DNA of 64,000 nt from Gammaproteobacteria bacterium HGW-Gammaproteobacteria-11. GTDB lineage: Bacteria > Pseudomonadota > Gammaproteobacteria > Pseudomonadales > Pseudomonadaceae. Of this stretch, positions 1 to 64,000 are shown in pieces. The position numbers were made by a program, and so were the translations under genes. A model generated the notes under the pieces. The model did not search any database, had not been told where the DNA came from, and saw only the letters and a list, made by a program, of their open reading frames with translations. Each line of letters begins with the position of its first letter. The stretch's first letter is position 1. Where the stretch lies: positions 124,001 to 188,000 of the forward strand of contig PGZJ01000003.1 of NCBI GenBank assembly GCA_002840055.1, read 5' to 3'.

Positions 1-221
1 GCATGGACTTTGATACCGAGGTACTGGTGCGCTGGCACTGGACCGGGGGCCGCGTGGTCAATCTGCCGGTGCACGTGCACTACCCTACCGATGGCGTCAG
101 CCACTTCCGGCTGTGGCGCGACAATTCGCTTATTTCGGCCATGCATGCCCGCCTGTTTTTCGGCATGCTGTGGCGGCTGCCGACGCTGCTGCGGCGACGC
201 TTGCAGCACGCATTCTCATGA
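1..221 (+). CDS. Family 2 glycosyltransferase, C-terminal end (aryl polyene cluster)
   Basis: Only the last 72 or so codons lie in the window; the reading frame is open to the left edge and ends at TGA 219-221. The visible part contains VNLPVHVHYPTDGVSHFR, which resembles the tail of dolichol-phosphate-mannose-synthase-like GT2 enzymes found in aryl polyene clusters. In some species this domain is fused to the following acyltransferase; here the two are separate and translationally coupled, since the stop overlaps the next ATG (ATGA at 218-221). The likely role is glycosylation of the polyene lipid or its head group at the inner membrane. The family call rests on the short tail plus context, so it is moderately secure. 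Confidence 0.6.
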   Translation, partial: MDFDTEVLVRWHWTGGRVVNLPVHVHYPTDGVSHFRLWRDNSLISAMHARLFFGMLWRLPTLLRRRLQHAFS

Positions 222-1159
222 GCCAGCACTGGGCACGAATCGGCGAGCGTGGCACTGTCGTCGGCATGCAGATCATGGTCTTCATCCATCGTCGACTGGG
301 GCGCTGGCCGTTCCAGATTGCCCTTTGGCCGGTCATCATGTGGTACTTCCTGGCACAAGGCATTGCCCGACGGGCCTCACAGCAATATCTGGTCAGACTC
401 TATCCTGAGCTGGCGGATAAACCGGTCACTCGACTGTGGCGCAGCTACCGGCACTTTCTGAGCTTTGGCAGCGCCCTGATGGACAAGATCTCGGCCTGGA
501 GCAGCCCTATTGACGAGTCACGACTGCAAGGAGAGGGCTTTTCACGCTTCACCACGGCCGTCGACCAGGGCCAGGGCGGCATCGTGCTGGTCTCCCATCA
601 TGGCAACCTGGATATCGCCAATTCATTGGCCCGTTATCATCCGACCCTGGATATGACCGTACTGATGCACACGCGCAATGCCAGCAAGTTCAACCGACTG
701 CTGGAAAAGGTTACCGGGCAAGCGCGCCCCGATGTGCTCGAAGTCACCGAGATAACCCCCGCTACCGCACAGGACCTGGCCGAACGCATCGGCCGTGGCG
801 GCTTCGTGGTGATTGCCGCCGACCGCATTCCGGTCGCGGGTGATCGCATGCGGGCAGTCTCTTTTTTCGGCGATCAGGCGCTGTTTCCCGAAGGCCCTTT
901 CCTGCTCGCCAGCTTGCTCAGATGCCCGGTTTACCAGTTGAGCTGCGTACGCGAAGATGCTCATTTCCGGATCGACTTCGGCTTGTTTGACAATACCAGC
1001 GAATTACCGCGCAAGGCACGTGACGCCTGGATCTCCAGTTCGATGCAGCGCTATGCCGATACCCTGGCAGCCAGTGTGCTTCGCCATCCGCTGCAATGGT
1101 TCAATTTCTACCCCTTTTGGCTGAATGATAGTGGACACCGCAATGACGATAATGCATGA
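218..1159 (+). CDS. LpxL/HtrB-like lipid acyltransferase (aryl polyene cluster)
   Basis: 313 residues from ATG 218, chosen because it overlaps the glycosyltransferase stop as ATGA; an in-frame ATG at 113 lies inside the upstream gene. The protein has an N-terminal membrane-proximal helix (WPFQIALWPVIMWYF) and an HX4D acyltransferase motif, HHGNLD, near residue 128, as in lysophospholipid and lipid A acyltransferases of the LpxL family. In aryl polyene systems this enzyme is thought to attach the polyene to a lipid anchor for outer-membrane placement. The end overlaps the ammonia-lyase start, so the two are probably co-translated. The family is clear; the exact acyl acceptor is unknown. Confidence 0.85.
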   Translation: MSQHWARIGERGTVVGMQIMVFIHRRLGRWPFQIALWPVIMWYFLAQGIARRASQQYLVRLYPELADKPVTRLWRSYRHFLSFGSALMDKISAWSSPIDESRLQGEGFSRFTTAVDQGQGGIVLVSHHGNLDIANSLARYHPTLDMTVLMHTRNASKFNRLLEKVTGQARPDVLEVTEITPATAQDLAERIGRGGFVVIAADRIPVAGDRMRAVSFFGDQALFPEGPFLLASLLRCPVYQLSCVREDAHFRIDFGLFDNTSELPRKARDAWISSSMQRYADTLAASVLRHPLQWFNFYPFWLNDSGHRNDDNA

Positions 1160-2705
1160 CCAGATACCTGTAAGTGCCGAGCTGACCCTCAATGGATCAG
1201 AGGTCAGCCTGGAGCAGGTGCAAGCAGTAGCCGAGGGCCGGTGCCGGGTTGTACTGTCAGCCGATCGCGCCTTTCGCGAGCGTATCGCGCGCGGCAGCGC
1301 CTTCCTCGAAAAGCTCCTGGCTGAAGACGGCGTCATTTATGGCGTCACTACCGGTTATGGGGACTCCTGCACGCGGCTGGTACCCAGCGCCGACATGGAA
1401 GACCTGCCGCGTCAGCTGTATACCTTCCATGGTTGCGGCATGGGGCAGATACTCTCGACAGAAGCCGCCCGTGCCGTAGTAATGGTGCGTCTGGTCTCAC
1501 TCTGCCGCGGCTATTCAGGTGTGTGCCTGGAGCTGCTCGAGCGCCTGGTCTGGCTGTTGAACCACGATGTCATGCCGGTGATACCTGAAGAGGGCTCGGT
1601 CGGCGCCAGTGGCGACCTGACACCACTGTCCTATCTGGCGGCGGTCCTCTGTGGTGAGCGCGAGGTCCTGGTCGACGGTGCACGGCGACCCACTGCTGAG
1701 GTATTCGCCGAACTGGGGCAAACCGCCTATCGCCTCAAACCCAAGGAAGGCCTGGCCTTGATGAACGGCACAGCGGTGATGACGGCACTGAGCATTATGG
1801 CCTTCACTCGCTGCAGCTATCTGGCACAACTGGCTTCGCGCATTACCGCCATGGCCGTTTACGCCCTGGATGGCAACCCCTATCATTTTGATGCAGACCT
1901 GTTTGCCGCCAAACCCCATCCGGGTCAGAACCAGGTCGCAGCCCGGATTCGCGACGACCTGCATGCCGCCAGCACGCCACGCAACTCGGCCCGTCTGCAG
2001 GACCGCTACTCGACCCGCTGTGCGCCCCACGTGATCGGCGTGGTGGAAGATGCCCTACCCTGGTGGCGCCAGTTTCTCCAGACCGAACTGAACAGCGCCA
2101 ACGACAACCCGCTGATTGATGCCGAGCAGGAAAAGGTCATGCATGGCGGGCATTTCTATGGCGGCCATATTGCCTTCGCCATGGACAGCATGAAGCAGGC
2201 CTGCGCCAATATCGCCGACCTGCTCGACCGCCAACTGGCGCAGCTGGTCGACGTGCGCTTCAACCATGGGTTGCCCAGCAATCTCAGCGGTGCGAGCCAG
2301 GACCGCGCCGCCCTCAACCATGGCTACAAGGCCGTACAGATCGGCGCCTCTGCCTGGACCGCAGAAGCCCTCAAGCTGACCATGCCCGCCAGCGTGTTTT
2401 CACGATCCACCGAGTGCCACAACCAGGACAAGGTGAGCATGGGCACCATTGCCGCCCGCGATGCCCTGCGGGTCCTGACGCTGGTGGAACAGGTCGCCGC
2501 GGCCACATTGCACGCCGCCTGTCAGGGCGTGGAGCTGCGCAGCCAACTGGCGGAGGCATCTCCGCCTCCTGCTGATCTGCAGTCCTTTGTGCAGCAGTGC
2601 CGCACGCATTTCCCGGCGCTGGCGGAAGACCGCGCGCTGGAAAGCGAATTACGCCTGCTCTGCGAGCTTATTCGTCAACGTTGCTGGAGCCTTTATGACG
2701 CCTGA
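1143..2705 (+). CDS. Aromatic amino acid ammonia-lyase (HAL/TAL family, MIO enzyme)
   Basis: About 520 residues. ATGs at 1125, 1143 and 1152 are all possible; 1143 has a GTGGA about 8 bases upstream. The MIO cofactor triad Ala-Ser-Gly is present (A155-S156-G157 from this start, in GSVGASGDL), and the N-terminal GVTTGYG carries the catalytic Tyr. The substrate-selectivity loop reads LYTFHGCGMG, not the Ser-His typical of histidine ammonia-lyase. No hut genes are nearby. From the cluster context I infer deamination of tyrosine (or phenylalanine) to a coumarate or cinnamate starter for the polyene. Histidine as substrate is less likely but not excluded. The 3' end overlaps the thioesterase start. 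Confidence 0.88.
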   Translation: MTIMHDQIPVSAELTLNGSEVSLEQVQAVAEGRCRVVLSADRAFRERIARGSAFLEKLLAEDGVIYGVTTGYGDSCTRLVPSADMEDLPRQLYTFHGCGMGQILSTEAARAVVMVRLVSLCRGYSGVCLELLERLVWLLNHDVMPVIPEEGSVGASGDLTPLSYLAAVLCGEREVLVDGARRPTAEVFAELGQTAYRLKPKEGLALMNGTAVMTALSIMAFTRCSYLAQLASRITAMAVYALDGNPYHFDADLFAAKPHPGQNQVAARIRDDLHAASTPRNSARLQDRYSTRCAPHVIGVVEDALPWWRQFLQTELNSANDNPLIDAEQEKVMHGGHFYGGHIAFAMDSMKQACANIADLLDRQLAQLVDVRFNHGLPSNLSGASQDRAALNHGYKAVQIGASAWTAEALKLTMPASVFSRSTECHNQDKVSMGTIAARDALRVLTLVEQVAAATLHAACQGVELRSQLAEASPPPADLQSFVQQCRTHFPALAEDRALESELRLLCELIRQRCWSLYDA

Positions 2706-3135
2706 TCAACGGCCCTTGCCGGTATGCGAAATCGAAATGACCATCCCGTTTCACGACGTGGACATGATGCAGATCGTCTGGCACGGACATTACGTACGCT
2801 ACCTGGAAGTGGCCCGCTGCGCCCTGCTGGACCTGATCGACTACAACTACATGGAGATGCGTGCGTCAGGCTATGCCTGGCCGGTGATCGACCTGCGCCT
2901 GCGCTACGCCGGCCCCTTGATGTTCACCCAGAAGGTCCTTATCGAGGCGCGACTGGTCGAATGGGAACACCGACTCAAGATTGATTACGTCATACGTGAT
3001 GCGGCTACCCGCAAACGCCTGACCCGGGCCTGGAGCGTGCAGGTCGCCGTGGGTGTCGAGGATCTGGAGATGCGCCTGGCTTCGCCAGCGGTGCTGATCG
3101 AGCGACTGCTGGCCTGGCAGGATGCGCAGGCATGA
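2695..3135 (+). CDS. apeK: YbgC-type hot-dog thioesterase (ApeK-like)
   Basis: 146 residues from ATG 2695, which overlaps the ammonia-lyase stop; a longer open frame from 2587 lies inside the upstream gene. The N-terminal FHDVDMMQIVWHGHY followed by YLEVAR is the 4-hydroxybenzoyl-CoA thioesterase/YbgC signature, with Asp23 in the catalytic position. The family hydrolyses acyl-CoA or acyl-ACP thioesters. In aryl polyene clusters the thioesterase sits here, between glycosyl/acyl transferase and LolA genes, and probably releases or edits intermediates. The stop overlaps the next gene as ATGA (3132-3135). The symbol follows the Xenorhabdus/E. coli ape scheme and is by position. Confidence 0.85.
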   Translation: MTPDQRPLPVCEIEMTIPFHDVDMMQIVWHGHYVRYLEVARCALLDLIDYNYMEMRASGYAWPVIDLRLRYAGPLMFTQKVLIEARLVEWEHRLKIDYVIRDAATRKRLTRAWSVQVAVGVEDLEMRLASPAVLIERLLAWQDAQA

Positions 3136-3701
3136 GCCTTTCCGTGTACCGCACAGGCTATCGGGCATTGCTGTTTATCTGCGGCATGAATGCGGCTGGC
3201 GGTGTCTTTGCCGCCCTCGATAGCGACGCCCTGAGCCGGCAGTTGGCCGAGCAAAGCCCGGCCTGCGGCACCTTCCAGCAAAACCGCTGGCTCGCCGATT
3301 TCGAGCTGGACCTGCCCAGCAGCGGCAGCTTTCAGCGGTTTGACGATGCTGTGATCTGGCGGACCGAGACACCGGTACGCAGCGAGATCCGCCTCAGCCA
3401 GGACAACACCGAGTTGCCACCCGGTTACCGCCTGCTGCTACCGGTCATGAACGCCCTGTTGGGCGGTAACTGGCAAGATTTGCAGGATCATTTCCAGATA
3501 GCCACAGAGGGAGATCTAAGCAGCTGGAGCGCACAGCTCACGCCACTGGATAGCCGCGTTGCGGCTACCCTGCCGCTGATTGAGGTGACAGGTGGCCAAC
3601 GCCTCGACACTATCGCCATGCGCTTTGCCGACGGCGACCGCCTGGGCATCGCTCTGTCACCGGCGACTTGCAAACTCGACCCGGTGCCGCAGCAACCATG
3701 A
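3132..3701 (+). CDS. LolA-like periplasmic lipid/lipoprotein carrier (aryl polyene cluster)
   Basis: 189 residues with a Sec-type signal peptide (hydrophobic core LLFICGMNAAGGVFA, probable cleavage near residue 28). The rest resembles LolA-like proteins of aryl polyene clusters: ELDLPSSGSFQRF, then VIWRTETP. The family folds into a half-open beta barrel that carries hydrophobic cargo across the periplasm. With the MMPL exporter next door, the likely job is moving the lipidated polyene towards the outer membrane. Start and stop are both coupled to neighbours by ATGA overlaps (3132-3135 and 3698-3701). It corresponds to ApeL by position. Confidence 0.8.
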   Translation: MSLSVYRTGYRALLFICGMNAAGGVFAALDSDALSRQLAEQSPACGTFQQNRWLADFELDLPSSGSFQRFDDAVIWRTETPVRSEIRLSQDNTELPPGYRLLLPVMNALLGGNWQDLQDHFQIATEGDLSSWSAQLTPLDSRVAATLPLIEVTGGQRLDTIAMRFADGDRLGIALSPATCKLDPVPQQP

Positions 3702-6001
3702 GTCAAGACCTGACGGTCCGTGCCACGGCCAGCCCTGCAGAACGCGCAGGTGCCTGGCTCTGGGCCGGTGTTCTGTTGGCCTGTGCGCTGCTGCTGGGCT
3801 TTCAACTGACCACCGGTTCAGCCTGGGATACGCGCATCACCAGTCTGCTGCCGGACAATCCCCAGGCAGCATTGATAGAGCGCGCCGAGGATCAACTGAC
3901 CCGTGCCTTCGAGAATCGATTGACGATTCTGCTCGGCGGCGAGGAGACCAGCCAGCAGGCGTCCCGATTACTGCAACAACTGCACGCCAATCAGGTACTG
4001 GAGCCCGCACCAGAGGATCTATTGACCCCGCCCGGCGCAGGACTGTCAGCCCAGCGCTATCATCTGCTGGCGACCTCACTACAGCACATGGACGCACAGG
4101 CATGGGCCCAGCGCGCCATCAATCGCTTGTATACACCGGGGCTTGAAAGCGAGCTGCGCAGCGACCCCTTCGGCCTGCTGGATGCCTGGATAGACCAGCA
4201 GTTGGGGCCGATACAGTTGCACGGTGAGTTTCCTCTCCTGCGTCAGGATGGTCAGCGCTGGTTGATGGTCTCCGGACAGTTGACCGGCAGCCCCTATGAT
4301 CTGCAGCTGCAAAAGCGGCTGAGCGATACGCTCGAGGCGTTCCGGGCCGAACACCCGAACACCCCGGTACTGCGTGCCGGGCTGGTGTTCCATGCAGCAG
4401 CGGGTGCATCCCAGGCCAGACAGGAAATAACCCTGATCGGGCTGGGCTCGTTACTGGGTCTGATCACCCTGCTCTGGCTGGTATTCCGCTCCGCCCGCAC
4501 GCTGGTCAGCCTGCTCATACCGCTGGCCTGCGGGCTGCTGTTTGCCCTGCCGCTGACCTGGTTGATCTTTGGCACCCTGAATCTGCTGACGCTGGCATTC
4601 GGCGCCAGCCTGATAGGCGTGGCCATAGACTATGCCCTGCACCTGCAATGTGCCCGCAGCCTTGAATCCAGGCGCTCGCTGAGACTGCTCTGGCCGGCGC
4701 TCACGCTGGGTCTGATCTCCAGTCTGGCCGCCTATCTGATTCAGCTTGCAACACCGCTGCCGGGTCTGCGGCAGATGGCGACCTTTGCCTTGCTCGGCCT
4801 GCTCGGCGCCTGGATCAGCGTACGCCTGTGGCTACCCCGGTTTTCCATTGTTCAGCACCCTGCCACGGCACGTTGGGCCGACACATTGAGTCTGATCCAG
4901 TTGCCCGCTGGCGCGCGCGCGCCCTGGATTATGCTCGCGTTGCTCGCGCTGCTCGCGCTGGCACTGATCCTCAACGGATTAAAGGGCAGCAATGATCTGC
5001 GGCAACTCAACACCTCACCCGCTGGACTGATAAACGAGCAGCAACAGGTACAGGCCATGGCAGGCGGACCCAGCGGCCAGCGTTATCTGCTGGTCAGTGC
5101 ACCGGATCAGTCCGCTTTGCTGGAAAAACTTGAGGGGCTGGATATCACACTCGCCGAGCTGGCCGCGAACGGCCAACTGAACTACTACCGACATATCGCC
5201 CAGGCAGTCCCCTCCGAGGCTCGGCAGCAACAGCACCTTCAACAGATCAAGCAGCGCTACGCCTTGGCCCTGCCCCTGTTGCTCGATCAGACTGGTCTGC
5301 CGCCTGCCGTCGCTGAACATATGCAGCAGGCCATCGATCAGGCCCAGCTTTTGAGCCTCGCGCAGTGGCTGGCCTCACCGCTGGGGGCACGTGATCAGCC
5401 GCTATGGCTGGCTGACACTGACGAATCCGGCCCAGCCGCCATTATTGCCCTGGGCAGCATGGAGGCAGCGGCGCTGAGCCAGATCCAAGCGTTGGCCGAA
5501 CAGGACAACGTGCTGTTTCAAGACACCTTCGAGCGACTCAACCAGGAGTTCAGCCACCTGCGCGATAGCATCGCGCTATGGCTGGGCGCAGCCCTGTTCG
5601 GGTTGGCATTGATCTTTATCTGGCGCTATCGCTTGGCAGCCTGGCGAGTACTGCTGCCTCCGGTAGGAGCCGTACTGGTCACCCTGGCGATTTTTGCCGC
5701 CATGGGCAGCGGGCTGACGCTCTTTCATCTGCTCGGTTTGCTACTGGTGCTGGGGATAGGTCTGGATGCTGGTATCTTCAGTGTCGAGCAGGCAGACAGT
5801 CGGGCTGCCTGGTTGGCCATCACGCTGTCATGTATGTCCAGCCTGCTGGCATTCGGACTTCTGTCGCTCAGCAAGACCCCGGCCCTGGCCCAGATGGGCA
5901 TGACCTGTCTGATCGGTCTGACCTGCACCTGGCTGCTGGTGCCCTTCGCCAGAAGCGGCGGTATCGTTTCCCGTTTATCAACCCATCCCTCTACCCCTTG
6001 A
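3698..6001 (+). CDS. MMPL/RND-family exporter (aryl polyene cluster)
   Basis: 767 residues from ATG 3698 (ATGA overlap with the LolA gene). One N-terminal membrane helix is followed by a large periplasmic region (about residues 50-240), a block of helices (about 245-420), a second periplasmic region and a second helix block (about 625-755). This is the two-fold RND/MMPL architecture. FGASLIGVAIDYALHL in the first block and LLLVLGIGLDAGIF in the second are the paired TM4-type helices with the acidic proton-relay residue (D). The presumed substrate is the lipid-linked aryl polyene, handed to the LolA-like partner. It corresponds to ApeM by position. Confidence 0.88.
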   Translation: MSQDLTVRATASPAERAGAWLWAGVLLACALLLGFQLTTGSAWDTRITSLLPDNPQAALIERAEDQLTRAFENRLTILLGGEETSQQASRLLQQLHANQVLEPAPEDLLTPPGAGLSAQRYHLLATSLQHMDAQAWAQRAINRLYTPGLESELRSDPFGLLDAWIDQQLGPIQLHGEFPLLRQDGQRWLMVSGQLTGSPYDLQLQKRLSDTLEAFRAEHPNTPVLRAGLVFHAAAGASQARQEITLIGLGSLLGLITLLWLVFRSARTLVSLLIPLACGLLFALPLTWLIFGTLNLLTLAFGASLIGVAIDYALHLQCARSLESRRSLRLLWPALTLGLISSLAAYLIQLATPLPGLRQMATFALLGLLGAWISVRLWLPRFSIVQHPATARWADTLSLIQLPAGARAPWIMLALLALLALALILNGLKGSNDLRQLNTSPAGLINEQQQVQAMAGGPSGQRYLLVSAPDQSALLEKLEGLDITLAELAANGQLNYYRHIAQAVPSEARQQQHLQQIKQRYALALPLLLDQTGLPPAVAEHMQQAIDQAQLLSLAQWLASPLGARDQPLWLADTDESGPAAIIALGSMEAAALSQIQALAEQDNVLFQDTFERLNQEFSHLRDSIALWLGAALFGLALIFIWRYRLAAWRVLLPPVGAVLVTLAIFAAMGSGLTLFHLLGLLLVLGIGLDAGIFSVEQADSRAAWLAITLSCMSSLLAFGLLSLSKTPALAQMGMTCLIGLTCTWLLVPFARSGGIVSRLSTHPSTP

Positions 6002-6017
6002 TTGGAAAGCTACGCAC

Positions 6018-7298
6018 ATGGACAAGCCGCAAGCAGAGCAGATCACCCACACGGACGTTGCCATCATCGGCGCTGGCCCCTCAGGCGCAGCGGCGGCGGC
6101 ATGGCTGGCACGCAAAGGTTTGCGCGTGCATGTCATCGAACGCACGCTGTTCCCGCGCTTTTCGATTGGCGAGAGCCTGCTGCCGCAATGCATGGTGCAT
6201 CTCAATGAATGCGGCCTGCTGGACGCGGCAACCGCTGGCGGCTTTCAGGTCAAGAACGGCGCCGCCTTCACCTGGCGCGGGTGCGACACAGCGATCGACT
6301 TCCGCGAAAAGTTCAGCCCGGGACCCGGCACCACCTGGCAGGTCGAGCGGGCCGACTTTGACAATCGACTGATTGAAGGCGCCATTGCCGCTGGCGCCAG
6401 CGTGGAGTTTGATACCCGCGTCGAAGACTTCCATGCCGACCCGCTCAAACCCAGCCTTACGCTGGTCGATACACACGGCAACAGCCGCCAATTGGAGGCA
6501 CGTTTTGTCCTTGATGCCAGTGGCTACGGGCGAGTCCTGTCACGCCTGACCGGGCTGAGCAAAGCCTCCACGCTGGAGTCGCGCTGCGCGCTCTTCACCC
6601 ATATCGAAGACCGCATCGATTGCCCGAACTATGACCGCGAAAAGATCCTTATCGGCCTGCACCCGGAGCAAGCCGGTGTCTGGTACTGGCTGATCCCCTT
6701 CAGTAACGGCCGCGCCTCGGTTGGTGTGGTCGGCAGCCGCGACGCGCTGCAGGCCGCGGGAGCCGACGATGAAAGCCGACTCTGGTCCTTCATCCGTCAG
6801 GAGCCGCGCCTTGCATCACTGTTAAGCCGCGCCACGCCGGTCCGCGATACCGGCCGTCTGGAAGGCTACTCCGCCGACGTTGAACGACTGCATGGCCCAG
6901 GCTTCGCGTTACTCGGCAATGCCGGTGAGTTCCTCGACCCGGTATTTTCCTCAGGCGTCACCATCGCCCTTGACTCCGCGGTGCGCGCCGCGCCGCTGGT
7001 GCAACGGCAATTACAGGGTGACAGCGTGGATTGGGACAGCGAATTCGAGCAACCGCTACGCCGCGGCGTGGCGACCTTCCGTGAGTTTGTCGAGGCCTGG
7101 TACGACGGCCGTTTGCCACGCATCATTTTCAGTCCGAATCAGCCTCCGCGCATTCGCGAGATGGTCAGCTCGGTATTGGCCGGCTATGCCTGGGATACAG
7201 CCAATCCGCTGGTTGCCGCCAGCAAGCGTCGGCTGGATGCACTGGCAGATTCGGTTGGCGAGGCAGCCGAGCCCGCCCTGTTGACCCCTAACGCATGA
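6018..7298 (+). CDS. FAD-dependent oxidoreductase, flavin-halogenase-like
   Basis: 426 residues, preceded by a GGAAAG ribosome-binding site. The N-terminal VAIIGAGPSGAAAA is a Rossmann FAD-binding motif, and RFSIGESLLP is typical of the halogenase/geranylgeranyl-reductase-like flavoproteins. W222-x-W224-x-I226-P227 (WYWLIP) matches the WxWxIP motif of flavin-dependent halogenases, and a lysine (K79, in FQVKNGAAF) follows the GES motif about where those enzymes carry their catalytic Lys. The gene lies inside the aryl polyene operon, so the probable substrate is the aryl head group or a carrier-bound intermediate. Halogenation is an inference; a plain hydroxylase or desaturase is the main alternative. 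The stop overlaps the next start (ATGA 7295-7298). Confidence 0.8.
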   Translation: MDKPQAEQITHTDVAIIGAGPSGAAAAAWLARKGLRVHVIERTLFPRFSIGESLLPQCMVHLNECGLLDAATAGGFQVKNGAAFTWRGCDTAIDFREKFSPGPGTTWQVERADFDNRLIEGAIAAGASVEFDTRVEDFHADPLKPSLTLVDTHGNSRQLEARFVLDASGYGRVLSRLTGLSKASTLESRCALFTHIEDRIDCPNYDREKILIGLHPEQAGVWYWLIPFSNGRASVGVVGSRDALQAAGADDESRLWSFIRQEPRLASLLSRATPVRDTGRLEGYSADVERLHGPGFALLGNAGEFLDPVFSSGVTIALDSAVRAAPLVQRQLQGDSVDWDSEFEQPLRRGVATFREFVEAWYDGRLPRIIFSPNQPPRIREMVSSVLAGYAWDTANPLVAASKRRLDALADSVGEAAEPALLTPNA

Positions 7299-7864
7299 GC
7301 AGGACGCTGACATGCCTGCGCAGTATCGGGCTGATGCTGCTCTTGCTGCTGACCGGCTGTGCTGGCAGGCTCGAGCAGAGCCCATTACCTGACTTGGCCG
7401 GGCTTGCACCCGAGCCAAGGCGAGTAGAACATCTGATTATTGAATCAGGTGATCAACGCAAAGATCTGCTGGGCGTCTTGCAACATGACCAGAATGCATT
7501 GCGCATGGGTCTGTTCAGCCTGCAGGGACAGCGTTTATTGACACTGGTACAGGACCGGGATGGCGCGCGCTTTCTGCCGGATGCCGTTTTCAAACCGCCC
7601 TTCAGTGCTGACTGGTTCGCCAGCAGACTGGCCTGGGCACTCTGGCCCGCAGATCAATTACAGGCTGATTTTGCCGGAAGCGCATGGTCAGTCGAGCGTG
7701 AAAACGCCGGGCACAGTATTTTTTACCGGCACAACAGAGTCACTCAAATCCGTTTCCATGACCATTGCACAATGATCAACGACATTCAGACAGGACATAG
7801 GGTGTATATAATCCCGATTGAATTTGCCCAACAGAACAAAGAACGTCTATGCCCAGCTCTTTGA
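7295..7864 (+). CDS. DUF3261 lipoprotein (aryl polyene cluster)
   Basis: 189 residues with a lipoprotein signal peptide: a leucine-rich core then the lipobox LLTG-C with Cys22. The mature part resembles DUF3261 proteins, small lipoproteins found almost only in aryl polyene clusters and of unknown function. A role in outer-membrane insertion of the polyene lipid, with the LolA-like and MMPL proteins, is reasonable but untested. Its start overlaps the oxidoreductase stop and its 3' end overlaps the next gene by 16 bases, so it is embedded in the operon. Confidence 0.75.
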   Translation: MSRTLTCLRSIGLMLLLLLTGCAGRLEQSPLPDLAGLAPEPRRVEHLIIESGDQRKDLLGVLQHDQNALRMGLFSLQGQRLLTLVQDRDGARFLPDAVFKPPFSADWFASRLAWALWPADQLQADFAGSAWSVERENAGHSIFYRHNRVTQIRFHDHCTMINDIQTGHRVYIIPIEFAQQNKERLCPAL

Positions 7865-9036
7865 CTCCCTGCCGCCTGTCAACACCAGCGCTGGTATGCT
7901 CTCTGGGAAGCGACCTGGACAGCATCAGTCAGGCGCTATTCATTGGCACACGCGGCCTGTTCGCCGATGCGCGTTTTACCCCAGGCCAGCCTTTGCCCCT
8001 GGGGCGTGTGCGCGCAACTTTACCTGACTGTTCAGACTGGCCCGCCGAATACCGGTCCCGCAACAATCAGTTGCTTGCCGCAGCGCTGCAACAACTGCAG
8101 CCCGAACTGGATGCCTATCGCTCACGCCAACCGAACGGGCGCATAGGGGTGATTCTCGGTACCAGCACCTCGGGTATTGGTGAAACCGAGACAGCTTTGC
8201 AGCAACGCACCGAGGGCGGCCGTTGGCCGGCGGACTACCGCTATGCACGACAGGAGATTGGTGCACCTGCACAATTTGTGGCGCATAGGCTCAAACTGCA
8301 AGGACCGGCCTACACCCTGTCCACCGCGTGCACCTCAAGCGCCCGCGCGCTGGCCAGCGCCCACCGTTTACTCGCTGCCGGCATATGTGATGCAGTAATA
8401 GCCGGGGGCGCGGATAGTCTGTGCAGCCTCACTGTCAACGGTTTCGCCTCGCTTGAAGCGCTGAGCGACCAACCCAGCCAGCCCTTTTCAGCGAATCGTA
8501 ACGGCATCAACCTGGGCGAAGCAGCCGCTCTGTTTCTGTTGACCAACGAGACCGGTGGCATTCAACTGACCGGCTATGGTGAAACCAGTGATGGCTATCA
8601 TATCTCCGCCCCCCATCCGGCCGGAGAGGGTGCTGTCGCCGCCATGCAGGCTGCCATCCGCATGGCGCAGGTACAGGCTTCGGATATCCACTACCTCAAC
8701 CTGCATGGCACAGCGACTCGCCAGAATGACGCCATGGAGTCACTGGCAGTCGATCAGGTATTCGGTCGCACCCTGGCCTGCAGCTCCACCAAGGCGCTGA
8801 CCGGCCACACCCTGGGCGCCTGCGGAGCGCTGGAAGCCGGGTTCTGCTGGCTTGCCCTGCGCGCTGGCAAGCTGCCGCCGCAGGTACATGATGGCCAGCT
8901 CGATCCCGAACTTCCCCGGCTGAACTATGTCGATGCCTCACACAATCAACAGGCTCGAGAAGTTCGCCGCGCGCTGAGCAATTCCTTCGCCTTCGGGGGC
9001 AATAACATCGCCCTGATTCTGGAGCGCTGCGAATGA
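7849..9036 (+). CDS. apeO: Aryl polyene beta-ketoacyl-ACP synthase (first KS)
   Basis: 395 residues. The condensing-enzyme triad is complete: Cys161 (STACTSSA), His286 (LHGTAT) and His320 (GHTLGACGALEA). This points to an active FabF-type ketosynthase, not a chain-length factor. It heads the KS-DH-KR-KS block that defines aryl polyene type II synthases, where the matching enzyme (ApeO) performs repeated malonyl condensations, usually with a KS-like partner encoded elsewhere in the cluster. The start lies inside the DUF3261 gene and the stop overlaps the dehydratase start. The symbol is assigned by position and order. Confidence 0.85.
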   Translation: MPSSLTPCRLSTPALVCSLGSDLDSISQALFIGTRGLFADARFTPGQPLPLGRVRATLPDCSDWPAEYRSRNNQLLAAALQQLQPELDAYRSRQPNGRIGVILGTSTSGIGETETALQQRTEGGRWPADYRYARQEIGAPAQFVAHRLKLQGPAYTLSTACTSSARALASAHRLLAAGICDAVIAGGADSLCSLTVNGFASLEALSDQPSQPFSANRNGINLGEAAALFLLTNETGGIQLTGYGETSDGYHISAPHPAGEGAVAAMQAAIRMAQVQASDIHYLNLHGTATRQNDAMESLAVDQVFGRTLACSSTKALTGHTLGACGALEAGFCWLALRAGKLPPQVHDGQLDPELPRLNYVDASHNQQAREVRRALSNSFAFGGNNIALILERCE

Positions 9037-9524
9037 CCACATCTACCTATGGCAGCCTGAGCCTGCCCTGTCCTGTTGATGCCTTTGTACCCCATGAACG
9101 CGGCATGTGCCTGCTTGACACTATCCTCAGTGTCGATGCCGAGCGCCTGCGAGCGCAGGTCATACCCGACAGGCAAGATCTTTTTGCCACCCCTCAGGGT
9201 ATACCCGGCTGGGTAGGCCTGGAGTGGATGGCCCAAGCCGTCGCAGCCTGGGCGGGTGTACAGGAAATGGCGGAGGGTAGACCGCCCCTGATCGGTTTTT
9301 TGCTCGGCAGCAGACGCTTCACATGTAGCCTCGAATTTTTCGCCTTCGACAGTCCGGTATGGGTAGATATCAGCCAGGATTTCAGGTCGACCAACGGCCT
9401 GGCAGCTTTTCACTGCCAGCTACTCGATTGTCATGAAAATCAACTCGCCAACGCGACACTCAACGTCTATCAACCAGACACCGAGGAAGCACTCATGGCG
9501 ATGCAAAAGGGAACAGATGCATGA
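9033..9524 (+). CDS. apeP: Hot-dog 3-hydroxyacyl-ACP dehydratase (ApeP-like)
   Basis: 163 residues, coupled to both neighbours by ATGA overlaps. VPHERGMCLLD places a histidine at residue 21 and GWVGLEWMAQ a glutamate at residue 64, in the order seen in FabA/FabZ-like dehydratases. The family removes water from 3-hydroxyacyl-ACP to form the conjugated double bonds. In studied aryl polyene systems ApeP pairs with a second dehydratase, ApeI. No ApeI gene is visible here; it would be expected left of the window with the ACPs and AMP-ligase. Confidence 0.83.
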   Translation: MTTSTYGSLSLPCPVDAFVPHERGMCLLDTILSVDAERLRAQVIPDRQDLFATPQGIPGWVGLEWMAQAVAAWAGVQEMAEGRPPLIGFLLGSRRFTCSLEFFAFDSPVWVDISQDFRSTNGLAAFHCQLLDCHENQLANATLNVYQPDTEEALMAMQKGTDA

Positions 9525-10246
9525 ACAACACCATCCTCGTTACCGGCTCCAGTCGTGGTATCGGCAAGGCCGTAGCCCTGAAACTGGCTCAAGACGGCTT
9601 TGATATCGTACTGCACTGCCGCACGCAGAAGGATGCGGCTGCCGCCGTGGCGGCCGAGATCGAAGGGCTGGGCCGTCAGGCGCGCATTCTGTGCTTTGAT
9701 GTTGCCGACAGGCAGGCCGCACAGGAAGCGCTGGAGGCTGACATTGAGGCTAACGGGGCCTATTACGGGGTGGTGTGCAATGCCGGCATAACCGCGGACG
9801 GGGCCTTCCCGGCCCTCAGCGACAAGGATTGGGACAGTGTCATCCATACCAACCTGGATGGTTTCTACAATGTCCTCAAGCCACTGTGCATGCCGATGAT
9901 TCGACGCCGCAGCGCGGGACGGATTGTGGTCATGACCTCTGTTTCCGGCTTGATGGGCAACCGCGGGCAGGTCAACTACAGCGCTTCGAAGGCCGGTCTG
10001 ATCGGTGCAATGAAAGCCCTGGCGGTAGAGCTTGCCAAGCGCAAGATCACGGTCAACTGCGTCGCCCCGGGGCTGATCGATACCGAAATGGTTGATGAGC
10101 ATGTTGTCGAAGAGGCCATGAAGGCTATTCCCATGCAGCGTCTGGGTACCGCCCAGGAAGTCGCCGCTACCGTGGCATTCCTCTGTTCTGCTGATGCGGG
10201 TTACATCACCCGCCAGGTATTCGCCGTCAACGGGGGAATGTGCTGA
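9521..10246 (+). CDS. apeQ: FabG-like 3-ketoacyl-ACP reductase (ApeQ-like)
   Basis: 241 residues, a classical short-chain dehydrogenase. The N-terminal TGSSRGIG binds NADP(H), NAGI follows, and the catalytic set is Ser140, Tyr153 and Lys157 (NYSASKAG). It ends in VNGGMC, as FabG-type enzymes do. It reduces the beta-keto group in each round of polyene extension. The length and motifs match ApeQ, and the gene sits between dehydratase and second ketosynthase as expected. The start overlaps the dehydratase stop and the stop overlaps the next ATG as TGATG. Confidence 0.88.
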   Translation: MNNTILVTGSSRGIGKAVALKLAQDGFDIVLHCRTQKDAAAAVAAEIEGLGRQARILCFDVADRQAAQEALEADIEANGAYYGVVCNAGITADGAFPALSDKDWDSVIHTNLDGFYNVLKPLCMPMIRRRSAGRIVVMTSVSGLMGNRGQVNYSASKAGLIGAMKALAVELAKRKITVNCVAPGLIDTEMVDEHVVEEAMKAIPMQRLGTAQEVAATVAFLCSADAGYITRQVFAVNGGMC

Positions 10247-11502
10247 TGCCCGAGGCAACCCGCAAACATGATCTCGGCCGCCGCGTAGTGGTCACGGGTA
10301 TGGCTGGCTTTTCCCCCATAGGGAACGATTGGCCGACTATCCAGGACCGGCTGGAGCGCCTCGAAACGGGTGTCCGTTTCATGCCGCACTGGGCCGAATA
10401 CGAAGGTTTGCATACCCGGCTTGGCGCCCCCGTCAGTGACTTCAGTTTGCCAGCACACTACAACAGACGGGTGTTGCGCAGCATGGGGCGGGGCGCGCAA
10501 ATGGCTACCCGCGCCACCGAGCTGGCACTGATTGATGCAGGACTGCTCGACAGTCCGCTGGTCAAAAGCGGCGAGATGGGCATTTCCTATGGTGCCTCCG
10601 CAGGTGAACCCGACGCCGTCGCGGACTTTGGCAACATGCTGCTGAACAAGTCGACTGATGGCCTTAATGCCAACTCCTACATACGCATGATGGCGCACAC
10701 TGCCGCGGTGAACATCGGCGTCTTTTTCGGCATTCGCGGCCGCATCCATACCACATCCAGCGCCTGCACCTCGGGCAGCCAGGGCATAGGCTATGCCTAC
10801 GAAGCCATCCGCTTCGGGCGTCAGACCGCCATGGTAGCCGGTGGTTGCGAGGAGCTGTCGGCCTCGGAAGCGGCGGTATTTGACACCCTGTTTGCTACCA
10901 GCACCAGCAACGATGCCCCACACACCGCACCCCGACCCTTTGATCAAGCGCGTGACGGACTGGTAGTCGGTGAAGGCGCCTGCACCCTGATTCTGGAAGA
11001 GCTGGAACATGCCCAGGCTCGAGGCGCGACGATTTACGCAGAAATTCTCGGCTTTGGCACCAACAGCGATGGCCGTCACGTTACCCAGCCCGACTCGGCC
11101 ATGATGGAGCAGGCCATTCGTCTGGCAATGGCGGACGCCAACCTGCAGCCTGAGCAAATTGGCTATGTCAGCGCCCATGGTACCGCGACCAAGATTGGCG
11201 ACATTGCCGAGAGCCATGCGACCCATGCCGTTTTCGGTGACACTGTGCCGATCAGTGCGCTGAAAAGTTTCACCGGTCACACTCTCGGCGCCTGCGGCGC
11301 GCTGGAAGCCTGGGTGGCGATTGAGATGATGCGTTGCGGCCGTTTCCATGCTTGCGCTAATCTTGATGTGCCTGATCCGGCCTGTGCATCGCTTGATTAC
11401 ATTACCCAAGCATCACGCCAGATCGACTGCCAATATGTCATGAGCAACAATTTTGCTTTTGGCGGCATTAATACTTCACTCGTCTTTGGCCAATGGGGCT
11501 GA
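10246..11502 (+). CDS. apeR: Aryl polyene beta-ketoacyl-ACP synthase (second KS)
   Basis: 418 residues from ATG 10246, which shares its A with the reductase stop (TGATG); a GTG at 10240 would add only two residues. The triad is intact: Cys174 (SSACTSGSQ), His311 (SAHGTAT) and His345 (FTGHTLGACGALEAW). It corresponds to ApeR, the second KS of these synthases, proposed to act in initiation or accessory condensation. It is the last polyketide gene of the cluster; a 22-base gap with AAGGAAAG separates it from the secreted protein gene. Confidence 0.86.
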   Translation: MPEATRKHDLGRRVVVTGMAGFSPIGNDWPTIQDRLERLETGVRFMPHWAEYEGLHTRLGAPVSDFSLPAHYNRRVLRSMGRGAQMATRATELALIDAGLLDSPLVKSGEMGISYGASAGEPDAVADFGNMLLNKSTDGLNANSYIRMMAHTAAVNIGVFFGIRGRIHTTSSACTSGSQGIGYAYEAIRFGRQTAMVAGGCEELSASEAAVFDTLFATSTSNDAPHTAPRPFDQARDGLVVGEGACTLILEELEHAQARGATIYAEILGFGTNSDGRHVTQPDSAMMEQAIRLAMADANLQPEQIGYVSAHGTATKIGDIAESHATHAVFGDTVPISALKSFTGHTLGACGALEAWVAIEMMRCGRFHACANLDVPDPACASLDYITQASRQIDCQYVMSNNFAFGGINTSLVFGQWG

Positions 11503-11524
11503 AGCCTTACATAAGGAAAGAGCC

Positions 11525-11980
11525 ATGAAAAATGGACTGAACGTACTGAAAATCGTCCTCTGTGGTCTGATGCTGGCTGCTCTTGCAGCACCTGTGCATG
11601 CCCGGGATACCGTGCATATGCTGTCTATCCAGGCAGCCATGAACACACCCGAGGCACAGCAGCGGCTTGATCCATCTATCCGGTTCATTTTCGCTGATGC
11701 ACCCCACGGCCGCGTCACGGCAGAACACGGCAATTTTGTCAGCAACAAAAAGACCAATGCCTTTGGCAAAAGCGATCAGGACGCCTGCAACTGGGTCATG
11801 CTGTCAGCCCTGCTGACTTTTCAGGACCGGGTCAGAGCCGAAGGCGGCAACGCGGTAATCAATATCGAAAACTTCTATCAGCAAAACCCCAACCCATCAC
11901 GTACCGAGTTCGAGTGCCATGCCGGCGCCATTATGGCCGGGGTTGCCTTGCGCGGCGATGTAGTGACCCTCGCCGACTGA
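11525..11980 (+). CDS. Small secreted protein of unknown function in the aryl polyene cluster
   Basis: 151 residues from ATG 11525, which has a good ribosome-binding site (AAGGAAAG, spacing 6); a longer frame from 11453 overlaps the ketosynthase. A clear signal peptide ends near VHARDT. The mature part contains FADAPHGRV, KKTNAFGKSDQDACNW and GNAVINIENFYQQN, with two cysteines that could pair. Similar small exported proteins are, as far as I recall, mislabelled 'excinuclease ATPase subunit' in some annotations, but nothing here resembles UvrA. It lies between the last ketosynthase and the phosphopantetheinyl transferase, on the same strand. The function is unknown. Confidence 0.7.
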   Translation: MKNGLNVLKIVLCGLMLAALAAPVHARDTVHMLSIQAAMNTPEAQQRLDPSIRFIFADAPHGRVTAEHGNFVSNKKTNAFGKSDQDACNWVMLSALLTFQDRVRAEGGNAVINIENFYQQNPNPSRTEFECHAGAIMAGVALRGDVVTLAD

Positions 11981-11987
11981 CCTCAGC

Positions 11988-12593
11988 ATGATGGCAAGGC
12001 GGCTGTTACTTGATGGCTTTGATCTCGAAGACAGCAAGGACAGTAAAAGCGCCTCAATCCAGGCCAGAATCCTGCTGAGCGGACTGGCAGCGCAGCAGGG
12101 TTTGCATTGCCCTCCTGCGCTCTGGAGCCCTCGCGGCCAGGGTGTACCCTGCCACCCGAATCTGCCGGTTGAGTGGCACGCCAGTCTCAGCCATAAAAGA
12201 GGCCGAGTCATTGTCGGCCTGTCCAGGACCCGTTTCGGACTCGACCTTGAATATGCCAATACACGCCACGGCAGCAAGCTTGAGGCGCTGGTGGGCATGT
12301 TGCCGGAGTCCGAGATCAGGACACATATCCAGCAGAACGACTGTCCGCAGTCGAGCTTCTATCAGGTGTGGACGCTATACGAGTCGCTGTTCAAACTGTC
12401 CGGCCACACAGCTACCCCGGCAGAAAGTCTTCTGGCTGTTCGCCTGAAGTCCATGGAGGAGCTCAATCTGAACTACAGGGTTTGGCAGGATACAGCGTGG
12501 ACCTTGGGTCTGGTCAGCGAGGAGGACCTGCAGCCTTGCCCAAGCCCCGGTGCGCTTTTCCCGGGATTGAAGCCGGTTGATATCAGCATCTGA
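11988..12593 (+). CDS. Sfp-type 4'-phosphopantetheinyl transferase
   Basis: 201 residues. ASLSHKRG, then GLDLEY (the Mg-binding GxD motif) and FYQVWTLYESLFKLSG (WxxxES...K) are the three signatures of the Sfp/AcpT superfamily. The enzyme transfers the phosphopantetheine arm from CoA to carrier proteins, here presumably the aryl polyene ACPs encoded left of the window. It begins 8 bases after the secreted-protein gene and is the last gene of the operon. Two adjacent ATGs (11988, 11991) are possible starts. The call is firm; the partner ACP is inferred. Confidence 0.85.
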   Translation: MMARRLLLDGFDLEDSKDSKSASIQARILLSGLAAQQGLHCPPALWSPRGQGVPCHPNLPVEWHASLSHKRGRVIVGLSRTRFGLDLEYANTRHGSKLEALVGMLPESEIRTHIQQNDCPQSSFYQVWTLYESLFKLSGHTATPAESLLAVRLKSMEELNLNYRVWQDTAWTLGLVSEEDLQPCPSPGALFPGLKPVDISI

Positions 12594-12609
12594 TGGTCAA
12601 CGTCTCACC

Positions 12610-12639
12610 GCACAGCTCTGACGTGCCAGGGAGCTGTGC
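12610..12639. terminator. Inverted repeat between convergent PPTase and trxB genes
   Basis: A perfect 9-bp inverted repeat, GCACAGCTC and GAGCTGTGC, with a 12-base loop lies between the convergent phosphopantetheinyl transferase and trxB genes. No T-tract follows on either strand, so it is a weak terminator candidate. Confidence 0.35.
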
Positions 12640-12663
12640 AGCAAGGCGCTGGAGCGCGGTCTG

Positions 12664-13704
<1,041 letters not shown>

Positions 13705-13894
13705 CTAAATCGTGGTCCTGACCGATGGGACCGGTGTCAGCCCTGACTACCAGGCTGAATGTTTCGTCATTGGTGTAACTGAGAGCTGCATGGTAATACA
13801 GCCAGATCCAAACAGACGATCCAAAGCCTTTATTGGTGGCATAGTTTACCCCTATAGTGACGGACTGTGCGCTATCCCAAGCAAGGAAAACAGT

Positions 13895-14638
13895 ATGGCT
13901 TCACCCTATCCCGTCATGCGTGGCACCGACTATCTGCGCGAAGGCTGGCAGCGCGTCACCCAGCCTGGGCTACGCCGCTTCGTTCTGGTCCCGCTGTTGC
14001 TCAATCTGATTCTTTTTGCCGCCCTGATCAGTTGGGGCATCAGGCAGTTCAACCTGTGGATGGCGCGCCTGCTGCCACAATTGCCTGACTGGCTGGGTTT
14101 TATCGAATGGATTCTCTGGCCGCTGTTTGCTCTGGTGATCCTGTTGGTGCTGTTTTTCAGCTTCACCATGCTGGCCAATATCATCGCCTCGCCGTTTTAC
14201 GGCATCCTGGCGGAAAAAATCGCTGAACAGGAACGCGGCGAAGTCAGCCCGCCGACCAGCTACCGCGATATTCTACTCGTGGTCCCACAGAGTATCGGCC
14301 GTGAGATACGCAAGATTCTCTACTACCTGCCACGCTTGATTGTCTTGTTGCTCCTGACGCTGATTCCAGTGGTCAACCTGGTCAGCTCGCCCTTGCTGCT
14401 GCTGTTCGGTGTCTGGATGATGGCAGTGCAATATATCGACCTGCAGGCCGACAACGACAAGGTCAGCTTCATCGATTTGCTGCGCTGGATGCGCGGACGC
14501 CGGGCTCTGTCCCTGGGCTTTGGCCTGCCCGTCTATGTAGGCAGCATTATTCCTTTGCTGAACCTGCTGGTAATGCCTGCTGCCGTGGCTGGATCAACTC
14601 TGCTATGGGTTCGCGAGGGCGGCCGGCGCGCGTCATAA
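13895..14638 (+). CDS. cysZ: Sulfate transporter CysZ
   Basis: 247 residues from ATG 13895 (AAGGAAAA upstream); the open frame extends left to 13712 without homology. MRGTDYLREGWQ near the start, several long hydrophobic helices, IASPFYGILAEK and the C-terminal GSTLLWVREGG are typical of CysZ/EI24 proteins, which import sulfate for cysteine biosynthesis. The length fits the family (about 250). It stands divergent to trxB, a common pairing in Pseudomonas. Confidence 0.9.
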   Translation: MASPYPVMRGTDYLREGWQRVTQPGLRRFVLVPLLLNLILFAALISWGIRQFNLWMARLLPQLPDWLGFIEWILWPLFALVILLVLFFSFTMLANIIASPFYGILAEKIAEQERGEVSPPTSYRDILLVVPQSIGREIRKILYYLPRLIVLLLLTLIPVVNLVSSPLLLLFGVWMMAVQYIDLQADNDKVSFIDLLRWMRGRRALSLGFGLPVYVGSIIPLLNLLVMPAAVAGSTLLWVREGGRRAS

Positions 14639-14662
14639 ATCTGTCTTGCCTTTGTCATAACG

Positions 14663-14687
14663 GCATCATCCAGCTGTTGGATGATGC
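14663..14687 (+). promoter_or_regulatory. Hairpin immediately before the GT4 start codon
   Basis: A perfect 10-bp inverted repeat, GCATCATCCA and TGGATGATGC with loop GCTGT, ends 4 bases before the glycosyltransferase ATG at 14692. The only purine-rich stretch that could act as ribosome-binding site (TTGGATGAT) is inside the 3' arm, so the hairpin could block translation initiation. It could instead be the end of the cysZ transcript, although no T-tract follows. Confidence 0.45.
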
Positions 14688-14691
14688 TGAC

Positions 14692-15879
14692 ATGAATACA
14701 CCCTTGCCCCTGTCGCAGCGTTTTGCTGTGGTCACTGAAACCTATTCGCCGCAGATCAACGGCGTTGCCAACACCCTGGGCCGACTCGGCAGTGGCCTGC
14801 TGCAACGCAACCATCAATTACAGTTGATTCGACCGGCGCTGGCCGATGAATCATCGGCCAGCCATAGTCGGGATGGACTGTCTGAGCACTTGTTGCGCGG
14901 CCTGCCCATTCCCGGCTATCCGGAGCTGCAATGGGGACTGCCCGCTGCTTCAGCGCTGAAGCGTCTGTGGCAGGCAGAACGCCCCCATGCGGTGTACCTG
15001 GCCACCGAAGGACCGCTTGGCTGGTCCGCGCTGCGCGTCGCAAACCGGCTGCAGATTCCGGTGATCAGTGGCTTCCATACCCACTTTCAGCAGTATACCC
15101 AGCATTATGGCCTGAGCCTGCTGCAGGCACCGGTCATGGCGTACCTGCGCTGGTTCCACAACAACACGCGCATGACCCTGACCGCCAGTCCCAGCCAACA
15201 GCGCGAGCTTCTGCGTGCCGGCATACAGAATCTGGCCCTGCTGGGTCGTGGCGTTGATTGTGATCGCTTTCACCCGGGACTGCGCGACCCAGCACTGCGC
15301 GCGCACTGGGGCGTCAAGGAAGGCGACCTGGTCCTGCTGCATGTCGGCCGACTGGCGGCGGAGAAGAATCTCAGTCTGCTGGTCAGCGCCTGGAAACAGC
15401 TACAGCTCAGCAAACAGGGCTCACAGAACTGCAAACTGGTGATAGTAGGTGACGGCCCGCTGCGCGGCGACTTGCAACAGCAATTGCCCGAGGCGATCTT
15501 TACCGGCGCGCTGACTGGGGCACCGCTTGGGCAGGCCTACGCCAGCGCCGATGTATTCGTCTTCCCGAGCATGACCGAGACCTTCGGCAACGTGGTGACT
15601 GAAGCCATGGCCTCGGGACTCGCGGTGTGCGCCTTTGACTCTGCCGCCGCGCACCAGCATATTCGCGACAGGTTCAGTGGCTGTCTGGCGCCGCTAAGCA
15701 ACGACTCGCTATTTATCGACAACCTGTGTTGGCTGGTCCGCGACCCGGAAGGCCGTCGCAGTATCCGGCTGCATGCGCGCCACCGTGCCTGCCAGCTAGG
15801 CTGGGAGCCGGTAGTGCAACGCTTTGAAGGGTATCTGATGAAGGCGGCCGGCAGCCCCCTTGCAGGGCTGCCGAACTGA
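14692..15879 (+). CDS. GT4-family glycosyltransferase
   Basis: 395 residues from ATG 14692. The N-terminal VTETYSPQINGVANTL is typical of GT4 mannosyl/glucosyltransferases of the SQD2/MgtA-like group. The C-terminal half has the GT-B nucleotide-sugar site: VGRLAAEKNL, VIVGDGPLRGDL and the EX7E region in VFPSMTETFGNVVTEAMASG. It probably transfers a hexose from a nucleotide sugar to a lipid acceptor on the cytoplasmic face of the membrane. It lies 53 bases after cysZ on the same strand. The family is clear; donor and acceptor are not. Confidence 0.85.
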   Translation: MNTPLPLSQRFAVVTETYSPQINGVANTLGRLGSGLLQRNHQLQLIRPALADESSASHSRDGLSEHLLRGLPIPGYPELQWGLPAASALKRLWQAERPHAVYLATEGPLGWSALRVANRLQIPVISGFHTHFQQYTQHYGLSLLQAPVMAYLRWFHNNTRMTLTASPSQQRELLRAGIQNLALLGRGVDCDRFHPGLRDPALRAHWGVKEGDLVLLHVGRLAAEKNLSLLVSAWKQLQLSKQGSQNCKLVIVGDGPLRGDLQQQLPEAIFTGALTGAPLGQAYASADVFVFPSMTETFGNVVTEAMASGLAVCAFDSAAAHQHIRDRFSGCLAPLSNDSLFIDNLCWLVRDPEGRRSIRLHARHRACQLGWEPVVQRFEGYLMKAAGSPLAGLPN

Positions 15880-15882
15880 GAT

Positions 15883-15909
15883 ACACGGCCAACCTGGTGT
15901 TGGCCGTAC
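15883..15909. terminator. Bidirectional terminator between convergent GT4 and OYE genes
   Basis: ACGGCCAAC and GTTGGCCGT form a perfect 9-bp stem with a 5-base loop (CTGGT), in the 39-base gap between the two convergent genes. There is no strong T-tract, but its position fits a shared terminator. Confidence 0.5.
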
Positions 15910-15918
15910 CTGAGGTTA

Positions 15919-17028
15919 TCAGGCGAGGGTTTTCAGTGCTTCACGGCTGAACGGCAGGATGTCGGTAAAGCGACCTTCGCGCACCTTGTCAGCCCACTGC
16001 GGATCGACAATCAGTGCACGACCCACGGCAACCAGATCAAACTCGTTGCGGCCCAGACGCTCGAGCAGGCCATCGATATTGGCGGTTTGAGCCACCTTGT
16101 CGGTCTTGACCATGAATTCGAGGAACTCGCCATCCAGACCCACGCTGCCCACGGTGATACAGGGCTTGCCGGTGATCTTGCGGGTCCAGCCGGCCAGGTT
16201 CAGATCGGATCCCTCGAACTCGGGCTCCCAGAAGCGACGCTGCGAACAGTGGAAGATATCCACGCCAGCCTCGGACAGCGGCTTGAGGAAGGCCTCCAGC
16301 AGCGCCTCAGTAGGCGCCAGGCGCGCGGTGTAATCCTGCTGCTTCCACTGTGAAAAGCGGAAGATAACCGGGTAATCCGGGCCCACTGCAGCACGCACGG
16401 CGCGGATGATCTCCACAGCAAAGCGGCCACGATTTTCCATGCTGCCACCGTACTCGTCGGTGCGCTGGTTGGTGCCTTCCCAGAAGAACTGGTCGATCAG
16501 GTAGCCATGCGCACCATGCAACTCGATGGCATCGAAACCAATGGACTGCGCATCCTTGGCTGCCTGGGCAAAGGCCTGAACCACATCCTGGATGTCCTGC
16601 TTGGTCATGCCATGCACAACTTCACGACCGTCCTTGAGCTTTTCCATTGGGCCATAACCGGGCACATCAGCATCCGGCGGGGTGCCCAGACGGCGGACAT
16701 TGCCGACGTGCCAGAGCTGGGGAGCAATCTTGCCACCCACTGCATGCACAGCGTCAACCACCTTTTTCCAGCCAGCCAAGGCCTCTTCGCCATGGAAGGC
16801 GGGCACGTCGGGGTAGCCGTTGGCGGCGCAATGACCGACCGTGGTGCCCTCGGTGATGATCAGGCCAACACCGGATTCGGCACGGCGACGGTAGTACTCG
16901 GCAACCTGCTCGGTTGGTACGCCGTTAGGCGAAAAGTTACGGGTCATGGGCGCCATGACAATGCGATTGTTCAGTTGCATGGGGCCAAGTTGAAACGAGG
17001 CAAACAGCGGGCTGGTATCAGCGGACAT
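15919..17028 (-). CDS. Old Yellow Enzyme family NADH:flavin oxidoreductase
   Basis: 369 residues. NNRIVMAPMTRNFSPNG begins the FMN-binding TIM barrel; LWHVGNVRR, ELHGAHGYLIDQFFWEG with the substrate-binding HxxHGY, and the C-terminal VAVGRALIVDPQW follow in family order. OYE enzymes reduce activated C=C bonds of electrophiles such as enals, enones and nitro compounds using NAD(P)H. It lies just downstream of a TetR regulator on the same strand, the arrangement of nemRA in E. coli. The exact substrate is not predictable from the sequence. Confidence 0.88.
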   Translation of the reverse strand: MSADTSPLFASFQLGPMQLNNRIVMAPMTRNFSPNGVPTEQVAEYYRRRAESGVGLIITEGTTVGHCAANGYPDVPAFHGEEALAGWKKVVDAVHAVGGKIAPQLWHVGNVRRLGTPPDADVPGYGPMEKLKDGREVVHGMTKQDIQDVVQAFAQAAKDAQSIGFDAIELHGAHGYLIDQFFWEGTNQRTDEYGGSMENRGRFAVEIIRAVRAAVGPDYPVIFRFSQWKQQDYTARLAPTEALLEAFLKPLSEAGVDIFHCSQRRFWEPEFEGSDLNLAGWTRKITGKPCITVGSVGLDGEFLEFMVKTDKVAQTANIDGLLERLGRNEFDLVAVGRALIVDPQWADKVREGRFTDILPFSREALKTLA

Positions 17029-17079
17029 CAGTATTCTCCAGTGGATTACGGTGACTCATAAGGGGTGACGGACCAGGGT

Positions 17080-17089
17080 TGACCGGTCA
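17080..17089. promoter_or_regulatory. Candidate TetR/NemR-type operator
   Basis: A perfect palindrome TGACCGGTCA sits in the 80-base gap between the TetR gene and the OYE gene, about 52 bases before the OYE start. It shares the GACC/GGTC half-sites of the E. coli NemR box. A related sequence, TGACCAGTC, covers the first possible start codon of the TetR gene near 17712-17720. Binding is an inference. Confidence 0.35.
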
Positions 17090-17109
17090 TCTTGTTTTCA
17101 AGGGTTGCT

Positions 17110-17697
17110 TCAGGGGCGCAACAGGCGCTCCAACTGGGCAATAAAGACCCGCAGCGGCGCGATCTGACGATCCACCTTCATGCGCAGCAAGGCGCCTTCC
17201 CAGGCCGCACCAATAAAAGCGCCAAGTGCCTGCGGATCCTGATCGGCGGCCAACTCACCTGCCGCCCTGGCCTGTTCCAGACAGGCCGCCAGCACTTCGC
17301 TGGAACGATTGAGGATGGCACTGGCGGCATAGCCTATGGGCTGGCTTTCATCGGCCATCTCATGACACAGGCTACCGATAAAGCACTGATGGGTTGGCTC
17401 GGCCTGATTGGCGAAATACCCGACCAGATCACGGTAAAAGCGCAGTACACGCTCACGCGGCGATACATCGCCGGCCTGCAAGGCATTGGCAAAACGCTCC
17501 AGCCGGGGCAGGTAATAGTAGTGCAGCGCCTGAATGGCAAAGTCTTCCTTGCTCTCGAAGTAATGATAGAAGGAACCCTTGGGCACACCGGCGCTCTGGG
17601 TGATTTCCTGCACCCCAGTACCGTTGTAGCCCTTGAGCAGCATCACTTCAGTGCCGGCGGCGAGAATACGTGCGCGTTTGTCTTGGATAGCGTTCAT
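17110..17697 (-). CDS. TetR-family regulator, NemR-like
   Basis: About 195 residues from the ATG at 17697; an in-frame ATG at 17721 would add eight residues and has no clear ribosome-binding site. The N-terminal helix-turn-helix reads GVQEITQSAGVPKGSFYHYF, the TetR_N signature. The ligand domain carries two cysteines (HQCFIGSLCHEM). NemR in E. coli senses electrophiles through cysteines, but equivalence cannot be shown here. Its target is probably the adjacent OYE gene and itself. Confidence 0.85.
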   Translation of the reverse strand: MNAIQDKRARILAAGTEVMLLKGYNGTGVQEITQSAGVPKGSFYHYFESKEDFAIQALHYYYLPRLERFANALQAGDVSPRERVLRFYRDLVGYFANQAEPTHQCFIGSLCHEMADESQPIGYAASAILNRSSEVLAACLEQARAAGELAADQDPQALGAFIGAAWEGALLRMKVDRQIAPLRVFIAQLERLLRP

Positions 17698-17781
17698 GCG
17701 CAGCACTATACGACTGGTCATCTTTTTTTTATAGGCTTATTTATTACTATTGATGGCGATGATTAAGGGGGATAATTTGGA

Positions 17782-17833
17782 GCGGCAAGCGGCAAGCGGC
17801 AAGCGGCAAGCGGCAAGCGGCAAGCGGCAAGCG
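17782..17833 (+). repeat. Tandem heptamer repeat, (GCGGCAA)7
   Basis: Seven perfect head-to-tail copies of GCGGCAA (17782-17830) plus a partial copy lie between the TetR gene and the slyD terminator. The unit matches the AAGC-rich elements near 17900, 40350 and 43600, so it may be a slippage-expanded derivative. It is too short and uniform to be a CRISPR array. Confidence 0.9.
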
Positions 17834-17868
17834 AATAAAAGTATGTGCCAGATCTCCGTACCAGACAT

Positions 17869-17898
17869 AAAAAAACCGGGGAAGACCCCGGTTTTTTC
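17869..17898 (-). terminator. Rho-independent terminator of slyD
   Basis: CCGGGG, loop AAGA, CCCCGG flanked by A and T runs on both sides forms a strong, potentially bidirectional hairpin. On the minus strand it ends with a run of T and lies about 70 bases past the slyD stop. Confidence 0.85.
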
Positions 17899-17963
17899 TT
17901 GCAGCTTGAAGCTTACAACTTGCAGCCGCTTCAAGCTTGGCGCTTGCAGCTCCGCGAAGCGGC
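17899..17963 (-). repeat. AAGC-rich 3'UTR element after slyD
   Basis: Read in the slyD sense, this segment is built from AGCTGCAAG, AAGCTTGAAGC, GTAAGCTTCAAGC and similar units, filling the space between the slyD stop and its terminator. The same kind of sequence lies between stop codon and terminator of the SDR gene (near 40350) and of speC (near 43600), each time in the gene's sense orientation. Confidence 0.7.
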
Positions 17964-18449
17964 TTAGTGCTCGACGCCGCCTTCACCATGGATATGACCA
18001 TGGGCCAGTTCGTCTTCGCTGGCTTCGCGCACGTTGGTGACCTTGACTTCGAAGGTCAGACGCTGACCGGCCAGCGGATGGTTGCCATCGACAGTCACTT
18101 CGTCGCCTTCCAGCGCCGTGATGGTAACGATCTGCATGCCGCCGTCCGGGCCAGAGGCATGGAACTGCATGCCCACTTCCAGCTCATCCACGCCTTCAAA
18201 CATGTTGCGACCGAGCACCGCTACCAGCTCAGCGCTGAATTCGCCGTAGGCGTTTTCCGGCTCGATGGAGACCTTCAGTTCGTCGCCGACCTGCTTGCCA
18301 TCCAGAGCCTGCTCCAGACCGGGTATGATATTGCCTGCACCGTGCAGGTAGACCAGCGGACCACCACCAGCGGAAGAGTCGATAACTTCGCCCGCATCAT
18401 TGGTCAGGGTGTATTCAATGGATACGGCTTTGTTGGCAGCAATCTGCAT
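17964..18449 (-). CDS. slyD: FKBP-type peptidyl-prolyl isomerase, SlyD-like
   Basis: 161 residues. The FKBP domain is split by an insert-in-flap chaperone domain, as in SlyD: GGGPLVYLHGAGNIIPGLEQ and PENAYGEF precede the insert, and DGNHPLAGQRLTFEVKV follows it. The C-terminal tail is His-rich (HGHIHGEGGVEH), consistent with metal binding. It acts as a cytoplasmic prolyl isomerase/chaperone and possibly in nickel handling. The gene is monocistronic, with its own terminator, and divergent from ackA. Confidence 0.9.
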   Translation of the reverse strand: MQIAANKAVSIEYTLTNDAGEVIDSSAGGGPLVYLHGAGNIIPGLEQALDGKQVGDELKVSIEPENAYGEFSAELVAVLGRNMFEGVDELEVGMQFHASGPDGGMQIVTITALEGDEVTVDGNHPLAGQRLTFEVKVTNVREASEDELAHGHIHGEGGVEH

Positions 18450-18597
18450 AGTTCAATACCTGTCGTTTTGCTTAAAATTGGTCAGTCTACGCGGATTGGT
18501 TCACTAACGCACGGGTTGACCGATATGTGGTTGCCCCTGAAGATGGTCCGCATTGCTCGGCACTGATGACCGAGTCAGCTCAGTTTCAAGGAAAAGC

Positions 18598-19785
18598 ATG
18601 ACAGACAGATTGGTGCTGGTGATCAATTGCGGCAGTTCTTCACTCAAGTTTGCGCTGCGCCGTGAAGGCACAGGACAGCCTGTAATCAGCGGGCTGGCGG
18701 AGCGTCTGGGTAGCCCGGAAGCAAATCTGCAATGGCAGACTGGCGCACACAAGGATCAGCTCAGTCTGCCCAGCGGCAACCATGCGGACGCCCTCTCTGC
18801 CCTGCTGCCGCTGATCTCCGCCGAGGCCAGCAGTCCGCTGGCCGCAGTCGGCCACCGGGTCGTACATGGCGGCGAACACTTTACCCAGGCCCAGCGTATT
18901 GATGCCCAGGTGATCGAGGCGATCAAGGCCAGCGCACCACTGGCACCCTTGCACAATCCCGCCAATCTGATTGGCATCGAAGCCGCCATGCAGGTCTTTT
19001 CTGCTACCCCGCATGTGGCCATCTTTGATACCGCCTTTCATCAGAGCATGCCAGCGCATGCCTACCGCTATGCCCTGCCTGACAATCTGTATACCGAGCA
19101 CGGCATACGTCGTTATGGCTTTCACGGCACCAGCCACCAGTATGTAACCCGCCAGGCCAGTCTGTTGACCGGCCGCCGCGCCGATCAGGGTGCCTGGCTC
19201 AGCGCCCATCTGGGCAACGGCTGCTCCAGTTGCGCGGTGCTGGACGGCCGCAGCCTGGATACCAGCATGGGACTGACGCCACTGGAAGGGCTGGTCATGG
19301 GCACCCGCAGCGGTGATGTCGACCCCAACCTGCACGCGCATCTACAACGCACACTGGGCTGGGATCTAGCGCGTATCGAACAACTGCTTAACCGCGAGAG
19401 TGGCCTGCTGGGATTGTCAGGCTTGTCCAACGACATGCGTCAACTCGAGCAAGCCCGCGCCCAGGGCCATGCCGGCGCACAACTGGCGATTGACGTATTC
19501 TGCTATCGTCTGGCACGTTCGATGCTCGGTCTGGCAGCGGCACTTCCGCGCCTGGACGGGGTCATTTTCACTGGCGGCATTGGTGAAAACTCGGCGCTGA
19601 TTCGCGCCCAGACCCTGGAGCATATGGCCCTGCTCGGCCTGCGCCTGGATAACCAGGCCAACAGTAATCTGAAACGCGGCGAAGCCACCCAGATTCAACA
19701 GCATGGCTCACCGGCCATACTGGTTATTCCAACTGACGAAGAACGGCAGATTGCAGACGAAAGCCTCGCCCTCCTCGACCACTGA
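18598..19785 (+). CDS. ackA: Acetate kinase
   Basis: 395 residues from ATG 18598, preceded by AAGGAAAAG; the open frame reaches back to 18553 without a signal. [13 protein letters not shown] is the N-terminal phosphate-binding signature of acetokinases, [10 protein letters not shown] and RYGFHGTSH carry active-site residues, and VFTGGIGEN is the C-terminal signature. It interconverts acetyl phosphate and ADP with acetate and ATP. It forms a two-gene operon with pta 27 bases downstream. Confidence 0.96.
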
Positions 19786-19812
19786 CACTAATCCACAAGC
19801 AGGACGCTTGCC

Positions 19813-21945
19813 ATGCATACATTCTTTATCGCCCCCACAGGCTTTGGTGTCGGTCTGACCTCAATCAGCCTCGGCCTGATCCGCGCCCTGCAGCGCACCG
19901 GCCTGCGCGTACATTTTCTCAAGCCGATTGCCCAACCGCATCCAGGTGACACCGGGCCCGAGCGCTCGACCGAACTGATCAGTCGCACCCTGGGCCTGCA
20001 GCCACCTCTGCCGCTGGCCCTCCCGGAGGTCGAACACCGCTTGGCCAATGGCCAACTGGATGAGGTACTGGAAGATATCGTCAGCAAATTCCAGCTCGCT
20101 GCCGTGGATGCTGACATAGTGGTGGTGGAAGGCATGGTCCCCACGCGCCAGGCCAGTTATGCCGCGCGCATCAACCACCATCTGGCGCGCACGCTGGATG
20201 CCGACGTCATACTGGTCACCGCCCCGGACAGTGATGACATGGCCAGCCTTGCGGATCGCATTGAAATCCAGGCCCAGGGCTTTGGCGGCCCCCAGCACCC
20301 CAAGGTCCTGGGCGTGATCGTCAACAAGGTGCGCGGACTGGAAACCCGCGACGACCCACCGGCGGATCGGGACGCGCTGAAGCGCACCCTGAAGGAATTC
20401 GCCCTGGCCCTCAAGGCCGAATCCAAAGTGCTGGATACCGAAGACTTCCGCCTGATCGGCTGCATCCCCTGGCAGGACGAACTGAACGCCCCGCGCACCT
20501 CGGATGTTGCCAGTCTGATGGAAACCGCGATCCTGCATCCCGGCGATATGCACAACCGCCGGGTCATGGACATTGCCCTGTGCGCACGCACCGTACCGAA
20601 TATCGTTGAGCGCCTGAAGCCCGGCACCCTGGTGGTCTCACCCGGTGACCGGGATGACGTGATCATCGCCGCCAGCCTGGCCTCGCTGGCCGGCACACCG
20701 CTGGCCGGACTGATGCTGACCAGTGGCTTTACCCCTGATCCACGGGTCATGAAACTCTGCCAACCGGCGCTGGATGGCGGCCTGCCGGTTCTCAGCGTGG
20801 AGACCAACACCTTTGATACCGCCACCCAGCTGGATCGCATGAACCGCGAAATTCCGGTCGATGATCAGGAGCGCACCGAACGGGTCACCGACTATGCCGC
20901 CTCACACATTGATCATGCCTGGCTTGAACGGCGTTGTGGTACACCCAAGGAAGCCCGCATGTCGCCGCCGGCCTTCCGCTACCAGCTGATGCGCCGCGCC
21001 CAGAAGGCTGGCAAACGTATTGTTCTACCCGAGGGCGACGAGCCACGCACCGTTCAGGCAGCTGCCATCTGCCAACGCCGCGGCATTGCCCAGTGCATAC
21101 TGCTGGCCAAGCCGGAATCGGTCGAGGCCGTGGCCCGCGCCCAGCACATCACGCTGCCCGAAGGCCTGCAGATCATCGACCCGGACAGCGTTCGCGAACG
21201 CTATGTCGAGGCCATGGTCGAGCTACGCAAGGGCCGCGGCCTGAACGCACCCATGGCCCTGCAACAACTCGAAGACAACGTGGTATTGGGTACCATGATG
21301 CTGGCGTTGGATGAGGTTGATGGCCTGGTCTCCGGCGCCATTCATACCACCGCCAACACCATTCGACCGGCGTTCCAGCTGATAAAGACCGCACCCGGTT
21401 ACAACCTGGTGTCCTCGATCTTCTTCATGCTGCTGCCGGAGCAGGTGCTGGTGTACGGCGACTGTGCAGTCAACCCGGACCCGAATGCCGAGGACCTGGC
21501 CGAAATCGCTATCCAGAGTGCGCGCTCGGCCGAATCCTTCGGCATCCCGGCACGAGTCGCGATGATCAGTTATTCGACCGGCGAATCGGGCACCGGCCTG
21601 GATGTGGAGAAGGTGCGCGAAGCCACCCGTATCGCCCGCGAGCGTGAACCCACGTTGCTGATCGACGGTCCGCTGCAATACGATGCCGCTGCCATTGCCA
21701 GCGTAGGCCGGCAAAAAGCCCCGGACAGCCAGGTGGCCGGCAAGGCCACTGTGTTTGTGTTTCCAGATCTGAATACTGGCAACACAACCTACAAGGCCGT
21801 ACAGCGCAGCGCCAATGTGATCAGCGTAGGACCGATGCTGCAGGGCCTGCGCAAACCCGTTAATGACCTGTCCCGTGGTGCACTGGTAGATGACATTGTC
21901 TACACCATTGCCCTGACAGCCATTCAAGCGGACAAGACCGACTGA
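19813..21945 (+). CDS. pta: Phosphate acetyltransferase, long form
   Basis: 710 residues, the long type found in E. coli and Pseudomonas. A BioD/CobB-like P-loop domain occupies about residues 1-210, a DRTGG regulatory domain about 220-330, and the catalytic PTA/PTB domain about 380-705 (IVLPEGDEPRT, AVNPDPNAEDLAEIA, GPLQYDAA). It exchanges acetyl-CoA and phosphate with acetyl phosphate and CoA and works with AckA in acetate overflow and assimilation. It follows ackA closely on the same strand. Confidence 0.96.
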   Translation: MHTFFIAPTGFGVGLTSISLGLIRALQRTGLRVHFLKPIAQPHPGDTGPERSTELISRTLGLQPPLPLALPEVEHRLANGQLDEVLEDIVSKFQLAAVDADIVVVEGMVPTRQASYAARINHHLARTLDADVILVTAPDSDDMASLADRIEIQAQGFGGPQHPKVLGVIVNKVRGLETRDDPPADRDALKRTLKEFALALKAESKVLDTEDFRLIGCIPWQDELNAPRTSDVASLMETAILHPGDMHNRRVMDIALCARTVPNIVERLKPGTLVVSPGDRDDVIIAASLASLAGTPLAGLMLTSGFTPDPRVMKLCQPALDGGLPVLSVETNTFDTATQLDRMNREIPVDDQERTERVTDYAASHIDHAWLERRCGTPKEARMSPPAFRYQLMRRAQKAGKRIVLPEGDEPRTVQAAAICQRRGIAQCILLAKPESVEAVARAQHITLPEGLQIIDPDSVRERYVEAMVELRKGRGLNAPMALQQLEDNVVLGTMMLALDEVDGLVSGAIHTTANTIRPAFQLIKTAPGYNLVSSIFFMLLPEQVLVYGDCAVNPDPNAEDLAEIAIQSARSAESFGIPARVAMISYSTGESGTGLDVEKVREATRIAREREPTLLIDGPLQYDAAAIASVGRQKAPDSQVAGKATVFVFPDLNTGNTTYKAVQRSANVISVGPMLQGLRKPVNDLSRGALVDDIVYTIALTAIQADKTD

Positions 21946-21989
21946 ATCCAGACCGGCATTAGCCGGTCCACCTGTGAGAGCACACCCTG

Positions 21990-22907
21990 ATGTTGAGTTT
22001 TCTGCCACCCGTTGTGCGCGGCACCCTGTCGACGCTGCTGCTGATCTGTAACACCCTGATCTGCTGCAGCGTATTGTTTGCCGTGGCTCTGTTCAAGCTG
22101 CTGCCAATCCCAGCCCTTAAGCTCCACTGCACCCGGATTATGATCCGTATCGCCGAATTCTGGATACACTGCAACAGTGGTTGGATGCGCCTGGCCGGCA
22201 ACACCCATTGGGACATTCAGGGCCTGGAACAGCTGGATTACGACGGCTGGTATCTGGTCACCAGCAATCACCAGAGCTGGGTCGACATTCTGGTGCTGCA
22301 GCACAATCTCAACCGGCGCATGCCCATGCTCAAGTTCTTCCTCAAGCAGGAGCTGATCTGGGTGCCGGTTATTGGGCTGTGCTGGTGGGCACTGGATTTC
22401 CCGTTCATGAAGCGTTACAGCAAGGCCTACCTGGCCCGCCACCCGGAAAAGGCTGGACAGGACGTGGCCACCACACGCAAGGCCTGCGAAAAGTTCAAAA
22501 CCACGCCAGTCGCCGTTTTCAATTTTCTCGAAGGCACGCGTCTGACCGACAGCAAACACGCTGAACAGCAATCCCCTTTTCAGCACCTGCTGCGACCCAA
22601 GTCAGGCGGCATCGCCTTTGTACTCGACGCCATGGGCCAGCAACTGCGTTCGCTGGTGGATATCACCATCCACTACCCCGAGGGCAGCCCGAGCTTCTGG
22701 GATCTGCTCAGCGGCAAGGTCAACCACGTGATAATGCGCTGTCAGATTCGCGACATTCCCGCCGAATTCCTCGGCCAGGACTACCAGAACGATGCCGAAT
22801 TCCGCGAGCGCTTCCAAAGCTGGGTCAACCGCCTGTGGCAAGAGAAGGACGCCCTGCTGGGCACCCTGCACCACGACTACCCGCAACCGCCCAGACCGCA
22901 AGCCTGA
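21990..22907 (+). CDS. 1-acylglycerol-3-phosphate acyltransferase-like protein (YihG-like)
   Basis: 305 residues. N-terminal hydrophobic helices anchor it in the inner membrane; SNHQSWVDILVLQ gives the HX4D catalytic motif and FNFLEGTRLT the EGTR substrate-binding motif of PlsC-type acyltransferases. The length and the spacing of these motifs match YihG/YihG-like enzymes that acylate lysophosphatidic acid. It begins 44 bases after pta and may share its transcript. The specific acyl donor is unknown. Confidence 0.87.
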   Translation: MLSFLPPVVRGTLSTLLLICNTLICCSVLFAVALFKLLPIPALKLHCTRIMIRIAEFWIHCNSGWMRLAGNTHWDIQGLEQLDYDGWYLVTSNHQSWVDILVLQHNLNRRMPMLKFFLKQELIWVPVIGLCWWALDFPFMKRYSKAYLARHPEKAGQDVATTRKACEKFKTTPVAVFNFLEGTRLTDSKHAEQQSPFQHLLRPKSGGIAFVLDAMGQQLRSLVDITIHYPEGSPSFWDLLSGKVNHVIMRCQIRDIPAEFLGQDYQNDAEFRERFQSWVNRLWQEKDALLGTLHHDYPQPPRPQA

Positions 22908-22951
22908 CAGCTGAACTGAGCGCGCAGCGACACCTTCCCTGCCCCCTGAAC

Positions 22952-22979
22952 GACACAACCACCCGAAGGTGGTTGTGTC
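22952..22979. terminator. Terminator between convergent acyltransferase and OmpA genes
   Basis: GACACAACCACC and GGTGGTTGTGTC form a perfect 12-bp stem closed by a CGAA loop, in the gap between convergent genes. T content after the stem is modest. Confidence 0.75.
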
Positions 22980-23024
22980 TTGTCACTCATTCACCCCGAT
23001 ATCAGGGCGTATCGCTGGCAGGGC

Positions 23025-23678
23025 TCAAAGCGGGCGCAGGTTGATTTCCACGCGACGATTCTGTGAGCGGCCTTCAGCTGTATTGTTGTTGGCGATAGGC
23101 TGGTTCGGGCCGACACCACGACTGCTGATGCGCGCCCCTGACACACCCTGACCGGTCAGGTAGCTGGCGACACTGGCCGCACGCTCCTGGGACAGACGCA
23201 TGTTCAGATCCATACCACCGGTGCTGTCGGTGTGACCAACGATATCGATACCGTTCTTGTCGAATTCCTTGAACACCCGTACCAGTGAATTCAGCGTCGG
23301 GTAGAAGCTGCTGGATACATCCGAGGAGTTGCTGGCAAAGGTAATGTTGCCCGGCATCACCAACTGCAGGTTGTCGCCGTTGCGGATAACCTGCACACCG
23401 GTGCCAGTCAGTTCCTGACGCAGACGCGCTTCCTGCTGATCAACGTAATAACCGTAACCACCACCGGCCGCGCCACCAACGGCGGCGCCAATCAGGGCGC
23501 CTTTGGCGCGATCATCACGGCTGGAGGTAGCGGCACCAATAACGGCACCGGCTGCAGCGCCACCCAGGCCATAAATCCCGGCCTTGCCGGCTTCACGCTC
23601 ACCGGTATAGGGGTTGGTAGTACAGCCTGCCAGCAAAGCAGTACAGAAGCCGGCAACAAGCAATGCTTGGGTTTTCAT
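23025..23678 (-). CDS. OmpA-family outer-membrane lipoprotein (YiaD-like)
   Basis: 217 residues. The lipobox LLAG-C (Cys19) predicts lipidation. A glycine-rich segment (GLGGAAAGAVIGAATSS, then GAAVGGAAGGGYGYY) resembles glycine-zipper repeats. The C-terminal OmpA domain (about residues 105-215) contains DIVGHTDSTGG and NMRLSQERAASVA, which bind peptidoglycan. It probably links the outer membrane to the cell wall, as YiaD does. It is monocistronic between two terminators or gaps. Confidence 0.9.
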   Translation of the reverse strand: MKTQALLVAGFCTALLAGCTTNPYTGEREAGKAGIYGLGGAAAGAVIGAATSSRDDRAKGALIGAAVGGAAGGGYGYYVDQQEARLRQELTGTGVQVIRNGDNLQLVMPGNITFASNSSDVSSSFYPTLNSLVRVFKEFDKNGIDIVGHTDSTGGMDLNMRLSQERAASVASYLTGQGVSGARISSRGVGPNQPIANNNTAEGRSQNRRVEINLRPL

Positions 23679-23787
23679 GAAATAGTCCTTTTATTTGCTA
23701 ATACACAGGTGCACCACACTAACACGCATTGCACCTCAGGTTCTGACTATGAGACCACAAAACCGGGATTAGTTTCCCTGGCAGGCA

Positions 23788-24429
23788 TCAGCCACGGATA
23801 AAGGGATTCTCGCGGATTTCGTCACCCAGCAGGGTATCAGGGCCATGCCCGGTCACCACCACCGCCTCCTCGTCCAGACTGTACAGGCGCTGACGAATCG
23901 ACTTCTCGATCTGCGCATAGTCACCCCCCCATAAATCCGTACGCCCGATACCGCGACGAAACAGTGTATCGCCGGCAATCAGCAGTTTGTCCTGCGGGAA
24001 CCAGAAGCTCATGGAGCCCGGCGTATGCCCCGGCGTGTGCAGCGCCACGCCACAACCGCAGGCCAGCGCCTCGTCATCACTCAGCCAGTGATCCGGTGCC
24101 GGGACCGGGACATAGGGCACACCAAAGAGCCGGCACTGCATCTCCAGGTTATCCCAGAGGAACTGGTCCTCCTTGTGCAGATGCAGCGTCGCCCCGGTGG
24201 CTTTTTTCATTTCACCGGAAGCCAGAAAATGATCCAGGTGCGCATGGGTATGAATGATGCTCACCACCTGCAGACCCAGTTCCTCCAGCCGTTTGAGAAT
24301 AAACTGATGGTCCCCACCGGGATCAATCACCAGGGCTTTTTTCGTCAGCGGATCGCCGATGATGGTGCAATTGCACTGCAAGGGCCCGACCGGGAAGGTT
24401 TCGCGGATCAGGGCAGTATCTGGCTGCAT
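23788..24429 (-). CDS. Metallo-beta-lactamase-fold hydrolase, glyoxalase II-like (YcbL-like)
   Basis: 213 residues. HTHAHLDH is the THxHxDH zinc-binding motif; HTPGHTPGSMSFW, GDTLFRRGIGRTDL and TGHGPDT supply the other metal ligands. The arrangement matches the short, type II glyoxalase/YcbL group, which hydrolyses thioesters such as S-lactoylglutathione. It lies immediately downstream of the symporter gene on the same strand, but with 31 bases and no obvious functional link. Confidence 0.85.
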   Translation of the reverse strand: MQPDTALIRETFPVGPLQCNCTIIGDPLTKKALVIDPGGDHQFILKRLEELGLQVVSIIHTHAHLDHFLASGEMKKATGATLHLHKEDQFLWDNLEMQCRLFGVPYVPVPAPDHWLSDDEALACGCGVALHTPGHTPGSMSFWFPQDKLLIAGDTLFRRGIGRTDLWGGDYAQIEKSIRQRLYSLDEEAVVVTGHGPDTLLGDEIRENPFIRG

Positions 24430-24460
24430 AGAATGCTCTCCAATTCAAAAATGCCAGGCA

Positions 24461-25708
24461 TTATGCCGACTTGTCTCCCACCAGCTTATCCACCACCAGA
24501 CTACCAACAATATCGCCCTCGACATTCACCGCGGTGCGCACCGTATCCAGCAGGCGGTCGATCGGCAGCAGGATGGCGATAGCTTCGGCGGGCAGGCCGA
24601 CGGCCTGCAGGACCATGACCATGGTGACCATGCCGGAGCTGGGAATACCCGGCGCGCCGGTCGAGGCGATCATGGCGGTGAAGAACACCACCATCTGCTG
24701 GGCAAAGCTCAGTTCGATGCCGACCAGATTGGCCACGAACAGGGCGGCGGCGGCTTCATAGAGGGCGGTGCCATCCATGTTCATGGTCGCCCCCAGGGGT
24801 AATACAAAACCGGCCACGCTGCGTCTGACCTTGAGATTGTGTTCGGCGCAGCGCAGGGAAATCGGCAGGGTGGCGGCACTGGAGCTGGTGGCAAAGGCGG
24901 TGATCAGCGCTTCGCGCGCGCCGCGCCAGAACCACAAAGGCGATTTGCCGGTAACCGCATAGAGAATCCCCGGCAACACCACCACGCCATGCAACAGGGT
25001 GGTGGCAAACACCAGTACCACAAAGCCGAGCATGGTCATCAGCAGGCTGGCATCCTGCCCGGCCACCAGACCGATCAGCAGCGCCAGAATACCAAAGGGC
25101 GCCAGGCGCATGATCCAGCCGACCATCTGCAGCAGCAGCTCAAGGAATTCCTGGAACACCTGCAGAATCGAGCGATAACGCTCACCCCCGGCGACCAGTG
25201 CGATACCCATGAACAGGGCAAACACCACCACGGCCAGAATGCTGCCATTGGCCAGGGCGGCAAAGGGGTTCTGGAACAGGTTGGCGAAAAAGTGCAGGAA
25301 AAACTCCGGCACGCTGAGTTGTCGCGCCTCAAACTCGGCCATGGCATCGGCAAAGAAACTGATCGAAAGACCGGCCCCCGGCTTGAAGATATTCGCTGCT
25401 ACCAGCGCCAGGACCATGGCCAGCGACAGGGTCAGAACAAAATAGGCCAGGGTTACTTTCCAGACCCGACCCACCTGATGGTGCGTTTGCAGATTGGCTA
25501 CCCCGACCACAATCGAGGTGAACACCAGCGGGATCAGAATCATGCGCAGCATGCCGACAAACACACTGCCCACCAGTTGGCTGGCATAGAGCACGCCCTC
25601 ACGCAGGCTGTCGTCAGCCGGCAGTCCACCCACCAGCCAGCCCACCAGCACGCCAAGGCAGGCGGCGATCAGAATCTGCACGTTCAGGCTGGGCATGGAG
25701 CTGGGCAT
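24461..25708 (-). CDS. Dicarboxylate/amino acid:cation symporter (DAACS family)
   Basis: 415 residues with eight or so membrane helices. The family re-entrant loop and TM7 signatures are present: TSSSAATLPISL, MNMDGTALYEA (NMDGT) and STGAPGIPSSGMV. These proteins import glutamate, aspartate or C4-dicarboxylates with Na+ or H+. The sequence does not allow the substrate to be fixed. Two in-frame ATGs (25708, 25696) are possible starts. Confidence 0.88.
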   Translation of the reverse strand: MPSSMPSLNVQILIAACLGVLVGWLVGGLPADDSLREGVLYASQLVGSVFVGMLRMILIPLVFTSIVVGVANLQTHHQVGRVWKVTLAYFVLTLSLAMVLALVAANIFKPGAGLSISFFADAMAEFEARQLSVPEFFLHFFANLFQNPFAALANGSILAVVVFALFMGIALVAGGERYRSILQVFQEFLELLLQMVGWIMRLAPFGILALLIGLVAGQDASLLMTMLGFVVLVFATTLLHGVVVLPGILYAVTGKSPLWFWRGAREALITAFATSSSAATLPISLRCAEHNLKVRRSVAGFVLPLGATMNMDGTALYEAAAALFVANLVGIELSFAQQMVVFFTAMIASTGAPGIPSSGMVTMVMVLQAVGLPAEAIAILLPIDRLLDTVRTAVNVEGDIVGSLVVDKLVGDKSA

Positions 25709-25768
25709 GGATAGAATCTCCGCTGGTTTTATGCTGCTGTTTGCATCCTGTCAGGGGTCAAGAATACA

Positions 25769-27352
25769 TCAATGTGGCGGATGGTCGGCATGACTGGCGG
25801 CCGGCACGGTCAAATGCCTGAGAAAGCGCGCAGTCAGCAGCGCCGTGGCAAACATGATCAAGGCACCAATAATGGCATTGGTATGCAGCGCAGCGCTGAA
25901 GGCTTGCTGCACCGCCACCAGCAACACCGCTGCCGCCTCAACCGGTAGTTGTTCAATCACCCCCAGCGCACCGCCTATGGTATCAATGGCCACGGCCGCC
26001 TGATCCGGCGCCAGCGCTGGCGCTATGCTCTCAGCCATATGCCGCCTATACACCGCCGTACCAATGCTGCCAATCACTGCGATACCCAGCGCCATACCCA
26101 GCTCGGCTGCAGTCTCTGAGGTGGCCGAAGCAGCGCCAGCCTTTTCCGCGGGCGCTGAACTGACCACCAGATCAGTCCCCAGGATCATCATCGGCATGAC
26201 CCCCACCCCCATGACGACGGTGCCCACTATCAGCAGCCACAGGGTGTCGATGCCGTTGACCAGCATCAGACAAACAAAGCCCAGTACGCCGAGCAACAAG
26301 CCACTGCTGACCAGGTGCGACGGTTTGACATGCCGTGCCAGACGCGGCACCAGCAACGAGACCATGACCTGGATGACCGCCGACGGCACCATCAGCACGC
26401 CCGCCCAGAATGCCGAGAGCCCGAGCACGCCCTGCAAGTACTGGAACACCATGAGCCAGGAGCCGGACAGCGCCAGAATGGTCAGCAGCATGGCGCCCAC
26501 CGAGGTGCTGAAACCGCGATTGGCGAACAACTCCAGATCGAACATCGGTTGGGCCAGCCTGCGCTGGCGGCGCACAAACAGCCAGCCGATCACCAGCCCC
26601 AGCACAACCGCAACACAGACAATCAGGCTGATACCGTCGCGTGCCAGCTCCTTGATGCCATAGACCAAAGACAGGAAAGTACCAATACAGAGCACGGCGC
26701 TGGTGATATCCAGCCGTCCGGCCTGGGTATCCCGGGATTCGGGCAGCAGCAGCGGACCGGCAATCAGCAGCACCAGCATGACCGGCACACCCAACAAGAA
26801 CACCGAGCCCCACCAGAAGAACTCCAGCAAGGCACCACCGACCAGCGGCCCAATGGCACTGCCGACCAGAAAGCCGGTCATCCACAAGGTAATGGCCAAG
26901 GTTCGCTCCGCGGGCACTTCAAACAGGCCACGGATCAGCGACAGGGTCGAGGGCATCAGCGTGGCGCCGGATATGCCCAGCAGCGCGCGGGTCAGGATCA
27001 GCATGTTGGCCGAGGTGGAAAACGCGGCGAGGACAGAAGCAAAGCCGAAGGCGGCAGCACCGATCAGCAGCAGTTTGCGGCGACCGATACGGTCACCCAG
27101 GGTGCCCATGGTGATCAGAAAGCCGGCAATCATGAAGCCGTAAATGTCCAGTATCCACAGCAGCTGCGAGCTGGTGGGTTGCAGGTCGGCACTCAGGTGC
27201 GGAGCCGCCAGATGCAATACCGTCATATCCAATGCCAGCAACAGCGTCGGCAGAATCAGCACCGCCAGACCCAACCACTGCTTGCGGCCGGCTGGCCGGG
27301 GCGTCAATGATTCAAAACGCGCATGATCTAACGACATGGGGACACTCGACAT
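25769..27352 (-). CDS. DHA2-family MFS drug/quaternary amine exporter (SmvA/QacA-like)
   Basis: 527 residues with about 14 predicted membrane helices. LDMTVLHLAAPHLS in TM1, GDRIGRRKLLLIG in the loop between TM2 and TM3, and TALLGISGATLMPSTL-like residues in the TM4-5 region are typical of the DHA2 drug:H+ antiporter group (SmvA, QacA). Such pumps export quaternary ammonium compounds, dyes and bile-type detergents. No dedicated regulator sits beside it; the downstream-facing LuxR gene is separate. Confidence 0.85.
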   Translation of the reverse strand: MSSVPMSLDHARFESLTPRPAGRKQWLGLAVLILPTLLLALDMTVLHLAAPHLSADLQPTSSQLLWILDIYGFMIAGFLITMGTLGDRIGRRKLLLIGAAAFGFASVLAAFSTSANMLILTRALLGISGATLMPSTLSLIRGLFEVPAERTLAITLWMTGFLVGSAIGPLVGGALLEFFWWGSVFLLGVPVMLVLLIAGPLLLPESRDTQAGRLDITSAVLCIGTFLSLVYGIKELARDGISLIVCVAVVLGLVIGWLFVRRQRRLAQPMFDLELFANRGFSTSVGAMLLTILALSGSWLMVFQYLQGVLGLSAFWAGVLMVPSAVIQVMVSLLVPRLARHVKPSHLVSSGLLLGVLGFVCLMLVNGIDTLWLLIVGTVVMGVGVMPMMILGTDLVVSSAPAEKAGAASATSETAAELGMALGIAVIGSIGTAVYRRHMAESIAPALAPDQAAVAIDTIGGALGVIEQLPVEAAAVLLVAVQQAFSAALHTNAIIGALIMFATALLTARFLRHLTVPAASHADHPPH

Positions 27353-27417
27353 ACTCAGGGAAGACAGGGCGCTGATTTATACCCCCGGCATGGGTTCAGC
27401 GCAATCATGGCCTGCGG

Positions 27418-30123
27418 CTACTGAAGCAGACCCAGTACCTTGGCCTGGGCCACCGCCTGGGTACGGCGCTCGACACCCAGCTTGTGGTTGATGCGGCGGG
27501 CGTGGCTTTTGACCGTATGCAGGGAAATGAACAGCGCCTCGCTGATCTGCTGATTGGAATAGCCCTGGGCGATGCACTTGAGTACATCCAGTTCACGCAC
27601 ACTCAGGGCGCCCTGGAGGGTTACCGCAACCTGGCGACCGTCCGGACGCGGCACCCTGGGCAACATGCCCAGTAAGGTATCGCGCAGTGCGGATGCCGGC
27701 GCCCGCGAGAGAATATCCGGCAAGCCTGGTGGGGTTTGCTGGGTTAACGGCAGAAAGGGCCCGAGGATGCTGTCCTCTGCCGCCAATGCCAACGCAGCCA
27801 GCACCACCTTGTCTGCCTCAACGCCCTGTTCACTGCGGTACAACAGGCGTGCCAGCAACGTCATGACCAGCAACACCTGTAAATGCTCACCGCTGTGCTG
27901 CAGCTGACGTAACTGTCCACGCAGGATGCTTTCAGCGGCTACCTGCTCGCCGCGTTGCCAGAGCAGCCGCGCATAGACCCGCTCGATCAAGGCAGGCAGA
28001 GCATGGAAGAACGGCGGCGGTGCGGCCTGCCGATCCATACAGTAGGTCTGCCGCAGGCGCGGCAGCCATTGCTCGGCCAGATCCATGCGACCCGAGGTAA
28101 TCCAGATATCACTTTTCAGGGCGGTCCCCCAGCCCAGGTAATAGACTGGCGGGATATCCCACAAATGCATCAGGCGCTCGGCCTCGGTCAAGGTGTCAAA
28201 GGCCTCGGCGGTACCGCCAGACTGTTGTGCCTGGAGTGTCGCCAGCAGGCAGTAACCGGGTAATACGTGCACGTCGCGGCAGTCCCGAGCCTCGTCGATG
28301 CCTTGCTGCAGCTGCTGAACGGCCTCTGGCAGGTTACCCAGCAAGCCCAGTAGATAGCCCCGGTAGAGCGTGAGTCTGGCGCGCACCGCCAGACCACGCG
28401 GGTAACTCAACGACTGTAACGCCTGACATTGCTGGGTAGTCGCCTTGAGGGCGCGCTGAATATGCCCGCGAACCTGCAGCAGTCGTGCACGCATCAACAT
28501 GGCCTGAACCTCAAACAGCGGCTCACCAATACGCTGGGCCATCTCCAGCGCCGTGCGTGCCCAGTGTCTGGCGTTGTCCAACCGATGTTCACACAGATCA
28601 ATATCGGCCAACAGCAACATGGCCATCAGACGACTGCCGGCATCCTCATCATCCAGTGTGGCCAAACCTTGATGACATAACAGCGCGGCCTGCTCAAGAT
28701 GGCCCGCTGAACGCTCGATAAAGCCGCGCAACACCAGTGCCTGTCCGATCAACCGCCTCTGCGCGTCAGCGTTGGGTTGCGGTAGAAAATACGTCAACCG
28801 CGCCAACATGCTGCGGGCCTCTTCCAACTGACAGGCCAGCGCCAGGGTCCAGCCATGCAACATGACCAGGTGCGCGGTACTGCCTTGCAGCGCGATCGGC
28901 AGTTGAGCCATCCAGCGCAACAAGGTGTCCACATGCTGCTCAGCCAGCAGCCGCTCCAGCGGCAGGTTTTGTACCAGACTGGCTGCCCGTTCCGGGTGTT
29001 CAGCTGCCAGGGCCTGCTCCACCGCTTCGGCGATCCTGCCCTGCTGGCTGAACCAGTCGCTGGCCCTCAGCTGCATGGCACGGCGCTGCTCCCGGCTTTG
29101 CGGATGACGCGCGCGCAATGCATCGGAAAACAGGTGATGAAAGCGAAACCACTGTCCGTCCGCATCCAGCGGCACCAGAAAGACCTGGTGCTGCAACAGA
29201 TAATGAATGATCTCGGCGCTTTGATCAGAGCAGCGGACCTGATCACATAGCGCGGCAGTGAAGCGATCAAGCACACCGATATCATCAAGAAAGGCCTGAA
29301 CCTCAGGCGGCTGCCGCAGGATCACCTCCTCAAGCAGGTATTCACCGATCAGCGGCTGGGAGCCCGCCATTGAGGCGGCTTGCCCTGACTCCTGCGCGGT
29401 CATGGCCAGCAGACGCAAGCCGGCTATCCAGCCCTCGTTGCGCAGCAGACGCTGGCGCAGCCAGAGCGGATCCGCCTGACTGAGCCCGCTGTGCTGCAGG
29501 AAGACGCGCGACTCATCGCGGGTCAGACGCAATTGCGACTCACCCAGCTCCAGCAGACGATTATTCAGGCGCAGACGCGCAAGGTGCCAGTCCGGCTTGC
29601 AGCGGCCGGTGATCAACAGTTGAAAGCCGTTGGGTAATTGATCCAGCAGCAAAGCACACAGGCGGTCAGCCTGCGGGCCGCGGATCAAATGGTAGTCATC
29701 CAGCACCAGCAGGGGCTGCGAGGCGGGATCATAGCAACGCGCCAGATCAGCCATCAGCGACACCACCAATTGATCCAGTGCCAGCGCCTGATGCCGTTGC
29801 TTTTGCTGCAGGAGTGACAATGCATGCCGCCCCAGACCGGGATACAGGGACTGCAGACCAAGGATCAGATTTCGCAGGAAGGTAGCACCCTCGGCGTCCT
29901 GACTGTCCAGCGCCAACCAGACAGAAGGATGGCGGGCGTCACGCTGCTCCGAGTATTCAATCGCCAGCGTGCTTTTGCCGAAACCGGCAGGTGCACAGAT
30001 CAGAATCAACCGACAGTGTTCTGCTTGATTTAACTGGGCGATAAGCTCGGGACGCGGCACATGCTCCGCCGGTAGCGGCGGCCGAAAAATCTTGCCGGGG
30101 AAGGATGCGATGGACATGGGCAT
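27418..30123 (-). CDS. MalT/AlkS-like LuxR-family transcriptional activator
   Basis: 901 residues. A STAND-type NTPase domain with Walker A APAGFGKST (residues 44-52) and a Walker B-like LLVLDDYH near residue 140 is followed by a long helical-repeat region and a C-terminal LuxR helix-turn-helix (LSVRELDVLKCIAQGYSNQQ through LFISLHTVKSHARRI). The plan is that of MalT and of AlkS, the alkane-responsive activator. The next two transcription units upstream encode a DUF1329 protein and an AlkK-like synthetase, so it probably controls lipid or hydrocarbon genes. Two in-frame ATGs (30123, 30117) are possible starts; both lie in or next to a hairpin. Confidence 0.88.
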   Translation of the reverse strand: MPMSIASFPGKIFRPPLPAEHVPRPELIAQLNQAEHCRLILICAPAGFGKSTLAIEYSEQRDARHPSVWLALDSQDAEGATFLRNLILGLQSLYPGLGRHALSLLQQKQRHQALALDQLVVSLMADLARCYDPASQPLLVLDDYHLIRGPQADRLCALLLDQLPNGFQLLITGRCKPDWHLARLRLNNRLLELGESQLRLTRDESRVFLQHSGLSQADPLWLRQRLLRNEGWIAGLRLLAMTAQESGQAASMAGSQPLIGEYLLEEVILRQPPEVQAFLDDIGVLDRFTAALCDQVRCSDQSAEIIHYLLQHQVFLVPLDADGQWFRFHHLFSDALRARHPQSREQRRAMQLRASDWFSQQGRIAEAVEQALAAEHPERAASLVQNLPLERLLAEQHVDTLLRWMAQLPIALQGSTAHLVMLHGWTLALACQLEEARSMLARLTYFLPQPNADAQRRLIGQALVLRGFIERSAGHLEQAALLCHQGLATLDDEDAGSRLMAMLLLADIDLCEHRLDNARHWARTALEMAQRIGEPLFEVQAMLMRARLLQVRGHIQRALKATTQQCQALQSLSYPRGLAVRARLTLYRGYLLGLLGNLPEAVQQLQQGIDEARDCRDVHVLPGYCLLATLQAQQSGGTAEAFDTLTEAERLMHLWDIPPVYYLGWGTALKSDIWITSGRMDLAEQWLPRLRQTYCMDRQAAPPPFFHALPALIERVYARLLWQRGEQVAAESILRGQLRQLQHSGEHLQVLLVMTLLARLLYRSEQGVEADKVVLAALALAAEDSILGPFLPLTQQTPPGLPDILSRAPASALRDTLLGMLPRVPRPDGRQVAVTLQGALSVRELDVLKCIAQGYSNQQISEALFISLHTVKSHARRINHKLGVERRTQAVAQAKVLGLLQ

Positions 30124-30147
30124 GCCGATAAGTGTATCGGCATGCCC
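30118..30147 (-). promoter_or_regulatory. Hairpin covering the start codon of the MalT-like gene
   Basis: GGGCATGCCGATA and TATCGGCATGCCC form a perfect 13-bp stem with a 4-base loop. In the mRNA the first ATG (30123-30121) lies within the 3' arm, and no Shine-Dalgarno sequence is visible outside the stem. It could be a translational lock or a DNA operator for autoregulation. Confidence 0.6.
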
Positions 30148-30168
30148 GTCCAGCTGTCTTGCAGAATT

Positions 30169-30194
30169 GTAAATAACCCGTTCGGGTTATTTAC
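30169..30194 (-). terminator. Hairpin after the DUF1329 gene
   Basis: GTAAATAACCC, loop GTTC, GGGTTATTTAC form an 11-bp perfect stem just past the DUF1329 stop and before the regulator gene. The T-tract is short, so termination may be partial and allow read-through into the regulator. Confidence 0.6.
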
Positions 30195-30211
30195 CCAGCA
30201 TGACACTCAAA

Positions 30212-31573
30212 TTAACGCACACCCGCCTGACGCAGGGCAGCAGGCGTGAAATCGCTGGCACTGGCCGAGTGGTTGTAGTTGTAGTCATGCGCTTCTTCGT
30301 TGCTCATACCGGTTGCCAGGTAACGGCCGGCCACCAGGTCGTACAGGGTTTCCATGGCATAACCTGGCACCTGGGGCTGGAAGCGGTGCATGGCGTGGGC
30401 TTCGGCAACGCGCCAGAGTGTGTCACGGGCATCGTAATGATCGATATGCGCAGCCTGCCAGGAGTCCTCGTCAATGAAGAAGTGGCGCTTGGCGTAGATA
30501 TGACGAGCACCTTCCTTGACGGTGGCAACCACTTCCCAGGTACGGTGCAACTCATAGCGGGTCAGATCCTGATTGATATGACCGGCCTGGATAATGTCGC
30601 TGTAGCTGTTCTGCGGCGAGCCCAGACGGTAGCTGTTGTAAGGGATGTAGACTTCCCGCTTGCCAACCAGCTGCCAGTCGTAGCGATCTGGTGCACCGTT
30701 AAACAGATCGAGGTTATCCGAGGTACGCATGCCGTCGGCAGCAGTACCCGGGCCATCGTAGGACACCTGCGGGGCGCGGCGCACACGACGCTGACCGGCG
30801 TTGTAGATCCAGGCCATGCGTGGCGTAGCTACCTGATCCACGGTCTCGTGTACCAGCAGAACGTTACCCGCCAGACGTGCCGGATCGGTTACCTGCTGCT
30901 TGAAGTAGTAGAGGATGTTCTGCATGGTTTCAGGGTTGTAGTCGGTCAAGCCCGTTGGCAGCACATACTCTTCGTTGAAACGCACAATGGTGAAGTTGCC
31001 GTTGGTCTGCGGAGTGGCCTGGGTCACAACGCGGAACAGCGCTTCACCACGGAAACGGGTTATGTGGTTCCAGATCACCTCGATGCCGCTCTGCGGAATC
31101 GGGAAGGCGTTGGCCAACTTGTAATCCACGACACCGTTGCCGCCCTGCACCAGCTCAGCGTTGCTGGCATTGTAGCGAGCAGCTTCATAGACAGCTTCGG
31201 GCATGCCAACACTGCGACGGGATTCGAACACCGGCATGCGGAACGTGGTGGGATAGCGCCGGAACATGGCAATCTGACCAGGCGTCAGGTTGTCCTGATA
31301 CTGTTCAAGGTTGGCTGCTGTGATGACAAACAGCGGCTTGTCGTCAGCATAGGGGTCGGCGGAGAAGCCGCGCTCGTCAATCGCTGCTGCGTCGGTAGCC
31401 AGGCCACCGGTCCAGGCCGGGATGGTGCCAGCGGCATTGCCGGCCATTTCAGCGCCAATGGGCGTCAGGCTGCCACCAAGATCAGATGCCTGCTGCGCGT
31501 TGACCGCAACAGCAGTACTACCCAGCACCAGGGTAGCGGCCCAGATGGCGGAGGACAGAAGGGGTGTTTTCAT
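30212..31573 (-). CDS. DUF1329 exported protein
   Basis: 453 residues with a Sec signal peptide ending near AVAVNAQQ. The body is a full-length DUF1329 protein: GGSLTPIGAEMAGN and IPAWTGG near the N-terminus, then a long beta-rich region related to LolA/LolB-like folds. In Pseudomonas these genes often travel with DUF1302 proteins, MMPL exporters and catabolic genes for terpenoids, steroids, alkanes or esters. A role in envelope handling of hydrophobic substrates is the usual inference. Its promoter shares a motif with the acyl-CoA synthetase gene. Confidence 0.88.
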   Translation of the reverse strand: MKTPLLSSAIWAATLVLGSTAVAVNAQQASDLGGSLTPIGAEMAGNAAGTIPAWTGGLATDAAAIDERGFSADPYADDKPLFVITAANLEQYQDNLTPGQIAMFRRYPTTFRMPVFESRRSVGMPEAVYEAARYNASNAELVQGGNGVVDYKLANAFPIPQSGIEVIWNHITRFRGEALFRVVTQATPQTNGNFTIVRFNEEYVLPTGLTDYNPETMQNILYYFKQQVTDPARLAGNVLLVHETVDQVATPRMAWIYNAGQRRVRRAPQVSYDGPGTAADGMRTSDNLDLFNGAPDRYDWQLVGKREVYIPYNSYRLGSPQNSYSDIIQAGHINQDLTRYELHRTWEVVATVKEGARHIYAKRHFFIDEDSWQAAHIDHYDARDTLWRVAEAHAMHRFQPQVPGYAMETLYDLVAGRYLATGMSNEEAHDYNYNHSASASDFTPAALRQAGVR

Positions 31574-31683
31574 GATTAGGCTCTGCTTTATTGGGGCCGG
31601 GAAGACATGACACCGGCAGATTTAACGAGACAGTTACCCTGTGGCCTTGAATCAGCCTGAATTAAGGGTAGTGCAGGGCGGCG

Positions 31684-31728
31684 ACTATAGCCAAGGCAGG
31701 GCGCGGGGTGATCGCTCGAAAGTATGAA
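31684..31728 (-). promoter_or_regulatory. DUF1329 promoter with shared activator motif
   Basis: On the minus strand, TTCATACTTTCGAGCGAT (31728-31711) is followed 21 bases later by TATAGT (31689-31684), a good -10 with no matching -35. The same motif and -10 recur before the acyl-CoA synthetase gene. An extra inverted repeat, TATGAATT and AATTCATA (31723-31752), overlaps the upstream edge. An activator-dependent promoter is the simplest reading. Confidence 0.6.
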
Positions 31729-31782
31729 TTTGCGTGTCGGTAACAATTCATAACAGGGGGGGGTGTCACAGGAGGTGGAACT

Positions 31783-31819
31783 GATAAAACAAAGCCGGCA
31801 ACCCTGTCGGGATGCCGGC
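31783..31819 (-). terminator. Terminator of the acyl-CoA synthetase gene
   Basis: GCCGGCATCCC and GGGTTGCCGGC (read on the minus strand, one mismatch) with a 4-base loop are followed by TTTGTTTTATC, 8 bases past the stop. Confidence 0.8.
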
Positions 31820-31826
31820 CGGGGTC

Positions 31827-33509
31827 TTACAGGGTCGACAGGAACGGGGCTTGCGCCTCTTGCCACTGGGCTATCTCGCCACGAATGACCTTCTTGTCCA
31901 GCTTGCCGACGCTGGTCTTGGGGATTTCTGCGACGCAGGCAATCTGATTCGGAATCGCCCACTTGTTGATACGACCTTCATCAGCATAGGGCTTGAGGTG
32001 GTCGCGCAGGATGCGGGCATTCATCTCGTGACCTTCGCGCGCCACAATCAGCGCAAAGGGCCGCTCATCCCATTGCGGATCAGGCACCCCGACCACGGCC
32101 ACTTCCTTGACTGCCGGGCTGAGGCTGATCAGGTCTTCCAGTTCCAGCGAGGAAATCCACTCACCACCGGTCTTGATCACATCCTTGATGCGGTCGCGGA
32201 TGTCGATAAAGCCCATCTCATCGATACTCGCCACATCGCCAGTATGCATCCAGCCGTGCGCCCAGAGTTCGGCACTCTTTTCCGGCTCACGGAAATAGCC
32301 CTGGGTCAGCCAGGGTGCACGCAGCACCAGCTCACCCTGAGCCTTGCCATCATGCGGCAGGAAATTGCCCTGCGGATCCATCAGACGCGCATCGGCCAAC
32401 GGCACCGGTATCCCCGCCTTGATCTTGTACGCCGCACGCTCGTCGGCGCTGGCGCGGTCCAGTTCGATATTGTTGTAACCGGCAGAAATCAGCGGACAGG
32501 TTTCCGACATGCCATAGGCTGCAGAGAGCAACATGCCCTTGGCCTTGGCAGCATCAAACAGACTGCGGTTCAGCGCACTGCCGCCGATGATCACTTTCAT
32601 GCCACCGAAGTCAAAGTCCTGGGCACCCTTGGCATTCAGCACCATCTGCAGAATGGTCGGTACGCAGTGGGAGAAGGTAACCTTCTCTTCCTTGATCAGC
32701 TTGCAGAGCATTTCCGGCTCGTAACGACCCGGATAGACCTGCTTGGTACCCAGCAAGGTGGCGGTATAGGGAATACCCCAGGCATGCACATGGAACATCG
32801 GGGTAATGGGCATGTACACATCACGGTTGCCAAATAACCGATTCGCTTCAAGACCACCCATCATGGCTGCCTGGGTCATGGTGTGCAGAACCAGCTGGCG
32901 ATGAGTGAAATACACACCTTTGGGGTTGCCGGTGGTGCCTGTGGTGTAGAAGGTCGTCGCGACCGAGTTCTCATCAAAGTCGGCAAACTCATAGGTCGGC
33001 TCGGCGGCCGCCAACAGGTCTTCGTACTCGCCAACCAGACCAGGCAGGTCTGCGGTCTTGTCATCGCCATCGGTCAACAGAATGGTCTTCTTGACCGTGG
33101 TCAGGTGCGCGTCAATGGCCTTGTAGATCGGTAGAAACTCGCTGTTGACCAGCACGAAAATGTCTTCGGCATGATTCATGGTGTAGAGAATCTGGTCCGG
33201 CGACAGACGAATATTGATGGTGTGCAGCACAGCGCCGAGCATCGGAATGGCAAACATGCATTCCAGATAGCGGTGGCTATCCCAATCCATCACCGCCACG
33301 GTGTCACCGGGCTTCACACCGGCCTTGGTCAGGGCATTGGCCAGACGACGGATACGCTGATTGAAGGTGGCATAATCGTAACGGCTGATGTCACGGTAAA
33401 CGATTTCCTGGCTGCGCTCGTAGCGCTGGCCAGACAAAAGAATGTTCTTGATCAGCAGGGGCGTGGAATGCGCACCCTCGGTCGGTTTGATAACACGGGT
33501 ATTGAGCAT
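31827..33509 (-). CDS. Medium/long-chain acyl-CoA synthetase (AlkK-like)
   Basis: 560 residues. The AMP-binding core is complete: FYTTGTTGNPKGVYFTHRQ, YGMSETCPL, WMHTGDVASID, DRIKDVIKTGGEWIS and the C-terminal PKTSVGKLDKK lysine motif. Length and sequence match the AlkK/FadD3-like group that activates medium- to long-chain fatty acids to CoA thioesters. It faces away from the thiolase gene with a 218-base shared promoter region. Its control probably includes the motif shared with DUF1329. Confidence 0.88.
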   Translation of the reverse strand: MLNTRVIKPTEGAHSTPLLIKNILLSGQRYERSQEIVYRDISRYDYATFNQRIRRLANALTKAGVKPGDTVAVMDWDSHRYLECMFAIPMLGAVLHTINIRLSPDQILYTMNHAEDIFVLVNSEFLPIYKAIDAHLTTVKKTILLTDGDDKTADLPGLVGEYEDLLAAAEPTYEFADFDENSVATTFYTTGTTGNPKGVYFTHRQLVLHTMTQAAMMGGLEANRLFGNRDVYMPITPMFHVHAWGIPYTATLLGTKQVYPGRYEPEMLCKLIKEEKVTFSHCVPTILQMVLNAKGAQDFDFGGMKVIIGGSALNRSLFDAAKAKGMLLSAAYGMSETCPLISAGYNNIELDRASADERAAYKIKAGIPVPLADARLMDPQGNFLPHDGKAQGELVLRAPWLTQGYFREPEKSAELWAHGWMHTGDVASIDEMGFIDIRDRIKDVIKTGGEWISSLELEDLISLSPAVKEVAVVGVPDPQWDERPFALIVAREGHEMNARILRDHLKPYADEGRINKWAIPNQIACVAEIPKTSVGKLDKKVIRGEIAQWQEAQAPFLSTL

Positions 33510-33575
33510 TGTCTCTGACCTGTTTTGTTGGGCTTGTATGGTCTATCCATCAGGCATGCGGCCTGGATGAGAGGC

Positions 33576-33622
33576 ACTATAGTCAAGCAGTTGCAGGACC
33601 ACCTATCACTCCAAAGTATGAA
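33576..33622 (-). promoter_or_regulatory. Acyl-CoA synthetase promoter with shared activator motif
   Basis: TTCATACTTTGGAGTGAT (33622-33605) precedes TATAGT (33581-33576) by 23 bases on the minus strand. Sixteen of 18 motif positions and all of the -10 match the DUF1329 promoter. Confidence 0.6.
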
Positions 33623-33727
33623 CCGCATCACAGGCCGCCCGCAAAGCATCTTTGGGGTTATAATCGGCAAAGCAGTCGTCAGATGACCCTGGGTCATTTT
33701 TCAGTCACTTTTTCAGCAGGAGCCAAG

Positions 33728-34909
33728 ATGTCCGATTCCAGCATTGTCATCGTCAGTGGTGCACGCACCCCCATGGGTGGTTTTCAGGGCAGCCTTGCCA
33801 ACGTCCCGGCCGTCGAACTGGGAGCCATTGCCATTCGCGAGGCTGTGCAGCGCGCCGGTATCGCCGCCGCCGATGTACAGGAAGTGATCATGGGTTGCGT
33901 CTTGCCCGCGGGTCTCAAACAGGGTCCGGCACGGCAGGCCAGCCTGAATGCCGGCCTGCCCGCCGCCACCGGCTGCACCACCATCAACAAATTGTGTGGC
34001 TCCGGCATGAAAGCCGTGATGCTGGCCCATGACCTACTCAAGGCCGGCAGCAACCAGATCATGGTCGCTGGTGGCATGGAAAGCATGTCAAACGCCCCTT
34101 ACCTGATGGAAAAGGCCCGCGGCGGGCTGCGCATGGGCCACGGCGAGATCAAGGACCACATGTTCCTCGACGGACTTGAAGACGCCCGCACTGGCCGCCT
34201 GATGGGCTCCTTTGCCCAGGAAACCGCCGACCAATACGGCATCAGCCGCGAGGACATGGACGCCTACGCCATCGAATCACTGACTCGAGCGAAAAAAGCC
34301 ATTGAAAGCGGTGCACTGGACAGCGAGATCGTGCCGGTCACAGTGACCAGCCGCAAAGGCGAGACCTTGGTGAAGGATGACGAGCAGCCCTATAACGCCA
34401 ACATCGACAAGATCCCCGGCCTCAAGCCGGCCTTTCGCAAGGACGGCAGCATCACCGCCGCCAACGCCAGCTCGATCTCCGATGGCGCCAGCGCCCTGGT
34501 CCTGATGACCGCCGCCGAAGCGCAAAAGCGCGGCCTCAAGCCACTGGCGCGGATAGTCGGTCACGCGACCCAGAGCCAGGACCCGAGCGAATTCACCCTC
34601 GCACCGATCGGCGCCATGACCAACCTGTTCAACAAGACCGGCTGGAACAAGGATGACGTTGACCTGTTCGAAATCAACGAAGCCTTTGCCATGGTCACCA
34701 TGCTGGCGATGCGCGAACACGGTCTGGACCACAGCAAGGTCAATATCTACGGCGGCGCCTGCGCCCAGGGCCACCCGGTTGGCTCCACTGGCTCACGCAT
34801 CATCGTCACCCTGATCAATGCCCTGCAGAAAACCGGCGGCAAGCGTGGCGTGGCGTCGCTATGCATAGGTGGCGGCGAAGCTACAGCGGTGGCCATTGAG
34901 CTGCTGTAA
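33728..34909 (+). CDS. Acetyl-CoA C-acetyltransferase (thiolase)
   Basis: 393 residues from ATG 33728, which has AGGAGCC upstream; a longer frame reaching 33509 overlaps the divergent promoter. The thiolase catalytic residues are present: Cys90 (NKLCGSGMKA), His349 (AQGHPVGSTGS) and Cys379 (SLCIGGGEA), with NEAFA preceding. It condenses two acetyl-CoA or cleaves acetoacetyl-CoA. The length fits the AtoB/PhaA class rather than FadA. Next to an acyl-CoA synthetase, it is likely catabolic. Confidence 0.92.
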   Translation: MSDSSIVIVSGARTPMGGFQGSLANVPAVELGAIAIREAVQRAGIAAADVQEVIMGCVLPAGLKQGPARQASLNAGLPAATGCTTINKLCGSGMKAVMLAHDLLKAGSNQIMVAGGMESMSNAPYLMEKARGGLRMGHGEIKDHMFLDGLEDARTGRLMGSFAQETADQYGISREDMDAYAIESLTRAKKAIESGALDSEIVPVTVTSRKGETLVKDDEQPYNANIDKIPGLKPAFRKDGSITAANASSISDGASALVLMTAAEAQKRGLKPLARIVGHATQSQDPSEFTLAPIGAMTNLFNKTGWNKDDVDLFEINEAFAMVTMLAMREHGLDHSKVNIYGGACAQGHPVGSTGSRIIVTLINALQKTGGKRGVASLCIGGGEATAVAIELL

Positions 34910-34929
34910 TAGCTGCTGACCATGAAACA

Positions 34930-34952
34930 GGGCTGCCTCGGCAGCCCTTTTT
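34930..34952 (+). terminator. Rho-independent terminator of the thiolase gene
   Basis: GGGCTGCC, loop TC, GGCAGCCC then TTTTTG, 20 bases after the stop codon. Confidence 0.9.
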
Positions 34953-34972
34953 GCTTCTGCCCAGGTCAAAGC

Positions 34973-35383
34973 CTAGAGACAGCCTTCCGTTTCCTGCGCC
35001 AGTACTATCGGCTCTGCTGGCTGATGGGTTACCGCCCGAAAATCCGCGTTCCAACCCATCCGTCCCGCTACCTCAAGGCGCGCATAACCGGGTTTGCAAG
35101 CCCACAGCGACATCAGCGTCATGCGCTCACCGAGAAACACGATAAATTCCAGGCGCCTTTCGGGCGTGATGCTGACACGGCCTGACGCATCGCTGCGCGC
35201 CAGTACTGCCTGAGCGGACCCCGGCTGGCCGGCATACACCCTGACATCAGCCAGTGGCTCATGGGTCAGGGCGGAAACAAAGATAGCCTCAAGACCATCA
35301 TGCTCTGTCACCAGACGCGGGGTACAGCCTGTCATGGTAAATGCCAGGCCTAACAACACAGTGGCAAAAGCCTTCCTCGGCAT
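34973..35383 (-). CDS. Putative lipoprotein of unknown function
   Basis: 136 residues. A signal peptide with lipobox FTMTG-C (Cys20) precedes a mature domain that includes EAIFVSALTHEPLADVRVY and SDASGRVSITPERR. The pattern of a short beta-rich, transthyretin/CarboxypepD-like domain is suggested by 'PLADVRVYAGQPG...ASGRVSI', but this is a weak impression. No firm family was recognised. It lies in a minus-strand run of small envelope genes. Confidence 0.65.
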   Translation of the reverse strand: MPRKAFATVLLGLAFTMTGCTPRLVTEHDGLEAIFVSALTHEPLADVRVYAGQPGSAQAVLARSDASGRVSITPERRLEFIVFLGERMTLMSLWACKPGYARLEVAGRMGWNADFRAVTHQPAEPIVLAQETEGCL

Positions 35384-35493
35384 AGGTCATCCTGTAAATA
35401 TGACTAGGGTATTGAGCCAGCCAGCGGCTGGTGACTGGCATAAGTCCTGACGTATTGCGGCTATAGAATACCAACAACATACGCAGCCGGGTT

Positions 35494-36153
35494 TCAGGCA
35501 GAGCCGCTGACCACGTCACGCGGCTGCAACACTCGGACTATCCCGTTCAAAAGCATGCCGTAAAGCGGCACAAACAGCAGCAGACTGATCACCAGCTTGA
35601 TCAGATAATCCACCGTGGCGATCTCAACCCAGTTGGCCGCCATGAACGGATCGGGGCTGTGCCAGAACGCCACCGAGAAAAACAGGTAGGTATCCAGCAG
35701 ATTGCCCAGTACCGTTGAAGCCGCTGGCGCGACCCACCACAGGCGCACCTGACGCAGACGATCGAACACCTTGATGTCGAGAAGCTGTCCCAGCGCATAG
35801 GCCAGAAAGCTGGCCACAGCGATACGAAAGACGAACAGATTGAATTCACCCAGCGCCGCCAGGCCAGCGAATCGCCCCTCCTGAAACAGCACAGACACCA
35901 CATAGGAGGCAACCAGTGCCGGTAACATGACCCGCGCTACCACCCGCCTTGCTGCGCCCGTGCCCATGATCCGCACGCTCAGATCGGTGGCCAGAAAGAT
36001 GAACGGAAAACTGAATGCACCCCAGGTGGTGTGCCAGCCGAACAGGGTAATCGGCAGTTGCACCAGATAGTTGCTGGCGATAATGATCAGGATATGAAAG
36101 GCAATCAGCCCGGCAACAACGGACCGGCTGACCGAAGCAGGTAGCAATGGCAT
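35494..36153 (-). CDS. yhhQ: Queuosine precursor transporter (YhhQ family)
   Basis: 219 residues from the ATG at 36153, placed 7 bases after the AAGG of the leader; a frame extending to 36228 would run through the riboswitch. About six membrane helices are seen, with LATDLSVRIMG, FRIAVASFLAYALGQLLDIKVF and GNLLDTYLFFSVAFW typical of COG1738. YhhQ imports preQ0 and preQ1, precursors of queuosine in tRNA. A preQ1-I-type riboswitch in the leader supports both the function and the start choice. Confidence 0.9.
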   Translation of the reverse strand: MPLLPASVSRSVVAGLIAFHILIIIASNYLVQLPITLFGWHTTWGAFSFPFIFLATDLSVRIMGTGAARRVVARVMLPALVASYVVSVLFQEGRFAGLAALGEFNLFVFRIAVASFLAYALGQLLDIKVFDRLRQVRLWWVAPAASTVLGNLLDTYLFFSVAFWHSPDPFMAANWVEIATVDYLIKLVISLLLFVPLYGMLLNGIVRVLQPRDVVSGSA

Positions 36154-36160
36154 GTGATGT

Positions 36161-36195
36161 CCTTTTTTACGTGAAATGGGGTGAGGGAACCCATT
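36161..36195 (-). promoter_or_regulatory. preQ1-I-type riboswitch (translational) upstream of yhhQ
   Basis: The leader RNA reads AAUGGGUUCCCUCACC, then CCAUUUCACGU, then AAAAAAGG. This matches the preQ1-I fold: P1 from UGGG and CCCA, a U/C-rich L1, an A-rich tail, and a P2 pseudoknot between ACC/CC and the terminal AAGG. It closely follows the layout of the Thermoanaerobacter tengcongensis aptamer. The same AAGG is the Shine-Dalgarno sequence, 7 bases before the yhhQ ATG, so ligand binding should block translation. Confidence 0.8.
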
Positions 36196-36313
36196 GCCGC
36201 GGCCTGTATGGCTGCGCGCGGTCGGCATTCTAACGATTTACTGTGCTGGACGCACCTGATGATTCAGCGGGCTGATTGCCGGATTCTGGAGAGACGACGC
36301 CCGCACTGACCCA

Positions 36314-36811
36314 TCAATCCAAAGAGCCGCCATAGCTGCAGCCCTGCATACGGGAGGGATCTCCCGAGTCATAGTCCGCCGACTCGCGCAGGTCATGCAG
36401 CTCGACCAGCGCCTCGTCCTCCGGCGTGGTGCTCATCCACCAACCGCCAAAGGACTCGCGGTAATTCAATCGAAAGTATTCAATCTGGCCCGGTTCCAGC
36501 CACAGTCCGGTGCGCGAGAAAATGCCCCTGCGCTGCGTTTGAATAGCGATCTCACCGCATCCTGGCTTGAGCCTCAAGAGCATATAACCCCGGGCTTGCA
36601 TGACGCCTCGATCGCGCCGGTTGACGCTGATATTCACTAGGTCATGTCCACCTGTCACGCGATCAGGCCGATAAACGACCAGCATGGCCTCATCGGGTCG
36701 AGACTCCAGTGCAGCGACACGCTCATCGAATCGCGGGCCTGTGGCTACCGCAGCACAACCTGCCAGCAGCAACACCAGCAACCCGGAAATCAGTATTCTC
36801 ATTACGTCCAT
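36314..36811 (-). CDS. Putative lipoprotein, DUF2846-like
   Basis: 165 residues. A signal peptide with lipobox LLLAG-C (Cys19) is followed by MLVVYRPDRVTGG, VNISVNRRDRGVM and LLRLKPGCGEIAI. This 'vYRp ... vdg ... lkpG' rhythm resembles DUF2846 lipoproteins, small beta-sandwich envelope proteins with no known function. Two in-frame ATGs (36811, 36802) are possible starts. It lies 119 bases downstream of the caspase-fold gene on the same strand. Confidence 0.65.
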   Translation of the reverse strand: MDVMRILISGLLVLLLAGCAAVATGPRFDERVAALESRPDEAMLVVYRPDRVTGGHDLVNISVNRRDRGVMQARGYMLLRLKPGCGEIAIQTQRRGIFSRTGLWLEPGQIEYFRLNYRESFGGWWMSTTPEDEALVELHDLRESADYDSGDPSRMQGCSYGGSLD

Positions 36812-36930
36812 GCTCTCTATTGTCCGCCGGCTTGGCAGGGTCGGCAGTCTACACGCCGCCAGAAAAAATCCGTACGCCAGCCACCAGACTGAAACACCCC
36901 AACGACAACAACCTGAGCCTGCGGCCTTCC

Positions 36931-37806
36931 CTACTCCTGCAAGAACACACCCTGCATCAACCAGTGACGCAAATCACTACCCAGATAAGACTGCGGATGT
37001 GACCAACTGCTTTTCTCCATACCAATGTCCTTTTCCCAGGTACGAATCAACTGATTAACCTGTTTGAACATCCCATCCGGATCACTCAGTGACAACGCGC
37101 CCTGCTGATAAAGCGCCTTGGTAAACCAGGTCATTTCCGAATCGTCACCACAGCCAAAGGAGGTGCGGTCCTTTCTCGAGGAGGTCAGAATCAGGGTATC
37201 AGCATTGGCCAGCGGACTGAGCCAGTTACCGGAATAACAGGCCGAGACCACCAGCACCCGGCGACGTACATTCAATGGCGCCAGCATCTGTGCAAAGGCC
37301 TCGGGCGTCAGGTTTGGCAGGTCCATGCCGGGCTGGTGCATCACCAAGGCGCCATCCCGTCCGCCGTGGCTGACCAGGTGGATGAACAGCAGATCTTCCT
37401 GCGGATTCATTTGCGCATCCAGCGCATGCAAGGCCATTTGCATGGCCGTTGGCGTTGCCAGCGGCAATCTTTCGTAATCCCGATGATTGAGTAACAGGAT
37501 GGCGCGATTATCCAGATCAACCTGGGACGCGAGGCCGGCTCGGGCCACCTCGATATCACGCATGAAAACCGATTCGCTGCCGTCACCACCCACGGCAAGG
37601 AAATACACATCCCTGACCCCGGGGCGCTCCGCCGCCAGCCCGGCTATCTGTGTCTGCAGCCGCGCCTGATCCGTTGCGCTCAGCGGCTCAGCAGTATCTC
37701 CCTGGGCGACACCGATCATGGATAGAGTCGGGGCGCAGACCAGCAACAAGAGACCGGCCACCCACACCAGAGGATTTCGTAACAGAGCTAGCTGAACACA
37801 TGTCAT
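36931..37806 (-). CDS. Peptidase C13 (legumain/caspase-fold) family protein
   Basis: 291 residues. An N-terminal hydrophobic helix (VWVAGLLLLVCAPTL) suggests export or membrane anchoring. The C13 catalytic dyad is present: His147 in HLVSHGGRDG and Cys190 in VVSACYSGNW. The clan CD fold includes legumain, GPI transamidase Gpi8 and caspases. Bacterial C13 proteins of this size occur in Pseudomonas but their targets are unknown. Followed by a DUF2846-like lipoprotein gene; the two may act in the periplasm together, which is inference. Confidence 0.85.
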   Translation of the reverse strand: MTCVQLALLRNPLVWVAGLLLLVCAPTLSMIGVAQGDTAEPLSATDQARLQTQIAGLAAERPGVRDVYFLAVGGDGSESVFMRDIEVARAGLASQVDLDNRAILLLNHRDYERLPLATPTAMQMALHALDAQMNPQEDLLFIHLVSHGGRDGALVMHQPGMDLPNLTPEAFAQMLAPLNVRRRVLVVSACYSGNWLSPLANADTLILTSSRKDRTSFGCGDDSEMTWFTKALYQQGALSLSDPDGMFKQVNQLIRTWEKDIGMEKSSWSHPQSYLGSDLRHWLMQGVFLQE

Positions 37807-37899
37807 AAGCGCTTCCTGAATACCGTCATACCATCCTTGCTCCTTTCAACCCATCAGCCTGAAAAGCACACTATCCAGCGACACAAAAGCACACCTTGG

Positions 37900-38337
37900 T
37901 CACTCGAGGTTCACCCCTGAGCTGACACCAACAAACCTGTCACGTATTTCCGGGCCCGGCACCCTGCAGGTAGCGCTTCTGCCAAACAGCGCATATCGGT
38001 TGCGGGCAAAGAGGCGATAGAACCAGTCCCTGATCGGTCGCGGAACCACCCGGAACAGGTTGAACAGTGACCAGTAGCCGTTCAGATCCCGGGTAATTTC
38101 CAGCGCCGCCGTGGAATAGAGAAAAGCCTTGCCATCCTTGACCAGCAAGAAGGTATCAATTCCGACGTTCATGACACCGTAAGCGCGCATGGTCTGCTGG
38201 GCAAGTTCGCTTTGCATGGGCGTAAACGCAAAGCGCCCTGCGGGGTCGCGCTGAATAATGAAATTCACCGCACCATTGCAGAAGTTGCATACGCCATCAA
38301 AGATGATCAGGTGGCGGCTATCCATTGACTGACTCAT
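37900..38337 (-). CDS. DCC-family (DUF393) thiol-disulfide oxidoreductase-like protein
   Basis: 145 residues. IIFDGVCNFCN near the N-terminus is the DxxCxxC signature (D14, C17, C20) that names the DCC family, and FTPMQSELAQ, FYRLFARNRYALFG follow as usual. The family is predicted to be thioredoxin-like, with a cytoplasmic redox role; it has little experimental support. It is 9 bases downstream of the CWC gene, so the two and the MreB-like gene probably form one operon. Confidence 0.85.
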   Translation of the reverse strand: MSQSMDSRHLIIFDGVCNFCNGAVNFIIQRDPAGRFAFTPMQSELAQQTMRAYGVMNVGIDTFLLVKDGKAFLYSTAALEITRDLNGYWSLFNLFRVVPRPIRDWFYRLFARNRYALFGRSATCRVPGPEIRDRFVGVSSGVNLE

Positions 38338-38346
38338 GCTGGCCCG

Positions 38347-38592
38347 CTATTCATTGGCGCAGGTCTCTTCACTATCAGCATCCTGATTGCGCTCGCGCCC
38401 TGCCGCACAATCCGGACATAGACAAGCCTGGTTCTTCAGTTCATCCGGCACCCGCTCCAGTACCTGCGGGCTGATTGTCACGCCCATGCACCAGCACCCT
38501 TCAGCGCCGCCGCTGCCAGCCGCCATGGCGCAGCTGTTTCCGGCGCCACAGAGTGGGCAGGCTTGTTGGTTGATCTGCTGGAGATCAGCCAT
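38347..38592 (-). CDS. Cysteine-rich CWC family protein
   Basis: 81 residues from the ATG at 38592, which overlaps the end of the MreB-like gene by 8 bases. It is rich in cysteine: ACPLCGAGNSC, GCWCMGV (the CWC motif) and ACLCPDCA, suggesting one or two bound zinc ions. Members of this small family are found across proteobacteria and have no known function. The overlap with its upstream neighbour and the short gap to the DCC gene indicate co-transcription. Confidence 0.8.
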   Translation of the reverse strand: MADLQQINQQACPLCGAGNSCAMAAGSGGAEGCWCMGVTISPQVLERVPDELKNQACLCPDCAAGRERNQDADSEETCANE

Positions 38593-39184
38593 TGCCGAGG
38601 CGCCAGAACAAAAATGCTGCACCCGCTATAAAAAGGATATTGACCAGCCAGCCGCCGCTGCGTGCTGAGCGGCCAGCAAGATCAAGTCCCTCAAGAGTTT
38701 GCTGTTCCCGCTCCAACTGGGCAAAGTCGATGTTCTGTGCGACCAACTCAGGGCCCTCCTGCACCAGAACGCTTCGAGCGCCGGCGCCCAAGGCGAGCTC
38801 TCTGAAGGCGCGAATCTCAATCTGCGACAGACCGCCTTCGGCTTTTTCCATCGGATGCATGATCACCGCAGGCGTGACAGGGATAAAGCGACGCTTGCCC
38901 AAGGCCTTGAAAACCAACTGCAACAGCTTCTCTGCCACAGAAAAATCGCTCAACAGCGAGCGCGGATGGGCAAATGGGTTGATCACCTGAGTGGTGGGGC
39001 TGGCGCGATTTTTCGCCTCATCACCAAAGGCGACCACCTCTTTCTTACCCTTGTCGCCGGTTTCAATGGCCTGCAGAGGCGCCTGATCCCAGCGCTCACC
39101 CGTGGCGACGTCGGTCACGGTCAAGCGGCTTTCACGCATTTGCACATAAAAACAGGGGGAAAAGCGGGCAAACAACGACGTCAT
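38585..39184 (-). CDS. Truncated MreB-like protein with C-terminal membrane helix
   Basis: 199 residues from the ATG at 39184. Residues about 75-165 align with the middle of MreB: NPFAHPRSLLSDFSVAEKLL corresponds to the 'P...GVIADFEVTEKML' region and IRAFRELALGAGARSVLVQE to 'RRAIRESALGAGAREVFLIEE'. The phosphate-1 loop seems altered and the second half of the actin fold is missing. Instead a helix, WLVNILFIAGAAFLFWRL, ends the protein. Full MreB is about 345 residues. It may be a membrane-tethered actin-like regulator or a decaying paralogue. Confidence 0.72.
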   Translation of the reverse strand: MTSLFARFSPCFYVQMRESRLTVTDVATGERWDQAPLQAIETGDKGKKEVVAFGDEAKNRASPTTQVINPFAHPRSLLSDFSVAEKLLQLVFKALGKRRFIPVTPAVIMHPMEKAEGGLSQIEIRAFRELALGAGARSVLVQEGPELVAQNIDFAQLEREQQTLEGLDLAGRSARSGGWLVNILFIAGAAFLFWRLGNG

Positions 39185-39370
39185 GGAACTTTCTCCAAAG
39201 GCAGGACGACAGGACATGGGCTACACGACGTCAGGTACTCCCTGCCCTGGCAAGCCGCATGCACCAAAGTATAGCCCCTGCTGCGCGGCCGCCCAACCGC
39301 CAACATCCAGAACTGTGGCTTGTTGCCGATTATGCAGCACCATTCACCTTTGCTGCGCTGCTTGCCAGAT

Positions 39371-39386
39371 TCGAACAAGTGTTCGA
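39371..39386. promoter_or_regulatory. Candidate operator palindrome upstream of the SDR gene
   Basis: TCGAACA, AG, TGTTCGA is a perfect 16-bp palindrome 46 bases before the SDR ATG. It has the size and symmetry of TetR-family sites such as those of fatty-acid regulators. No cognate regulator is adjacent. Confidence 0.35.
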
Positions 39387-39431
39387 CACTGGGCGCCACT
39401 TTTTACTCGACTCGCAAATCAGGAGAGTTAT

Positions 39432-40337
39432 ATGAGCGATATTCGTTTTGACGACAAAGTCGTTATTGTCACCGGCGCCGGAGGCGGCATTGGCCGCGCC
39501 CACGCCCTGCTGTTTGCCAAGCATGGCGCCAAGGTAGTGGTTAATGATCTGGGTGGCAGCACCCAGGGCGAAGGCGCCAACAGCGAAGCCGCCATGAAGG
39601 TGGTTGAAGAGATCAAGGCCGCTGGCGGTACTGCAGTAGCCAACCCGGACAACGTCATCAACGGCGACAAGATCGTTCAGTGCGCCATGGACAACTTTGG
39701 CCGTGTGGATGTGGTCGTCAACAACGCCGGCATCCTGCGCGACAAGAGCTTCGCCAAGATGACCGATGCCGACTGGGATCTGGTCTATCGCGTCCACGTC
39801 GAGGGTGCCTACAAGGTAACCCACGCTGCCTGGCCCTACATGAAGGACAGCAACTTCGGTCGCATCATTTTCACTGCCTCCACCTCCGGCATCTACGGCA
39901 ACTTCGGTCAGGCCAACTACGGTATGGCCAAGCTGGGTCTGTACGGTCTGACCCGTACCCTGGCAATCGAAGGCCGCAAGAACAACATCTTCGTCAACGC
40001 CATTGCCCCGACTGGCGGCACACGCATGACCGAAGGTCTGTTCCCACCCGGCGCCTTTGACAAGCTCAAGCCCGAGCTGGTCAGCCCGCTGGTCGCCTTC
40101 CTGTGCTCCGAGCAGTGCCAGGAGACCGGTAGCCTGTTTGAAGTCGGCGGCGGCTGGATGGGCAAGGTACGCTGGGAGCGCTCGCTCGGGATTGGCTTCA
40201 ACCCCGATGAAGGCTTTACCCCGGAAGATGTGGCAGCCAACTTCGAGCAACTGTGCAACTTCGACAATGCCGTGCACCCGAAAGACAATATCGAAGCCCT
40301 GCGTGAGCTGATGGCCAATATCCAGAAATTCGCCTGA
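39432..40337 (+). CDS. SDR-family (3R)-hydroxyacyl-CoA dehydrogenase-like protein
   Basis: 301 residues from ATG 39432 (AGGAGAG upstream). TGAGGGIGRAHALLFAKHGA, VNDLGGSTQGEG, NNAGILRDKSF and the Y-G-M-A-K active site (QANYGMAKLG) match the dehydrogenase unit of peroxisomal multifunctional enzyme type 2 and its bacterial single-domain relatives. The C-terminal extension after the Rossmann domain (ERSLGIGFNPDEGFTPEDV) is also typical. It likely oxidises (3R)-hydroxyacyl-CoA in fatty acid or sterol side-chain breakdown. Confidence 0.88.
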   Translation: MSDIRFDDKVVIVTGAGGGIGRAHALLFAKHGAKVVVNDLGGSTQGEGANSEAAMKVVEEIKAAGGTAVANPDNVINGDKIVQCAMDNFGRVDVVVNNAGILRDKSFAKMTDADWDLVYRVHVEGAYKVTHAAWPYMKDSNFGRIIFTASTSGIYGNFGQANYGMAKLGLYGLTRTLAIEGRKNNIFVNAIAPTGGTRMTEGLFPPGAFDKLKPELVSPLVAFLCSEQCQETGSLFEVGGGWMGKVRWERSLGIGFNPDEGFTPEDVAANFEQLCNFDNAVHPKDNIEALRELMANIQKFA

Positions 40338-40341
40338 CGGC

Positions 40342-40381
40342 AGCGGCAAGCTTTAAGCCGCAAGCTACAAGCTACAAGCTG
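40342..40381 (+). repeat. AAGC-rich 3'UTR element after the SDR gene
   Basis: AGCGGCAAGCTTTAAGC, CGCAAGCTACAAGCTACAAG lie between the SDR stop and its terminator, in the gene's sense orientation. It belongs to the same family as the segments near 17900 and 43600. Confidence 0.75.
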
Positions 40382-40387
40382 TATTAG

Positions 40388-40427
40388 AAAAGCCCGCCCC
40401 TGCGTGACAACAGAGGCGGGCTTTTTG
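40388..40427 (+). terminator. Rho-independent terminator of the SDR gene
   Basis: AAAAGCCCGCC and GGCGGGCTTTTT with a 16-base loop, followed by GTTTTG. Confidence 0.88.
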
Positions 40428-40611
40428 TTTTGTGCGACCCCAAAAGTAACCTGCCCGTATTTATCTGGCCGACTGCCCGTTATGAGAGCCGGTTCAAGGA
40501 TTGTTTCAGGCTGTTCAAGTAAACTGCGCGGCTTTCCAAACGCCAGCCATTCGAGCTTTGGCATCTTGTTGCCAGCCTTCGGCACCGCCTCTGTATCAAG
40601 GATGATGAGTT

Positions 40612-42255
40612 ATGCCCATGGACTTTTCTGCGCCATTTACCACGCTTGAATTCAAGCAACAGTTTCGCAACGAGAGTGAACACAACCAGATACGCTGGGG
40701 CGAGCGCTTGGTCCATGCGGCCTTTGAGCGCGACATGTCTGGTCAGGAAAAGCCCGTCATGACCCGGAAGGGCGAGCAAAAGGGCTATGCCACTTCGCCC
40801 TGCCAAGACACTCTCAGAGCCGTTTTCGCAGAAGTGCGGCTGTCTGAAGGCTGCGAACTTGTCATCAAACCAATCACTCTTGCGGAGTTGGCACGCAATG
40901 CGCTTTATCACGGTGTCAGCATCGCCTTACGCAATACCGATTCGGGCTACTATTTTACTGGCGAATATGAGAATAGGCAGCTTGGACTGCTAGCCGCCGT
41001 TCAGGACCAGCAAGGCAGAGAGATCATCTACTTTGCCCGGGTATTCGAGTTCGAAGAGATAGCCAGCGCCCCCAGAATTCCAAGGGGATCATTACAATAC
41101 TGGGAGCCAACCTCCCTTGAACCCCGGGAACCCTCACCGATCGAGTACCTGAGTTGTATTGATACTTACGAAAACACCCTGCATATTTTTGATGACCAGT
41201 TGGACTGGACAAACCCACTATTCCCGGAACTGCCAGATAACGCAGTAGCCCTCAGCAGCCTGTCAGACAGCGCCCAGGCTTTTTTCAACAAGCTCAAAGC
41301 CCCGCTGCTGTCCACGCCAGTAGATCAGGCACTCGACGCTTTACCAGTCGAATCCAGCCAGCCAAACTCTCTGATCGACACCGAGCTCTTGGTTAACTAT
41401 CAGAAGTTCCGCGCTCGGTTAAACAAGCTGATTATCCCCCCTGCAAGCAAGATAACATTGACTGTACATGAGCCAGAGCCCCAGGAGGACCTGTCTGACA
41501 GCAGTCCAAAAGACTATGCAATCGATCTCAGTTGGACCGCTTCATCCGGATTAAGAGCTCAATTCTTGCGCAGCTGGTCCAGCATTGTGCAACTAAAAGC
41601 GACCCCGGAGTTACCTAGTGCTCCGGGCACATATCCGGCAACCGAGGTTTTGCGCGAGCGAATTCTGGATCATCTTGCCTGGTCGCTATTTCAACGTGGT
41701 CGACGCTTTGATTTTTTTGGTTTCGAATCGGATCTGGAGGGACTGCTGCCCGGCATAATCTCCAATGGCCGTACGTACTTCAAATCTGATTATCAGGATA
41801 GTCGCTTCCCGTGCCTCGCCCGCTGGAGCTTTGGGAGACATGAAGCTGCCGTACTTCTGCTAGGTCAGGAAGGCCGCAACTTCATCTGCAAGCCAATGAA
41901 ATACCAGGGAATCCCGACCAGTGACAGACCAAGCCTCGTGCCCTACCTCGACGCGATCACCCATGATAACTATAAGCTGATGGTGCTGGACCCTACCTGC
42001 GACAGGTTGTCAGTGCCCGCATCTATGATCGACTTTCCTGAACACTGGTATCTGGGCGCGCGTGTTAGCGACAAAGAGATATTGTCTTCGTTCGACGCAG
42101 CCTTAAGCGCCTTCGTGCGTGAGATAACGCCATCAACCTGGCAGCCAAGCATAGGCACAGACCAGACCGAAAAAGGCCAGAACCCGCTCAAATGGATCAT
42201 AACCGGCTCAATTCTGGCCCTGTTCGCCTACTTCCTTTTCGTCGGTGGTCGCTGA
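40612..42255 (+). CDS. Large protein of unknown function with a C-terminal membrane anchor
   Basis: 547 residues, preceded by AAGGATGATGAG. I recognise no family. The protein is mostly soluble in character, acidic and rich in aromatic residues, with a single hydrophobic segment at the end (WIITGSILALFAYFLFVGG, about residues 526-544), so it may be tail-anchored with the bulk in the cytoplasm. Codon use is less GC-rich than in neighbours. It stands alone on the plus strand between the SDR terminator and another unknown gene, which suggests acquired DNA. Confidence 0.75.
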   Translation: MPMDFSAPFTTLEFKQQFRNESEHNQIRWGERLVHAAFERDMSGQEKPVMTRKGEQKGYATSPCQDTLRAVFAEVRLSEGCELVIKPITLAELARNALYHGVSIALRNTDSGYYFTGEYENRQLGLLAAVQDQQGREIIYFARVFEFEEIASAPRIPRGSLQYWEPTSLEPREPSPIEYLSCIDTYENTLHIFDDQLDWTNPLFPELPDNAVALSSLSDSAQAFFNKLKAPLLSTPVDQALDALPVESSQPNSLIDTELLVNYQKFRARLNKLIIPPASKITLTVHEPEPQEDLSDSSPKDYAIDLSWTASSGLRAQFLRSWSSIVQLKATPELPSAPGTYPATEVLRERILDHLAWSLFQRGRRFDFFGFESDLEGLLPGIISNGRTYFKSDYQDSRFPCLARWSFGRHEAAVLLLGQEGRNFICKPMKYQGIPTSDRPSLVPYLDAITHDNYKLMVLDPTCDRLSVPASMIDFPEHWYLGARVSDKEILSSFDAALSAFVREITPSTWQPSIGTDQTEKGQNPLKWIITGSILALFAYFLFVGGR

Positions 42256-42320
42256 AAACAAAGTGCTGTCCGTTACCCATGGAGGGCATGGGGCAATAAG
42301 ATTGCAACGTAAGGACGAAC

Positions 42321-42464
42321 ATGTACATGCAAGCATCGGAACTCATAACGCTCAGCGGTTTTATTGGAGCGGGAGCAAAAGTCGAAAGTAGCATTGATGT
42401 CATATTTAATGCCATGCCGATTGCCTTAGGATTTTTTCGCGATCTTGAGGCTAAGCCTTACTGA
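42321..42464 (+). CDS. Possible 47-residue small protein
   Basis: ATG 42321 is preceded by AAGGA with a spacing of 6, and the frame runs 47 codons to TGA 42462. The product starts MYMQASELITLSG and contains FIGAGAKVESS; it has no family I can name. It is the only coding candidate in the 387 bases between the unknown genes at 40612 and 42643; the rest of that gap holds only a hairpin near 42548. A good ribosome-binding site is the main support, so it remains tentative. Confidence 0.35.
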   Translation: MYMQASELITLSGFIGAGAKVESSIDVIFNAMPIALGFFRDLEAKPY

Positions 42465-42547
42465 ATGACGTCAACTGCATAGTCCCCCTAGGTAAGTCCT
42501 GGGAGTGTCGAGTCCGATCCTGACTCCCTGGCCAACCGACGTATCTC

Positions 42548-42569
42548 AGGCCGAGGTAAAACTCGGCCT
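42548..42569. terminator. Hairpin in the orphan stretch
   Basis: AGGCCGAG, loop GTAAAA, CTCGGCCT: a perfect 8-bp stem between convergent genes, with no T-tract. It may end transcripts from either side. Confidence 0.45.
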
Positions 42570-42642
42570 TCCAGGGGAACCGCACAAGCTTCGCGGCGAG
42601 ACTGCCGCGCCGTCAGGCTAGGTTGACTGAATATTCAAAGAA

Positions 42643-43392
42643 TCAATCGCCCTGCAGCACCCTCTGCCCTCGCCGAGCAGTGATATATCCCCAGATGCGC
42701 ACACCGGGAAAGACTGAACGCCAGGTGAGTGACAAAGCGCCGCGCAGGGTCAGGGCGCGCTTGCCGCTCTCGTCAATCTCAGGATGGAGCAACCCTTTGG
42801 CCAGCAGGGCATCGGACTCGCGCCGGAGAAAATCTTCCATTTCGCCAAAGCCCTGCTCCAGTGGATAGTCCATCGGTTGCAGCGTGCCTTTGAGCTTATG
42901 GCGCAGTTGGTTCTGCAGGGAAAGCAGTTGGCTTACATCAACCACCCCCGGAAAACGGAAGCTCTGTTTTACCGGCAGATCCGGGTAACCCTCGGGCCGA
43001 GGTGAGTTGGATACATCAAGAATGCTGCCGTCGCTGAATTTTTGCGAAAACTCGCAATAGGTCAGTGTTGGCTGATTGGCAGCGCTGATGCTGACGACCA
43101 TGCCAACCACTTTAATACCCGGATGCCAGTAAAGCCTGAAGTAGGTATGGGTATGACTGTCATGCAGAGAGGATGAGCCAAGCAGGCTAAAGTCCAGCGC
43201 TTTAAGGCCTTGATCGTAGCAGGAAAACGCCTCGGTCAAATGCTCGGCAAAGTCTTCATCAGCAATAGGTTCAAAATGCACAAGGGTTGGAATTCTCTGG
43301 GTTTTCCAGACGATAAAGGGGCCAACCAGATTCATGAACAGCGGGACTACAAGAACCAGTCCGACCAGCACCAGTAGCAAGGTATCGAGCAT
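42643..43392 (-). CDS. Membrane-anchored protein of unknown function
   Basis: 249 residues from the ATG at 43392, preceded by GGAAT with a spacing of 3; a frame to 43437 has no signal. The N-terminal helix LLLVLVGLVLVVPLFMNLVG anchors it in the membrane. The remainder is soluble and contains FSQKFSDGSILDVSNS and GEMEDFLRRESDALL. It resembles hypothetical proteins with no domain I can name. It is convergent with the orphan gene at 40612 and lies just before speC on the same strand, but separated from it by the speC terminator. Confidence 0.7.
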   Translation of the reverse strand: MLDTLLLVLVGLVLVVPLFMNLVGPFIVWKTQRIPTLVHFEPIADEDFAEHLTEAFSCYDQGLKALDFSLLGSSSLHDSHTHTYFRLYWHPGIKVVGMVVSISAANQPTLTYCEFSQKFSDGSILDVSNSPRPEGYPDLPVKQSFRFPGVVDVSQLLSLQNQLRHKLKGTLQPMDYPLEQGFGEMEDFLRRESDALLAKGLLHPEIDESGKRALTLRGALSLTWRSVFPGVRIWGYITARRGQRVLQGD

Positions 43393-43550
43393 ACTATTCC
43401 TTATATGCAGTGAATAAGGTTCTGGCAAATATATCAAGTGAGCAGCATCAACCCGCTACCGGCTATCCCCTGCCGAGTACAACCGGTCGGTTTGTAGACT
43501 GAAGCGGCCTGACAATACAGACTGAAAACGCACACTCATTCAGCACAAAC

Positions 43551-43584
43551 AAAAAGCCCGCACTGTTACCAGTACGGGCTTTTG
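43551..43584 (-). terminator. Rho-independent terminator of speC
   Basis: On the minus strand, AAAAGCCCGTACTG and CAGTGCGGGCTTTTT (one mismatch) with a 4-base loop, ending in a T-tract. Confidence 0.88.
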
Positions 43585-43588
43585 CACC

Positions 43589-43620
43589 AGCTTGCCGCTT
43601 GTAGCTTGCAGCTTGCCGCT
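43589..43620 (-). repeat. AAGC-rich 3'UTR element after speC
   Basis: In the speC sense it reads AGCGGCAAGCTGCAAGC then TACAAGCGGCAAGCTGG, filling the space between stop codon and terminator, as for slyD and the SDR gene. Confidence 0.75.
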
Positions 43621-43639
43621 CTCTGAAGCGCTAGGCGCT

Positions 43640-44803
43640 TCAGATGTAGATCGCCTCCAACGGTGGGAAGCCGTTGAACTCGATGGCGCTGTAGCTGGTG
43701 GTGTAAGCACCGGTAGACAGCCAGTATAGGCGGTCGCCGATAGCCAGGTTCAGGGGCATGCCGTACTTGTAGTTTTCATACATGATGTCGGCGCTGTCGC
43801 AGGTCGGGCCGGCGATCACGGCTTCTTCCAGTTCGCCCTGCTTTTCGGTCCAGATCGGGAACTTGATGGATTCATCCATGGTTTCGATCAGGCCGGAGAA
43901 CTTGCCCACATCGGTGTAGACCCAGCGCTCCAGAGCGGTATGCGACTTGCGTGAGACCAGCACCACTTCACTGACCAGAATACCGGCGTTGGCGATCAGA
44001 GAACGACCCGGCTCAAGAATGATCTCCGGCAGTTCGTCACCAAAGTCTTCCTGCAGGAAGCGGGTAATTTCCTCGGCATAGGTCTTCAGGGTGTTGGTCT
44101 TGGTGATGTAGTTGGCCGGGAAGCCACCACCCATGTTGATCATTTTCAGGCTGATGCCATCTTCTTCCTTGAGACGCTCGAAGATCACCTTGACCTTGGC
44201 AATCGCGGCATCCCAGGCGCCGATGTCACGCTGCTGTGAACCGACGTGGAAGGAGATGCCATAGGGCACCAGACCCAGTTCACGGGCCAATACCAGCAGA
44301 TCCATGGCCATATCGGTCTGACAGCCGAACTTGCGCGACAGCGGCCAGTCAGCCGTGGTCGAGCCTTCGGTCAGGATGCGCACATAGATCTTCGAACCCG
44401 GGGCGGCCTTGGCGATATTGCGCAGGTCGGCTTCGGAGTCTGTGGCATACAGCCGTACGCCTTTCTCGTAGAAGGCGCGGATGTGCTTGGACTTCTTGAT
44501 GGTGTTGCCAAAGCTGATCTGCTCCGGTTTGACACCAATGGCCAGGACTTTCTCAAGCTCGTAAATAGAAGCGATATCGAAGTTCGACCCTTTGCTTTTC
44601 AGCAGGTTGAGCACTTCGTTGGCCGGATTGGCCTTGACTGCGTAATAGATGTTGCCAAAGGGAAAGCCTTCAACCAGCTCGTCGTAGGCACGGTCGATGG
44701 TTTTCAGGTCAACGACCAGAAAGGGGGTTTCGTGCTGATCAGCGCACTGCTTGATGCGGCTGAAGGTGTCACGGTCGAAATATTCATCCATCTTGATAGG
44801 CAT
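43640..44803 (-). CDS. speC: Ornithine decarboxylase (fold III, PLP-dependent)
   Basis: 387 residues, the length of Pseudomonas SpeC. The PLP lysine is K57 in YYAVKANP; GISFHVGSQ, NMGGGFPANY, EPGRSLIANAG and GPTCDSADIM carry the remaining cofactor and active-site residues, including the catalytic Cys. It decarboxylates ornithine to putrescine in the cytoplasm. A lysine-accepting variant is possible, since the two activities differ by few residues. A GGAG lies before the start. It is monocistronic. Confidence 0.92.
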   Translation of the reverse strand: MPIKMDEYFDRDTFSRIKQCADQHETPFLVVDLKTIDRAYDELVEGFPFGNIYYAVKANPANEVLNLLKSKGSNFDIASIYELEKVLAIGVKPEQISFGNTIKKSKHIRAFYEKGVRLYATDSEADLRNIAKAAPGSKIYVRILTEGSTTADWPLSRKFGCQTDMAMDLLVLARELGLVPYGISFHVGSQQRDIGAWDAAIAKVKVIFERLKEEDGISLKMINMGGGFPANYITKTNTLKTYAEEITRFLQEDFGDELPEIILEPGRSLIANAGILVSEVVLVSRKSHTALERWVYTDVGKFSGLIETMDESIKFPIWTEKQGELEEAVIAGPTCDSADIMYENYKYGMPLNLAIGDRLYWLSTGAYTTSYSAIEFNGFPPLEAIYI

Positions 44804-45448
44804 GGCTTCGGCTCCAAAGCAAAAAGTTCCGGATTGAGCCGCGTGAGGACAGGACGATCAGATGCAGGGCAGACAAGTGCATCCCCTCACCCTCTTTATG
44901 CAAAGAGAGGACGGGGATGCGCTTTCCGACGGAAGCGCTTCCGAACATGCAAGGCCAGCACACAACCCAAGGGGTGCGAACGTCTGATCAGTATCCCCAC
45001 TTTGGTTCGCCTACTTCCCAAGGCGTGCGCCGAAAGCAATAAGTCCGGAAAACCGGTCTTGCTGTCTCGTCGTCAGTACTTGAGCCGTATGGATCGTGCC
45101 AGCCTCAACGTTCGGGTCGCACCATAAAACCAAGTGACGTCAGGGTCAATAGGGACAGATCAATTAATCCAGTCTCCCAGCGGGAGATGACAGTCAGTCG
45201 ACCACCATTGTGTTTTTTGAGTGCCAATCAGTCACATGGTTCAGTCGCATGGCGCTATCACAGCCTGCCCGGTCCAGTAGCAGGCATACCACGCACCAAA
45301 GAAGAGCGGCGCACCGAAATTGCACATGAGCGGGGCGCAAGCCCCGTGGAGTGACGCCCTCAACCTTCTCTCAGGAATACAGGATAAAAAATATAACCAT
45401 TTGTTTATATTGGTTTTTATTTGATCAGACAGGGGCCCATGGTTGAGC
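44804..45448. other. Intergenic region between speC and the allophanate hydrolase promoter
   Basis: No gene is seen in this stretch. It holds a palindromic element (44879-44938), a TGACGTCA palindrome (45135-45142), small inverted repeats TCTCCC/GGGAGA (45173-45187) and CGGGGC/GCCCCG with a GCAA loop (45331-45346), and three GCAC motifs (45293, 45311, 45321) that could be NtrC half-sites for the sigma-54 promoter downstream. The last 90 bases are AT-rich (around 45385-45425), as expected near an IHF site or promoter. Confidence 0.6.
44879..44938. repeat. Palindromic REP-like element
   Basis: GCATCCCC and GGGGATGC enclose CCTCTTT/AAAGAG, giving a long hairpin; an overlapping second hairpin follows (GCGCTTTCC, GAC, GGAAGCGC). 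It lies in the leader of speC and looks like a dispersed extragenic palindrome, but only this copy is in the window. Confidence 0.5.
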
Positions 45449-45464
45449 TGGCACAGTTTCTGCT
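45449..45464 (+). promoter_or_regulatory. Sigma-54 promoter of the allophanate hydrolase gene
   Basis: TGGCACAGTTTCTGCT matches the TGGCACRNNNNTTGCW consensus with one deviation; GG (45450-45451) and GC (45462-45463) are 10 bases apart as required. The predicted transcription start is near 45475, 38 bases before the ATG. Nitrogen control through NtrC is expected. Confidence 0.8.
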
Positions 45465-45470
45465 CAGTGA

Positions 45471-45482
45471 CTTGTATACAAG
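45471..45482. promoter_or_regulatory. GntR-family operator overlapping the transcription start
   Basis: CTTGTATACAAG is a perfect 12-bp palindrome of the TTGTATACAA type bound by FCD-subfamily GntR regulators. It covers the predicted start site of the sigma-54 promoter, so the GntR protein encoded at 47315 probably represses here. Confidence 0.7.
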
Positions 45483-45512
45483 ACCTCTATCTGATCATTT
45501 ACAGGAGCAGGC

Positions 45513-47294
45513 ATGACACCCCAGGTCGGCTGGACACTTTTCGACTGGTCACAGGCTTACAAGGAAGCCCGCCTCAGCCCACGCGAAGCTCTAACGCAGG
45601 TGCTGGCCGCCTTTGATGACAAAGACCCGGCCTGGATTCACGTGGCCAGCCCTGCCGAACTGGAGCATCAACTGCAACAGCTTGATAGGTTGCCCAATGC
45701 TGCCAGCCTGCCGCTCTACGGCGTACCCTGCGTTATCAAGGACAACATTGATGTAGCAGGCCTGCCGACCACCGCCGCTTGCCCGGCCTACCGCTATATA
45801 GCTACAGAAGACGCCAGCAGTGTGGCCCGATTGCGTGCAGCCGGGGCCATTGTGCTGGCCAAGGCCAATCTCGACCAGTTTGCCACCGGCCTGGTTGGCA
45901 CCCGCTCGCCCTACGGCGCGGTACCCAACAGTTTCAATCCGGACTATATATCCGGCGGCTCCAGCTCCGGGTCAGCCGTCGCTGTGGCACGCGGGCTGGT
46001 GCCTTTCAGCCTGGGTACCGATACCGCCGGCTCGGGCCGGGTACCAGCTGGCTTCAACAACATTGTCGGCCTCAAACCGACCCGCGGGCGCTTCAGTATC
46101 AAAGGGGTGGTACCAGCCTGTCGCAGCCTGGATTGCGTGTCGATCTTTGCCCTCAGTGTCGAGGATGCCGAGACGGTTGCGGCTGTCATGCAGGGTTTTG
46201 ATCAGGCTGATGGCTATTCTCGTCAGGCGCCGGCCGCAGCACGTCTGATGCAACCAAAGCCGCGCTTTGCTATTCCCGATTCCCTGCCCTGGTTTGCCGA
46301 CCAGCAGGCCGAAGCGGCCTGGCAGGTCAGTCTGGACAAGCTTCAGGCCATGGGCGTTGAGCTGGTCAGCATTGATTTCAGCCCGATGCAGGCACTGGCG
46401 CAACTGCTTTATGGTGGCCCCTGGGTTGCCGAACGGCATGCCGCCGTGGCCGAGTTCATGGCTGCTCACGCCGAGCAGATGAATCCGGTGGTGCGCGGCA
46501 TCATTGCCCAGGCCGAAGGCTTTAGTGCCACCGACGCCTACCGCGCCGAGTACCGCCGTGCCGAACTGGCCCGGGAGATACAGACATTGATGCAGGGTGT
46601 GGACGCGCTGCTGGTGCCCACTTCACCACGTCATCCGACCCTGGCCGAGGTAGAAGCCGACCCGGTAAAGGTCAACAGTCAGTTGGGCACCTGGACCAAC
46701 TTCGTCAACCTCGCCGACTGCTGCGCCCTGGCCCTGCCCGCCGGACTGCGCACAGACGGCTTGCCCTTTGGCATTACCTTGATTGGTGCCGCCTGGCAGG
46801 ACAGCGCGCTGGCCGAGTTTGGTCGTCAGTGGCAAAGCAGCCAGCCCTGGCAGCGCGGCGCCACCGACCTGCCCTTGCCACCGCCACCCATGACCGGCGT
46901 ACCAGCCGGACATGTGCGCCTGGCCGTGGTTGGTGCCCATCTCTCTGGCATGCCGTTGAACAGCCAACTGATCGAGCGGCATGCGCGCCTGGTGGAGAGC
47001 ACCCGCACCGCTGATGGCTACCGCCTCTATGCCCTGCCCAACACCCAGCCACCTAAACCCGGATTGATTCGCAGCCAGCAGGGTGCAGCGATTCTGGTTG
47101 AACTCTGGGATATGCCGGTACAGCACTTTGGCAGCTTTGTTGCCCTGATTCCGGCGCCGCTGGGCATCGGCACCCTGACCCTGGAAGACGGTCGTGAGGT
47201 TAAAGGCTTTATCTGTGAAGGGGCGGCCATTGAGGGCGCCACCGATATCACTGAACTGGGTGGCTGGCGCGCTTTTATCGCCAGCCGCAGCTGA
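45513..47294 (+). CDS. atzF: Allophanate hydrolase
   Basis: 593 residues, preceded by AGGAG. An amidase-signature domain (about residues 1-440) has the Ser-cisSer-Lys set K76, S150 and S174 (VIKDNID, GGSSSGSA, DTAGSGR), with spacings equal to those of AtzF. A second, C-terminal domain (about 465-590: VVGAHLSGMPLN, LYALPNTQPPKPGL) is the allophanate-hydrolase-specific one that acts on the decarboxylated product. It converts allophanate to ammonia and CO2. No urea carboxylase gene is in the window. It lies upstream of a GntR gene and urtABCDE. Confidence 0.92.
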   Translation: MTPQVGWTLFDWSQAYKEARLSPREALTQVLAAFDDKDPAWIHVASPAELEHQLQQLDRLPNAASLPLYGVPCVIKDNIDVAGLPTTAACPAYRYIATEDASSVARLRAAGAIVLAKANLDQFATGLVGTRSPYGAVPNSFNPDYISGGSSSGSAVAVARGLVPFSLGTDTAGSGRVPAGFNNIVGLKPTRGRFSIKGVVPACRSLDCVSIFALSVEDAETVAAVMQGFDQADGYSRQAPAAARLMQPKPRFAIPDSLPWFADQQAEAAWQVSLDKLQAMGVELVSIDFSPMQALAQLLYGGPWVAERHAAVAEFMAAHAEQMNPVVRGIIAQAEGFSATDAYRAEYRRAELAREIQTLMQGVDALLVPTSPRHPTLAEVEADPVKVNSQLGTWTNFVNLADCCALALPAGLRTDGLPFGITLIGAAWQDSALAEFGRQWQSSQPWQRGATDLPLPPPPMTGVPAGHVRLAVVGAHLSGMPLNSQLIERHARLVESTRTADGYRLYALPNTQPPKPGLIRSQQGAAILVELWDMPVQHFGSFVALIPAPLGIGTLTLEDGREVKGFICEGAAIEGATDITELGGWRAFIASRS

Positions 47295-47314
47295 GCCGCG
47301 GCGACAAGGGACTG

Positions 47315-48049
47315 ATGATGAACGCCACACCACGCCAGCCAGGATCGGCACCCGAACGGATCAACCTGACCGAGCAGGTGTACCGGGAATTGAAGCGGCG
47401 CATTTTCAATTACCAACTGCTGCCCGGTGAGCGCTTCAGTGAGAGTGCACTGGCCGAACTGCTCAGCGCCAGCCGCACGCCGGTACGCGAGGCCCTCAGC
47501 CGCTTGCAAAGCGAAGGCTTCGTTGAGGTGTTCTTCCGCAGCGGTTGGCAGGTCAAGCCCTTTGACTTCAACCAGTACGAGCAACTCTACGATGTACGCA
47601 TTGCTCTGGAACTGGCGGCAGTCAAGGCGCTCGGCCAAGCTGCCGTGGCAGAACGCCTGGCCGATCAGATTGCCATCTGGATGGTTGCGCCGGACCAACG
47701 TCTGAGTGATGGCGAGACAGTCTGCACGCTGGATGAGCGCTTTCACCAGCGCCTGGTTGAAGCCACCGGCAATCAGGAAATGGCACGCATTCACCACGAT
47801 GTAACCGAACGCCTGCGCATTGTCAGACACCTGGATTTCAGTCAGCAGCCACGCATTGCCATCACCTATGAGGAGCATGCGCGCATTCTGCGCCTGTTGC
47901 TGGCCGGTGAGACCGAGCATGCCGCCGCCTGTCTGCAGCAACATATCGAGGACAGCAAGGCAGAAGTACACAAGATCACCCTGCAAATGATCACGCAGGC
48001 GCGACAAACCCAGTTCAACAGCCGGCGGCAGATCAATGCCGACAGCTGA
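47315..48049 (+). CDS. GntR-family (FCD) regulator of the allophanate/urea genes
   Basis: 244 residues. The N-terminal winged helix reads LTEQVYRELKRRIF, SESALAELLSASRTPVREAL and LQSEGFVEV. The FCD ligand domain follows (about residues 95-220), with the metal-binding D/H residues in FHQRLVEATGN and YEEHARILRLL. It starts 20 bases after atzF, so it is co-transcribed. The CTTGTATACAAG palindrome in front of atzF is the likely operator. The effector could be allophanate or a related ureide. Confidence 0.87.
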   Translation: MMNATPRQPGSAPERINLTEQVYRELKRRIFNYQLLPGERFSESALAELLSASRTPVREALSRLQSEGFVEVFFRSGWQVKPFDFNQYEQLYDVRIALELAAVKALGQAAVAERLADQIAIWMVAPDQRLSDGETVCTLDERFHQRLVEATGNQEMARIHHDVTERLRIVRHLDFSQQPRIAITYEEHARILRLLLAGETEHAAACLQQHIEDSKAEVHKITLQMITQARQTQFNSRRQINADS

Positions 48050-48214
48050 ATACGAAGGTCTGGCTGCAGTGAAGACCAGACCCGCAACAGGGCCGATGCT
48101 CCGTAGGCTGCCGCAGTACGACAGCCAGGAAAACTCGACCGGCATGACACCCGAGCCTGGATACCTGAGATTTCTCACAAGGTTGAATAACGTTAAAACA
48201 ATGGAGATGTACAG

Positions 48215-49510
48215 ATGAAACTCAACACACTGGTAAAGCAGGTAGGCGCCCTTGGCGTGGCCTGCAGCATGGCGTTCGGCGCGCTGACCGCGCAGGCTGA
48301 GACCATCAAGGTCGGCGTTCTGCATTCCCTGTCCGGCACCATGGCAATTTCCGAAACCACGCTGAAAGACACCATGTTGATGCTGATCGAAGAGCAGAAC
48401 AAGAAGGGCGGTCTGCTCGGCCGACAGCTGGAAGCGGTGGTGGTTGACCCAGCATCCGACTGGCCGCTGTTCGCTGAACGCACCCGCGAACTGCTGGAGC
48501 AGCACCAGGTAGATTCGATCTTCGGTTGCTGGACCTCGGTATCGCGTAAGTCGGTTCTGCCGGTGATTGAAGAGCTGAATGGCATTCTGTTCTACCCGGT
48601 TCAATACGAAGGTGAAGAGTCTTCACGCAACGTGTTCTACACCGGCGCTGCACCGAATCAGCAGGCCATTCCGGCGGTTGACTATCTGCGCGACGAAATC
48701 GGCGTTGAGCGCTGGGTCCTGGCCGGTACCGACTACGTTTACCCGCGCACCACCAACCGTATCCTTGAAGCCTACCTGATGGCCAACGGCGTGGCTCAGG
48801 AAGACATCATGGTCAACTACACGCCCTTTGGTCACTCCGACTGGCAGAACATCGTTGCCGAAATCAAGCGCTTTGGCAGTGCCGGCAAGAAAACCGCTGT
48901 GGTCTCGACCATCAACGGCGACGCCAACGTGCCGTTCTACCGCGAACTGGGTAACCAGGGCGTATCCGCCGAGGATATTCCGGTCGTAGCCTTCTCCGTG
49001 GGTGAAGAAGAGCTGTCCGGTATCGACACAACACCGCTGGTCGGCCACATGGCTGCCTGGAACTACTTCATGAGCGAAGAGACCCCGGAAAACGAAGCCT
49101 TTATCAACACCTGGCACGCCTTTACCGGCGACACTGATCGTGTCTCCAATGACCCGATGGAAGCCCATTACATTGGCTTCAACATGTGGGTTCAGGCCGT
49201 TGAGAAAGCTGGCACTACTGATGTCGACAAGGTCATCGAAGCCATGGTCGGCATTGAAGTACCCAACCTGACTGGCGGTGTCAGCACCATGCTGCCCAAC
49301 CACCACATCACCAAGCCGGTTCTGATTGGCGAAATTCAGGCGGACGGCCAGTTCCTGACTGTATCCCGTACCGATGATCTGGTGCCCGGCGATGCCTGGT
49401 CCGACTACCTGGAAGGCAGCAAGGACCTCATTTCCGACTGGACCGCCCCCATCAGCTGCGGCAACTACAACACAGTGACCAATACCTGCATGGGCACTAC
49501 CGCCGAGTAA
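48215..49510 (+). CDS. urtA: Urea ABC transporter, substrate-binding protein
   Basis: 431 residues with a signal peptide ending at AQAE. IKVGVLHSLSGTMAISE, FYPVQYEGEESSRNVFY, NYTPFGHSDWQ and NDPMEAHYIGFNMW are hallmark stretches of UrtA, the periplasmic urea binder. GGAG precedes the start. It heads the urtABCDE set and is followed by a hairpin that may limit read-through, giving more binder than membrane parts. Confidence 0.95.
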   Translation: MKLNTLVKQVGALGVACSMAFGALTAQAETIKVGVLHSLSGTMAISETTLKDTMLMLIEEQNKKGGLLGRQLEAVVVDPASDWPLFAERTRELLEQHQVDSIFGCWTSVSRKSVLPVIEELNGILFYPVQYEGEESSRNVFYTGAAPNQQAIPAVDYLRDEIGVERWVLAGTDYVYPRTTNRILEAYLMANGVAQEDIMVNYTPFGHSDWQNIVAEIKRFGSAGKKTAVVSTINGDANVPFYRELGNQGVSAEDIPVVAFSVGEEELSGIDTTPLVGHMAAWNYFMSEETPENEAFINTWHAFTGDTDRVSNDPMEAHYIGFNMWVQAVEKAGTTDVDKVIEAMVGIEVPNLTGGVSTMLPNHHITKPVLIGEIQADGQFLTVSRTDDLVPGDAWSDYLEGSKDLISDWTAPISCGNYNTVTNTCMGTTAE

Positions 49511-49522
49511 GCGGCTTAAACG

Positions 49523-49550
49523 CCCCCGGTCCAGTTTGGATCGGGGGTTT
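49523..49550 (+). terminator. Attenuating hairpin between urtA and urtB
   Basis: CCCCCGGTCC and GGATCGGGGG (one G-T pair) with a 5-base loop, followed by TTT. It lies in the 75-base gap and probably acts as a partial terminator or mRNA stabiliser for urtA. Confidence 0.65.
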
Positions 49551-49585
49551 CCAGCCTTTGAACACGGACAGTCGAGATCGGCACC

Positions 49586-51232
49586 ATGACCCGTTTCAAC
49601 CGCCACAGTATCTGGCACCTGCCAGCCCTTTTCTGCCTCTGGGTCATGCTTCTTGTCCCGGCAGGCGCCGCCTTGGCCGATGAGGCCGAAGCCGAAGCCG
49701 AACAACCGGTCAGCGTCGACACGCTGATACAACAACTGGTGCAGGGCAACCTGCCGCAGCGCACACGCACCATTGAGTTGCTGGCCAGCAAGGACGATGA
49801 CCGTATCATCGGCATTTTCAATGCCCTGGCCGATGGCAAGCTGCTTGCCGACCGCAACACGCCGGCCAGGGTAGCCATACGCGCCGACCGCAACACCCTG
49901 GATGCACTGACCGGCGAAGCCCTTGAAGAGTCCGCGCTCAGTGGTCTGCGGCGCGTCCCGGTAAACAATGCCCAGCGCACCCGCCTGCGCGGTCTGCTGG
50001 CTGAGCTGAACCTGACACACGACAATGCCGACCTGCGTTATCAGGCGGTTCAACGCTTTATCCGCGATGGCATGGACAGCAACAGCATGGCGTTGCTGGT
50101 TGCCCATCAACAACAGGAAGAAGTCGGTCGGGTACTCGATGCGATTGAAACCGCCATCGCCCTGTATCAGATCCAAAGCCCGGAGCCGGAGATACGCCAG
50201 AGCGCCATCGAAACCCTCAGTGGCTCGCTGGAATCCGAAGCCCGCATTGCCCTGAACCGTGTCACCGAACAGGACAGCGAGCCGGCCCTGCGCGCCGCTG
50301 CCACTGAAGCGCTGCAGTCAATTCAGGGCAAAATCCGTTTCTATCGCTTTGTCGAGAACCTGTTCTTTGGGCTGAGCCTGGGCTCGGTGCTGTTACTGGC
50401 GGCCATTGGTCTGGCCATTACTTTTGGCGTCATGGGTGTCATCAACATGGCCCATGGCGAGCTGATCATGATTGGCGCCTACACCACCTGGGGCGTGCAG
50501 GTTCTCTTTCCCGGACTGATCGAGTGGAGCCTGCTGATTGCCATCCCCAGTGCCTTTCTGATTGCCGGGCTGGTCGGCATTCTGATCGAGCGCGGGGTTA
50601 TCCGCTTTCTCTATGGCCGGCCGCTGGAAACCTTGCTGGCCACCTTTGGTTTGAGCCTGGTATTGCAGCAGGCGGTCCGCAGCCTGTTCGGTCCGCTGAA
50701 CCGCTCGGTCACCTCGCCGGAATGGATCAGCGGCACCCTGACCCTGAATCCGGTGTTGTCCCTGACCTATACCCGTCTGTATATCCTGCTGTTCGGGCTG
50801 ATGGTGTTCTTTGCCCTGCTGCTGGTAATGAAGCGCACCACCCTGGGCCTCAAGGTCCGCGCCGTATCGCAGAACCGTGCCATGGCCCGCGCCGTAGGGG
50901 TGCGCTCGAACTGGATAGACGCTCTGACCTTTGGCCTGGGCTCGGGTATTGCCGGCGTGGCCGGTGTGGCCCTGTCGCAGATCACCAACGTCGGCCCGAA
51001 TCTGGGTCAGGCCTACATTATCGACTCTTTCATGGTGGTGGTGTTCGGCGGTGTCGGCAACCTCTGGGGCACGCTGGTCAGTGCCATGAGCCTGGGGCTG
51101 ATCAACAACTTCCTGGAACCCTATGCGGGCGCCATGCTGGCCAAGGTGCTGGTGCTGATCATGCTGATTCTGTTCATTCAGAAAAAGCCCAAGGGACTCT
51201 TCCCGCAAAAGGGACGTGCGGCCGCGGACTGA
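49586..51232 (+). CDS. urtB: Urea ABC transporter, permease UrtB
   Basis: 548 residues. After a signal-like segment, residues about 45-245 form a helical, HEAT-like periplasmic domain, normal for proteobacterial UrtB. Then comes the LivH-type permease (about 250-545) with GLAITFGVMGVINMAHGELI and GLGSGIAGVAGVALSQITNV. It pairs with UrtC to form the channel. Followed by urtC after 43 bases. Confidence 0.93.
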   Translation: MTRFNRHSIWHLPALFCLWVMLLVPAGAALADEAEAEAEQPVSVDTLIQQLVQGNLPQRTRTIELLASKDDDRIIGIFNALADGKLLADRNTPARVAIRADRNTLDALTGEALEESALSGLRRVPVNNAQRTRLRGLLAELNLTHDNADLRYQAVQRFIRDGMDSNSMALLVAHQQQEEVGRVLDAIETAIALYQIQSPEPEIRQSAIETLSGSLESEARIALNRVTEQDSEPALRAAATEALQSIQGKIRFYRFVENLFFGLSLGSVLLLAAIGLAITFGVMGVINMAHGELIMIGAYTTWGVQVLFPGLIEWSLLIAIPSAFLIAGLVGILIERGVIRFLYGRPLETLLATFGLSLVLQQAVRSLFGPLNRSVTSPEWISGTLTLNPVLSLTYTRLYILLFGLMVFFALLLVMKRTTLGLKVRAVSQNRAMARAVGVRSNWIDALTFGLGSGIAGVAGVALSQITNVGPNLGQAYIIDSFMVVVFGGVGNLWGTLVSAMSLGLINNFLEPYAGAMLAKVLVLIMLILFIQKKPKGLFPQKGRAAAD

Positions 51233-51275
51233 TTGTCCGCCGCCTTTCACTGCATTGAGTGATTGAGAGGGAAGT

Positions 51276-52373
51276 ATGCTGACCCAACGTTTGTTATTGA
51301 GTGATCGCGGTGGAATGCTGATTCTCGGCCTGGTCGTGCTGGCCGCGATCATTGTGCCGATCTGCAATCTGGCCCTGCCGACCGATTCACCCTTTTATGT
51401 CTCCAACTTTACCGTGGCGCTGCTCGGCAAGTTTCTGTGTTTTGCCCTGCTGGCCCTGTCGGTTGATCTGATCTGGGGCTACTGCGGCATCCTGTCCCTG
51501 GGCCATGGCGCATTTTTCAGTCTCGGCGGCTATGGCATGGGCATGTACCTGATGCGTCAGATCGGGGACCGTGGCGTCTATGGTCACCCTGAACTGATGG
51601 ACTTCATGGTGGTGCTGAACTGGGAAAAACTGCCCTGGTACTGGCAGGGCTTCGACATGTTCTGGTTTGCTGCGCTGATGATCCTGCTGGTGCCGGGCCT
51701 GCTGGCTCTGGTCTTTGGCTGGCTGGCCTTTCGCTCGCGGGTCACCGGGGTGTATTTTGCGATCATTACCCAGGCTCTGACCTATGCCCTGATGCTGGCT
51801 TTTTTCCGCAACGAGATGGGCTTTGGTGGCAACAACGGGCTGAATGATTTCAAGGATATCCTGGGCTTTTCGCTCAGCGCCCAAAGCACCCGCGCCGGGC
51901 TCTTTGTCGCCTCGGCCATCGCCCTGATCCTCGGCTATCTGGCCTGCCGCTATATTGTCACCTCGCGCATGGGCCGGGTAATCATAGCCATCCGCGACGC
52001 AGAGAGCCGCACCCGCTTCAGTGGCTATCAGGTTGAATCCTACAAGCTCTGGCTATTCGTATTTTCCGCCATGCTGGCGGGCGTTGCCGGGGCGCTCTAC
52101 GTGCCCCAGGTGGGCATCATCAACCCCGGCGAGTTCTCACCACTGAACTCCATCGAGATGGTCATCTGGGTCGCTACGGGCGGACGCGGCACGCTGTTCG
52201 GCGCAATTGTTGGTGCCTTCTCGGTCAACTATGCCAAGACCTTTTTCACCACCTTCTCACCGGAAACCTGGCTGTTCATCCTCGGCGGCCTGTTCGTGCT
52301 GGTCACGCTGCTGCTGCCCAGAGGTATTGTCGGCCTGTTTGATCGGTTGCTGCGCAAGGGAGACAAATCATGA
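51276..52373 (+). CDS. urtC: Urea ABC transporter, permease UrtC
   Basis: 365 residues of LivM type with about ten membrane helices. DLIWGYCGILSLGHGAFFSL, NNGLNDFKDILGFSL and GAIVGAFSVNYAKTFF are typical of UrtC. GAGAGGGAAG precedes the start, and the stop overlaps urtD by ATGA. Confidence 0.93.
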   Translation: MLTQRLLLSDRGGMLILGLVVLAAIIVPICNLALPTDSPFYVSNFTVALLGKFLCFALLALSVDLIWGYCGILSLGHGAFFSLGGYGMGMYLMRQIGDRGVYGHPELMDFMVVLNWEKLPWYWQGFDMFWFAALMILLVPGLLALVFGWLAFRSRVTGVYFAIITQALTYALMLAFFRNEMGFGGNNGLNDFKDILGFSLSAQSTRAGLFVASAIALILGYLACRYIVTSRMGRVIIAIRDAESRTRFSGYQVESYKLWLFVFSAMLAGVAGALYVPQVGIINPGEFSPLNSIEMVIWVATGGRGTLFGAIVGAFSVNYAKTFFTTFSPETWLFILGGLFVLVTLLLPRGIVGLFDRLLRKGDKS

Positions 52374-53206
52374 ACAGTCTGGATCAACTGCGCAGTACCT
52401 GGCGACGCGATCAGGTATTCGACTTCCTGCTGCCGCCACCCGCCTTCGAAAAGCCGGTGGACACCAGCCATGGGCCGATTCTGTATGTCGAGGATGTCAG
52501 CGTCAGCTTTGACGGTTTCAAGGCCTTGAACAATCTGAATCTGTATATCGATGACGGCGAACTGCGCTGCATCATCGGCCCCAATGGCGCCGGCAAGACC
52601 ACCATGATGGACGTTATCACCGGCAAGACCAAACCCGATACCGGCAGCATCTGGTTTGGTCAACGGACCAATCTGCTCAGGTTGTCAGAGCATGAGATCG
52701 CCCGTGGCGGCATTGGCCGCAAGTTCCAGAAACCGACCATTTTCGAGGCGCTGAGCGTATTCGAGAATCTGGAACTGGCGACGGCCTCGGACAAGTCAGT
52801 CTGGTACATCCTGCGCCGCGACCTGAGCGGCGAACAGCGTGACCGCATTGACGAGGTACTGGAGCTGATCGGCCTCAAGGAACTGGTCCAGCGCAACGCC
52901 GGCGAGCTGTCCCATGGCCAGAAGCAATGGCTGGAGATCGGCATGCTGCTGGTACAGAACCCGCGGGTGCTGCTGGTCGATGAGCCGGTCGCCGGCATGA
53001 CCGGTGAAGAGGTGGAGCATACCGCTGAACTGCTGACCTCCCTGGCCGGCCGTCACTCGGTGATTGTCGTTGAGCACGACATGGCCTTTGTGCGCTCCAT
53101 CGCGCGCAAGGTCACTGTCCTGCATCAGGGCTCGGTACTGGCCGAAGGCAGCATGGATCAGGTGCAAAACGATCCGCGCGTGATCGAAGTTTACTTGGGA
53201 GAATAA
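52370..53206 (+). CDS. urtD: Urea ABC transporter, ATPase UrtD
   Basis: 278 residues. Walker A GPNGAGKTT, ABC signature LSHGQKQWLEIGMLL, Walker B VLLVDEPVAGM and the H-loop VEHDM are present, as in LivG-type ATPases. A 50-residue N-terminal extension (RRDQVFDFLLPP) is usual for UrtD. Coupled to urtC and followed by urtE after 5 bases. Confidence 0.94.
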   Translation: MNSLDQLRSTWRRDQVFDFLLPPPAFEKPVDTSHGPILYVEDVSVSFDGFKALNNLNLYIDDGELRCIIGPNGAGKTTMMDVITGKTKPDTGSIWFGQRTNLLRLSEHEIARGGIGRKFQKPTIFEALSVFENLELATASDKSVWYILRRDLSGEQRDRIDEVLELIGLKELVQRNAGELSHGQKQWLEIGMLLVQNPRVLLVDEPVAGMTGEEVEHTAELLTSLAGRHSVIVVEHDMAFVRSIARKVTVLHQGSVLAEGSMDQVQNDPRVIEVYLGE

Positions 53207-53211
53207 CGGCC

Positions 53212-53907
53212 GTGCTGAGCATCCGGAGCATCAATCAATTCTATAACCAAAGCCATATCCTCTGGGACCTGAATCTTGAACTCAAGGAAGGTACCTGCGG
53301 CTGCCTGCTGGGTCGCAACGGCGTGGGCAAGACCACCCTGCTCAAGTGCATCACCGGCCTGCTGCCGATCAAGGACGGGCAGATCAGCCTGAATGGCCGC
53401 GACATCAGTCGCATGACCACGGAAAACCGGGCCCGCTCCGGCATTGGTTATGTGCCCCAGGGACGTGAAATCTTTCCCCTGCTGACAGTAGAGGAAAACC
53501 TGAAAATCTCCCTTGGCGCACGCCCCGACCGAGCCCGGCAGATTCCCGAGCATATCTATCAGCTGTTCCCGGTACTCAAGGATATGAAAAACCGCCGCGG
53601 TGGCGATCTGTCCGGTGGCCAGCAACAGCAATTGGCGATAGGCCGGGCTCTGGTGCTGGACCCCAAACTGCTGATTCTCGATGAGCCCACCGAGGGTATT
53701 CAGCCGAATATTGTTCGGGATATTGGCGAGGTTATTCGCAAGCTCAACGCCGAGATGGGCCTTACCGTGCTGCTGGTCGAGCAGAAGCTGCCCTTCGCCC
53801 GTCGAACCGCCGACGACTTCTTCATTATGGAACGTGGAAGGGTGATGGCTGACGGGCCCATTGCCGAGTTGAGCGACGATCTGGTACAGCGCTATCTGAC
53901 TGTGTGA
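53212..53907 (+). CDS. urtE: Urea ABC transporter, ATPase UrtE
   Basis: 231 residues with a GTG start. Walker A GRNGVGKTT, signature LSGGQQQQLAIGRAL and Walker B LLILDEPTEGI match LivF-type ATPases, and NQFYNQSHILWDLNLE opens as in UrtE. It completes the transporter; a hairpin follows at 53916. Confidence 0.94.
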   Translation: MLSIRSINQFYNQSHILWDLNLELKEGTCGCLLGRNGVGKTTLLKCITGLLPIKDGQISLNGRDISRMTTENRARSGIGYVPQGREIFPLLTVEENLKISLGARPDRARQIPEHIYQLFPVLKDMKNRRGGDLSGGQQQQLAIGRALVLDPKLLILDEPTEGIQPNIVRDIGEVIRKLNAEMGLTVLLVEQKLPFARRTADDFFIMERGRVMADGPIAELSDDLVQRYLTV

Positions 53908-53915
53908 GCCAATAT

Positions 53916-53940
53916 CAAGGCAATGTCCGCCATTGCCTTG
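53916..53940 (+). terminator. Terminator of the urt operon
   Basis: CAAGGCAATG, loop TCCGC, CATTGCCTTG: a perfect 10-bp stem 8 bases after urtE. A run of six T follows after 12 bases. Confidence 0.75.
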
Positions 53941-54025
53941 CCTCAAAGAGGGTTTTTTGACGACTTTTGTGACACAGCCGACTAAACTCTAATGAGGTAC
54001 TGTACGCCCGCATCAGGATGGTGTA

Positions 54026-57000
54026 ATGGACAAAAGAGTTTGGCCACGTAAGGCTTCCCAACTTGGCGCGCTGATCAGCTTTGGCGTGGACGAGACATGC
54101 CGCTGCACGATCAAGGATTTCAGTCAGGCTGGCATGCTGGTGAGTCTGGATGACCTGATGCTGATCAGGCTCAGGCGCAGTGCGGCCATCCCCCACGCTC
54201 ATCCGGCGGTGATCAGTTTCGATCTGCCAGACCGCAAGGTCGGAATTGAAGTCGAGGTAGTACGCTTCACTGACAATGCCGCCGGCCTGCGCATTCTCAA
54301 GCCCAGCCAGGCCCATTACAACGATCTGCAGCGCGCCAACGAACTGCTCAAACCCAGTCAGACCGGTGCTTCGCGCAAGCTGCTGGCCGGTCAGCACCAG
54401 CTCAGCCCGGAAAAGCGCGAAAATCTGGCCAAGACTGCCAACCTGCACTTCAAGCAGTTCCTCGAAGACCGCTTCATTCTCTACTTCGGCCAACTGGAAA
54501 CCTCCCTGCTGGTCGATGCCGAGCGGCAGAAGAATCAGGCCGAGCAGCAACCCTACTTCGATGCCATTGCGCTGTTCCGCAAGCAACGCCAGCGGGTGCT
54601 GGGCGCCACCATCAACCGGATTATCATGAGCGCGCTGGATATTGCCCGTGGCCAGCCGACTCAGAGCCAGGAAACCCCCAGTCACGCAGAGGTACGGGGC
54701 AACTCGCTATCGCTGGTCGAGAAGGATGATTTCGAGGATTGGCTGGTGGTGCGGGTGGCCATTTCCAAGTCCGAAATGCAACTGCGCGACACCTTGATAG
54801 AGCTCCAACTGCGCATCGACGCCGCCTTTGGCAAGCGCGATGGCGTACGGGTATTCAACCCTTACTCGCCGACCTCGCTGTGCAACACCTTTTTTGAAGT
54901 GATCCGCCATCTGGGCCTGAAGAACAAGATTGTCGACCTGTGTTTCAAGACACTGCAGGACACCGTGCTGTGCGAAATGGAAACGGTCTACGCGCTGCTC
55001 AATCGCCTTTACATTGATGCCGATATCTTGCCGGATCTGGATGTCACGACCTACCTGGCCGCGCAAAGTGTGCAGAACCGCCCGCCCCGACCTGCGCCAA
55101 AATCCGCAGCCGAGCCAGCACCAGAACCTGAAGTATCCCTGGATCAGGCTTTCAGTCCATCAACGCAACCCAGTACCGACGCATCCCAGCCGGTCGCCGA
55201 TACCGAGTATGAGCAAGCTGTAGCCGCGCCTCTGATGCCGGATGACAGCCTGCACTATGCCAACAGCCCCTCGGCATTTGGCACCGCCAGCCGCCTGATG
55301 ACACTGCAGAGGCAGCTCAGTCCAGCGGGCCCGGCAGATGCCTCGAACGCGCGCCCTTCGGCGCCCGGTGCGTCAGGCCGAGCCGTCTCGAATGCCGCTT
55401 TCCAGGCCATAGATCAACTCAAGAGCCAGTTGCTTCAGGGTCAGGTCAACCTCAACAGCCCTGGCGCCTTGAAACAGCAACTGGTTCAGGCGGGCGGCGA
55501 CACTATTCGTCTCAGCGAGTTTGAACATGACTCGATGGACATGATTGAAAGCCTGTTCGACAGCATTGTGCAGAACGAGCGGGTAGCCGACGACCTCAAG
55601 GACGAGCTACGCAAGCTGCAGGTGCCCTTGCTGAAAATCATGCTCAAGGATCCACAGCTGTTCAGCGGCGAGTTTCACCCTGCCCGGCAGGCCGTGAACT
55701 ACCTGGCGTTACTCTCGGACAAAGGCAGCATTCACCTGGATGCCAACAAGGACAGCATCATCCAGAGCATTCACGACATTCTGCAAAGTGAGGATGATAC
55801 CGAGGCCTTCAACCAGTCACTGGATGGTCTGGGCTCGCTGGTAAACAAGGAAAAGCGCTTTATCGAGCACAACCTGCGACGTATTCGCGAGACCTGTGCC
55901 GGTCAACAGCGTCTGATACAGGCCAATCGCCAGATCGAGCGCGAGCTCGGGCTACTGCTCAACAAGCCGGTACCGGAAGCCCTGCTGAATCTGGTCAACC
56001 ATGGCTGGAAGGAGCTGATGCGCCTGAGCTATCTGCGTGAAGGCATCAACAGTCCGTCCTGGAACATGACCCTGACCGTGGTGGGTCAACTGCTCTGGCA
56101 TATGTTGCCCGAGCGCAATTCTACCCAGCGCGAGCTGCACCGCAAGGAGCATCTGCTGAAGCTGGCCAGCAAGGGCCTATCCAAGGTTCCCGAAGATCGT
56201 ATCAGCCATCAGTCGATTCTTGATGGCCTGGCCGAGCTGCTGAATCTGGGCGTCACTGCTGAAACCCCGATGGGCCTCTACAGCTCCGTCGAACTGGACA
56301 GTACAGCCCTTAGCGCGCGTCTTGAAGACCATGTGGAAACCGACAAGGATCTGCTGCGCTGGATCAAGCGCGCGCGCAACTTCAAGGCGGCCCAGTGGTT
56401 TGAAATGACCCCGGATGAGCAAGAGACCCAACTGTTCCAGTTGGTCTGGGTATCCGATGACAGCAGTCAGTTCATGTTTGCCAATCACCACGCCACCAAG
56501 ACGGTGGCCCTGAGCCTTGAGCAGGTCGCCATCATGCTGCGCGACGGCACCCTCAGCCTGCTTGCCGATGCGGCCATGCCGGCCGTGGAACATGGACTGG
56601 ACGCACTGATTCAGAAAATCTACGACAAGCTGGCCTTCGACTCCTCGCATGATCAGTTGACCGGCCTGCTGACCCGCAAGGAGTTCTCGCGCTGCCTGGC
56701 CCAGAGCGTCTCGCGGGCGCAGGAGGAAAACAGTCAGTTCAGCCTGATCTTTATCGATATCCTGCAGTTCAAGGTCATCAACAATACCTGTGGCTACGAG
56801 GCAGGCGATCGGTTCCTGCGGGAACTGGCGCGACGCATCAATGGCGTACTGGATGAGGACGGTATAGCGGGGCGCGTGGGGCCGGATCAGTTTGCTCTGC
56901 TGCTACCCATGGAGGCCGACACCCAGGGATTCAAGCTGGCCTCGGAGCTCAAGGCCAGCATCGAAGAAAGCCGCTTTGTGCAGGACGACAAGAGCTTCGT

Positions 57001-57958
57001 GATCAATGCCGTGGTCGCCATGCTCGGCTTTGACCATGAAAACAAACGGGTCATGGAACTGCTGCGCTCACTGGAAGCTGCAGCGGAAATTGCCAAACGT
57101 TCTGGCCACAAGGATATCCAGGTGGTATTGCCGGGTGACGAGCGACTGGAGGAGCTGGATGAGGTCATGACCTGGGTCACCCGCATCAACCGGGCGCTGG
57201 ATGACAACAACCTGAAACTGCGCTGCCAGAAAATCACGCCACTGAGCGACGAAGACAACGCCCTGCCGCATTATGAAGTGCTGCTGACCGTGATCGACGG
57301 ACAGGGTGAGCAGACACCGCCAGCCGAGTTCATCAAGGTTGCCGAAGAATACAGCCGCATGGGTGCAGTCGACCGCTGGGTGATTGAAACCGTGCTGCGC
57401 TGGATGATGGCGCACAAGGATCAACTGGCGCTGTTTGGCGGTTTCTCGATCAACCTGTCCGGGCACTCAATGAACGACGAGTCCTTCCTCGACTTTATCT
57501 TCGACGCCCTGGTGCGCTACGAAGTACCGCGCGACAAACTGATCTTCGAAATCACCGAGACCACCGCCGTCGCCAATCTCGAAGACGCCGCCGACTTTAT
57601 CAACGAAATGCGCAGCATTGGTTGCCGCTTCTCGCTGGATGACTTTGGCGTCGGCCAGTCGTCCTATTCCTACCTCAAACGTCTGCCAGTGGACTTCATC
57701 AAGATTGATGGCGCCTTTGTCCGCGATATCAGCCGCAGCGATGTCGACTTTGCGCTGGTCAGGTCGATTACCGAAATGGGTCACTACCTGAACAAGAAGG
57801 TGATTGCCGAATACGTCACCACGGCGGAAACCCTGGAGATTGTCGAACAGATCGGTGTCGATTTTGCCCAGGGCCATTTCTATGGCGCACCGGGCCTGCT
57901 TGAAGACCTGCAAGTATTGCAGGCCGAAAGCAGCCTCAGCGACGGTGCTCCTGCCTAG
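54026..57958 (+). CDS. PilZ-DUF1631-GGDEF-EAL cyclic-di-GMP protein
   Basis: 1310 residues, apparently soluble. A PilZ domain opens the protein with an intact c-di-GMP site: R4-x3-R8 (RVWPR) and D31-F-S-Q-A-G36. A long DUF1631 region covers about residues 100-780, with a Pro/Ala-rich linker near 350-430. The GGDEF domain (about 870-1030) has GPDQF in place of GGDEF near residue 952, so it is probably not a cyclase. The EAL domain (about 1065-1300) reads EVL at residue 1084 but keeps NLS, EITET, DDFG, KID, AEYV and QGHF, so it may be an active phosphodiesterase. It is flanked by hairpins and looks monocistronic. Confidence 0.88.
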   Translation: MDKRVWPRKASQLGALISFGVDETCRCTIKDFSQAGMLVSLDDLMLIRLRRSAAIPHAHPAVISFDLPDRKVGIEVEVVRFTDNAAGLRILKPSQAHYNDLQRANELLKPSQTGASRKLLAGQHQLSPEKRENLAKTANLHFKQFLEDRFILYFGQLETSLLVDAERQKNQAEQQPYFDAIALFRKQRQRVLGATINRIIMSALDIARGQPTQSQETPSHAEVRGNSLSLVEKDDFEDWLVVRVAISKSEMQLRDTLIELQLRIDAAFGKRDGVRVFNPYSPTSLCNTFFEVIRHLGLKNKIVDLCFKTLQDTVLCEMETVYALLNRLYIDADILPDLDVTTYLAAQSVQNRPPRPAPKSAAEPAPEPEVSLDQAFSPSTQPSTDASQPVADTEYEQAVAAPLMPDDSLHYANSPSAFGTASRLMTLQRQLSPAGPADASNARPSAPGASGRAVSNAAFQAIDQLKSQLLQGQVNLNSPGALKQQLVQAGGDTIRLSEFEHDSMDMIESLFDSIVQNERVADDLKDELRKLQVPLLKIMLKDPQLFSGEFHPARQAVNYLALLSDKGSIHLDANKDSIIQSIHDILQSEDDTEAFNQSLDGLGSLVNKEKRFIEHNLRRIRETCAGQQRLIQANRQIERELGLLLNKPVPEALLNLVNHGWKELMRLSYLREGINSPSWNMTLTVVGQLLWHMLPERNSTQRELHRKEHLLKLASKGLSKVPEDRISHQSILDGLAELLNLGVTAETPMGLYSSVELDSTALSARLEDHVETDKDLLRWIKRARNFKAAQWFEMTPDEQETQLFQLVWVSDDSSQFMFANHHATKTVALSLEQVAIMLRDGTLSLLADAAMPAVEHGLDALIQKIYDKLAFDSSHDQLTGLLTRKEFSRCLAQSVSRAQEENSQFSLIFIDILQFKVINNTCGYEAGDRFLRELARRINGVLDEDGIAGRVGPDQFALLLPMEADTQGFKLASELKASIEESRFVQDDKSFVINAVVAMLGFDHENKRVMELLRSLEAAAEIAKRSGHKDIQVVLPGDERLEELDEVMTWVTRINRALDDNNLKLRCQKITPLSDEDNALPHYEVLLTVIDGQGEQTPPAEFIKVAEEYSRMGAVDRWVIETVLRWMMAHKDQLALFGGFSINLSGHSMNDESFLDFIFDALVRYEVPRDKLIFEITETTAVANLEDAADFINEMRSIGCRFSLDDFGVGQSSYSYLKRLPVDFIKIDGAFVRDISRSDVDFALVRSITEMGHYLNKKVIAEYVTTAETLEIVEQIGVDFAQGHFYGAPGLLEDLQVLQAESSLSDGAPA

Positions 57959-57970
57959 CGCACCGTCGCT
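57938..57970. terminator. Hairpin at the convergent end of the c-di-GMP and nrtD genes
   Basis: AGCGACGGTGC and GCACCGTCGCT form a perfect 11-bp stem with an 11-base loop that spans the stop codon of the c-di-GMP gene and the gap to nrtD. It can serve both strands. Confidence 0.6.
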
Positions 57971-57976
57971 GGCAGC

Positions 57977-58846
57977 TTAACCGGCTGATTCCGGTCGGCG
58001 CTGACGCTCATAGAGAAAGCGCAGGACCTCAGAACGATACTGGTTGTACTGCGTATCACCAGCCAGCGCCAGTCGGTCGCGCGGGCGCTCCAGCTCCACG
58101 CTCAATATCTCGCCGATGCGTGCCGACGGGCCGTTGGTCATCATCACGATCTTGTCCGACAGCAGCACCGCCTCATCGACGTCATGGGTGACCATCAACA
58201 CGGTGTTCTTGAGCTCGGCCTGAATCGCCATGACTGAGTCCTGCAGGTGCGCCCGGGTCAGTGCGTCCAGGGCACCAAAGGGCTCATCCATCAACAGCAG
58301 TGTCGGCTCCATGGCCAAGGCCCGCGCAATGCCGATACGCTGTTTCATGCCGCCGGAGATTTCCGCCGGATACTTGTGCATGGCGTGATCCATGTGCACC
58401 AGGTGAAGATTGTGTTCGATCCACTGGCGCATTTCCTTGCGGTTCTTGCGGCCCCTGAATATCTCCTTCACCGCCAACTCAATGTTCTGGTAGCAGGTCA
58501 ACCAGGGCAACAGGGCGTGATTCTGGAACACCACAGCGCGGTCCGGCCCGGGCTGATTGACCTCCCGGCCCTGCAGAATGGCCCCACCTTCGGTGGCCTG
58601 ACTGAGCCCGGCAACTATATTCAGCACGGTTGACTTGCCGCAGCCGGAATGGCCGATGATGGAGACAAACTCACCCTTGGCGACCTTCAGGTTGACCTTG
58701 TCCAGCGCCCTGAACACGCCGCCACGGGTTGGAAAATCAATCGACACGCCGCTCAGATCGAGAAAGGCGGCCTCACTTCGGCTAGCCGGAATCGTGGCTG
58801 TCTGTCCGGCGTCGAGCGTTGCGCTGATCATGCTCATGACTGACAT
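57977..58846 (-). CDS. nrtD: Nitrate ABC transporter, ATP-binding protein
   Basis: 289 residues from the ATG at 58846, with GAGGT 8 bases upstream; a frame to 58975 overlaps the permease. Walker A GHSGCGKST, FQNHALLPWLTCYQNI, ABC signature ISGGMKQRIGIARAL and Walker B LLLMDEPFGALD are those of NrtD/TauB-type ATPases. It energises nitrate import and is the last gene of the porin-nrtABD operon. It is the single-ATPase version; no NrtC-type fusion is present. Confidence 0.9.
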   Translation of the reverse strand: MSVMSMISATLDAGQTATIPASRSEAAFLDLSGVSIDFPTRGGVFRALDKVNLKVAKGEFVSIIGHSGCGKSTVLNIVAGLSQATEGGAILQGREVNQPGPDRAVVFQNHALLPWLTCYQNIELAVKEIFRGRKNRKEMRQWIEHNLHLVHMDHAMHKYPAEISGGMKQRIGIARALAMEPTLLLMDEPFGALDALTRAHLQDSVMAIQAELKNTVLMVTHDVDEAVLLSDKIVMMTNGPSARIGEILSVELERPRDRLALAGDTQYNQYRSEVLRFLYERQRRPESAG

Positions 58847-58877
58847 GGGAATACCTCGTCGAATAGAAATTGAAAAC

Positions 58878-59897
58878 TCATTGACCGGCCTGCTTGTCGT
58901 GCGACAACCACTTCTGCAGGGTGACCATGAACCAGTCCAGCAGGAAGCCGATAAAGCCGATGACCAGGACCGCAAACATGATGCGACCTAGCGAATTGGA
59001 GCTGCCATTCTGGAACTCATCCCAGATGAATTTGCCCAGCCCGGGGTTCTGCGCCAGCATTTCAGCGGCAATCAGCACCATCCAGCCAATACCCAGGGAA
59101 ATGCGCAGACCAGTGAAGATCATCGGCAGTGCAGCAGGAATGGCGATCTTGAAGATCTGCTTGCGTAGCGGCAGACGGATAACCCGGCCGACATTGATCC
59201 AGTCTCGATCAATCGAGCCGACGGCCACGGCGGTATTGATCAGCGTCGGCCACAGTGAGCAGAGCATCACGGTAATCGCCGAGGTGACAAAGGAGCGACT
59301 GAACAACGGATCCTCCGACACGTACACGGCACTCACCACCAAGGTGACGATCGGCAACCAGGCCAGCGGTGACACCGGCTTGAGAATTTGTACCAGCGGG
59401 CTGATGGCGCCGTAGAGATTCTTGCTCAAGCCACAGGCTACACCAATGGGTATGGCAATCAGGCTGGCGAGGACAAAGCCGGCAAACACGGTTTTCAGGC
59501 TGGTAAAGACCTGATCAACAAAGGTCGGCGCACCAGCATAACTGCGCCAGCGCAGTTCGGCATCCGGGTTGGCTTCCAGTAACCGCGCATTGCGCTCTTC
59601 CTGGCGCTGCATAAAGGCCGCTTCACGGGCCCGCTCGCGCTGGTGATCCTCAAGCAGATTACCGGCCTGCTCCCAGACCTGAACCGGGCCGGGCAGCACC
59701 CCGAGGCTGGTGTTGATCTGTGCGGCGGCGCCCGCCCATAGCAGCAGAAAAAGGCCGATCGCAATCAGCGGCAAACCCAACTGATTGAATAAATCCCTGG
59801 CCTGCTCGCGGGGGCTTTCACCACGCACCAGACGGACCAGCGGCACCATCCAGTTAAGACCAGACATTTCCATGTAGTGAATGATTCTATTGCTCAT
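58878..59897 (-). CDS. nrtB: Nitrate ABC transporter, permease
   Basis: 339 residues, preceded by AGGTGA. A first membrane helix (GLPLIAIGLFLLLWAG) is followed by a charged periplasmic stretch (about residues 80-120) and a BPD-type permease domain, with LKPVSPLAWLPIVTLV and GWMVLIAAEMLAQNPGLGKF as in NrtB. The charged insert is longer than in cyanobacterial NrtB. It lies between nrtA and nrtD. Confidence 0.9.
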   Translation of the reverse strand: MSNRIIHYMEMSGLNWMVPLVRLVRGESPREQARDLFNQLGLPLIAIGLFLLLWAGAAAQINTSLGVLPGPVQVWEQAGNLLEDHQRERAREAAFMQRQEERNARLLEANPDAELRWRSYAGAPTFVDQVFTSLKTVFAGFVLASLIAIPIGVACGLSKNLYGAISPLVQILKPVSPLAWLPIVTLVVSAVYVSEDPLFSRSFVTSAITVMLCSLWPTLINTAVAVGSIDRDWINVGRVIRLPLRKQIFKIAIPAALPMIFTGLRISLGIGWMVLIAAEMLAQNPGLGKFIWDEFQNGSSNSLGRIMFAVLVIGFIGFLLDWFMVTLQKWLSHDKQAGQ

Positions 59898-59965
59898 GAC
59901 ATCACCTGCTCGTTTGCTGCATGACAGAGTGGCCCGCGCTCTGCGGCACGGGCCGTGGCTGTCGT

Positions 59966-61384
59966 TCAGATTGACTCGTCACCCTTGAGGCCGATTTCAA
60001 AGCTTTCCAGATAGGCATTCGGGCGCCGCGCATCGTAGGGCACACCATCAATGAACTCACTCGGGGTGTCGCGTATGCCGTCCTCGGTTGCGAAGTCCGG
60101 AAAGTCACTGGCCGCCATCTTGCCTTCGGCAATCAGTGCCTGAGCCGCCTGGGCATAGATGTCCGGGCGATAGACGCGTTGTGCGGTTTCCATATACCAG
60201 CTGTCCGGCTTCGCTTCCGGAATCTGCCCCCAGCGACGCATTTGCGTCAGGAACCAGATGGCATCGGAGTAGAAGGGATAGGTCGCGTGGTGACGGAAGA
60301 ACACATTGAAGTCCGGCTCACTGCGCAGATCACCCTTCTCGTACTCGAAGGTGCCGGTCATGGAGTTGGCAATGACCTCGACATCGGCACCGACATATTG
60401 CGGCATCGACAGAATGCGCGCGGCTTCCTGGCGATTGGCGTTGTCATCCGCATCCAGCCAATGGGCCGCACGGATCAGCGCCTTGACCAGCGCCATATGG
60501 GTATTGGGATGACGCTCAGCCCATTCGCTGCTGACACCAAAGACCTTCTCCGGATTGTTCTTCCAGATCTGCTCGTTGGTCACGACAGGCACACCAATAC
60601 CCATGAACACCGCTTGCTGATTCCAAGGCTCACCCACGCAGTAACCGTGAATGGTGCCGGCCTCCATGGTTGAGGGCATCTGCGGTGGCGGTGTGACCGA
60701 GAGCAGCACATCAGCATTCAACTGGCCCGAGGTATCACCGCGGTGCGGTGCGTAATAGCCGGGGTGTATGCCGCCCGCCGCCAGCCAGTAACGCAGCTCG
60801 TAGTTATGCGTGGAAACCGGGAAGACCATACCCATGCGGAAGTTCTCTCCCCGGTCACGAAAGGCATCAACAACCGGACTGAGCGCGCTGGCACTGATCG
60901 GATGCACCGGCAGGCCATCTTCATGCGGCACATGCGGCTTCATCTGCGACCAGACATCGTTGGAGACGGTAATGGCGTTGCCATTCAGATCCATGGAGAA
61001 GGCGGTGATAATGTGCGCCTCGGTACCAAAGCCTATGGTCGCGCCAATCGGCTGACCGGCCAGCATATGTGCGCCGTCCAGCTCGCCACTGATGACGCGG
61101 TCCAGCAGCACTTTCCAGTTGGCCTGGGCCTCAAGGGTGACAAACAGCCCCTCGTCTTCGAAATAGCCGCGCTCGTAGGCAATGGCCAGCGGGGCCATAT
61201 CGGTCAGCTTGATAAAACCAAGGTGCAGGTCTTCTTTTTCCAGCGCGCCCTCGGCGTAGGCTGTTGACAGGCCGAGCAGGCTGGCCCCCAGCGTCAACAG
61301 AGTGCCAGCGCCGAGCTGCTTCAAGTTCAGTGACAGCCCGCGGCGCAACAGCCCGGGGCGATGATCAGGATTTGAAAGGGTCAT
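59966..61384 (-). CDS. nrtA: Nitrate ABC transporter, substrate-binding protein
   Basis: 472 residues, preceded by GAGGAG. A signal peptide ends near [62 protein letters not shown] and [15 protein letters not shown] are hallmark regions of NrtA/CmpA binders. There is no lipobox, so the binder is probably free in the periplasm. It follows the porin gene by 38 bases. Confidence 0.92.
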
Positions 61385-61422
61385 GGGTTCTACTCCTCAA
61401 GTTGATGCAATGGATTGCCGGA

Positions 61423-62652
61423 TCAGAAGGCCACTTGGGCCATCAGCCAGAACTTGCTGGTATCCGTGGCAAAATCGTCGGCGGAATAACGGGCATATTT
61501 GGCCAGCAGGTTGACCTTGCCAAAGGCCCGGGAAGCCTGAAGATTCAGTTCCGAGCCATAGTCATCACCGCCACGGTCAGCGGAAAAATCGTGGTAGGCC
61601 GCCAGCAGACCAACGCCTGCGACGTTGCCGGAGAGTTTCAGATAGCTATCGCGCAGACCATCCGGAGGGGTCACCAGAAACACATCTGCCCAACCATTGA
61701 AGGCGTGGGCTGTCGCCAGCGGCGTGCTGAAGGCACTGCCATCAACGCCCAGTACTTCATGGCCGAGCCGTGCCGATACGGCCTTGTACTGCGCGCCCAG
61801 CTCCACCAGGGTGTAATCGGCATCAATGTTCGAAGCACCGCTGCGGAAGTCGTCCTGCTTGGCATATTCCAGGGCGTATAACAGTTTGCTGCTGGCATTC
61901 AGCGCGTAATCGCCAGCGAAGCGCAGACCCAGCGTACGGTTGGAGCTGGCGGGCAAGGTCTCGTTGTCCAGAAAGTAGCCATAGGCACTGAGCTTGCCCG
62001 CTGCAAAGCCGCTGTAACCCAGGTTGAGCAGATGCGAGCTCATCTCGAACTCGCCGACCGGTGAGTCCTCACCGAAGATGCGGTTGACCTTGTCGATATA
62101 GGCATAGCTGATCTGGGTATCGGCCAGACTGGTATTGACCAGACTGAAGGCATCGTAGGTTTGTTCGTTCTGACGCCAGCCGACATTGCCGATGAAGCGC
62201 GCATTGTCATAGATGATGCGCTGGCGACCGAGCTTGAACAGCGTATTCGACAGCCCTGCATAACTCAGAAAAGCCTGATTGACCTCGGTGCCGCGCGGAT
62301 CGGCAACCACCGAGTAATCGGTTTCAGCCGATGGGGTCTGGGTCGCATTGTTGTAACGCACCGAACCCAGAACAGTCACATCATCCATTTCCACAAAGGC
62401 GCCGAATCCGTGAAAGCTGTCAGTGGCGTAGTTGATGCGGGTACGCAATGTCGAGGCATTGGCATTGCGCAGCGGGTTATCCTGATCCACGTGTTCGTAG
62501 CGATAGCGCAGATCCACCCCGGCCTTGCCGTTGCTCAGTGCCTCCATCAAGGATGTGCTCTCGGCCTGGGCCGCAGCAGACAGCATGGCCAGCGCCATTG
62601 TCGACAGCCCGATCAGCGCCTGGCGCTGCCCTCCGAAATTGCCTGTATTCAT
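61423..62652 (-). CDS. Outer-membrane porin of the nitrate operon (alginate-export-like)
   Basis: 409 residues from the ATG at 62652, which has GGGGGAG 8 bases upstream; a TTG at 62658 is less likely. The signal peptide ends near AAAQAES. The rest is amphipathic beta strands (VDLRYRYEHVDQDN, LRTRINYATDSFHGFGAFVE, FKLGRQRIIYDNARFIGN) and ends with a terminal Phe (AQVAF), as outer-membrane barrels do. It resembles alginate-export-type porins. As first gene of the nrt operon it probably admits nitrate across the outer membrane. Confidence 0.85.
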   Translation of the reverse strand: MNTGNFGGQRQALIGLSTMALAMLSAAAQAESTSLMEALSNGKAGVDLRYRYEHVDQDNPLRNANASTLRTRINYATDSFHGFGAFVEMDDVTVLGSVRYNNATQTPSAETDYSVVADPRGTEVNQAFLSYAGLSNTLFKLGRQRIIYDNARFIGNVGWRQNEQTYDAFSLVNTSLADTQISYAYIDKVNRIFGEDSPVGEFEMSSHLLNLGYSGFAAGKLSAYGYFLDNETLPASSNRTLGLRFAGDYALNASSKLLYALEYAKQDDFRSGASNIDADYTLVELGAQYKAVSARLGHEVLGVDGSAFSTPLATAHAFNGWADVFLVTPPDGLRDSYLKLSGNVAGVGLLAAYHDFSADRGGDDYGSELNLQASRAFGKVNLLAKYARYSADDFATDTSKFWLMAQVAF

Positions 62653-62684
62653 GCTCAAACTCCCCCTGGATAAAAAACGCGCAC

Positions 62685-62736
62685 AAAAAAAGGCGTCCCC
62701 GTTATCAATCCTTGGATTGATTCGGTGGACGCCTTT
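62685..62736 (-). terminator. Leader terminator (attenuator) of the porin-nrt operon
   Basis: On the minus strand AAAGGCGTCC pairs with GGACGCCTTT, enclosing CCG/CGG and ATCAATC/GATTGAT, and is followed by a T run. It lies between the predicted start of transcription (about 62797) and the porin ATG, so the operon must be read through it. This suits antitermination of the NasR/NasT (ANTAR) kind, but no such gene is in the window. Confidence 0.8.
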
Positions 62737-62807
62737 GCCCGTACTCGATGTAGTGTGGTGGAGCGATTACTGCCCGTATTGCCCGGCCTGCTCCCGCAAG
62801 GATAAAA

Positions 62808-62823
62808 AGCAAAGCCCGTGCCA
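62808..62823 (-). promoter_or_regulatory. Sigma-54 promoter of the porin-nrt operon
   Basis: TGGCACGGGCTTTGCT on the minus strand is a full match to the sigma-54 consensus TGGCACRNNNNTTGCW except for no deviation at the invariant GG and GC, which are 10 bases apart. The start of transcription should be near 62797, giving a 145-base leader. Confidence 0.88.
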
Positions 62824-62888
62824 CAAATGCCAATTAACTGTTAATTAACTGTTTCTAAAAGAGATCAGCCACATGGATGTGCCTTGAC

Positions 62889-62904
62889 TGCACCAGGGGG
62901 TGCA
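62889..62904. promoter_or_regulatory. Candidate NtrC enhancer site
   Basis: TGCACC, AGGG, GGTGCA is a perfect inverted repeat of NtrC half-sites, about 90-105 bases upstream of the predicted start. The 4-base spacer is one shorter than the usual 5. Between it and the promoter lies an AT-rich direct repeat (TTAATTAACTG, 62831-62852) that could bend DNA. Confidence 0.6.
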
Positions 62905-63046
62905 TCCGATCTGTGCATAAAGCAGCTGCGCGCACTTGAACAGGTCAACAATCACAAGCAACAAAGTTGCATGTGACTGACACAGTTCCGACAAGCCCGG
63001 CGGTGTACTATGGTCAAGCTCAAGGCCGTCAACGAGGATCCGCCGC

Positions 63047-64000
63047 ATGACCGACACCCCAGCCAAGCTGCTCCAAGGCGGCCAGCCCGATTACGACCTT
63101 GTGGTCATTGGCGGCGGGGTCAATGGCTGCGGCATCGCCATGGATGCGGCGGGCCGCGGTCTCAAGATACTGCTGTTGGAAATGAACGATCTGGGTTCGG
63201 CAACCTCTTCAAGCAGCAGCAAACTGATCCATGGCGGCCTGCGCTATCTGGAGTTCTACGAGTTCAGACTGGTACGTGAAGCCCTCAAGGAGCGGGAAAC
63301 CCTACTGAGCAATGCGCCACATATCATCTGGCCGTTGCGCTTTCGCTTGCCACACCGCCCGCATCTGCGTCCGGCCTGGATGATTCGCATCGGCCTGTTT
63401 CTGTATGACCATCTGGCCAGGCGCAAACGCCTGGCCGGCTCACACGGCATTCGCTTTGCCGCGCAAGGGCCGTTGGTCGAGGGCATCCACCGGGGTTTCG
63501 AGTACGCCGACGGTTGGGTTGATGATGCCCGGCTGGTCGTGCTCTGTGCCATGGCCGCAGCCCAACGCGGAGCCATTATTCAGCCCCGTTGTCAGGTCAT
63601 TGCTGCGGCCCGCGAAGGTAATCTGTGGCGGGTTCATTACCGTGACAACAACACGGGCAAACAACATTCGGTGATCAGCCGCACCCTGGTCAATGCCGCC
63701 GGCCCCTGGGTCAGCCAGGTGTTGCAGGGCCCGCTGGCCCAGACCAATCCCGAGCGCATCCGCATGGTCAAGGGCAGCCATCTGGTGGTGCCACGCCTTT
63801 ATACTGGTGAAGAAGCCTATATCCTGCAGAACGACGATGGCCGTATTGTCTTTGTCATCCCCTACGAGAATGACTTCTCTCTGATTGGCACCACCGACGT
63901 CGACTATCATGGCGACCCCTCTGCGGTGGTCATTTCCGATGAAGAGATCGACTATCTGTTAAGCGTGGTCAATCAGCACTTCCGTCAGCCGTTGTCCCGC
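63047..64000 (+). CDS. glpD: Glycerol-3-phosphate dehydrogenase (5' part)
   Basis: The first 318 codons are in the window and the frame is open at the right edge. ATG 63047 has GAGGA 8 bases upstream. VVIGGGVNGCGIAMDAAGRG is the FAD-binding motif; SSSSSKLIHGGLRYLE and VNAAGPWVSQVL are typical GlpD stretches, as is FVIPYENDFSLIGTTDVDY. The enzyme oxidises glycerol-3-phosphate to dihydroxyacetone phosphate at the inner membrane, feeding electrons to quinone. It is divergent from the nitrate operon. Confidence 0.93.
   Translation, partial: MTDTPAKLLQGGQPDYDLVVIGGGVNGCGIAMDAAGRGLKILLLEMNDLGSATSSSSSKLIHGGLRYLEFYEFRLVREALKERETLLSNAPHIIWPLRFRLPHRPHLRPAWMIRIGLFLYDHLARRKRLAGSHGIRFAAQGPLVEGIHRGFEYADGWVDDARLVVLCAMAAAQRGAIIQPRCQVIAAAREGNLWRVHYRDNNTGKQHSVISRTLVNAAGPWVSQVLQGPLAQTNPERIRMVKGSHLVVPRLYTGEEAYILQNDDGRIVFVIPYENDFSLIGTTDVDYHGDPSAVVISDEEIDYLLSVVNQHFRQPLSR

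Follow-up and report, generated by a model that had tools for sequence, protein, structure and literature searches.

A conserved 18-bp motif at two lipid-use promoters, a predicted operator of a MalT-like LuxR-family regulator in Halopseudomonas and related bacteria

Introduction

In a 64,000-nucleotide stretch of Gammaproteobacteria bacterium HGW-Gammaproteobacteria-11 (contig PGZJ01000003.1, positions 124,001–188,000; hereafter the window), genes for an AlkK-like acyl-CoA ligase and a DUF1329 protein lie side by side, followed by a gene for a large LuxR-family regulator. An earlier note on this DNA had described a motif common to the two promoters, read it as the mark of an activator-dependent regulon and proposed the regulator as its activator. 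The locus raises two questions: whether the motif is a genuine signal and, if so, which protein it serves. We followed motif and regulator through the genus Halopseudomonas, other genera of the Pseudomonadaceae and further families of the order.

The two promoters of the window

The features of the locus are listed in Table 1. Both promoters carry the 18-bp motif TTCATACTTTNGAGNGAT on the minus strand, with 16 of 18 positions identical between the two copies, and a recount of the gaps placed the TATAGT boxes 21 bases (DUF1329) and 23 bases (ligase) past the site, as the earlier note had it. Its statement that neither promoter has a good −35 box also held: at spacings of 15–19 bases, no hexamer matched TTGACA at more than three of six positions, and a sigma-70 scan of 31500–33800 listed one site, at neither the DUF1329 nor the ligase promoter.

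Table 1 Predicted features of the lipid-use locus (window coordinates)
Feature	Position	Strand	Remarks
MalT-like LuxR-family regulator, 901 aa, proposed activator	27418..30123	-	ATPase, MalT-type TPR, C-terminal GerE HTH
DUF1329 protein (LolA-like), 453 aa	30212..31573	-	PF07044; PF17131
-10 box TATAGT, DUF1329 promoter	31684..31689	-	reads ACTATA on + strand
Activator site (predicted), DUF1329 promoter, TTCATACTTTCGAGCGAT	31711..31728	-	genus: 13/14 readable DUF1329 promoters with regulator
Hairpin with T-rich tail, likely terminator behind ligase gene	31784..31820	-	fold -26.5 kcal/mol, z -4.4
AlkK/FadD-like long-chain acyl-CoA ligase, 560 aa	31827..33509	-	PF00501, PF13193; NF004837 over cut-off
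-10 box TATAGT, ligase promoter	33576..33581	-	reads ACTATA on + strand
Activator site (predicted), ligase promoter, TTCATACTTTGGAGTGAT	33605..33622	-	genus: 14/14 readable ligase promoters with regulator
Acetyl-CoA acyltransferase (thiolase), divergent from ligase	33731..34909	+	conserved neighbour

With up to three mismatches, the motif as first written, which was derived from the same two sites that it then matches, occurred three times in the window against 0.17 expected. A broader core-plus-box pattern, also devised after the sites had been seen, matched twice in the window and not at all in 200 windows simulated with a Markov-1 model. The genome itself (76% complete) contains only the two window sites under the strict motif-plus-box pattern. 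Further regulon members were not evident there, up to three mismatches giving 11 matches against six for the reversed control, and additional targets in this genome were rejected as none exceeded chance.

The hairpin between the ligase gene and the DUF1329 promoter fits separate transcription of both genes, so that the DUF1329 gene probably needs a promoter of its own; the hairpin was absent from the output of a terminator scan. Nothing indicates that the site acts on the divergent thiolase promoter.

Co-occurrence of site and regulator in Halopseudomonas

We searched 58 genomes, including that of the window, for the motif with at most one mismatch, and found it in 16: the window genome, 14 congeners and one distant genome (G051). 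A close orthologue of the regulator (at least 52% identity) occurred in exactly the same own-plus-14 genomes. The motif was thus present in 15/15 Halopseudomonas genomes with a neighbouring regulator, against 0/22 congeners without one. The G051 match has one mismatch and no −10 box at the right spacing, and was taken as chance; that genome gave no ligase or DUF1329 match at the limits used.

Among the regulator-bearing members of the genus, all 14 readable ligase promoters have the site followed by TATAGT, at 23 bases in 13 and 22 bases in one; genome G020 has the site on a contig that ends before the ligase. The DUF1329 promoters have a spacing of 21 bases in 11 of 13 and 22 bases in the other two, the sole gap among the 14 readable being G019, which has the regulator and lacks the site at this promoter. 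The 22 congeners without the regulator retain the ligase, and 13 of them retain DUF1329 beside it. Their promoters do not contain the core at up to one mismatch (0/21 readable ligase promoters, the ligase start of G028 lying off the contig, and 0/13 DUF1329 promoters). A ligase tree that includes 21 of these congeners traces them to one or two losses. Regulator and both sites would have been lost jointly in those events, so the 22 congeners do not count as 22 observations, and we do not treat them as independent.

The site in other genera of the Pseudomonadaceae

At E 1e-60, a profile search for the regulator matched 142 of the 198 genomes sampled from the family, paralogues included, and 20 regions around strong matches were inspected. 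In 16 of these the gene order is ligase, DUF1302, DUF1329, regulator, and all 16 clusters have a diverged form of the site, NTCANNCTTTNGNNNGAT, at both the ligase and the DUF1302 promoter. This form is exact in 15/16 ligase sites (one mismatch in the other) and in 16/16 DUF1302 sites, stands 21–22 bases from a TANANT box and scores 10.9–24.1. Upstream of DUF1329, the regulator and the thiolase in the same 16 loci, the best match scored no higher than 4.9. The idea of a pair of lipid genes under one motif accordingly stands in that both promoters carry it, and is refined in that the second target elsewhere is DUF1302–DUF1329.

The remaining four regions have the regulator alone within 11 kb. 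In these genomes (G074, G089, G117 and G081), the ligase and DUF1302 genes lie on another contig or about 420–480 kb from the regulator, and the exact site precedes DUF1302 in 4/4. Their ligase promoters have the exact site with a poor box, TACCTT, in G074, G089 and G117, and a site with two mismatches in G081. Sites are therefore kept where the regulator gene lies elsewhere, and linkage alone is not the explanation. Pseudomonas petrae likewise has both sites, as does G037, a genome of another family whose regulator (39% identity) is encoded on a separate contig; in each of the two, the ligase site has one mismatch.

Both sites are also exact in a record labelled P. aeruginosa (L412, CP109682.1) with the gene order thiolase, ligase, DUF1302, DUF1329, LuxR regulator, which we take to be PA3920–PA3926. 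This record is labelled as a plasmid and carries copA1, moa genes and the cluster in seemingly chromosomal order; it is possibly a mislabelled chromosome segment.

As a prediction test, we ran the pattern ATCANNCTTTNGNNNGATN{21,22}TANANT on 50 genomes of the family that were picked from earlier lists and not at random. It occurred in 33/33 genomes with a close regulator orthologue (twice in 29, once in four) and in 0/17 genomes without one, and the reversed control gave 0/50. Every match listed in the 33 genomes lay upstream of the regulator gene, at a distance of no more than about 6 kb. For 16 of the 33 positives the promoters had been inspected earlier, and for the other 17 they were new. 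The negatives carry less weight than their number suggests, since a close ligase (E 1e-190) is present in just six of the 17. Four of them (G086, G162, G065 and G080) are without the site; the other two, G130 and G097, have a one-mismatch ligase site that the pattern missed and only a regulator of 34% identity. In G194 and G216 the regulator frame is seemingly interrupted and the sites are kept, which may reflect a recent event or a sequencing fault. These four exceptions limit the claim that each site serves this one orthologue.

In the genomes examined, the motif, its spacing and its box are kept in front of orthologues where a close regulator orthologue is present, with one gap (DUF1329 of G019). 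Where that orthologue is absent, the site is missing in 21/21 readable ligase promoters of congeners and in 4/6 close-ligase promoters of other genera. Motif, spacing, conservation, association with the regulator and, with the patterns used, two sites per genome are seen directly, and conserved site and spacing together with the association support the activator-dependent regulon that had been proposed.

Further families of the order

Across the order, the strict pattern CATACTTTNGNNNGATN{20,24}TATAGT matched 28 of the 390 genomes searched (the window genome, 17/17 of family f20 and 10/14 of family f38), and the reversed control matched 0/390. Other genera of the window's family carry the diverged form, so the strict pattern is misleading as a test for the whole family and was abandoned for that use.

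We inspected nine loci of f20 and eight of f38. The f20 site stands before a gene of 617–670 codons, which Pfam identified as DUF1302 in the one tested (L229), and a regulator of 27–29% identity is nearby in 7/9 loci, the other two being cut by a contig end. In f38, 7/8 loci have the site before a gene of 868–1022 codons, which Pfam showed to be lipase-like in both cases tested, and then a DUF1302-type gene (DUF1302 by test in L234); the eighth locus, L241, has the site directly before a DUF1302-sized gene. DUF1329 is next in order, and the same thiolase as in the window lies alongside in 8/8. The f38 match to a MalT-like regulator is 50–65 kb away in 6/8; that of G646 is on a different contig and that of G470 is adjacent.

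These data bear on the reading that the sites are a product of chance or of shared descent, as a duplicated promoter or as clade-wide conservation without function. In its favor, the genus shows no more than one or two losses, and the two promoters within a cluster could share an origin. Site-anchored alignments of four promoter sets, however, gave 1.58–1.85 bits for the motif columns against 0.36–0.59 for the upstream flank (0.45–1.0 for the spacer), so that the site is far more conserved than its surroundings, and genomes with the regulator gene at another place keep their sites. A chance match is ruled out by the pattern across several families with its empty reversed control, the prediction test and the simulated windows. 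We consider chance or shared descent extremely improbable; the 18-base signal before both lipid-use genes is real and very old.

Form and position of the site

The site is an imperfect inverted repeat, ATCAnnC....GnnTGAT. Over 45 distinct sites, the best symmetry was that of an 18-bp dyad, with 4.98 of nine pairs complementary against at most 3.3 for shifted centres. Positions 2–4, 7, 9–10 and 16–18 are invariant and positions 8 and 12 nearly so, an invariance that is partly by construction because the 45 sites were chosen by closeness to the core. The box lies 21–23 bases from the site in 63/63 tallied sites, in a tally that looked for it at 18–26 bases and from which a 64th entry, the missing DUF1329 site of G019, was dropped. 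Taking the −10 box as −12 to −7, the centre of the site falls at about −42.5 to −44.5. The two promoters of the window thus have the layout of class II sigma-70 promoters, with a site over the −35 position, a fixed distance, a good −10 box and no −35 box.

The sites could instead be repressor operators or a dual switch, where a protein bound near −43 hinders transcription. Position alone does not prove activation, and SCO6993, a large ATP-binding LuxR protein, is called a negative regulator in the title of a paper. Against repression, the good −10 and missing −35 boxes at both window promoters and the fixed spacing of 21–23 bases in relatives are what an activated promoter looks like. MalT is an activator. 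AlkS, too, is presented as an activator in passages of PMC8784404. We regard repression as highly unlikely.

Of 18 ligase promoters (L316–L331, L148, L246), 12 have an inverted half-site like CCAAAGAGTCAC that lies 6–7 bases upstream of the predicted operator and might act for the divergent thiolase promoter or for a second dimer.

The regulator and its paralogues

The regulator has the MalT-like (LAL/STAND) architecture, with PF13401, PF17874 and PF00196 all over their cut-offs, and its best solved relative is MalT (8bob, E 1e-53). It is not MalT proper, scoring 312 bits against a cut-off of 537 for the NCBIfam MalT equivalog. Its HTH and recognition helix, the latter placed on our assumption that it follows other LuxR-type HTHs, are almost invariant within the genus and resemble those of the f20 and f38 proteins. 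Autoregulation was considered and rejected: no other site scored above 11 in the 14–17 kb genus loci, and in the loci of other genera nothing upstream of luxR scored above 4.9.

Clusters of paralogous MalT-like regulators (L149, L159, L161, L403–L406) have related sites before DUF1302, often in two copies. The doubled sites are 25–28 bases apart by eye, one of them inverted in L149, and the nearer copy stands 21–22 bases before a TA-box. Matches at position 3538 in the P. lini group, which resemble a start codon and ribosome site, are likewise related sites upstream of DUF1302. The helix of these paralogues is much the same, and their related sites support the link between helix and site. They also allow cross-talk, and in some species a paralogue may be the protein that binds.

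The operator might accordingly be of class II and belong to another protein, either a paralogous MalT-like LuxR regulator or a response regulator such as CrbR (ErdR). The shared recognition helix, the related sequences near the same place in the paralogues' own DUF1302 promoters and a one-mismatch ligase site retained in two g36 genomes without a close orthologue speak for it. So does CrbR itself: passages of PMC5715377 describe a LuxR-type HTH protein that activates a Pseudomonas acyl-CoA synthetase gene from an imperfect inverted repeat spanning −52 to −36, where the present site lies too. According to the same passages, however, CrbR is a two-component response regulator with other target genes, and its published ACTU strings, compared by eye, have different conserved bases and no resemblance to our site; the ACTU motif was therefore discarded as its identity. 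The motif is, moreover, missing in 22/22 congeners without the orthologue, although several hold paralogues of 25–34% identity. Ownership by another protein is in our judgment unlikely. Taken together, the sequence comparisons make it very probable that the motif is the operator of the MalT-like LuxR regulator of the window and mediates class II activation of lipid uptake genes.

Proposed mechanism and target functions

We infer binding, activation, polymerase contacts, start sites and the ligand of the regulator from the observations above. A lipid-derived signal, together with ATP as in MalT, would switch the regulator on; the inducing signal is inferred to be a fatty acid or acyl-CoA. The C-terminal HTH would then bind the operator, which would stand in for the −35 box with its centre where class II activators usually bind, and recruit sigma-70 RNA polymerase to two promoters. 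One would drive the medium/long-chain acyl-CoA ligase gene and the other the DUF1329 gene, or DUF1302–DUF1329 in relatives, whose products would form an outer-membrane barrel with a LolA-like partner. As one regulator would recruit polymerase to both promoters, cells would turn on the import of fatty acids or lipid esters and their activation at the same time.

PA3921 and PP_0767 are, as we take it, the tags of this regulator in P. aeruginosa and P. putida. Passages of PMC10866462 report that the DUF1302 (barrel) and DUF1329 proteins of P. putida, PP_0765/PP_0766, are needed for the use of Tween 20 and are predicted to form a transport complex, and AmeA/AmeB, relatives of the two proteins, are linked to monoterpene use in excerpts of PMC6394551. 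PA3924 and PP_0763 are described as fatty acyl-CoA ligases of medium chains in parts of PMC3667196 and PMC9744835, and PA3924 is raised by cis-2-decenoic acid according to an excerpt of PMC4412052. The DUF1302 gene PA3923 was differentially expressed in 39/73 studies, tenth of all genes; the passages of PMC8547006 that give this count term it a gene of unknown function and name no regulator. The targets are consistent with lipid use, and the regulator of the window is, on comparative grounds, most probably of the uncharacterised PA3921 type, predicted to switch on fatty-acid/lipid uptake in Pseudomonas-like bacteria.

We give about an even chance to a wider proposal, that the PA3921 type is a lipid-sensing ATPase activator with a dedicated and closed two-promoter regulon, joining import of lipids or esters across the outer membrane (DUF1302–DUF1329) to fatty-acid activation in at least four families of one order, and that one operator code is reused by paralogous regulators with altered or doubled sites.

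Comparison with known systems

MalT of Escherichia coli shares the architecture of ATPase, MalT-type TPR and C-terminal GerE HTH. MalT boxes are tandem, whereas the site described here is a dyad. For the PA3921–PA3925/PP_0763–PP_0767 cluster, the P. aeruginosa record has the same gene order and both sites, the difference being that the genus of the window has no DUF1302 in the cluster. For AlkS/PalkB of Pseudomonas putida GPo1, excerpts of PMC8784404 describe an activator of LuxR/MalT type that controls hydrocarbon genes and targets an inverted repeat ahead of the promoter; the window likewise combines a regulator of this type with such a repeat. According to those excerpts, however, the AlkS repeat is 20 bp long, against a degenerate repeat of 18 bp here, and AlkS acts on alkane hydroxylase genes and its own promoter, whereas the present targets are acyl-CoA ligase and DUF1302/DUF1329. 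Positive feedback through an operator at the regulator's own promoter was not found here, and no alkane hydroxylase genes were seen among the cluster genes examined. The system is thus of an already known kind, that of MalT-type LuxR activators with an upstream inverted repeat (AlkS; CrbR for the position). Among papers with open-licence main texts, judged mostly by title or the opening of the abstract, we found no description of the regulator, the operator or the two-promoter regulon; those that mention PA3921 do not have this regulator as their subject by title, and the motif strings matched human-biology papers only, again by title. An uncharacterised, widely conserved regulator thereby gains a predicted operator and target set, and, given a known inducer, the operator could find use as a sensor part.

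Other features of the locus and of regulator-less congeners

The Halopseudomonas loci have no DUF1302 gene between those for ligase and DUF1329 (window 30212–33509), whereas other genera have one there; three DUF1302 matches lie elsewhere in the window genome.

In two congeners without the regulator (L345 and L344, from G025 and G030), the palindrome TCACCCNNNNGGGTGA replaces the activator site upstream of DUF1329. It is exact in 2/4 genomes of that clade and in G025 ends six bases before TATAGT, which suggests rewiring to another regulator. The ligase promoters of regulator-less clade C (e.g., L347, L350 and L353) have a conserved element, GCAAA(G/C)CTTTGTATGATCG, about 119–131 bases before the ligase start in 7/9 genomes; it is unrelated to the activator site.

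An MFS transporter gene (window 25769–27352), QepA-like and far under the QepA family cut-off, adjoins the regulator gene. It is present in 6/14 regulator-bearing Halopseudomonas loci and in 4/4 loci of a regulator-less clade, where it follows DUF1329.
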